Virus record (IMG/VR): IMGVR_UViG_3300027747_004764
Location: 1-29,243 of that record
Reading direction: 5' to 3' (one strand)
DNA: 29,243 nucleotides
Source: a virus
This document shows, piece by piece, positions 1 through 29,243 of this stretch (position 1 is the stretch's first letter; each line of letters opens with the position of its first letter). Position numbers and translations under genes: made by a program. The notes below the pieces were generated by a model, which did no database searches, was not told the DNA's origin, and worked only from the letters and a program-made list of their open reading frames with translations.

Positions 1-1497
1 AACAAAATATACACCTAAAAAGCGCTTGTCAAAAAGGGTTGGTTGTTTGTCAGTATCTCTATTTATTCCAATAAATTTACCTGACTGTCTGTGTGTTGCA
101 CCTTGAACTTTAAAAGAAACAAAATTATTTAGATATACATAGTTTTTTAAGTTTTCTGCTAGCCCAAGTGCCAACCGTTGATTGGTATCTAATTCAATAA
201 CTGAAAACTCATTTGAAGTGTTTTTATTAGTTTTTCTAAGATTGCCAAATTGAAAAGTCGGTGTGCCCTTTGAAGCAGCACCTATAAATGGATTAATGTA
301 GAATTTTTTTAATACAGGATCTAGCTCATCTACGCTATTTCTAAAAGTTTCTATATTAAATTCTTTTCCTGTATAGTTATAAGAATGAACATTTTTTGTG
401 TTAATTTGTGTTTGTGAATACATACCTGCTATAGTATCAAAGCTATATGAGTCAAGATTACCTTCAGCTTGAAAAAAAGGAGCATATGGTGGTGTAAATA
501 CTACATTAAATATAGGCAATTTTCCTGTTTCTTTATTAGTATATCCTGCAACTTTAAATGTTTCAAGATATTCTATTCCAGGTGACATACTACCATTAGA
601 GAAATCTATAGCATTATTAAAGACAGTATAAAAGCTTCTTAAGCTATATTTTTTTGGATATCTTTCAAGCTGTAGGATACATGGGCTGTAATTTGATGTG
701 GCACTACTTACATGTCTTTCAAGCAAATAATTAACAGTATCAATGCATTTATATTCACCTGGAGCAGAAAAAAAGATTGTAGTGGATCCTTGATCAAAAT
801 TTACAAATTGAGGGGGAGTGTTGTTTATGTCTTCTAGTCCTTCAGCAAGAGCAGCAGAAAGAGCTGACCCAGTGGTAATACGTCTATCTGAATTGCTTAA
901 ATTTTGAATTTCTTTTTTATCTTTAACATTTAAATATTTTGCAGTAGAAAAATAACTATTTTTTTCTTTTAAAATTTCATAATCTAAATCCCAAAAATAA
1001 AGTTTTTTTAATTTACCATCCATACTGCCATCATCAATTTCTTCAGTATCATAAATTGCAAAATTAAAAGATAGTAAAAAAAACTGTTTTACTGTTTCAT
1101 CAGAAGTGTTAGTATTTTGAGTGGCTAATTTGGGCATTATACTTACTACAAGAATATCTCTACTATCACCTGCAAATAGATATGGACCTGATTTATCTTG
1201 AGCTGCAGGGTTTAATGTAGTGCCTAGATTATAATAAATAGGGTTTGCAGGGTCAACAGTAGCATCAAAACTGCTTTCAATATTGTCATATCTATTATCA
1301 ATGATTATATAGCCACTGTGGTATGGGTTGTCAATACTATCTTCTATGTTGAGTACTTTAATAGAGCTGGGTGACAGTAGCTTGAGTCTGCCATCTAGTG
1401 ATCCTAGAAAAACTCTAAAATCGTAAAAATTATTATTTATTAAATAAGAAAAATCACTAAATTTAGATTCTTCTGTTGCGGGTAAAGATTCACTCAT
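1..1497 (-). CDS. Probable baseplate hub protein, gp27-like (partial, C-terminus off the window)
   Basis: The reading frame is open from an ATG at 1497 to the left edge, giving 499 residues without a stop, so the C-terminus is missing. Near the edge it has a motif of the type GATHRQSGKFIGI followed by FDKRFLGVYFV. Phage hub proteins of the gp27/gp44 type often carry a similar G-T-R-R-x-G-x-F-I segment followed by FD-x-K-LLG-x-W. It is the last visible gene of the tail cluster, downstream of a gp53-like and a gp48-like gene, where a hub gene is expected. Its ATG overlaps the TGA of the upstream gene (ATGA), which suggests translational coupling. No signal peptide or membrane segment is seen. 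The hub assignment rests on a motif resemblance and position; another baseplate protein is possible. Confidence 0.5.
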   Translation of the reverse strand, partial: MSESLPATEESKFSDFSYLINNNFYDFRVFLGSLDGRLKLLSPSSIKVLNIEDSIDNPYHSGYIIIDNRYDNIESSFDATVDPANPIYYNLGTTLNPAAQDKSGPYLFAGDSRDILVVSIMPKLATQNTNTSDETVKQFFLLSFNFAIYDTEEIDDGSMDGKLKKLYFWDLDYEILKEKNSYFSTAKYLNVKDKKEIQNLSNSDRRITTGSALSAALAEGLEDINNTPPQFVNFDQGSTTIFFSAPGEYKCIDTVNYLLERHVSSATSNYSPCILQLERYPKKYSLRSFYTVFNNAIDFSNGSMSPGIEYLETFKVAGYTNKETGKLPIFNVVFTPPYAPFFQAEGNLDSYSFDTIAGMYSQTQINTKNVHSYNYTGKEFNIETFRNSVDELDPVLKKFYINPFIGAASKGTPTFQFGNLRKTNKNTSNEFSVIELDTNQRLALGLAENLKNYVYLNNFVSFKVQGATHRQSGKFIGINRDTDKQPTLFDKRFLGVYFV

Positions 1498-1859
1498 GAC
1501 AATTGAGATTTAATATTATTAATTAGCGGGGCAACTAAGTTTGATTTTAAAGCTTTTATTATTGTGCCTGCAGAAGGCTGTATTACTGGGTTATTAATAT
1601 TGTTTACTAGACATAATAGCCACCACAGCTCTATTGTATTATATATATTGTAGCTTGCTATAGTCCAAGGCATTTTTCGTGTAATTGTGAAGTAAAAAAA
1701 CTGTGAGGGGTCTAAATTTGGTATCAAATCAATTTTTTTAATAATATTATAAAAATACTTGTTATCTTTTGTTTGGTACATTTTAAAAATGTTTTCATAT
1801 CTGAAATTATTTAAAGGTATTAATTCAGGTATGCTGTTTTGATAATTACCTAAGTCCAT
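1494..1859 (-). CDS. Baseplate wedge subunit, gp53-like
   Basis: This 121-residue protein has an aromatic core reading roughly MPWTIASYNIYNTIELWWLL, then an N-N-x-x-NP motif and a short Gly-containing turn. That pattern is typical of the LysM-like fold of gp53-family wedge proteins, in which the S-x-x-x-Y...LWW..L..N motif recurs. T4 gp53 is longer, so this is a compact version. In T4 the wedge protein joins wedges to each other around the hub. I chose the ATG at 1859, 7 nt after the stop of the upstream gene; a longer frame reaches 1910 but would overlap that gene. The TGA overlaps the next start as ATGA. The call is an inference from motif and tail-cluster context. Confidence 0.55.
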   Translation of the reverse strand: MDLGNYQNSIPELIPLNNFRYENIFKMYQTKDNKYFYNIIKKIDLIPNLDPSQFFYFTITRKMPWTIASYNIYNTIELWWLLCLVNNINNPVIQPSAGTIIKALKSNLVAPLINNIKSQLS

Positions 1860-1866
1860 ATTTTTA

Positions 1867-3384
1867 TTACTTCTTTGGTAGAGCAAATTCTGGTGCTTGT
1901 ATTTGGCCACTGCCTACAGCATCAGGCCACCCACCTACTTGATAATTAACAGGTGTATTTGCTCCTGATTGATTTCCAATATTAGCTCCTCCAATGTTAG
2001 AACTGCCTGCATTACTGTTTCCGGTACCGCGTATTGCTTTGTCCAAATCTACTGTTAATGCAGAAGCAAGGCTTGTTTTACCTAGGACAGTATATGCCAT
2101 AAAGTTTCTTGTCTCAGCAACAAGTGATTTTAATGTTATTTTTATAATATATGCATCTGGAATAATAGCAAAAAATTCTTTAACACTAACAGAAGAACCT
2201 ACATTTTTTACTGATCCAATATTATTTGCATCTCCAGGTAAATAAGAAGTGTTGGGGTCTACAGTGCTGTTAATAGCTTCAAGTTCTACTCTTTCTTGCA
2301 CATCGAGATTAAATTTTAACTCTCTTCTTGATCCTTTGAAATCTACAGCTATGCCTGTTACATAACAAAATGGATAAAATTTTTGTCCTGGTATTTCAGC
2401 TTGATATATTACAGGTGGCTCCACAAGATTTCTATTGACTCTAGCAGGTTTATTTTGATACAAAAGAAGAAATATTAATTGCCAATTTTTAATTACTTGA
2501 TTAAAATTAATATTACCAGTGTTTATAAGAGGAAAAGTAAAAGAAAATTCTTCACCTTCAGATGGAAAATTATAAAATTTAGCTTTTTCTTGAAAAGAAT
2601 ATCCAAATGGCTGTGATATTGCACCAGCTATACCAGCTATGTTGTTTAATGTTTCTGTTCCAGACTTTATAAGATTCAATACATTCATGTTGCTATCATC
2701 TCCATAAAGATTATTTGACGAGCTATAATAATCGTCAAAATAAGGCAGAATATACTGCCATCCTGTGTCTACTGATGGGTATAAATTTTTGTATGCATTT
2801 AAAATAGGTGATTCTAAAACAGGATTTTCATCTGCAGCTTTTGTATTGTAGAAATCTCTAATACTGTTTCCTAGATCAGTTAATACATTTTCACCTGTAG
2901 CAACATTTTCAGCTGTTGGATCTTTGCTTGTTGTATTGACTGCAGCTCCAGTAATCCAATAAGCACCTTGAACAAAGTTATCTCTTAATTTTTTAAGTAC
3001 AGAAGCAAATTTTTTACCGGATTCACCAGCGCTTCCATTTTCTAACGATGTTATTACATTATCTGCACCTTGAGCAGCATTAGCAAAAGAATAAGCAATA
3101 GAAGAGATGAATGCGTTTGTTTTTAATCTCTTTTCTTTTAAAAATATTCGTGGTGTTTCAGCTCGAGCTATATTACCGGGCTTAGAATATGTCCAAGGAT
3201 AATCATTTACAACATTAATAGTTGTAAGAGTGGGTTTAGATGAATTAGTTAAAAAATTTTTGCCTTGAGTGCTTGTAGCTGGCTTCAGGCTTGGAACTAT
3301 GCTATCTAATACATCCAATGGTGTAGAATTTTTAGCTTTATCTACTGTACCTGTATAATCAAATGTCCAGAGTCTGTTGGGCAT
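1867..3384 (-). CDS. Baseplate tail-tube cap-like structural protein (gp48-like)
   Basis: This 505-residue protein has an aromatic N-terminus, a low-complexity middle rich in Ser, Asn and Gly, and a conserved-looking segment around residues 270-420. That segment contains QPFGYSF, a PPVIYQAEIPG-type motif, YPFCYVTGIAVDFKGSRR and IPDAYIIKITLKSL. The combination of PP-x-x-Y-x-v-x-IPG, a 'vdF-G-x-RR' strand and 'IPDAY-x-v-x-I-x-L-x-SL' is what I associate with T4-type gp48/gp54 proteins that nucleate or cap the tail tube on the baseplate. It sits between the tape-measure-like gene and the gp53-like gene, in line with that role. The tail is Gly/Asn-rich. It starts at ATG 3384, 19 nt after the upstream stop. 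Function is inferred; gp48 and gp54 cannot be told apart by eye. Confidence 0.45.
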   Translation of the reverse strand: MPNRLWTFDYTGTVDKAKNSTPLDVLDSIVPSLKPATSTQGKNFLTNSSKPTLTTINVVNDYPWTYSKPGNIARAETPRIFLKEKRLKTNAFISSIAYSFANAAQGADNVITSLENGSAGESGKKFASVLKKLRDNFVQGAYWITGAAVNTTSKDPTAENVATGENVLTDLGNSIRDFYNTKAADENPVLESPILNAYKNLYPSVDTGWQYILPYFDDYYSSSNNLYGDDSNMNVLNLIKSGTETLNNIAGIAGAISQPFGYSFQEKAKFYNFPSEGEEFSFTFPLINTGNINFNQVIKNWQLIFLLLYQNKPARVNRNLVEPPVIYQAEIPGQKFYPFCYVTGIAVDFKGSRRELKFNLDVQERVELEAINSTVDPNTSYLPGDANNIGSVKNVGSSVSVKEFFAIIPDAYIIKITLKSLVAETRNFMAYTVLGKTSLASALTVDLDKAIRGTGNSNAGSSNIGGANIGNQSGANTPVNYQVGGWPDAVGSGQIQAPEFALPKK

Positions 3385-3403
3385 ATATTAATACTTATTA
3401 GTA

Positions 3404-5497
3404 TTATCTGCTCTCACGATAGCTTTTGGACGTTGTGGGAGATATGGTAATATTAGTTAAATTTTTACTGTTGTTTACAAAATTAGAACTCTTAGTTGTT
3501 TGATCTGCTAGAGCTCGAGCTAATGTATTAATTTCATTAGCAACTTGTTTGGTCATTGCACTGCTTTCTGCTAGCTGTCTGTCTACAGTTTTGTTAGTTT
3601 TTTCAACAACAGTCATGAGAGCTTTGAGTGTTTGAACTGTTTCTTCTGATCCACCTCTGAGTGTTTTGAGATCCTTTACACCAATAATGTTATCATTGGG
3701 GCTAAATGGTATGGGTCTTTGACCGGGGCGTGATAAAAAGTCTTGCTGCATATTTTCCCATGGACTTGGAATGCCTTTTTCATAGCTTTCTTGGATTTGT
3801 TCGCCCATGATTTCTCCTGCAGTGTTGCCTAGTTCAAATACCTGTTCAGTTAAATCAGCATCAAATCGTTCTTTAAGTCTATCTGCAGCTGCAGAATCTT
3901 TGAGAAATGGTGTGTACCTGGCTAAATGCTCAGCAGAACCAAAGATAAATTTGTTAGTGGCATCAGGTATTTGTAGAATTAGATTAGCATAAGTTTTAAG
4001 TGTTTCTTCAAGAGTTTTATCTTCTTTATAATATAAATCTTGCCATTTTTTGAGTTGTTTAGCTACTGTACCTTGAGCATCTTCTGTACCCAAAATACCA
4101 AAAGAATAAAAATTAGTAACACCTTCACCCAAAGCTTCCATGCCTTTTTCATATTTGTTTTTTGCAGTAATTTCACCCTTTTCTTCTTGTCTTTGATTTG
4201 CTTTGTAAGTTTCATATGAAATTCCTAACTGCGCTAAAGAATGCATAGCTCCTTCTATAATAGGAATTGCTTTAGATGCTGCGCCTGCTATATTTCTAAC
4301 GCCTTTGCTTTCTTGCAGAAGCCCCTTTAAATTTTCTACTCTGCCTAGAGTGTTTTCTTTTAACCAAGCTGTAGCTTTAGCCCATTGTTCTTCAAACTTT
4401 ACACCTTCTTCCATTCCAACTCCTCCCACCATGTCTCTAATAATTTCTTTGCCACTGGTTTTTACATATTCAGGCAATTCTTTGGTTGCTTGTATGATAT
4501 CCTCTATTATAGATGTTTTTACCTTTACTAGCTCTCTAATGTCTTCTGGTCTATACCCGCGCTCTTTTAAATCTTTCAATGTAGCAGTTAATTGTCTATA
4601 CATGCTATCAGGTTTATCAATATTATCTAATATGCTATCAAGCTGTAATATGTTTTTACTTAAAAATTCATCTTCACTTTTTGCTAATAGCTCAATTTTC
4701 TTTGCATAGTCAAGCTCTTTCATGCTTCCTAACATTTCATCTACATTTATTTTTTTTCCATTTATAGCTTCATCAAATGCTTCTTTAAAGCCTAAAGCTT
4801 TAGGATCTGTTGTTGCACCTCTTATAACTAGGTTCTCTATAGTTACTTCAATAGGCTCACCATTGCGAAGAGCTTCAGTTAGAGGGTCTGTTACTCTAGT
4901 TACAGGTTTTTTTGGTACTATTTCTGCTACATTTTCTGATGCTTTTGCAGCAGCTTCACCTGCTTTTTCTGCAGCTTCAGTTGCTTCTTTAACTGCATTT
5001 ATAATCTTACCCTTACTACCTTCACCAGCTTTTGCAGCAGCTTCAGTTGCTTCTTTAACTGCATTTATAATCTTACCCTTACTACCACCTGATACAAGAT
5101 AGTCCTTTAATAGCTCAAGCACACCTAGTCCAGATGCTAAAGCGCCAAGTACTCTTAATAAATCTGATATCCAAGATGATTCTTTTTTAGCAATTCTTGT
5201 TTCTATTTTTGGGGGTTTAGGAAGAACAGTTTTAAGCACTCTACCAAGCTGTGCTAACACCTCGTCATTAATACTATCCAAATTTACCGGTACTGCTTGA
5301 TATATTCTTTGCTTGCGTCTCAATCTTGAATAGCTATTTTTTTCTTTCTGTTCATCGGACATATTATCTTGAAATAAAGATGTAAATCGGGTTGTATTGT
5401 CTTCATTCTTAGATTGAGATACATTAAGAAATTCAAGAATAGAATTAACTTTTTGATCTAAGCTATCTAGATTATTAGTTAGTACATCATCGGTCAT
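3404..5497 (-). CDS. Tail tape-measure-like protein
   Basis: This 697-residue, mostly helical protein is rich in Ala, Glu and Lys. It has a predicted hydrophobic helix near residues 110-135 (SWISDLLRVLGALASGLGVLE) and a duplicated 22-residue alanine-rich helix near residues 138-180. Long coiled-coil-like stretches follow, then a Ser/Thr/Asn-rich C-terminus. These are common features of tape-measure proteins, which fill the tail tube and set its length. Position also fits: it lies after tube and assembly-factor genes and before tube cap and hub genes. T4 gp29 is shorter (about 590 residues) and no sequence match to it is obvious. The ATG is at 5497, with a CATAAATA box 6 nt upstream. A different baseplate-associated coiled-coil protein cannot be excluded. 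Confidence 0.5.
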   Translation of the reverse strand: MTDDVLTNNLDSLDQKVNSILEFLNVSQSKNEDNTTRFTSLFQDNMSDEQKEKNSYSRLRRKQRIYQAVPVNLDSINDEVLAQLGRVLKTVLPKPPKIETRIAKKESSWISDLLRVLGALASGLGVLELLKDYLVSGGSKGKIINAVKEATEAAAKAGEGSKGKIINAVKEATEAAEKAGEAAAKASENVAEIVPKKPVTRVTDPLTEALRNGEPIEVTIENLVIRGATTDPKALGFKEAFDEAINGKKINVDEMLGSMKELDYAKKIELLAKSEDEFLSKNILQLDSILDNIDKPDSMYRQLTATLKDLKERGYRPEDIRELVKVKTSIIEDIIQATKELPEYVKTSGKEIIRDMVGGVGMEEGVKFEEQWAKATAWLKENTLGRVENLKGLLQESKGVRNIAGAASKAIPIIEGAMHSLAQLGISYETYKANQRQEEKGEITAKNKYEKGMEALGEGVTNFYSFGILGTEDAQGTVAKQLKKWQDLYYKEDKTLEETLKTYANLILQIPDATNKFIFGSAEHLARYTPFLKDSAAADRLKERFDADLTEQVFELGNTAGEIMGEQIQESYEKGIPSPWENMQQDFLSRPGQRPIPFSPNDNIIGVKDLKTLRGGSEETVQTLKALMTVVEKTNKTVDRQLAESSAMTKQVANEINTLARALADQTTKSSNFVNNSKNLTNITISPTTSKSYRESR
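4955..5086 (-). repeat. 66-bp in-frame tandem repeat in the tape-measure-like gene
   Basis: Two adjacent 66-bp units (4955-5020 and 5021-5086) are nearly identical: their right-hand 50 bp (4971-5020 and 5037-5086) match perfectly, and the left 16 bp differ at a few positions. Each unit encodes 22 residues beginning SKGKIINAVKEATEA. The unit is a multiple of three, so the frame is kept and one helical segment is added. Confidence 0.9.
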
Positions 5498-5503
5498 TTA
5501 AAA

Positions 5504-5511
5504 TATTTATG
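5504..5511 (-). promoter_or_regulatory. Candidate late promoter box CATAAATA
   Basis: On the minus strand the octamer CATAAATA matches the T4 late -10 box TATAAATA at 7 of 8 positions and lies 6 nt before the tape-measure-like ATG. A start site at the usual distance would leave almost no leader. No Shine-Dalgarno motif is seen. Confidence 0.4.
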
Positions 5512-5522
5512 AATATTTTAAA

Positions 5523-6248
5523 TTATAGTGTAAAAAGTGTCGGATCAATGCTTACTGAATAGTTCTTATTATTGATAGTAAACAGTGTTTTATCAAATTC
5601 TTTAAGGTTATTAATATAATCTACAATTTTAGAAGAAATTGCGATGGGTAGCTTCTCTACTATTTGAGTTTTTTGGTTAAATGTTAAATCATCTAAGTTT
5701 ATTGTTGTTTTGGGTGTTTTAATTGATTTTATATATTTAATAATTTCGTTTAAATAGACATTACCAAGAAAATTTACTTGACTATCGGAAATAATTTTTT
5801 TTGACTCTAAGTTTATAATTTTGTCTTTAATTAGTGAAGGTATTTCTACGTTTACAGTAATATCATTATCTTCAAGCACTGCAGTTTTTAAATCATTTGG
5901 TAAAGCTATATTATTAGAAAGGATTGGCGACAGATCAATTGTTTCTGTACCAAGGGTTCTGTAGGTTTTAGATAAAGATAACGCTCTCAAGCAAGTCAAA
6001 ATATAATTCTTGTCACTTACTAGTAAATTTAAATTTTTTTCTACTAAATTGTTTTGTATATACTCAGTTGTTAGGATGGAGAAATAAATTCCTGCATTTT
6101 CTTTTTCAAGAGCACATTGTATTGCTTCTTTTTGTTGTTTAGCTGTAAATCCAATAAAATTAGTCTTAAGATTTAATGAAGGTACAAATATTTCATGTTG
6201 TTTTGTCACTTCATTGAGTGAATTGAGTATGTCACTGAAATTATTCAC
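5523..6248 (-). CDS. Baseplate hub assembly factor, gp26/gp51-like (paralogue 2)
   Basis: This 241-residue protein opens with an 'IFVPSLNLKTNFIGFTAKQQKEAI' type segment (residues 20-43). It continues with a helical region (NYILTCLRALSLS, near 80-95) and an EKLP...I..I.DYI segment near 195-212. T4-type gp26 hub proteins share the layout 'x-PS-x-x...F-x-FTxKQ-K', an aspartate-rich middle and a central LR-x-x-S helix. It is clearly related to the gene just upstream (shared FTxKQ-like, LR-x-x-S and EKLP-x-x-I motifs), so the pair looks like an ancient duplication. The start is GTG at 6248, directly abutting the upstream TAA with no gap, which implies translational coupling. T4 uses both gp26 and gp51 in hub assembly; which one this matches is unresolved. 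Confidence 0.5.
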   Translation of the reverse strand: MNNFSDILNSLNEVTKQHEIFVPSLNLKTNFIGFTAKQQKEAIQCALEKENAGIYFSILTTEYIQNNLVEKNLNLLVSDKNYILTCLRALSLSKTYRTLGTETIDLSPILSNNIALPNDLKTAVLEDNDITVNVEIPSLIKDKIINLESKKIISDSQVNFLGNVYLNEIIKYIKSIKTPKTTINLDDLTFNQKTQIVEKLPIAISSKIVDYINNLKEFDKTLFTINNKNYSVSIDPTLFTL

Positions 6249-7109
6249 TTAACTACTTATAGGTTTTGCAGAATTATCCATGGCTTTGCGAGTTTCTTGC
6301 ATTTTCTTAGACATTTCTTCTGTATAATTGTTGATAAGAATGATATTTTCTGTTAGCGTATTGTTATCGGCATAAAATGCATCAAAATTTAATTTATGTA
6401 CTAGTGCATACTGAATATCGTAAAGATGTTTTAGGTCAACCGTTAAAAGTAGTTTGAGCATTTCAAATAACGACATATTAAATGGATTAATTGGCAATTT
6501 ATTATGAGTATCTATTGTTAGAGATACATTAGTAAATGCATTTTCTATGTTTTGTTTTGTTTTATTAATGTCATTAATTATATAAGCGGGTAGCTTTTCA
6601 AAAATTATTTTTTTCTCTTCTGTTGTTAGTGTATTGAAATTAATAATTTTTAACTCATTAGCTGTTTTAATGTCTATCTGGTCAATACTACTGAGTAGTA
6701 TGTCAAAAATATTGTTAAAATGAAGAGATTTAGGTAGTGATAATTTTATTTTAAAGGAATTATTTTCTATTGTATAGTTGTTATTAAGATTAATGTTGAA
6801 AAAAGTGTTGTATGCTGGTAGTAAATTTACTTTTGTAAGTATGTTTTGTTTTTTTAATTCTATTTCAGGAGAAATTGAAGCGAGGCGCAGTAGAAACAGT
6901 AAGCAAAATTTATCATAATTAGTTAAAACATCGTCTGTGTTTAAATTTTGAATATTTTCAAGTAAAACACTTTCAAAACAAATATTAATAGCTTCTTCGT
7001 CTTTGTTTTGTATAAATTTATTGAGAACTTTGAGCTGTTTGAATGTTAGTTCTTTTATAAACAATTTTTTTTTGCTTATAATAGTGGTATAACTTAAGAA
7101 AAAATCCAT
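6249..7109 (-). CDS. Baseplate hub assembly factor, gp26/gp51-like (paralogue 1)
   Basis: This 286-residue protein starts with a strand/helix unit KKLFIKELTFKQLKVLNKFI (about residues 14-33). A helical CLLFLLRLASISPEIEL follows near 88-104, then an EKLPAYIINDI segment near 170. The layout parallels the gp26-type baseplate hub family and the neighbouring 241-residue protein. It is rich in Asn, Ile, Lys and Leu and has no signal peptide or membrane segment. Its ATG overlaps the TAA of the upstream gene by one base (TAATG), and its TAA abuts the next GTG, so three genes form a tightly coupled block. It probably acts in building the baseplate hub before tail tube polymerisation, by analogy with T4; this is an inference from family resemblance. 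Confidence 0.5.
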   Translation of the reverse strand: MDFFLSYTTIISKKKLFIKELTFKQLKVLNKFIQNKDEEAINICFESVLLENIQNLNTDDVLTNYDKFCLLFLLRLASISPEIELKKQNILTKVNLLPAYNTFFNINLNNNYTIENNSFKIKLSLPKSLHFNNIFDILLSSIDQIDIKTANELKIINFNTLTTEEKKIIFEKLPAYIINDINKTKQNIENAFTNVSLTIDTHNKLPINPFNMSLFEMLKLLLTVDLKHLYDIQYALVHKLNFDAFYADNNTLTENIILINNYTEEMSKKMQETRKAMDNSAKPISS

Positions 7110-8017
7110 TATAAGAAGCCAAGAGGATTGATGCTACCTATACCATTCTGGAAAGTTGTAATTCTAGGTATATCACCATTAGAAATTCTATTCACTACAT
7201 CTTGAACGGGTAGATATAGTCCTGACTCTATAGTATAGTTTGAATAGGTCCATCTTGTCATAAAATTATTTACCACTTCATCAGTGTAATTAAAGCTTTG
7301 TTCACCAACATTATACGGCATACAGTTATAGAAATGCCAGACTTTTCTGGGTATCATAGATATGCTGTTTAGTGTTCTTCCGTACTGTAATAATGTGATA
7401 TTACATTTCATATTGTAAAAGTCTCTTGAACCGTTTACATCACCAGGCCTGGAAACCATGCCATAATGTGATCCAAGAATTATCCATGGTCTTATTACAT
7501 TATCGATAAATGATGTGTTTGTGTCTCTAAATTCAATAGTCAGTGTGTGGGGTTCAGCTTGTCTGTTACTTCCTAAAATACCTGGTAGAAATCCTCTATT
7601 GTTTGGAACAGATGCTGAATCAATATTAAACTGTTCAGAAGGAATTGAAATAGAATAAGCAAATAAACAGCCAATAATTCTTTGAAGAGGGAAACTTTTT
7701 AAAATAGAAACAGATGTAGATATATCCCATCCTTTTTTACCACCATCTGTAATCTCTAGTCCTTGAATTATATCAGATCTTAATGCAACAGGATAGTTGT
7801 CTATGACAATAATCCACTGAGTTGACATAGGAAGCGCAGTAAACCACGATTCCATTTGAAATAGAAAATAATCTCTAGGACTAATTAAAGGTACACCAGG
7901 TATATTGAACCCAAATAACTCTGTTATTTGAGGAGCAAAAGAAGGATTTTGACCATTGAATAACCCTGTAAAGTTATTCTGAATACCTTGAAGTGCTGAG
8001 GTGAACGGATTATTCAC
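7109..8017 (-). CDS. Tube-fold baseplate/tail protein (gp54- or gp19-like)
   Basis: This 302-residue protein has a Gly/Asn-rich N-terminus and then a region that reads like the tail-tube/initiator fold. It contains a strand with HTLTIEFRDTNTSFIDNVIRPW (near 156-177), a WIILGSHYGM segment, a 'YNMKCNITLLQYGR' strand and a terminal F-x-x-R-W-TYSNYTIE strand. Tube-like proteins commonly have an 'R-PW...y' helix followed by strands ending in f-x-x-x-Y. Size is near T4 gp54 (about 320 residues), which starts tube growth on the baseplate. The start is GTG at 8017, with ATTAAATA 5 nt upstream; no in-frame ATG occurs until about residue 51, which is too far in. The gp54 role is a guess from fold, size and place after the tube gene. 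Confidence 0.45.
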   Translation of the reverse strand: MNNPFTSALQGIQNNFTGLFNGQNPSFAPQITELFGFNIPGVPLISPRDYFLFQMESWFTALPMSTQWIIVIDNYPVALRSDIIQGLEITDGGKKGWDISTSVSILKSFPLQRIIGCLFAYSISIPSEQFNIDSASVPNNRGFLPGILGSNRQAEPHTLTIEFRDTNTSFIDNVIRPWIILGSHYGMVSRPGDVNGSRDFYNMKCNITLLQYGRTLNSISMIPRKVWHFYNCMPYNVGEQSFNYTDEVVNNFMTRWTYSNYTIESGLYLPVQDVVNRISNGDIPRITTFQNGIGSINPLGFL

Positions 8018-8022
8018 CTAAT

Positions 8023-8030
8023 TATTTAAT
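8023..8030 (-). promoter_or_regulatory. Candidate late promoter / start-proximal box ATTAAATA
   Basis: ATTAAATA on the minus strand lies 5 nt before the GTG start at 8017. It matches 6 of 8 positions of TATAAATA and overlaps the last base of the upstream tube gene. The same octamer at the same 5-nt spacing precedes the GTG at 17088. Confidence 0.3.
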
Positions 8031-8578
8031 TAATTTAGTTTTCTCCAGTAGTGAAACGCAATAGTAGCCACAAACTCAATTGTATTGCCAGTGCCCTCGG
8101 AGATATTGTATGCTAAAGGTCCAACACTTCTTACTGAAACACCCACAAGCTGATATTGAGCAACTTTGTTCATTTGATTGTCGAGTTGCACTAAATCAAT
8201 AATAGCTGTCTGCTTAGGAGCAAAGTAATTACCTGTAGAAGTAGAGTCACTGAAAATGTCCTGTGACCACTGTTCAAACTTCTGACGAATCTTGGATTGT
8301 GCATCAGCATAAAATGTTAATGTATATGCATCAGAACCTGGGTATGTTGCATTACCAGGTATATTGAAATTTAATCCCATGTAAGGAACTGATACATTGC
8401 TTATGGATCTTTCAGGTAATGTTGCAGTTTTTACATATACCAAATCATCTTGATCAAATGTTACATTAGAAGCACCTCCGGTATTAATGGATAATACACG
8501 GAAATTATAATCACGTGTAAACTCTCTGTTTTGCGCTACTCTATAAAAGTCATTAATTAATTGATTTACATCAGCCAT
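8030..8578 (-). CDS. Tail tube protein, gp19-like
   Basis: This 182-residue protein lies directly downstream of the sheath gene, the normal place for the tube gene in T4-like phages. T4 gp19 is 163 residues. The sequence shows an N-terminal helix (NQLINDFYRVAQNREFTRDYNFRV), a 'vktatLPER' turn, a 'vpymGLNFNIPGNATYPGSDAYTLTFYAD' region and a C-terminal strand ending VATIAFHYWRKLN. LP-x-R, nIPG-x-a-x-yPGs and t-x-TFyaD motifs are typical of gp19-family tubes. Hexameric rings of this protein would stack into the inner tube. The ATG at 8578 is preceded by AATAAATA at 5 nt; a GAGGA lies about 13 nt upstream, too far for an ordinary ribosome-binding site. Confidence 0.85.
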   Translation of the reverse strand: MADVNQLINDFYRVAQNREFTRDYNFRVLSINTGGASNVTFDQDDLVYVKTATLPERSISNVSVPYMGLNFNIPGNATYPGSDAYTLTFYADAQSKIRQKFEQWSQDIFSDSTSTGNYFAPKQTAIIDLVQLDNQMNKVAQYQLVGVSVRSVGPLAYNISEGTGNTIEFVATIAFHYWRKLN

Positions 8579-8583
8579 AAAAT

Positions 8584-8591
8584 TATTTATT
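8584..8591 (-). promoter_or_regulatory. Candidate late promoter box AATAAATA before tail tube
   Basis: AATAAATA (7 of 8 to the T4 late box) ends 5 nt before the tail tube ATG. It would allow the tube gene to be transcribed at a high level independently of the sheath gene. Confidence 0.4.
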
Positions 8592-8602
8592 CCTCTTCAT
8601 GT

Positions 8603-10960
8603 TTATGAGACAATCTCCTGGAAGCTTACACCGGTGCGTGTAGCATAGAAGTTAGCTAGAATAAATTCTGCAGATCTTGTTGGCTTAATGTAGATATCAA
8701 CAACTAGTGTGTTACTATCAATGACATCAGGTGTATTGTTTCTCTCGTCGCATATGATTAGGTAATCATATATGCCCTGTGTATTTTTAGCATTATCAAA
8801 AATGGGTGTTAATGTATTAATAACCTGTGTTCTTGTGAAGAGTGTGTTAGGCTCAAATACAAAGTATTTAACAGTATTTTTTGTAGCTGTTTCTAGGCTT
8901 AAGAACAATCTGCGTACATTAATTCTATCAAATGCACTTGGTTTCTTTTGCATAGTCTTTTGACCATACACAACAAAACCTTCTCCAGGGAAGAATGCAA
9001 CAGGATTGAGGTTGATTTTATAAAGCTGATCTCTTTGTTTCTGCTTGGGGAATATTCCAAGATCTGTAACACCAGTTACAACGCCTCTTGTAAAACCAGC
9101 AGGTGCATACCATGGCTGGAAATTGCTGTCTGTATTGCCCATGAGAGCTGCAGCAAATCCAGAGAAAGGAACCCAAGCTTCTCGAGCAGAAGCTAGATCT
9201 GAAACCTTAACACAGTTTGCATAAGCACAAGCATAGCTAGAATTGATTGCAGCAAATTGATTTCTGAGTGGCCAGTAAATATTAGAAGAGAATGTCTTTG
9301 CAGGGTCATCTAAAGTCTTAATACTCTGACCTTCAACAAATATGTTTGTTATTGGATCAGCAATATAGAGCAAGTCTTTTCTCTTGTTTTCTGCAAAAGA
9401 AACATATTCTTGAGCAACTGCATTATAGTTGTTCATAACTGATGATGTATAGCCTGAATTTTGCGATGTTAAACTAGCATTAATTGTACTATAACCAACT
9501 GTATCATCAAAATAACCACTAGTGGCAGGGTTAAATGAATTGACATATACAGTGCCAAGGCCTGCTTCAACAGTTATATTGAATGGATAAATATCTGCAT
9601 TTTCAACTTTATCAAATAATGCATTTAGCTTTGAAGGTACATTACCAATAATCTTTGTATCAATATCTTGTGATGTAAAGTCACCAAGAGCAACTAGTGC
9701 ATCTGTAGTTCCAAGAGTACTGTTAAATGCAACAACTGCTGCACTAGGTGCACCAACACGTGTTGCAAAGCTTGTTGCTGTTTCACCAGCTATAGCTTTT
9801 GCAAGGTGTGTACCTAGGAAGCGGACCTTTTTAGTAGGAATACCTTGATCATTTAGCCAAGTGCTTCCAAGTCTATTAGAAATAAAGGGATTAACCAATG
9901 TAGTGATTTGAGTTGAGTTTCTATCAACAGTTTCTATATAGAAGCTCTTAGCAGGGCCTCCGTTTTCATCATTTATCTGACGGTATGTATCAAAAGATCC
10001 AAGATACCTTTCCTCAAGTACATAATCTAATGCAATAGTATCAGGTGAAAATACAGACTGACGCAATTTGAATACTCCAATTGCTGCAACGTCGTCAAAT
10101 TGATTGCTATAGATGTCAAATGAAGGTATGTTTTCTAATGCTTCAGAAACACTAGACCCTACACCAGCTATTGAAGCAGACAAAGGAAATGCTAATCTTG
10201 CATCAGGTAACAGTGTGTATTGGCCACTTGATACTGTTGTGTTCTCAGTATTGAGTGAAAGTATACGGTTAACATCATCAAAAGGTGTTGCAGGGTTTAA
10301 ATTGGTATTATCAATTATACCTAAGTAATACCCTTCAAAGCGGTTATTAATTGTTGATTGAGATTTGTTGAGAACAACAAGACCTGCTTTGCTAAAATCA
10401 CTGACAGAACTAAACGCATTTTGAAAACCGCCATTAGAAGCGCTTGAGGTTCTGCTCCAAGTAAAAGCAGAACCACGTAAAATATTAAGATAATCTTCTT
10501 TTGAAAGCTTAATATGAGTTGGATTACCAAATACATATGTTGCGCTTGCACCGTCCAGAATAGTATTGCTGTAAACACCTTGGGTGAGCGGAGTATATGT
10601 GCCAGTAGTAGCAGCACTTGTACCGGGGTAATAAGCAGCTACAGGATAAACAAGAGCAGTATATTCATCAGAAGTGGTTATACCAGCGCCTTCACCATAA
10701 GGTAGGCGGTATACTACAACATCAGAGGGGCTTTGAAAAGCTGCTTTTACGGAGTGGTAGAAATATCTCTCTGCGGCATTAGTAGGAGTACCGTAAATTT
10801 GTTCAAATTCTGATAAACTTGCAACTGCAATTGTTTCAGCAATTGGTCCTTTAGGAGCAAAACCAGGAATAAGTATTGAAGTTATTCCAGCTGGTGATGC
10901 TCTAAGTGACAAATCTACTTCTTGAATTTGAACGCCAGGGCTTTGAATCGTACGTGCCAT
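8603..10960 (-). CDS. Contractile tail sheath protein, gp18-like
   Basis: This 785-residue protein begins MARTIQSPGVQIQEVDLS, the N-terminal signature of myovirus sheath proteins (SPGV-x-x-x-E-x-D). Next comes a 'tsiLIPGFAPKGP' strand and a 'sefeqiYGTPTNAAERYFYHSV' segment near residues 45-72. The C-terminus has YGQKTMQ (near 640), then RINVRRLFLSLETATK and a closing FILANFYATRTGVSFQEI strand, the conserved inner domain that contacts the tube. T4 gp18 is 659 residues, so the outer protrusion domains are somewhat larger here. The protein contracts around the tube during infection. The ATG is at 10960 with two overlapping AATAAATA boxes 6-10 nt upstream and no Shine-Dalgarno motif. This is among the most secure calls in the window. 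Confidence 0.95.
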   Translation of the reverse strand: MARTIQSPGVQIQEVDLSLRASPAGITSILIPGFAPKGPIAETIAVASLSEFEQIYGTPTNAAERYFYHSVKAAFQSPSDVVVYRLPYGEGAGITTSDEYTALVYPVAAYYPGTSAATTGTYTPLTQGVYSNTILDGASATYVFGNPTHIKLSKEDYLNILRGSAFTWSRTSSASNGGFQNAFSSVSDFSKAGLVVLNKSQSTINNRFEGYYLGIIDNTNLNPATPFDDVNRILSLNTENTTVSSGQYTLLPDARLAFPLSASIAGVGSSVSEALENIPSFDIYSNQFDDVAAIGVFKLRQSVFSPDTIALDYVLEERYLGSFDTYRQINDENGGPAKSFYIETVDRNSTQITTLVNPFISNRLGSTWLNDQGIPTKKVRFLGTHLAKAIAGETATSFATRVGAPSAAVVAFNSTLGTTDALVALGDFTSQDIDTKIIGNVPSKLNALFDKVENADIYPFNITVEAGLGTVYVNSFNPATSGYFDDTVGYSTINASLTSQNSGYTSSVMNNYNAVAQEYVSFAENKRKDLLYIADPITNIFVEGQSIKTLDDPAKTFSSNIYWPLRNQFAAINSSYACAYANCVKVSDLASAREAWVPFSGFAAALMGNTDSNFQPWYAPAGFTRGVVTGVTDLGIFPKQKQRDQLYKINLNPVAFFPGEGFVVYGQKTMQKKPSAFDRINVRRLFLSLETATKNTVKYFVFEPNTLFTRTQVINTLTPIFDNAKNTQGIYDYLIICDERNNTPDVIDSNTLVVDIYIKPTRSAEFILANFYATRTGVSFQEIVS

Positions 10961-10966
10961 ATAAAG

Positions 10967-10978
10967 TATTTATTTATT
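10967..10978 (-). promoter_or_regulatory. Candidate late promoter, two overlapping AATAAATA boxes before sheath
   Basis: The minus strand reads AATAAATAAATA here, two overlapping copies of an octamer that matches the T4 late box at 7 of 8 positions. They lie 6 and 10 nt before the sheath ATG in a 43-bp intergenic gap, a sensible place for a strong late promoter. Confidence 0.45.
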
Positions 10979-11003
10979 TTGGGATAAAGTTTTGAAAAAA
11001 ACT

Positions 11004-11630
11004 TTAAAGATTTTCAACATTTTCTACTAGTTTTGCTATAAACTGTGAATAAGCAAATGTAAAGCTGGTTTCTATCTCATCGGATGTCCTGTAATTTAAA
11101 TTCATTCCACCAAGAGAAGTAGGAAACGCCTTTTTAAATAAAAATTCTACTACTCTTTTATCATATTCATCTAAAAGAAAAATAGATATATCAGTGGAAT
11201 ATTCAGCAATAGAATCAATGGATGGTTTTATATTTCTAAGTTCTGCGGGTCTATTAGTCAGATTTTTATTGTCGTAAATTCCTGTTTCAGCATCATTTAG
11301 TAGATTCAACCATGAATATATAACCCAGTAATTGTTCATTCTATTATCAACTGTGAAATTAACTGTTACTGGTTCCCATAATGGCCGGTGAAAGCTTGAC
11401 TGTACATATGTTTGACCACCATATATAATATCAACTTGTGGAATAACTATCTCAGGAATCGTTGCACCATAGATAGAAAATTGCAGAGTTGGTAAATTTA
11501 CATTATCTTCACCTCTAGTAAATTTTGAATTTATTTTTTTAAGTGAATCAGGCAAATTAATTACCATTAAAAAACGATCTTTACGTAATTTATTAAATGG
11601 GCTTTGATTAAAATTGGCTTGATTAGGCAT
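11004..11630 (-). CDS. Tube-fold tail protein (gp19-family relative)
   Basis: This 208-residue protein has an N-terminal 'NKLRKDRFLMVINLPDSLK' strand, then NLPTLQFSIYGATIPEIVIPQVDIIYGGQ (near residues 46-74), a WEPVTVNFTVDN strand, an NNYWVIYSWLNLLND helix and a C-terminal ETSFTFAYSQF strand. Strand-P-x-v-f-...-p-y-GG-x...f..RP..W.p.tv.F..d...nN...i..Wl is characteristic of tail-tube-like folds. It sits between terminase and sheath, so it could be an alternative tube subunit, tube terminator or baseplate tube ring. I prefer the ATG at 11630, which overlaps the terminase TAA (TAATG). A GTG at 11645 would add five residues and has a purine-rich AGAGGG touching it, too close to act as a normal ribosome-binding site. 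Confidence 0.55.
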   Translation of the reverse strand: MPNQANFNQSPFNKLRKDRFLMVINLPDSLKKINSKFTRGEDNVNLPTLQFSIYGATIPEIVIPQVDIIYGGQTYVQSSFHRPLWEPVTVNFTVDNRMNNYWVIYSWLNLLNDAETGIYDNKNLTNRPAELRNIKPSIDSIAEYSTDISIFLLDEYDKRVVEFLFKKAFPTSLGGMNLNYRTSDEIETSFTFAYSQFIAKLVENVENL

Positions 11631-13324
11631 TATAGTTGTGTCCACCCCTCTTTTTGTAAATCTGATATATCAGAATTTTGTTCATCATTATTACCTGTAA
11701 TAATAACAGGTGATGGTACATATTCAGTTTTATCTTTTTCATTGTTATACATACTATTGGGGTTTATAAAATATTTAATACCATAGTCGAGTGATTTTAT
11801 CTTTAGAGGCTTTTTATTTTCATCATATTCAACAACTTCAAAATATTTTTCTGCTAGTTCATTTTCAAGAATAACCAAAGCCCAAACAAGCGACATTACC
11901 CTATCATCATAATTATCTACCCCAGGTCGAGCACCCCAAGTGCCATTTGCATATCTTATGAAGCTCTTGAGTTCAATTAATGTTTGAAGATCGTGTATTT
12001 TTACTGCTTTGAGCTCATTTATCCAATATCGCATATTAGTAACACCTTTGTATTTTGTGTTAGTATGTGCTTGTACGCCTATCTTATCATTAGAGTTTTT
12101 AGTACCATAAGATACAATGTTTTCATAATGAAGTGTATTTTTAAGTTGATCTACAACTTGAGCACCACAATTATTTCTTTCAATCATAGCAAGAGGGGAA
12201 CCCCAATGTTGTAAGATTTCATAAAGTTTAGCAGTAAAATTATATGGAGAAATGCTTCTGTTATGGTAGACTGCTACTTGTTCTATATTCTTTAAATTTG
12301 TAACATCTAGAATCTGCACAACACTAGCTGCAGCGCCAACTCCTTCACTTATATCAACACCTGCAACATATATTCTATCTTGCTTAACTGTATCAAATAA
12401 TACGTATTTTCCATCATCGTAAATAAAATCTGGTTCTTTGATATTTGCTTTCATCTCTTCAAACATTTTTTCATTTACAGAGCTTTCACCAGTTTGTAAG
12501 AACACATTACCAAATTCTTGATCAAATGCTTCTGTACTGCCAAGTGAGCGTATTGTTTTTTCCTTCCACTCTTCATCGCGGCCTGGTACCTCCCACCAAT
12601 CTACTCTTTCTGCTTTCCAGTCATTTCTTTCTTCCATAGCACCTGAATATAACTCATAAAATAAATTGTCTGTTCCATTGGGTGTGCTTGCAATAAAAAT
12701 TTTTGATTTTTTAGAACTGGATATAATTGGATATACAGATCGCCAGAAATTTTCTACTAAGTGATTGTCAATAAAAGCTAACTCATCCAAAATAAGACAA
12801 TTAACAGATGATCCTCTGCCTGCATCAGAAGAGGTAGTAGAAATGCCTATGCTGCTTCCATTTCCTAGAGTCATAGATGTCTTACCATATTCAACAGCAC
12901 CAGGTTTTAAGTAATTAGGTAATTGCTCATAAGCTAATCTTACACGCTTAAAGATATTGATTGCTGTGCTTTCTTTATTAGCAACAATCAATATGTTTTG
13001 ATCTTCATTAAAACACGCTATCCATAATGCATATATGGTAAGGAGTGTTGATTTGCCAATCTGTCTGCTAGCTAACAATATGCAAAATCTATTATCTCTT
13101 AAAGAACGCAATATCTTTTTCTGGTAATTATATAATTGTATCTGCTCTTTGCCGCGATCTAGATTTACTATATAAAAGAAATTTTCAGCAAAATAAAGAA
13201 TATTTTTTCTACACTTCTGTATATCAGCTATCCATTTAGGGTTTGAAGCATAATCAAACTCTGCATTAACTGTAGGTAAGTTTTTATTACCAAGATAATA
13301 TTGTTTGTTATTCTTTTCGCTCAT
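11630..13324 (-). CDS. Terminase large subunit (DNA packaging ATPase/nuclease), gp17-like
   Basis: The 564-residue protein has both enzymatic domains of T4 gp17. The ATPase shows Walker A SRQIGKST (residues 86-93), Walker B CLILDE (176-181, catalytic E181) and coupling motif STPNGT (213-218). The RNase H-like nuclease shows an acidic triad in VDISEG (D324), MIERNN (E382) and YDDRVMSLVWA (D473/D474). T4 gp17 is 610 residues, so length is normal. It cleaves concatemers and pumps DNA into the prohead. The ATG at 13324 has no Shine-Dalgarno motif; the 18-bp gap to the divergent gene is pure AT-rich sequence. No small terminase is recognisable in the window. Confidence 0.95.
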   Translation of the reverse strand: MSEKNNKQYYLGNKNLPTVNAEFDYASNPKWIADIQKCRKNILYFAENFFYIVNLDRGKEQIQLYNYQKKILRSLRDNRFCILLASRQIGKSTLLTIYALWIACFNEDQNILIVANKESTAINIFKRVRLAYEQLPNYLKPGAVEYGKTSMTLGNGSSIGISTTSSDAGRGSSVNCLILDELAFIDNHLVENFWRSVYPIISSSKKSKIFIASTPNGTDNLFYELYSGAMEERNDWKAERVDWWEVPGRDEEWKEKTIRSLGSTEAFDQEFGNVFLQTGESSVNEKMFEEMKANIKEPDFIYDDGKYVLFDTVKQDRIYVAGVDISEGVGAAASVVQILDVTNLKNIEQVAVYHNRSISPYNFTAKLYEILQHWGSPLAMIERNNCGAQVVDQLKNTLHYENIVSYGTKNSNDKIGVQAHTNTKYKGVTNMRYWINELKAVKIHDLQTLIELKSFIRYANGTWGARPGVDNYDDRVMSLVWALVILENELAEKYFEVVEYDENKKPLKIKSLDYGIKYFINPNSMYNNEKDKTEYVPSPVIITGNNDEQNSDISDLQKEGWTQL

Positions 13325-13327
13325 TTA

Positions 13328-13335
13328 TATAAATA
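13328..13335 (+). promoter_or_regulatory. Perfect T4-type late promoter box TATAAATA
   Basis: An exact TATAAATA lies in the 18-bp space between the terminase and the divergent plus-strand gene, 7 nt before the ATG at 13343. With the T4 late promoter geometry, transcription would begin at or just before the start codon. Confidence 0.55.
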
Positions 13336-13342
13336 TTTACAC

Positions 13343-14206
13343 ATGAACTTAACACGTACAATGAAAGATATGGAAAAAGTATATTCGGAAAAAGTTAATT
13401 TTCCCCCTAAAGGAACATTTGAATTAGCTAAAGATGCAAAAGAAAAGAAGAAGCCCTTTGTAGGTAAGAATTCAGGTCCAGAATCTTCTGCTGGTTTTAG
13501 AAAAGAAATAGCTGACCCCAAGAAACTAAAAGGTGAAGAAACATTTCAAGGTACAGAAAAATTTTCTTCTCAAAATTTTACTGAAAATATTGAAAAAATA
13601 GAGCAGAAGAATATAAATAATTTTATGAGCAAATCAATTTTTGACAAACTATTTGAAGATGTAATGGGTGTTGATGGCGTTGACACAGAAGCCAACGACG
13701 CAATGGACCTTGGTGTTGGTGCCGAAACTGATAAGGCTGAAGGCGGTGATGTAACTTTCACATTGCCTCGCGATCTTGCTCAGAAGCTTTGTGATGTACT
13801 TCATGAAGTACTAGAAACTGGTGCAGAAGAAACAGCAGAACATGATGCTGATGTTGAAACAGAAGATGAAGATGCTGAAGCTCCTGCTGCTAATGAAGCT
13901 GAAGAAACAGTTGCCGGTGAAGCTGTTGATGCAGAAGTAATTGGACACGCAATTGTTGATTCTGAAAAAGTTAGCAAAGGTCTTATTGCAAAGAAGGACA
14001 ATGTTGTAGGTGATACAACAAAGAGCCTTGTTTCCAAGGGTGGCGGTGATGGTAAGGTTACTGACAAAGTTGGTAATGATGGTGACAAAGGCCATGCTCT
14101 TGTAGGTGCTGGTGTTAAAGGTGGTGCACCCACAACCCCCAAGGGTAAAGCCAATGTAGTAGCTGGTAAAGCTTCAAATGTTGGTCAGTATCTCTTTCAG
14201 AAATAA
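13343..14206 (+). CDS. Probable prohead core / virion structural protein
   Basis: This 287-residue protein has three visible parts. Residues 1-94 are lysine-rich and charged. Residues 95-165 begin MSKSIFDKLFEDVMGVDG and include a TLPRDLAQKLCDVLHEVLE helix. The C-terminal part is acidic (long Glu/Ala run near 165-200), then Gly/Lys-rich, ending GNDGDKGHALVGAG...GVKGG and KANVVAGKASNVGQYLFQK. Acidic, Ala/Glu-rich helices with L-x-E sites (LFE near residue 103, LHE near 160) recall scaffold proteins cut by T4-type prohead proteases, though no enzyme is visible here. Codon use is visibly more G/C- and Ala/Gly-rich than the neighbours. The ATG at 13343 is preferred because it follows a perfect late box; an in-frame upstream extension would run into the terminase start. 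Function is not proven. Confidence 0.7.
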   Translation: MNLTRTMKDMEKVYSEKVNFPPKGTFELAKDAKEKKKPFVGKNSGPESSAGFRKEIADPKKLKGEETFQGTEKFSSQNFTENIEKIEQKNINNFMSKSIFDKLFEDVMGVDGVDTEANDAMDLGVGAETDKAEGGDVTFTLPRDLAQKLCDVLHEVLETGAEETAEHDADVETEDEDAEAPAANEAEETVAGEAVDAEVIGHAIVDSEKVSKGLIAKKDNVVGDTTKSLVSKGGGDGKVTDKVGNDGDKGHALVGAGVKGGAPTTPKGKANVVAGKASNVGQYLFQK

Positions 14207-14221
14207 TTGACTTATTAAAAT

Positions 14222-14256
14222 AAAAAAAAGCCTAACGAAAGTTAGGCTTTTTTTTT
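14222..14256. terminator. Bidirectional rho-independent terminator
   Basis: A perfect inverted repeat AAGCCTAAC / GTTAGGCTT with a GAAA tetraloop is flanked by a run of A on the left and a run of T on the right, so it can terminate transcription in both directions. It lies 15 nt after the stop of the 287-residue gene. No matching minus-strand gene ends here, so its main role is probably to stop plus-strand transcription before the next box. Confidence 0.9.
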
Positions 14257-14257
14257 G

Positions 14258-14265
14258 ATTAAATA
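14258..14265 (+). promoter_or_regulatory. Candidate late promoter / start-proximal box ATTAAATA
   Basis: ATTAAATA (6 of 8 to TATAAATA) lies 5 nt before the ATG at 14271 and directly after the terminator. A fresh promoter there would re-start transcription for the small gene and the neck gene. Confidence 0.35.
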
Positions 14266-14270
14266 ATATT

Positions 14271-14591
14271 ATGACCTTTAAAGAATTTTTTAGCTTTGAT
14301 AAAAAAATAGGCGCAAGACATCTCAAGAATGATGGTTTATTAAATACATCTGTACCGCATAAACCTATTGCAGATATGAACAAAGCTAAGAAAGCTGATG
14401 GTACAGAAGAAGTTAAAGCTACTAAAAACAAGACTGCTATTCTGAACAATTTAGAAAAAATAAAAGAACTTAAGCGCAAGCATCCTTATATTGCTTCATT
14501 GAAGCCAGGTGAAGCAAAGAAACTAATAGGTACAAATATTTCTATATATTTAAACCCTAATGGAGGTTATCTTTTAACAAATAATGACTAA
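14271..14591 (+). CDS. Small basic protein of unknown function
   Basis: The 106-residue product begins MTFKEFFSFDKKIGARHL, is lysine-rich throughout and ends with a short 'ISIYLNPNGGYLL' strand. Short N-termini of the form M-x-F-K-E-F are common on T4-like head-associated proteins, but no other recognisable domain is seen and no homologue is recalled. It lies between a terminator/box and the neck protein gene, whose ATG overlaps its last 8 bases, so the two are co-transcribed and probably co-translated. A head- or neck-related role is suggested only by this linkage. Confidence 0.7.
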   Translation: MTFKEFFSFDKKIGARHLKNDGLLNTSVPHKPIADMNKAKKADGTEEVKATKNKTAILNNLEKIKELKRKHPYIASLKPGEAKKLIGTNISIYLNPNGGYLLTNND

Positions 14592-15321
14592 TCCAGACTG
14601 CACAAATTATTTTACTGGCAGTATTGAGATTAAAACGTATCCTAACGTTAATCAAAATACTAACGAATGTTTTTCGTTTACTGATAAAACAAATAATGCC
14701 GGTGATATAATGCTTGTTAACAATTATTGGAAAGAGCAAATACAGCTGTACGGGCAAAATGTTGATTATATTGTTAATAATTTTAGCTTACTTTCAGCGG
14801 ATTATATTTATGGTGAACAGCCAACACAGAAATATTCACCACCAGTGCAAGTAAAGATGTTGATTGATTTAAATGAGAATGCTTTAATGTTATCTAAATA
14901 TGGACTACAATCTGATGATGAGGTAACAGCTTATATACACATTTCTTCGTTCTATGAAGTGTTTGGCCCTGGGGAAGAACCAAAATCAGGTGACTTGTTC
15001 CAGTTAACTCAGTATGGTAGTGATAGACCTGGAGGCAGGAATGGTAAAATGTTTGAAATTACAGAACGGCTTGATGAAGATGTTGCGAGAATTAACCCGC
15101 TGGGGGGGCATTATGTTTGGTTACTTAAAGCCAAGAGATTTGAGTGGTCGTTCGAACCCGGAGTATCAGGTGAGGCAGTTAATCAACAAATATTTGATGA
15201 TACAAAAAATACAGCAGTTACAGGTGCAAATAAACCGTATACACAAAATATAACAGATTCAAGTAAGAAAATTTTTGATTATAGTAAAACTGATTACGGC
15301 GATGTTTATGGAGGTTATTAA
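14584..15321 (+). CDS. Neck protein (head completion), gp14-like
   Basis: This 245-residue protein is close in length to T4 gp14 (256). Recalled T4 gp14 aligns by eye over the middle: 'EQIQLYGQNVDYIV' parallels 'ESIQMRGVECYYVP', and 'SADYIYGEQ' parallels 'SPDLIFGED'. 'KYGLQSDDEVTAYIHISSF' parallels 'NFGMQVQDEVTLSINPNLF', and 'GEEPKSGDLFQL' parallels 'GKEPKEGDLIYF'. The C-terminal part carries a YVWLLKAKRFEWSFE strand. In T4 this protein joins the filled head to the tail at the neck. The ATG overlaps the stop of the preceding gene by 8 bp. The stop overlaps the stop of the convergent 86-residue gene by 4 bp, with no terminator between them. Confidence 0.85.
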   Translation: MTNPDCTNYFTGSIEIKTYPNVNQNTNECFSFTDKTNNAGDIMLVNNYWKEQIQLYGQNVDYIVNNFSLLSADYIYGEQPTQKYSPPVQVKMLIDLNENALMLSKYGLQSDDEVTAYIHISSFYEVFGPGEEPKSGDLFQLTQYGSDRPGGRNGKMFEITERLDEDVARINPLGGHYVWLLKAKRFEWSFEPGVSGEAVNQQIFDDTKNTAVTGANKPYTQNITDSSKKIFDYSKTDYGDVYGGY

Positions 15322-15578
15322 AGAGTTTCTTCGTAAATAGGCTCTTTCAATGGCTCATTTTTACAGAAAGCAATAATACGGTCCATATCAAAACAAGAAT
15401 TGCATGTTAAGCTAACAGTACTACTATTGTAATAAAATGTATATATCGTTTTATCGATGACTTTTCTAATTGTTCGAACTGAATACGTACCATCATAAAA
15501 GCTAAACTTAAACGGTAACGGTGATTTACCGAGTGCTGCTCTATTTACTTTAAAAGAGGTTCCTGCTGGGTATTGCAT
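15318..15578 (-). CDS. Hypothetical protein
   Basis: This 86-residue product begins MQYPAGTSFKVNRAALG and is moderately basic with several aromatic residues and three cysteines (C-x-x-C in the middle, one near the end). No family is recognised. It is the last gene of a five-gene minus-strand run with overlapping ends: its ATG lies 34 nt inside the upstream gene, and its stop overlaps the gp14-like stop by 4 nt. The overlaps and phage context make it likely to be real, but no function can be proposed. Confidence 0.6.
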   Translation of the reverse strand: MQYPAGTSFKVNRAALGKSPLPFKFSFYDGTYSVRTIRKVIDKTIYTFYYNSSTVSLTCNSCFDMDRIIAFCKNEPLKEPIYEETL

Positions 15579-15862
15579 ATAGTACTTGAAGTTTGCAAAG
15601 TAGTGACATCATCTTGTTTTTCATATATATTAATTTCATCAATCATTGATTCATGTCTTTCATCTATATATTTTTGAAAAGCGAGTGGCTTAATCCAATC
15701 AATATTGTTAGCTGTATCGATTTTCATTTGCTTGGCTTTACTACAGACAAGTTCTATTGCTTCTATAAGACATAGCCATCTTGAGTATGTTTCTGCAGAC
15801 ATTGACTCAGTTTTGTCTTTTAGCTTAACGTCTATAGTTTTTCTTGAGGTTGTTGATTGCAT
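15545..15862 (-). CDS. Hypothetical protein
   Basis: This 105-residue charged, mainly helical product begins MQSTTSRKTIDVKLK. A central helix (SRWLCLIEAIELVCSKAKQMK) is followed by polar, acidic sequence. No known domain is seen. It overlaps the upstream 149-residue gene by 38 nt and the downstream 86-residue gene by 34 nt, the longest overlaps in this run, and both neighbours also start with ATGCA. It could be a small regulator or structural protein; nothing in the sequence decides this. Confidence 0.6.
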   Translation of the reverse strand: MQSTTSRKTIDVKLKDKTESMSAETYSRWLCLIEAIELVCSKAKQMKIDTANNIDWIKPLAFQKYIDERHESMIDEINIYEKQDDVTTLQTSSTICNTQQEPLLK

Positions 15863-16274
15863 ATCCTGTAATTATCATGAAAAGCTTGTTTGAGTCAAAT
15901 GTTTTTTTATCTATCTTTAAAATAGTTAAGAAGTTGTCAAAAACAGAAAAAGAAATTTCAATATTTTTTAAAAGAAGATCCAGATTTTCATTTATAGCTT
16001 GTTGCTTCTCCAGGTCAATGTTGCTATCTTTAATAACTGATTTGTAGTATTCATTAAAAAGATTGAAGAAGCATTTTAAAAAACACATCCCATCGTTGCC
16101 GGTAATCTTGAAGTAGTTATAGCCTTTATCGTAAAATTTTTTAAGATCTAACGACAATGAATGCTCAATGCATTGAGAGAAATAGTCTACATCGAGCTTC
16201 TTTTCAGCAGCAGAATCAAGCGATGTAGCGGGCACAGCTGTTGTTAATTTATCAATAGATTCAGGAATTTGCAT
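15825..16274 (-). CDS. Hypothetical protein
   Basis: The 149-residue product begins MQIPESIDKLTTAVPATSLD and contains alternating hydrophobic and charged helices (LDVDYFSQCIEHSLSLDLKKFY; CFLKCFFNLFNEYYKSVIKD). A basic tail ends with NLKKNYRR. No catalytic motif, signal peptide or clear membrane segment is visible. It overlaps the upstream gene by 14 nt and the downstream gene by 38 nt. The helical, cysteine-poor make-up would suit a virion-assembly or chaperone-like protein, but this is only a description, not an assignment. Confidence 0.65.
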   Translation of the reverse strand: MQIPESIDKLTTAVPATSLDSAAEKKLDVDYFSQCIEHSLSLDLKKFYDKGYNYFKITGNDGMCFLKCFFNLFNEYYKSVIKDSNIDLEKQQAINENLDLLLKNIEISFSVFDNFLTILKIDKKTFDSNKLFMIITGYAINNLKKNYRR

Positions 16275-16680
16275 CTTTTAAAATATTTGGGTTAGTGATA
16301 TCAGTATCAAGAATAGGCTCAGTTGTGAGTGCTGTTGAGGGAGTAACAAACACAGTAATTAATTTTTGGCATTCTTTGCATTTGTATTTGTTATTTGCAT
16401 TTAATCTTATAGGAACAAAATCGCGAATTTTTCTACTACAAGGGCACTCAACTTCCATCCCTTGCATTGTAAATTCTTTAATGCGTTCATTTTCAAGCTT
16501 TTTATTTTTAAGTGCTATACTTGCAGTTAATACAGAAGTATACATGTAGTTGAAGATAAATTGCATGGCGCAACCAAATAAAACACCAATTAAAAAATTT
16601 AATTTATTGCTATCAAAGATATAGCCAGATATGAGACTGATAGTTATAAAAATAACTATTTGCATTATAGCTGTGTACAT
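16261..16680 (-). CDS. Two-helix membrane protein with a zinc-ribbon-like C-terminus, unknown function
   Basis: The 139-residue product has two hydrophobic segments: residues 5-20 (IMQIVIFITISLISGY) and about 28-50 (LNFLIGVLFGCAMQFIFNYMY). A charged helix and a soluble part with C-x-C near residue 80 and C-x-x-C near 100 (ECPC...CKEC), resembling a small zinc ribbon, follow. A membrane hairpin plus zinc finger suggests an inner-membrane anchored phage protein. It is not a typical holin, because holins lack a zinc ribbon. The ATG is at 16680; the downstream gene starts 14 nt before its stop. No specific family is recognised. Confidence 0.6.
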   Translation of the reverse strand: MYTAIMQIVIFITISLISGYIFDSNKLNFLIGVLFGCAMQFIFNYMYTSVLTASIALKNKKLENERIKEFTMQGMEVECPCSRKIRDFVPIRLNANNKYKCKECQKLITVFVTPSTALTTEPILDTDITNPNILKDANS

Positions 16681-16689
16681 TCTTATATA

Positions 16690-17088
16690 TTAATTGAAGC
16701 TTTCGAGATTATCAACACTTTTAGCGGCAGCTTTAATTGATTCTATTGCTGAGTTTAAAGCTTTTGTACATTGTTCAACATGAACAGTATTGTTTTTATT
16801 CTTTAATATTGGATTATTTTTTAATGTTGACACCAAACTTAAAGCATTTTGAAGACTAACAATAGAATTACCTAAAGCAGGTATAAGATTTGATAATGGA
16901 TAAGGTAGTACTGTTTGTTGTCTTTTTGTATTAGGATCTTGCGAAGATTCGGATTCTGCATTTTTAACGCCTTTTGCTTTAAAAAGATCATTAACCATAA
17001 GCTTTTGAGAGCTTAATTCTCTATCAGCTATGCCTTTAACCCACTTGTTATAATTCATTGTTCCATCTTCAATAACAAGTTTTTTCAC
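16690..17088 (-). CDS. Hypothetical helical protein
   Basis: The 132-residue product has a charged N-terminus, a polar middle (ESESSQDPNTKRQQ) and a C-terminal helical half with leucine/alanine heptad-like spacing (LGNSIVSLQNALSLVSTLKNN; ALNSAIESIKAAAKSVDNL), which could form a coiled coil. It starts at GTG 17088 with ATTAAATA 5 nt upstream; an in-frame ATG (residue 11, 17058) is an alternative. The upstream space is shared with the divergent 134-residue gene. Nothing supports a specific function. Confidence 0.6.
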   Translation of the reverse strand: MKKLVIEDGTMNYNKWVKGIADRELSSQKLMVNDLFKAKGVKNAESESSQDPNTKRQQTVLPYPLSNLIPALGNSIVSLQNALSLVSTLKNNPILKNKNNTVHVEQCTKALNSAIESIKAAAKSVDNLESFN

Positions 17089-17093
17089 AAAAT

Positions 17094-17101
17094 TATTTAA
17101 T
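17094..17101 (-). promoter_or_regulatory. Candidate late promoter / start-proximal box ATTAAATA
   Basis: The minus-strand ATTAAATA ends 5 nt before the GTG at 17088, and lies back-to-back with GATAAATA on the plus strand, making a compact divergent pair. Confidence 0.35.
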
Positions 17102-17107
17102 CTATTT

Positions 17108-17115
17108 GATAAATA
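17108..17115 (+). promoter_or_regulatory. Candidate late promoter box GATAAATA
   Basis: GATAAATA (7 of 8 to TATAAATA) lies 5 nt before the preferred ATG at 17121. It is the only plausible promoter for this solitary plus-strand gene. Confidence 0.45.
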
Positions 17116-17120
17116 ATTGT

Positions 17121-17525
17121 ATGGGACTATTTAAAAAAGCTTTTGCTACTTTGCTTGAACAAGATGAAAACCAGGTTTCTCCTGAAACACCTGCAACAGA
17201 TAGAGAGGCAATGAAAACAACATTAACTTCTGCAAAACCTGAAGACTTCGATGTGCAAGCTCCAGTTATAACTGATACAGACAAATTAAAACAAGAACAA
17301 TTGCAAACCCTTAAAGGATGGATTGGACAGATTGATCAATTTATTGAATTTTTAAATGGAACAAACGGTGAATCAGTACAAACACAGCTACATGTTGCTC
17401 CATGTGAAACAGTTTTTCAAGATATTGCAAGAAGTGAGAAAAAGAAAATTGCGAGGTTGGCAGCTGAATTGAGTTCCCTGTCAGAAAGCTTTAAAGGATA
17501 TCTTATTTCTTCTGGAAACGATTAA
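17121..17525 (+). CDS. Hypothetical protein, possibly head-associated
   Basis: This 134-residue acidic protein begins MGLFKKAFATLLEQDENQ. The N-terminal amphipathic segment ends with L-L-E, which fits the L/I-x-E site cut by T4-type prohead proteases; T4 scaffold and internal proteins carry such a capsid-targeting peptide. The rest is helical, with a C-terminal charged helix (EKKKIARLAAELSSLSESFKGYL). I chose ATG 17121, after the GATAAATA box, over an in-frame TTG at 17106 that would contain the box. The last 23 bp overlap the end of the convergent primase gene. The head-targeting idea is inferred from one short motif and is weak. Confidence 0.65.
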   Translation: MGLFKKAFATLLEQDENQVSPETPATDREAMKTTLTSAKPEDFDVQAPVITDTDKLKQEQLQTLKGWIGQIDQFIEFLNGTNGESVQTQLHVAPCETVFQDIARSEKKKIARLAAELSSLSESFKGYLISSGND

Positions 17526-18552
17526 TTTCAATCATCATTAACTCTGCCTTTAGTCCAGAATAAGAACTCTTAACAAATATATTATAATTTATTTCATCTT
17601 TATTATAAGCTACACACAACTCATTTATATCCTTAAAAACAGTGCCTAATTTTTCAGGCCATATGAACACGCGTTCACCTTGTTTAATTAGTAATTCTGT
17701 TTTTCTCCTGCTAGCCATGTCAAGCCATTGGCTATCCAATACCCATATTTTTTCCTGGAGCTTAAAACTAAGAAGTTGTGATTGCTGCAATGTTGTGAAC
17801 ATGTTACTACTATTCTCTTGAATACCGGCTACAGCAATACCGTTTTTGACAAAAAAAGAATCAATTGGTCCTTCGAAAATAAAAATATAATCAATATCTG
17901 AGCTTATCTTATTAATACCGTAGAGTGATTTTTCACTATTAATTTTTGATAGATATTTAGGATATAAATTCAAATCTTTCTCTAGAATTGTTCTTGATTG
18001 ATAAAAAATAATTTCATTTTGTTCGTTGTAAAATGGTATAATGAGTCTGTTTTTATGCACCATGTCAGTTAAAGAAAGCCATAAACTACCAGGTTTATTA
18101 ATAGCTCTATTGAGCCTTCTTTTTTTAATAACTGCTAAAGCTTTTTGAACAATATTGTTGTTTTTATAGTAATTGATTTGATTGATATCAGATAGATTAA
18201 TTGAATCTTTAGGTAATCTAGAAATAATTACAGGCTTCTTCTCAGGTACATTCTCATCTTTTAAAATATCTAACGGTAATATATCAAATGTTTTAGATTC
18301 TTTCATTATTTCATCATACGACATATTACCGGCAGTTTCTATCCATTTTATAGGTGCACTATACCAGCCGCAATTATGGCAACATATAATACTTTCATCG
18401 AGAATAAAATAACAACGCTTCTTTTTTCCCCAAGACTTGCCTTCTCTACATATTGGGCAACATCCTTGATGTGTTCTGGTAAGTCTATTATATTTGGGCT
18501 GACCAGCGTATTGATAGAATTTCTGAACTGAATAGTCTAGAGGTACAACCAT
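17503..18552 (-). CDS. DNA primase, gp61-like
   Basis: The 349-residue protein (T4 gp61 is 342) has an N-terminal zinc ribbon with C-P-I-C (32-35) and C-H-N-C-G (58-62). A TOPRIM-like core with FEGPIDS (E227) and a WVLDSQ strand (D273) follows, and then 'ERVFIWPE' near 300. Phage primases of this class make the RNA primers for lagging-strand synthesis with the gp41 helicase, also encoded here. The second TOPRIM acidic motif is D-S-Q rather than D-x-D, a variation also found in T4-type primases. ATG at 18552 has TATAAT 7 nt upstream. The gene converges on the 134-residue gene with a 23-bp overlap, and is expected in the cytoplasmic replisome. Confidence 0.85.
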   Translation of the reverse strand: MVVPLDYSVQKFYQYAGQPKYNRLTRTHQGCCPICREGKSWGKKKRCYFILDESIICCHNCGWYSAPIKWIETAGNMSYDEIMKESKTFDILPLDILKDENVPEKKPVIISRLPKDSINLSDINQINYYKNNNIVQKALAVIKKRRLNRAINKPGSLWLSLTDMVHKNRLIIPFYNEQNEIIFYQSRTILEKDLNLYPKYLSKINSEKSLYGINKISSDIDYIFIFEGPIDSFFVKNGIAVAGIQENSSNMFTTLQQSQLLSFKLQEKIWVLDSQWLDMASRRKTELLIKQGERVFIWPEKLGTVFKDINELCVAYNKDEINYNIFVKSSYSGLKAELMMIEINRFQKK

Positions 18553-18559
18553 TAAGAGA

Positions 18560-18565
18560 ATTATA
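18560..18565 (-). promoter_or_regulatory. Candidate -10 box TATAAT before primase
   Basis: TATAAT on the minus strand lies 7 nt upstream of the primase ATG in a 36-bp gap. No convincing -35 hexamer is seen; if used, the message would be almost leaderless. Confidence 0.3.
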
Positions 18566-18588
18566 ATGTAAATAGTGCAGAAATAAAC

Positions 18589-18774
18589 TTACTTGTTTGG
18601 AACAGGAATATCTTTCATTGAAACAATGCCTTTGCGAATAAATGTTCCACTGGCAGGGTCAATGTAATGCGCTTCAACTATCTCTTTACCTTCCCGTATA
18701 TATGTTTTGAGTATTGGTTTTACAGGCTGACCGCTAATAGGAGATGTAATAATTCTTGGTGAAATGAAGTCCAT
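18589..18774 (-). CDS. Small conserved-looking protein of unknown function
   Basis: This 61-residue product starts MDFISPRIITSPISGQPVKP and ends with a KGIVSMKDIPVP strand, with a central 'EAHYIDPASGTFIRKG' turn. The SPISG-x-PV-x-P and EAHY-x-DP-x-x-G patterns look like a compact beta domain that I recall from other marine T4-like phages without a function. The ATG at 18774 follows the upstream stop by 4 nt; a longer frame from 18852 would overlap the upstream gene by 74 nt. AATAAATA lies 5 nt before this ATG, inside the end of the upstream gene. Confidence 0.6.
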   Translation of the reverse strand: MDFISPRIITSPISGQPVKPILKTYIREGKEIVEAHYIDPASGTFIRKGIVSMKDIPVPNK

Positions 18775-18778
18775 ATTA

Positions 18779-19051
18779 TTATTTATTGGATAATCGATTT
18801 TTTCTATACTGTTTAACACATGTAGCGTATATGTTTTTTGGCAACCGTTCAACAGTGTCTATAATTTTATTGGTTAACCCAACCTCAAATTTTTCTTTAG
18901 GTACTACTCTAGAAACCATTTCAGGGAGAGAGAGAAACTCATACTCATTATTTTTATTTTTATCAATAAAAACAAACAATTGGCCTGCATATGTACCTGT
19001 AGTCACAGCATAAACATAACCTTTAATAGGATGTTGTTTTTTAAAGAACAT
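18779..19051 (-). CDS. Small protein of unknown function
   Basis: This 90-residue basic product has an N-terminal 'KGYVYAVTTGTYAGQLFVFID' pair of strands, a charged loop, then 'FLSLPEMVSRVVPKEKFEVGL' and a C-terminal basic helix. The G-T-Y-A-G-x-x-F-V strand pair is suggestive of a small SH3/KOW-like barrel, but no family is confidently recognised. The ATG at 19051 lies 11 nt inside the 3-prime end of the upstream epimerase gene, so the three genes 19910-18589 probably form one transcript. Confidence 0.6.
   Translation of the reverse strand: MFFKKQHPIKGYVYAVTTGTYAGQLFVFIDKNKNNEYEFLSLPEMVSRVVPKEKFEVGLTNKIIDTVERLPKNIYATCVKQYRKNRLSNK
18780..18787 (-). promoter_or_regulatory. Candidate late box AATAAATA before the 61-residue gene
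   Basis: AATAAATA on the minus strand ends 5 nt before ATG 18774 and overlaps the 3-prime end of the upstream 90-residue gene. It matches the T4 late box at 7 of 8 positions. Confidence 0.35.
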
Positions 19052-19910
19052 TTTTATAATTTTCTACAAATTTAGCTACCGCATCTTTGAGTGATTTTGA
19101 TACCGGTGGTAACTGTAATCCAAGTTTTTTAATTTTTTTATCTGATAAAACACAATTTGATCTCTGAGCAATAATTTTTAAGTCAGATATGTCCACAACT
19201 TTCCACTTATTATTGATTAATTCATGGAATCCAAGATATTCAGAAATTAACTTACCGGTTATAGCCCCAGGGTTAACTACATTTAGAGGACCTGTAATCT
19301 GGAGAAAATCTTTATGGTTTAAAAGCTTGTCTATAAAAATATTAAGATCATCTATAGAGGTTCCGCTATTTTTTAAATCAATAATATTATCATACCTTAA
19401 AATTTTATAAATTAAATTCTTATTAACAACATCAGAGTTAAATGGCATTCTTATTCTAATCGTGATAGCGTTTGTGCCTCTTAAAAGTACTTCACACATA
19501 TGTTTTGTTTGTGAATAGAAACTACTATCTAAATTAGAAATACCAAAGTTTGGTTCGTCTTTTTCTGTAAACTCTTTGTCATAGCCAGTATATATACATC
19601 CAGAAGATACATTAATAAATTTGATATCCAAGGCTTTGCATATTGCATTAATTTGTGTTGGTATTGAAACGTTATAAAACAAGCATGCTTCCTTATTAAT
19701 TTCACATGCATCAACATTTGGTGATCCAGTATAACCGGAGCAATTAATAATTACAGAATAATTAGATTTTAAAACAAAACTATAGAATGTTTTCTTGTCG
19801 TAATATGCTAGTTTTTTTTGACTGGTAATTTCTACATCAATTTTTTTCTCGCGTAAAAAATTAAAAAGCCTCAGACCAATGAAGCCTTCACCAAGTATTA
19901 AAATTTTCAC
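19041..19910 (-). CDS. NAD(P)-dependent nucleotide-sugar epimerase/reductase, RmlD/NRS-ER-like
   Basis: The 289-residue Rossmann-fold enzyme has a dinucleotide motif GEGFIG (7-12), an INCSGYTG-x-PNVD-x-CE segment (55-70), a serine in NVSSGCIY (near 102) and the catalytic Y-x-x-x-K in YSQTK (Y132, K136). An RIRMPF strand and 'ILRYDNIIDL' follow. The PNVD-CE, SSGCIY and RIRMP-x-x-SD blocks resemble the bifunctional 3,5-epimerase/4-reductase (NRS/ER) of plants and giant viruses more than bacterial RmlD, from memory. Such enzymes finish UDP- or dTDP-rhamnose from the 4-keto-6-deoxy intermediate. The start is GTG at 19910. No 4,6-dehydratase is visible in the window, so its substrate would come from the host or another region. 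Confidence is high for the SDR fold, moderate for specificity. Confidence 0.8.
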   Translation of the reverse strand: MKILILGEGFIGLRLFNFLREKKIDVEITSQKKLAYYDKKTFYSFVLKSNYSVIINCSGYTGSPNVDACEINKEACLFYNVSIPTQINAICKALDIKFINVSSGCIYTGYDKEFTEKDEPNFGISNLDSSFYSQTKHMCEVLLRGTNAITIRIRMPFNSDVVNKNLIYKILRYDNIIDLKNSGTSIDDLNIFIDKLLNHKDFLQITGPLNVVNPGAITGKLISEYLGFHELINNKWKVVDISDLKIIAQRSNCVLSDKKIKKLGLQLPPVSKSLKDAVAKFVENYKNVL

Positions 19911-19942
19911 TAAATAATAATATAAATAAATTATTTAGAAGA

Positions 19943-20272
19943 TCAACTATTATCTCTATTTGAATTTTGATTTATAAACACTTTATTAATAAGTGTAGCA
20001 AGTGAATCAGCTTCTTGCTGATTGTGTGCAGAAATAAAATTTATTGGCTCACCGTTAAAATTATATCCTAAAACAACAAAACAAGTGAGAAATTCTTGAA
20101 TAGTATTTACTAGTGCATCAATATCGCGCTTTTTATCTATTTTGTCATTAAGTTTTTTGACTAAAAATTCTTCTACAGCTTTATTAGTTAATGCTGATTC
20201 ATTTTTAAATTTTGATGGGTCAAAATTTGCACTCTCATTATTGCTGCTATGCTTGTTCGAGTTTCTTTTCAT
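19943..20272 (-). CDS. Hypothetical protein
   Basis: The 109-residue product begins with a Ser/Asn-rich basic stretch (MKRNSNKHSSNNES), followed by a helical region (NKAVEEFLVKKLNDKIDKKRD) and a strand-rich end (CFVVLGYNFNGEPINFISA, then an HNQQEADSLATLINKV helix). No family is recognised. Its ATG lies 26 nt inside the upstream 127-residue gene. The strand/helix end could be a small alpha/beta domain. It lies between the clamp-proximal gene and the epimerase gene. Confidence 0.6.
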   Translation of the reverse strand: MKRNSNKHSSNNESANFDPSKFKNESALTNKAVEEFLVKKLNDKIDKKRDIDALVNTIQEFLTCFVVLGYNFNGEPINFISAHNQQEADSLATLINKVFINQNSNRDNS

Positions 20273-20630
20273 CTATATTATTATTTAGTCTCTTAGTAAA
20301 GTATCTCGACTTACCAATATAATCACTATTGGTAATGCCGTTCTTTAGCAAGAAATCAACAACTACTTCAATGCTTTCTGTCTTTAGATAAAAGTTTTTT
20401 GGTATTTTCGCGCCACCATCATCTAGCTCAAACAACACTTCACCCATTTCGTTTTTATTAATATAACATGTACAGAAAACAGAGTTACCAGTAGGGTTAA
20501 TGATAACTGTCCATCTCCTGGGGTCGTGCTTGCCAAAGACAGAAAATAATCTCACAACTACAAAATTATTGTCCCTAAGTCTTTTAATAAAATATCCGGG
20601 TGTGCGTAATTTATTTTTTGATGTTTTCAT
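20247..20630 (-). CDS. Conserved-looking hypothetical protein next to the sliding clamp
   Basis: The 127-residue product has an N-terminal 'RTPGYFIKRLRDNNFVVVRLFSVFG' block, then DPRRWTVIINP, 'FCTCYINK' and 'GEVLFELDDGGAKIPKNFYLKTESIEVVVDFLLKNG'. These look like a compact alpha/beta domain; from memory, similar proteins occur as unnamed genes in marine T4-like phages. ATG at 20630 follows the clamp stop by 4 nt, so it is almost certainly co-transcribed with the clamp. That suggests, but does not show, a replication or late-transcription role. Confidence 0.65.
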   Translation of the reverse strand: MKTSKNKLRTPGYFIKRLRDNNFVVVRLFSVFGKHDPRRWTVIINPTGNSVFCTCYINKNEMGEVLFELDDGGAKIPKNFYLKTESIEVVVDFLLKNGITNSDYIGKSRYFTKRLNNNIDEKKLEQA

Positions 20631-20634
20631 ATTT

Positions 20635-21366
20635 TTAATTGGCTAATGCGGATACTATAAATTTCATTGTTATATTATTTAAATTAGCATCAAACACATA
20701 AACACCTGTTTTACTTGAGAATGAACAATTAAGCTCTTTAAACTTCATAGAAGAAATTATTCTAAATACTTCAAAATTCAACGGCGTAGATGTACTCAAT
20801 TGTACTCCTGAGTAGTCATTAGAAATAATAAGCCCATAAGAATCAACATTTGGTCTCGTTTTATCAGTAAGTTCACCTAAAACAGTATTATCTTTATAAG
20901 AAAGATATATTTTATTAGAATCTGTTGCAATTGTACTGCCTTTAATAAGATTCTGTAAATAATTGAAATTAAATGTAAACTTACCATCAAATGTTAGTGA
21001 GGTAAGTTTATCAACATTAAGCTTGGGAGATATAATAATTCCATCTTCAAATAAATGATACTTAAATCTTACGCTATCCGATGTATATGCAATATTGTTC
21101 TTACAGATGTTTATATTTAAATCCTGCGTGTCTATGACAGAGAAAATTCTTATTAGTTTGCTTAAATCAGGTATATTAAGTGTTATATTATCTGACTTGA
21201 TAGTGTTCTTTAGCTGTGCACTAAGAATAATTGTATTGTCATTTGTTGCAATCAATGAGCTGAGTATATTATCTTCAATCTTAAGTACTGCGCTGTTAGT
21301 AACTTTGCTAATAGGAGTAAGAAAATTATTAATAAAAGCATTTTTATCTTGAATAGTAAGGCTCAT
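20635..21366 (-). CDS. DNA sliding clamp, gp45-like
   Basis: The 243-residue protein is close in length to T4 gp45 (228). It has the alternating strand pattern of a two-domain clamp, with 'ILSSLIATNDNTIILSAQL' in domain 1 and a second-half 'FTFNFNYLQNLIKGSTI'. An 'IYLSYKDN' strand and a C-terminal MKFIVSALAN strand follow. In T4 the trimer tethers the polymerase to DNA and also recruits RNA polymerase for late transcription, which would suit the TATAAATA-like boxes found here. It lies between gp32-related genes and an unknown. ATG at 21366; a TAGAAT hexamer sits 5 nt upstream. Clamp loader genes are not in this window. No single residue decides the call. Confidence 0.7.
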   Translation of the reverse strand: MSLTIQDKNAFINNFLTPISKVTNSAVLKIEDNILSSLIATNDNTIILSAQLKNTIKSDNITLNIPDLSKLIRIFSVIDTQDLNINICKNNIAYTSDSVRFKYHLFEDGIIISPKLNVDKLTSLTFDGKFTFNFNYLQNLIKGSTIATDSNKIYLSYKDNTVLGELTDKTRPNVDSYGLIISNDYSGVQLSTSTPLNFEVFRIISSMKFKELNCSFSSKTGVYVFDANLNNITMKFIVSALAN

Positions 21367-21393
21367 TTACTATTCTATTGTAGCGGTATGTTT

Positions 21394-21753
21394 TTATTTA
21401 TCAAGTAAATTTACAGCTTTTTCAAGATTACTATTAATCTTATTCAAGACTTCAATAAGAGGCTCAATACTAAACACAGGTGTAGCTGCCGGTGTTGGGG
21501 GTGCTTGATAAATGTGTTGCTGCATACCTACAGGTAGAGCCTGCGGTGGCGGATTGCTACTTGGTGCAGCAATTCTGTTAGGTGATGGAATTGAATTTAA
21601 AATGTTATTAATATCAAGCATATTACCTTTTAAGGTATTAGTCTTGCCAATAATATTTTTATCTAGTTCTTTAATTTCTCCTAAGTTTTGACCCATGAAT
21701 TGGAGAGCAAGAAGTTTTGCCTCTTCAGGCGTAGGTTCCTTAAAAGTATCCAT
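21394..21753 (-). CDS. Proline-rich hypothetical protein
   Basis: The 119-residue product starts MDTFKEPTPEEAKLLALQF, has an asparagine-rich linker, a Pro/Ala-rich middle (NPPPQALPVGMQQHIYQ; APPTPAATP) and a C-terminal helix (LIEVLNKINSNLEKAVNLLDK). The first base of its ATG is the last base of the gp32-like TAA (TAATG), so it is coupled to gp32. It could be a small replication or recombination accessory protein binding gp32 or the clamp through its C-terminal helix; nothing in sequence confirms this. Confidence 0.6.
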   Translation of the reverse strand: MDTFKEPTPEEAKLLALQFMGQNLGEIKELDKNIIGKTNTLKGNMLDINNILNSIPSPNRIAAPSSNPPPQALPVGMQQHIYQAPPTPAATPVFSIEPLIEVLNKINSNLEKAVNLLDK

Positions 21754-22601
21754 TATAGATCTTCTAGAAGTTTCTCTAGACTTTCATCTGTTGACTTAAC
21801 AGATTTAACTGGTGCTTCAACTTTTGAAGGCACAGGTGTATGAGTTTTAGGTCTCTCTACAACTGCAACTTCTGTCTCTTCATCAGCATCTACCTTGCAA
21901 TGATAGTGCTTATCAAGCATATCTTTAAGCTCATCATATGATTTTACAGTGATGTAGGATTCAAGATCAAATGCATTCTTGAGAGTCTTATCATAACTAT
22001 CTTCATCCAGCCCTTCAACTTCCTTGGGTGTTGTAAATTTAGATGAAACATATGTTGGGTAATCGCCTTGCTTTTCTACTTTAATCTTAAGGTTAACACC
22101 CTTTGGTGAGAGATCAAAAATGCGTGGGCCAAGCTCTTCTGCGTCTTCTCCCTGAATTCCATCCATAATGATCTTATGAAGTTGACGGCCAAATCGTAAG
22201 ATTTTTACCTTGTTGTTATTTTCCTCATTAACAGGGTCATTAATTACATAACAATTAACAAGCCAGCGCTCAGTCCGGACAATGCTCTTGGCTTTTTCCT
22301 TTTCCTGTTCAGTGCCATTGCGTAGAACACGGTATCGTTCTTCTGCAATAGGATCACGCTCATTCCATGTTGTGGGGCTTATAAGAGTAATAAGCTGGCC
22401 AGTAGAAAGACTGTTCCAACCATGGGAATAATAATGCAAAAAGGTTTTCGAAGGGTCTTTAACATTAGGAAGAAGGCGTACTGTGTAGGTGTTGCCTGGT
22501 TCTGTGCGAAGAAAATCCTTCTGTTTATTTGCACCTGATGCGGTTTCTTTGGTAAGAGCACTTTTAATGCTTTCAAACATTGATGAAGTTAATGAATTCA
22601 T
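21753..22601 (-). CDS. Single-stranded DNA-binding protein, gp32-like
   Basis: The 282-residue protein contains an OB-fold core with 'YTVRLLP', 'FLHYYSHGW', 'ERWLVNCYVINDPVNEENNNKV' and 'ILRFGRQLHKII'. An acidic, flexible tail ends LEKLLEDL. T4 gp32 (301 residues) has the same 'N-x-x-V-x-x-DPA-x-PEN-x-GKVFxYRFGKK' order and an acidic tail ending DDLLNDL. The T4 zinc-binding cysteines are absent: the insert here reads LISPTTWNERDP. Cyanophage gp32 proteins also lack them. It protects ssDNA and coordinates replication and recombination. I chose ATG 22601, 4 nt after the upstream stop; a later ATG at 22580 is possible, and an earlier in-frame start at 22628 would overlap the upstream gene. TATCAT lies 6 nt upstream. 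Confidence 0.8.
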   Translation of the reverse strand: MNSLTSSMFESIKSALTKETASGANKQKDFLRTEPGNTYTVRLLPNVKDPSKTFLHYYSHGWNSLSTGQLITLISPTTWNERDPIAEERYRVLRNGTEQEKEKAKSIVRTERWLVNCYVINDPVNEENNNKVKILRFGRQLHKIIMDGIQGEDAEELGPRIFDLSPKGVNLKIKVEKQGDYPTYVSSKFTTPKEVEGLDEDSYDKTLKNAFDLESYITVKSYDELKDMLDKHYHCKVDADEETEVAVVERPKTHTPVPSKVEAPVKSVKSTDESLEKLLEDL

Positions 22602-22605
22602 AACT

Positions 22606-23283
22606 CTATGATATATTCTTTTTAACAATATTCAACTCATTTTTTAAATTATTTTTTAATTTATCTAAACCATTTACTACTAAACGTTTACATTTTAATG
22701 AGTTGAGAAACTTAATTTTTTTTAGATTGACGTTATTTATAAAACTGTCATTGAACATAAATCTCAATACTTCTCTATCTGTTTTGGATAAGCAATTATT
22801 TAGGTTATCAAAACTAAGAAGTGAGTAAAGATTTATATCTCTATCTTTTAGATGCAGTAAAAAGGTAAATAAATTATTTGTTGTGTGTTGCAGATAATCT
22901 TGTAATTGAATGTTGTTGTTTTTACAAAAATTATAAATAAAAACTAAAGATTTTTTAGTATAGTCAAGTTGCTCTTGTGTATCTGGATCGAGATTATTTA
23001 TATTATTAAAATGTATGGTGTATGCTTTTACGGCTTTGAGTGTATTGAAATAGCATAAATTAAAATATTTTTCATCTTTATATAACTTATAAGATGCTGA
23101 AAAAAAACTATGCAAATCTATTTCTTTATGTTTGCCAAAAAAATGACTGAGCTTTTTTAAGCATGCAGCAGTCTTGTCATCTATATCATTAAAGTCTTTT
23201 TTTAAATTGCAAGGTTTATTCTGATGTTGTCTCGAGGCTCTTAAATGCGTGTTATATATATGTTTTTCGTAATCTGATATCAT
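22606..23283 (-). CDS. Hypothetical helical protein upstream of gp32
   Basis: The 225-residue protein starts MISDYEKHIYNTHLRASRQ and is highly helical, with a 'HKEIDLHSFFSASYKLYKDEKYFNLCYFNTLKAVKAYT' region near residues 50-90 and a basic C-terminus (LKCKRLVVNGLDKLKNN). In T4 the gene upstream of gene 32 is gene 59, the helicase loader (217 residues, all helical). Size and position match but no sequence similarity is evident to me, so this is only a candidate analogue. Its ATG overlaps the TGA of the bS21-like gene (ATGA), and its stop lies 4 nt before the gp32 start. Confidence 0.7.
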   Translation of the reverse strand: MISDYEKHIYNTHLRASRQHQNKPCNLKKDFNDIDDKTAACLKKLSHFFGKHKEIDLHSFFSASYKLYKDEKYFNLCYFNTLKAVKAYTIHFNNINNLDPDTQEQLDYTKKSLVFIYNFCKNNNIQLQDYLQHTTNNLFTFLLHLKDRDINLYSLLSFDNLNNCLSKTDREVLRFMFNDSFINNVNLKKIKFLNSLKCKRLVVNGLDKLKNNLKNELNIVKKNIS

Positions 23284-23486
23284 TTATAGTTACGCCATTT
23301 TAACCTGGCAAACTCTTTTTTCAATCTTTTCTTTTTACTTGGTTTATTAAAATATCGCCTAAATCTTAATTCTTCTATTACTAAACTTTTTTGTACTTCT
23401 CTAGTGAATTTGTTGTACATTTTATCAAAATACGGTTTTTCTAAGCTTTTACTTTTGTTTAGTATTACTTCGGATTTAATTATCAT
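23280..23486 (-). CDS. rpsU: Ribosomal protein bS21-like
   Basis: The 68-residue very basic product has the bS21 layout: a short strand-containing N-terminus, an FDKMYNKF-type helix (residues 20-27), then EELRFRRYFNKPSKKKR (38-54) and a basic tail. E. coli bS21 has FDVALRRF, EVRRREFYEKP and a basic tail, in the same order and spacing. Phage-encoded bS21 is documented in marine phages, including a pelagiphage, and in large uncultured phages. The protein would join the 30S subunit near the anti-Shine-Dalgarno region and may change which mRNAs are translated. It sits in a run of genes with ATGA overlaps at both ends. The N-terminal 15 residues differ from host proteins. Confidence 0.8.
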   Translation of the reverse strand: MIIKSEVILNKSKSLEKPYFDKMYNKFTREVQKSLVIEELRFRRYFNKPSKKKRLKKEFARLKWRNYK

Positions 23487-23764
23487 AACTTATTAAAGTT
23501 TTTAGAATTCAAAAATTTCATTATATATTTACTCTTGTATAGCGTGGAATCAAAAAATAAAAAATATTTTAATGCATCATAGTCATTCTTAAAATCACAA
23601 TAATTAATTAAAAGATCTCTAAATCTTCGTTCCTTTAATACAAGAAGAAATACATTGGCTAAATTAATTTTTTTAGGCTCTAATAATGCGCAGAATGTGC
23701 AGAAAGATAGAAATAAATGATTTATTTCAACTTCTGAAATTTTTTCTGCGGGGTTAATATTCAT
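23483..23764 (-). CDS. Hypothetical protein
   Basis: The 93-residue protein starts MNINPAEKISEVEINHLFL and is helical and rich in Leu/Phe/Lys, with a hydrophobic stretch (LFLSFCTFCALL, near 16-28) and 'LKERRFRDLLINYCD' near 45-58. The hydrophobic stretch is short and flanked by helices, so a membrane segment is uncertain. No family is seen. It is coupled by ATGA overlaps both to the upstream DHH-like fragment and to the downstream bS21-like gene. Confidence 0.6.
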   Translation of the reverse strand: MNINPAEKISEVEINHLFLSFCTFCALLEPKKINLANVFLLVLKERRFRDLLINYCDFKNDYDALKYFLFFDSTLYKSKYIMKFLNSKNFNKL

Positions 23765-24051
23765 TTAATGGGATAGAGTAATTTTGTTAACTCTAGAAAT
23801 GTCTTTGTTATCTTACCGCCAGCAACACATGCGTCACCGCCACCATCAAATATTTTTTTAGCAAATGCACCAAGATCAACACAACAGGTCTTTTTTTTCC
23901 GTATACTAACGTTAGATGTGTTGATGTTAACACTTATTGCAATATCACAATCATATGCTTTAATGAGCATATCACAAATTTCAGAAGGAAAAATGCTATT
24001 GAATGTGCTGCATATTTTAATATTATTGCTACTAATCTTAATATTTCCCAT
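23761..24051 (-). pseudogene. DHH phosphoesterase, C-terminal (DHHA1) part, separated by duplication
   Basis: The 96-residue frame starts at an internal ATG and carries GGGDACVAGG (residues 70-79), close to the DHHA1 motif G-G-G-H-x-x-A-A-G that binds substrate in DHH/DHHA1 phosphoesterases. Here the usual His is Asp. In the same frame, the upstream 206-residue product would continue straight into it (K204, then V, F, M) if one copy of the 106-bp duplication were removed, giving a 302-residue enzyme. Thus this is probably the detached C-terminus of a once single gene. It may still be translated from its own ATG. Its TGA overlaps the next start (ATGA). Confidence 0.65.
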
Positions 24052-24057
24052 AAAAAC

Positions 24058-24273
24058 TTTTAATTCATTAAATGTTTTTTCAATTTTATTTGTAATATTA
24101 TTAATAGCGTTCTCCTGTGTATCAGTGAACTGTTCAAATCCATTTTCAAAAGTATTATAAAATTTTTAATTCATTAAATGTTTTTTCAATTTTATTTGTA
24201 ATATTATTAATAGCGTTCTCCTGTGTATCAGTGAACTGTTCAAATCCATTTTCAAAAGTATTATAAAATTTTT
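24058..24273 (-). repeat. Perfect 106-bp tandem duplication that breaks the DHH gene
   Basis: Positions 24058-24167 and 24164-24273 are identical over 110 bp with a 106-bp period (4-bp overlap of TTTT). No mismatch was found when both copies were compared base by base. The period is not a multiple of three, so the reading frame shifts and the DHH gene stops at 24155. Short TTTT flanks suggest slippage during replication. Confidence 0.95.
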
Positions 24274-24775
24274 CTAATTTACTATTATTGCCGCTTTCAT
24301 ATGTATTAAAAAGATAGTGTAACTTTTTTGATTCAGGAAATGTTAGGTTGTAGCTGTCATAATCATTGATTAATGATATTAAAATTTTTTGATTTCTAGT
24401 AAATGGTACTTTAAACTTTTCTTTTAATTTTTTATACAATAAAAGTGTACAGCTAGGTGAATCTTGTGATTCTTGTCTCATGTATTTAATTGGTAGGCTG
24501 CTGTATTGCTCAGTGTTTCTATGATTAATAAAAACAATATTAGGTAGGTCTATTACATCTAAATTTTGCTCAATAACTGCTAGATCACATATATAGATTT
24601 TTTTATATTTGTCTTTGTTGGGTAAAGAAATGAAGTCATCTCTAAATTTTTTTTCTGATGTTTGTTTGTGTGTAAAATTATTGCCTATAACTTTTCTCAA
24701 GACATAGTAACAACCTGCACCATCAATATCACAATCAGTGAATAAATAGAGGTCTTCCCTTGTGTCATGGCTCAC
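24155..24775 (-). CDS. DHH-type phosphoesterase, N-terminal part (frame broken by duplication)
   Basis: The 206-residue product has DHH-family catalytic landmarks: D14 and D16-I-D18-G near the N-terminus (TDCDIDG, resembling H-x-D-x-DG), D64 in IYICDLA, and NHR (84-86) where DHH is usual, followed by a helical linker. DHH/DHHA1 enzymes include NrnA-like nano-RNases, RecJ-like exonucleases and cyclic-dinucleotide phosphodiesterases. The canonical DHH is N-H-R here, so activity may be altered. The start is GTG at 24775. The frame ends in the duplicated segment; without it the protein would join the 96-residue C-terminal part. A sequencing or assembly artefact is the main alternative for the break. 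Confidence 0.65.
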   Translation of the reverse strand: MSHDTREDLYLFTDCDIDGAGCYYVLRKVIGNNFTHKQTSEKKFRDDFISLPNKDKYKKIYICDLAVIEQNLDVIDLPNIVFINHRNTEQYSSLPIKYMRQESQDSPSCTLLLYKKLKEKFKVPFTRNQKILISLINDYDSYNLTFPESKKLHYLFNTYESGNNSKLEKFYNTFENGFEQFTDTQENAINNITNKIEKTFNELKIL

Positions 24776-24804
24776 TATCTATCTTAATTAAAAAAATTGC
24801 TAAA

Positions 24805-26130
24805 TCAACTTATGTTCAAATTGTTTAGTGTAGCAATTGAAGATGTAGAAGCTTCCGTATCATTGTTAATTTCATCTTCTGTTAAAGTTAATGTGGAGTA
24901 ATCAATCTTCATGTTACAACATCCAAAGTTTTCTCCAAATCGATTTTTCATTAATCCCATCTTAATAACACCAAGTTCTTTATCTGTATCTTCCTGCCAA
25001 ATACTCAATATTACATCTGCAGTATGTCCTAATCCCATAGATTCTGACAAGGTATTTAATCCAGGGTCACTTATATCATAACCTGAGCGATTGAGCTGTG
25101 TAGCAGAAATAATTGGAAAATCAAAAACATAACTTATAGCTCTCAATTGCTCGGTAATATTTTTTACTCTTTCATAGGTATTATTACCAATTGAAGAATG
25201 CAATAAATTAATATAATCAACAACAAGAGCATCAATCTTAATACCCTGATTAGTAATTTTCTTAATAAAAGCTTTTAAATGGTTGCAAGTAATTGTAGAG
25301 GGAGGAAATTCTTTAATAATAAGCTTTGATTTAGAATTTTCATTCTTATATTCTTGAAGTTGTTGAAATAAGGTTGATGATTCAGATTTTAAATGATGAA
25401 ATGGTATTTTGGTTATATTGGTGCATATGCGCTTGGCATAAATTATCTCTGGCATCTCAAGAGATACTAAGAGAACTGTTTTTCCCTGTGAAGCTATATT
25501 TGTAGCAACATTGCCTAAGAAAATACTTTTTCCTATATTTGTTTCTCCAGCAAAAACATAGAGTGCTCTGCCTTTCTCAAGAAACCCACCACCCATTTTT
25601 TTATCAAGCCACTTCCATTTAGATGATATATACTTTTCTTCTGTGTTAAGATCATTAACAATAACAGATATATCTTCGAATAAATCAAGTCCAATATTAG
25701 TTGCAAGAGATATGTTACAAGCTTTTTCAAATTTATCGAGTACTACAGATGTATCTACTTTATTTTTAGTAATGTCATCTACCACTTCCAACATAGTAGT
25801 ATAAACAGCTTTTTCTTTTAAAAATGCTTCTGTATTAGCAGAAAGCTCATCTACATTAAATGTTTTGTCAAAATCCTTAACAAGAGTTATGGCATTCTTA
25901 AAGCTGTTTTTTAATTCATCTGTAGTAAGATGAGCCTTTATCTCTGTATTGTTTGGTCTTGTACCTCTGCTAAGATAGAAATCTTTGATAACTGTAAATA
26001 TATTTTTAATATCTTTACTTTTAAAAAATTCTGGTTTAATATAATCAATAATAGAAGCTAGATATGTATCGTCAGTAAGAGATTTGTATAGAAGTACATT
26101 TTCAAAAAAATCTAAATCAAGCTTACTCAT
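24805..26130 (-). CDS. Replicative DNA helicase, gp41/DnaB-like
   Basis: The 441-residue protein (T4 gp41 is 475) has a helical N-terminal domain and a RecA-like motor. It has Walker A AGETNIGKS (194-202), SLEMPE (223-228), Walker B ALVVDYI (301-307), and the SATQLNRSGY motif (342-351) typical of DnaB-type helicases. It unwinds DNA ahead of the fork and works with the primase encoded 6 kb downstream. The acidic, Ser/Thr-rich C-terminus is short. ATG at 26130 with TATAAT 6 nt upstream, 16 nt after the glycosyltransferase stop. No helicase loader is confidently recognised near it. Confidence 0.9.
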   Translation of the reverse strand: MSKLDLDFFENVLLYKSLTDDTYLASIIDYIKPEFFKSKDIKNIFTVIKDFYLSRGTRPNNTEIKAHLTTDELKNSFKNAITLVKDFDKTFNVDELSANTEAFLKEKAVYTTMLEVVDDITKNKVDTSVVLDKFEKACNISLATNIGLDLFEDISVIVNDLNTEEKYISSKWKWLDKKMGGGFLEKGRALYVFAGETNIGKSIFLGNVATNIASQGKTVLLVSLEMPEIIYAKRICTNITKIPFHHLKSESSTLFQQLQEYKNENSKSKLIIKEFPPSTITCNHLKAFIKKITNQGIKIDALVVDYINLLHSSIGNNTYERVKNITEQLRAISYVFDFPIISATQLNRSGYDISDPGLNTLSESMGLGHTADVILSIWQEDTDKELGVIKMGLMKNRFGENFGCCNMKIDYSTLTLTEDEINNDTEASTSSIATLNNLNIS

Positions 26131-26136
26131 AATACT

Positions 26137-26142
26137 ATTATA
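26137..26142 (-). promoter_or_regulatory. Candidate -10 box TATAAT before helicase
   Basis: TATAAT on the minus strand sits 6 nt before the helicase ATG in a 16-bp gap. No clear -35 hexamer is visible upstream, so its status as a promoter is uncertain. Confidence 0.3.
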
Positions 26143-26146
26143 CTAG

Positions 26147-26845
26147 TTAATTTGAATATTCACTAAGAAATTTTTTCTGACTATCAAGAAATGCATTGCT
26201 GTTTGGATCTAATAGTCCTGGTGATTGGTGTATTACCCAAATTGGTGCTACACCAAGTTTAAGCTTCTTTTTATTTGCATCCAAACAGCTGGCAATATCA
26301 TAATGGTGAAAGGTATAGTTCTCATTGAACCGCCAATCAGCTTTTAAAATAACACTAGTATTAATACTTAAAAATAAACCATCAAGCACAGCAACACGGG
26401 ATGGTGTAGGACCAAAACTAGTAACATAAATTGAATCTTTATTAGCAGGGTGTGCAACAGCTCCACGGAGATTACCTCCATTGAACCCACCACACATTAA
26501 GTGCCAGAGTGCCGGTTGTTGTATGTGTGGATTGACACCGCCAGCAAGACCTACAATATCATACTGCTTGTGTGCTTCAAGAAGTTTATTGCAAATATTA
26601 ATATCATCTACATATACGTCATCATGCAGAAAGACAATATAGTCGTATTTTGTAGCTTCTGCTTGTATAATTTTATTGTAATTTAAACTGAGACCATGTG
26701 TGTTATTGCCGTTATAAAAAATATGAAAATCGAGGTCTTCAGAAAAAAAACATGATGTGTTTTTCTTAACAATTTTAAGTGATTTAAAAGCGAGTGTATT
26801 TGTAGGCTCCTGTGACCGTGTCGCAAAATAAAATGCAATTTTCAT
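26147..26845 (-). CDS. Glycosyltransferase, GT-A fold (GT2-like)
   Basis: The 232-residue protein has a Rossmann-like N-terminus (MKIAFYFATRSQ), a 'YDYIVFLHDDVYVDD' strand-turn with the GT-A D-x-D-type acidic cluster (D75-D76, near 70-81), and a FGPTPSRVAVLDGLFLSI strand. 'FHHYDIASCL' follows near residues 184-193, where GT2 enzymes often have an acidic base. The sugar and acceptor cannot be read from sequence. Its ATG overlaps the TGA of the upstream amidotransferase (ATGA), so the two are coupled, and the rhamnose-type enzyme lies 6 kb away. It could decorate tail fibres, head, or modified DNA. No signal peptide or membrane segment is visible. Confidence 0.75.
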   Translation of the reverse strand: MKIAFYFATRSQEPTNTLAFKSLKIVKKNTSCFFSEDLDFHIFYNGNNTHGLSLNYNKIIQAEATKYDYIVFLHDDVYVDDINICNKLLEAHKQYDIVGLAGGVNPHIQQPALWHLMCGGFNGGNLRGAVAHPANKDSIYVTSFGPTPSRVAVLDGLFLSINTSVILKADWRFNENYTFHHYDIASCLDANKKKLKLGVAPIWVIHQSPGLLDPNSNAFLDSQKKFLSEYSN

Positions 26846-27528
26846 GTTGTAAAAAAAGGTGAATTGCTTTTAAAAGTTCCTACAGATGTGAGACCTTCTA
26901 TAGTTTGCAAATAAAGTACCCCCTCTTCTAAAGGCTTATATCCGTTATACTTTGCTGAAGAAAAATCATTAGTGAGAAAATCTGCAAATATAGTACTACC
27001 AGATCTTGCTAAATATATATTGTTATTTTTTGAATTTAAAATCCAAACACCAAAGTTACCCTTTAGCATGGAAAGCGCTTTGCATATTGCGGTTGTTTCG
27101 TTTTTTTCACTTTTGCAATAATGATCAATTAAAGCAGGAATAAGAGAAGAGTCAACTTCATTTATGGTCTTATATTTTTTAAGTAAATTTCTTAGTTCTT
27201 TCTCATTACTTAAAACACCATTGTGCGCTACGTGCCATTTGCCTGTATTAAATGGGTGTGAGGTGTCATGTGCATATTTTCTAGCAGAAGATGTAGGCGC
27301 TTGCGAGTGGCCAAGAAAATGCTTAAATTCTTTAAAATCTTTTTTCTTATTATTTTTTAGACTTAGATACATTTTATCTGTGAGTTTAAATACACCGGCT
27401 GATTTTACAGTAGCGTGTATTTTTGTGTCAAACATAATTGAGCCATATGCAAAAGCACCGCGACCCATGTTTTTTGCATAAAGCTTTATATATGTCTTAT
27501 AATCTGATGATCCAAATATTCCGCACAT
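26842..27528 (-). CDS. Stand-alone class II glutamine amidotransferase
   Basis: The 228-residue Ntn-hydrolase-type protein starts M-C-G-I-F-G, so the catalytic cysteine (C2) is exposed after Met removal. It has RG (23-24), GHSQAPTS (73-80), HPF (91-93), HNG (102-104), D126 and LARSGS (173-178), the recurring landmarks of GlmS/PurF-type amidotransferase domains. The position that is usually Arg in GlmS (GH-T-R) is Gln here. No synthetase, isomerase or other partner domain follows. It could feed ammonia to an acceptor enzyme, with QueC (archaeosine-like DNA modification) or amino-sugar formation as candidates. ATG at 27528 with TATAAT 8 nt upstream; the stop overlaps the glycosyltransferase start (ATGA). 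Confidence 0.85.
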   Translation of the reverse strand: MCGIFGSSDYKTYIKLYAKNMGRGAFAYGSIMFDTKIHATVKSAGVFKLTDKMYLSLKNNKKKDFKEFKHFLGHSQAPTSSARKYAHDTSHPFNTGKWHVAHNGVLSNEKELRNLLKKYKTINEVDSSLIPALIDHYCKSEKNETTAICKALSMLKGNFGVWILNSKNNNIYLARSGSTIFADFLTNDFSSAKYNGYKPLEEGVLYLQTIEGLTSVGTFKSNSPFFTT

Positions 27529-27536
27529 TGTGTAAT

Positions 27537-27542
27537 ATTATA
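27537..27542 (-). promoter_or_regulatory. Candidate -10 box TATAAT before amidotransferase
   Basis: TATAAT on the minus strand lies 8 nt before the amidotransferase ATG, in the 38-bp divergent gap that also holds the plus-strand AATAAATA box. It is a plausible early-type promoter for the amidotransferase-glycosyltransferase pair, with no clear -35. Confidence 0.3.
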
Positions 27543-27551
27543 GTATGAAAC

Positions 27552-27559
27552 AATAAATA
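27552..27559 (+). promoter_or_regulatory. Candidate late promoter box AATAAATA
   Basis: AATAAATA on the plus strand ends 7 nt before ATG 27567. It matches the T4 late box at 7 of 8 positions and drives the lone plus-strand gene that separates the amidotransferase from QueC. Confidence 0.4.
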
Positions 27560-27566
27560 ATTCAAC

Positions 27567-28442
27567 ATGAATAACGACTCAAAGCTTATCTTTGAAATGT
27601 ATGTAAAGCATAAGCAAATGTTAAATGAAGCGCCACCTGCATATGCTATGGGAGATTTAAATATTTCTGAACCTGCATTGCAATCTGCTCCTGGAGGCGG
27701 ATACGGCTTAAAAAAAGCAGCAACTAAAACAGGCAAGTCAATGAAAGAAGTTACAGATGCACTTGTTAAAAAAATACAGTCATTGCTTTTTAAACCTGAA
27801 GCGCATAATGTTGATGGTATTGAATATAATTTGTTTTATCCAGGCAACGAAATGAAGTTGCGCAATGATCTTCAGGCTTTAGTACAAACGGAACTAGGAA
27901 TAGGTAAGACAGAAGCTAACTATACAGCTAGAATTATACGCAACATGTTGAATATTATTGTAAAAGATGAAAAAACTGGTGGCATTGCTGTTTCTCCTGA
28001 AAAAGTTCAGAGTGCAGTTAAAGCAGCAGTTGCTAAGCCTGCGAAGACAGAAACTGTGTATGAGATAGATAAAAGTGTAAAGATTTCAGACAAACCATTA
28101 AGAGCTCTTCTAAATGCACTCCCTGATGAAGATGTGCATGAAAAAGAAATTCTTTCTGCAATTAAAAATGCAATAAGTGAGTATAATGATACTCCTGGAC
28201 TTGAAAAAGAGAATATAATTAAAATGAAAGCCATGGAAGCTTTTGATAAATTAGTTGAAGCAGGTGCATTAAAAACAAAACAAAAAGAAATTGAAGCAAA
28301 AGAAGGTGAAGGCACAGGAGAAGTTGAAACAATGGATGAGTACCCTGAGTCTGATGAACCTACATCAGTTGCAAGAGAATTAGGAATGGTTGGCAGAGGT
28401 GGCGGGTATGATGCTGGTGGCTTTAGTTACGGTGATTCTTAA
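27567..28442 (+). CDS. Possible head-associated structural protein, unknown
   Basis: The 291-residue protein starts MNNDSKLIFEMYVKHKQML; I-F-E at residues 8-10 fits the L/I-x-E site used by T4-type prohead proteases. The body is charged and helical with an Ala/Lys-rich middle (SPEKVQSAVKAAVAKPAKTE), and the acidic C-terminus ends in a Gly/Tyr-rich tail (GRGGGYDAGGFSYGDS). No enzymatic motif is seen. AATAAATA sits 7 nt before its ATG. The last 20 bp overlap the end of the convergent queC gene. A virion role is inferred only from the N-terminal motif, late-type promoter and lone plus-strand placement. Confidence 0.65.
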   Translation: MNNDSKLIFEMYVKHKQMLNEAPPAYAMGDLNISEPALQSAPGGGYGLKKAATKTGKSMKEVTDALVKKIQSLLFKPEAHNVDGIEYNLFYPGNEMKLRNDLQALVQTELGIGKTEANYTARIIRNMLNIIVKDEKTGGIAVSPEKVQSAVKAAVAKPAKTETVYEIDKSVKISDKPLRALLNALPDEDVHEKEILSAIKNAISEYNDTPGLEKENIIKMKAMEAFDKLVEAGALKTKQKEIEAKEGEGTGEVETMDEYPESDEPTSVARELGMVGRGGGYDAGGFSYGDS

Positions 28443-29175
28443 TAGAGCTGCAATTAAACTTTTCCCAAGGTATCTCAATCTTATAAGAAATAGGATCTAT
28501 AAGCCCTGCCTCTAAAAACCCTTTAATGCGTAAAGAGCAAGCTGTACATTCACCGCAAGCTTGCTCTTTTCCTTCATAGCAGGTCCAGGTTTGACTAAAT
28601 TCAACACCTAACTTTACACCGAGTTTAATAATTTCTTCCTTAGATTTATCAATTAAAGGAGCTATAACTTTAATCCTGTTTCTTCGGTTTAAATCACTAA
28701 CTTTGTTAATTTGATCAAGAAATTCAACACTACCATCCCAGAAACCTGCAACGCTATCAGCTTGTGCTGCTCCATGAAAAACAGCAAAAGCACCGGTACT
28801 TTCTGCTATGCCAAGTGAAATGCTCAAGAGCATTAGGTTTCTAAAAGGTACATAGTTTACTGTTTGAGGATCACCCATCACATCCTTGGCTTTTGCAATA
28901 GCAATATTACTGTTGGTAAGTGCAGATGTTTGACAAATGTCTTTGAAGAAAGGAATTTTTATGAATCTGTAGTCGACTGGTTGATCGAGGCTTTCTACCT
29001 GAAACGAGGCACAGTTAAGTTCTTTTTCGCGATGCTTTTGACCATAATCAAAACTTACAGCTACAATGCTATCGTATTTACTAGCTGCATAGTGTAGTAG
29101 GACAGTACTGTCCATACCACCAGAAATGGGTACAACTGCCTTACTCGACTGGTTCTTCTTCTGTTTGCGCTTCAT
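28423..29175 (-). CDS. queC: 7-cyano-7-deazaguanine synthase, QueC-like
   Basis: The 250-residue protein has the ATP-binding SGGMDS loop (18-23), DYGQKH (43-48) and VP-x-RN (109-113). It also has GFWDGSVEF (144-152, where QueC usually has GYPDCRPEF), APLIDKSKEEI, and a Cys4 zinc site (C199, C207, C210, C213). QueC converts CDG to preQ0, the precursor of queuosine, archaeosine and 7-deazaguanine DNA bases. The altered substrate loop retains Asp but lacks the usual Cys-Arg. Start ATG 29175 lies 35 nt inside the upstream gene; no other start precedes the ATP loop. TATAAT lies 4 nt upstream. Confidence 0.9.
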   Translation of the reverse strand: MKRKQKKNQSSKAVVPISGGMDSTVLLHYAASKYDSIVAVSFDYGQKHREKELNCASFQVESLDQPVDYRFIKIPFFKDICQTSALTNSNIAIAKAKDVMGDPQTVNYVPFRNLMLLSISLGIAESTGAFAVFHGAAQADSVAGFWDGSVEFLDQINKVSDLNRRNRIKVIAPLIDKSKEEIIKLGVKLGVEFSQTWTCYEGKEQACGECTACSLRIKGFLEAGLIDPISYKIEIPWEKFNCSSIKNHRN

Positions 29176-29243
29176 TAGTATTATATTTGTATTCCTGTTC
29201 TAAGCGCTTGTCGAGTTCTGGAATAATAAATTCCTCGTAGAAA
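29141..29243 (-). CDS. C-terminal fragment of an unidentified gene (edge of window)
   Basis: A reading frame enters from the right edge and ends at TAA 29141-29143, giving 33 residues that start FYEEFIIPELDKRLEQEYKY and finish with an acidic tail (EEEPVE). It overlaps the queC start by 35 nt, and queC has no other usable start, so the overlap looks real. Too little is present to name it. It may belong to the same 7-deazaguanine operon. Confidence 0.5.
   Translation of the reverse strand, partial: FYEEFIIPELDKRLEQEYKYNTNEAQTEEEPVE
29180..29185 (-). promoter_or_regulatory. TATAAT box near queC start
   Basis: TATAAT on the minus strand lies 4 nt before the queC ATG, inside the end of the upstream gene. 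It matches the boxes before primase, helicase and amidotransferase, but could be chance in AT-rich coding sequence. Confidence 0.2.

Follow-up and report, generated by a model that had tools for sequence, protein, structure and literature searches.

The DNA analysed here, referred to below as the window, comprises 29,243 bp and is listed in IMG/VR as a linear virus record assembled from a metagenome. It encodes a tail sheath, a tail tube, a terminase large subunit, a primase, a single-strand binding protein and a helicase of the gp41/DnaB type and, on the basis of these structural and replication genes, we consider it a piece of a T4-like phage; no DNA similarity of the window to cultured phages was found. 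A split gene for a DHH-type protein lies on the minus strand, right after the helicase gene; it is followed by two ORFs of 93 and 225 aa and then by the gene for the single-strand binding protein (Table 1). Neither the 93-aa nor the 225-aa ORF of this replication block could be linked to a known family of note. Elsewhere in the window, a QueC-like gene (28423-29175) and a class II glutamine-amidotransferase-like gene (26842-27528) occur close together, and both match parts of phage families of the glutamine-fructose-6-phosphate aminotransferase type.

Table 1. Features of the split DHH gene and its neighbours in the window
Feature	Position	Strand	Basis
DnaB/gp41-like replicative helicase, directly upstream of the DHH gene	24805..26130	-	PF03796, E 1.5e-29; phrog_19, E 4e-77; present in 78/80 relatives' loci
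206-aa ORF, GTG start, DHH catalytic domain and linker helix	24155..24775	-	ORF list; phrog_4771 positions 14-193, E 5e-4
106-bp unit, gene-upstream copy, continuous with the DHH catalytic part	24164..24269	-	exact match at offset 106; TRF
106-bp unit, gene-downstream copy, runs into the DHHA1 part	24058..24163	-	exact match at offset 106; TRF
TTTT, 4-bp microhomology common to both unit ends	24270..24273, also 24058-24061 and 24164-24167		breakpoint comparison
96-aa ORF, cut-off DHHA1 substrate-binding part, frame open from 24165	23761..24051	-	ORF list; phrog_4771 positions 196-289, E 8e-7
Single-strand DNA-binding protein, downstream	21753..22628	-	phrog_224, E 4.5e-37; present in 73/80 relatives' loci

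The gene is cut in two by a 106-bp stretch that occurs in two adjacent copies within it. At an offset of 106 the sequence is identical from 24058 to 24167, with zero mismatches between the copies, and this run extends over 110 bp, rather than 106, because TTTT stands at both unit ends. TRF reported a tandem repeat at 24053-24273 with a period of 106 and 99% matches. An exact match of 110 bp is far beyond chance, and the coordinates given in the first-pass annotation proved correct. No further identical run longer than 20 bp was found at this offset in the whole window, and in 821 kb of sequence, comprising the window and 128 fetched loci (129 records), the duplication at 24058-24269 was unique in being a perfect tandem with a period longer than 45 bp. 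Another repeat in the window, a 66-bp in-frame tandem of two copies with a 95% match (4954-5086), is located inside a 697-aa ORF (3404-5497).

The duplication produces a frame shift of +1. Translation from GTG 24775 terminates at 24155-24157 after 206 aa, two codons beyond the junction; the downstream frame is open for 134 codons, and the two frames overlap by about 10 nt at an A5 (AAAAA) run just before the stop. When one copy was deleted in silico, a single frame of 302 residues was obtained in which K204 is followed by V-F and then by the 96-residue part from M207, exactly as had been calculated earlier when the frame break was first noticed.

Homologues of the protein were collected by a profile search of IMG/VR, from which 80 loci were kept out of at least 444. 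The gene constitutes one full open frame in 78 of these loci, the remaining two running off contig ends, and no internal tandem repeat reaching 20 bp was detected in the 78 complete homologues. The closest relatives (L004, L005 and L008) show 73-74% protein identity and, among the 79 homologues whose sequence extends far enough for a judgement, the split is seen only in the window. The order helicase, DHH gene, 93-aa ORF and single-strand binding protein is retained in nearly all loci, with the 93-aa ORF present in 79 of 80, and the helicase-adjacent position of the DHH gene is kept down to about 30% identity. The wider block corresponding to window positions 20635-26130, which carries the helicase, the DHH protein, the 93-aa and 225-aa ORFs, the single-strand binding protein and a clamp-like ORF, is conserved in very divergent uncultured phages (80 loci, L002-L091). 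Given the single frame in all complete relatives and the conserved place next to the helicase, the intact gene is therefore ancestral, and the split is derived and private to the window contig. Thus the expectation that relatives would carry a single intact gene was borne out (78/78 complete homologues), and homologues consistently split at the same place were not seen. The contig of L008 (IMGVR_UViG_3300017761_007662) ends at 4648-4650 inside the DHH gene, at residue 216 and shortly past the point homologous to the duplication; this is probably a coincidence and was not used as evidence. An exact-DNA search for a second record of the same phage, employing the unit together with both flanks, found nothing in a record set from which near-identical entries may have been withheld.

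Comparison with L005 yielded dN values of 0.19 for the N-terminal part and 0.18 for the C-terminal part, and synonymous sites were saturated or nearly so in each of them. This equal purifying signal in the two halves indicates that there has been no decay since the break and, taken together with the zero mismatches between the copies, it follows that the duplication either arose very recently or did not take place in a phage at all. The earlier inference of a very recent event therefore holds, since the copies are exact, provided that the duplication is real.

The joined protein was matched by phrog_4771 (DHH phosphoesterase) with an E value of 4e-14 at positions 14-289, compared with 5e-4 and 8e-7 for the halves apart. 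Pfam gave no match to the joined protein, a tblastn search with the 206-aa part gave none either, and PADLOC yielded only weak, partial hits, which are implausible for this fold and were rejected. The AlphaFold2 model of the intact homologue L005 (pLDDT 88.5) consists of a DHH domain joined through a long linker helix (180-199) to a DHHA1 domain, and this model, together with the phrog_4771 match of the joined protein, places the gene in the DHH/DHHA1 superfamily. On the L005 model the junction maps between the linker helix and the first DHHA1 strand (202-209), so that the gene is broken where the catalytic domain borders on the substrate-binding domain. In NrnA, substrate binding is carried by the DHHA1 domain (PMC5593865), so that impaired function would be expected of the 206-aa product.

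Foldseek matches of the L005 model included PggH, NrnA, PAP phosphatase and RecJ, and GdpP was also matched structurally. With VIA-align, archaeal RecJ, RecJ-Cdc45 and Cdc45 were matched over nearly the full length, the best full-length matches after 5yh1 being RecJ-Cdc45 7bhi (Z 17.3, 270 residues) and Cdc45 5dgo (Z 14.9, 275 residues). Thus the predicted fold of L005 is nearest to that of archaeal RecJ, with Cdc45 close behind. No study of this DHH protein family was found in the literature on phage DHH proteins. Among the described groups, the phage DHH phosphoesterases of phrog_4771, exemplified by Bacillus phage SP-15, are matched by the joined window protein over residues 4-293, and the SP-15 gene product is 24% identical to homologue L002 over 97%, but they differ in that the window frame is broken and the window clade carries NHR instead of DHH. 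The nanoRNases NrnA and PggH share the two-domain DHH-DHHA1 layout and fold and a length of about 300 residues, whereas the window protein has a motif I of the form FTDxDxDG, lacking the histidine, as well as NHR for DHH and GGGD for GGGH. Archaeal RecJ and Cdc45 are full-length structural matches and the phage gene adjoins that of a replicative helicase; however, identity to RecJ-Cdc45 and Cdc45 is only 13% and 8%, respectively, the phage protein carries neither the CID nor other RecJ insertions, and helicase binding is purely conjectural.

The sequence motifs of the window protein depart from those of most homologues. The DHH signature (motif III), present in 67 of 80 homologues, is replaced by N84-H85-R86, and the GGGH substrate motif of DHHA1, present in 66 of 80, is replaced by GGGD; members of the window's clade carry NHR, HHR or NHG for DHH and GGGD, GGGT or GDGT for GGGH. 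Metal ligands were taken as the aspartates of motifs I, II and IV and the first histidine of motif III, with ligand roles assigned from the NrnA literature (PMC9757072), and all of them (D14, D16, D18, D64, H85 and D138) are present in the window and in 80/80 homologues. The earlier designation as a DHH-type phosphoesterase gene is therefore upheld by the DHH/DHHA1 fold of the intact homologue but not by the DHH and GGGH motifs. The 14 sequences with motif loss constitute one clade with a support of 0.985 in a midpoint-rooted tree; its members are the window gene (24155-24775), L012-L023 and L043. The DHH signature and the GGGH motif were lost once in this clade, with the metal-ligand positions and purifying selection being kept.

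Cdc45 is a relative of RecJ that has no nuclease activity, and the motif loss, the neighbouring helicase and the RecJ/Cdc45 fold match together invite a comparison with it. In a clade of T4-like phages, the helicase-adjacent RecJ-family DHH/DHHA1 protein, having lost its motifs in their common ancestor, might play the part of Cdc45 and serve the helicase without acting as a nuclease. We consider this unlikely and the comparison is a lead only; that the protein may be an altered but active enzyme, given the retained metal-ligand aspartates, is an equally open reading.

For the split itself, the explanation that we favour, with moderate confidence, is a spontaneous 106-bp tandem duplication at a 4-bp microhomology, giving rise to a loss-of-function allele in the phage. 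Replication slippage or template switching would have joined the second copy at TTTT at a very recent time, either in this phage lineage or only in some of the sampled population. Owing to the +1 shift, the DHH catalytic domain would be parted from the DHHA1 substrate-binding domain where the linker helix ends, with a loss-of-function or strongly impaired allele as the likely outcome. The exact adjacent copies and the breakpoint microhomology conform to the class of short-homology tandem duplications, which are likewise head-to-tail exact copies with a few bp of homology at the breakpoints, private to one lineage and revertible in principle, although the window case is known from one assembled molecule only. 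The breakpoints share 4 bp on the right and 0 bp on the left, and 4 bp or more are shared at 2.5% of random sites 106 bp apart in the window, so that the microhomology by itself argues only weakly for slippage or template switching. Beyond TTTT, the sequences flanking the breakpoints showed no ungapped similarity above chance (9/24 positions, P 0.20-0.28). Against a real duplication, the gene block is conserved across very divergent phages and no second contig of the same phage was found; in this conserved context a fixed null allele would be surprising, which gives more weight to an artefact or a minority variant.

The main rival to a spontaneous duplication is an assembly or amplification artefact. 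In that case the real phage would carry the unit once, in a 302-residue gene that is whole, and the second copy would stem from a chimeric read, a faulty merging of contigs or an error in repeat resolution. This is a serious alternative that we hold to be the less probable. It is consistent with the source being a linear metagenome fragment, with the zero mismatches over 110 bp, with the uniqueness of the split among the 79 judgeable homologues, and with a neighbouring block that is conserved in 78/80 relatives and two gene halves that both look constrained, as expected of a whole gene. However, a graph assembler needs reads containing the junction, and no other such error occurred in the 129 records (821 kb). 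Moreover, neither the unit length of 106 nor the match length of 110 is a k value commonly used by assemblers; this makes a simple k-mer overlap error less likely, but it has no bearing on a chimeric read or a merging of contigs. If the duplication is real, the gene might still yield protein: two pieces could be made, the 206-aa DHH part and a DHHA1 part initiated at ATG 24051, or a +1 slip at the A5 run could give a single product carrying an insert of 35 residues. Both frames are open where they overlap at that run and the break falls in the interdomain linker, but ATG 24051 has no ribosome-binding site, relatives carry lysine where the window has the methionine of this codon, no known slip motif is present and the gene is unsplit in relatives; such expression is possible but not indicated, and we regard it as very improbable.

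Exact tandem repeats of such length are unstable in general; the unit length is not divisible by three, and loss of one copy would restore the frame. The first-pass annotation had suggested that the repeat may act as an on/off switch, as repeat-mediated deletion could restore the gene. We give hardly any credence to an evolved, reversible switch that would work through gain and loss of the second copy. No second copy, internal repeat or frame break exists in any of the 78 complete homologues, including three at 72-74% identity, and the copy-number or frame differences that characterise phase-variable genes are thus lacking (78/78 single-copy and in frame), the nearest relatives compared being other species. 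The unit ends carry no recombination site or special structure apart from the 4-bp microhomology, no excess of promoters or terminators was detected at the repeat, and phase variation would not be expected in a conserved replication block. Under the favoured spontaneous duplication, restoration of the gene by loss of one copy would be an incidental property. A gene can therefore look like a switch while comparison with its relatives says otherwise.

The duplication itself matters little: in an uncultured phage, it is either one more frameshifting tandem duplication of recent date or a slip of the assembly. Of more interest is the gene family, a conserved helicase-adjacent DHH protein of which one clade lacks the signature motif.
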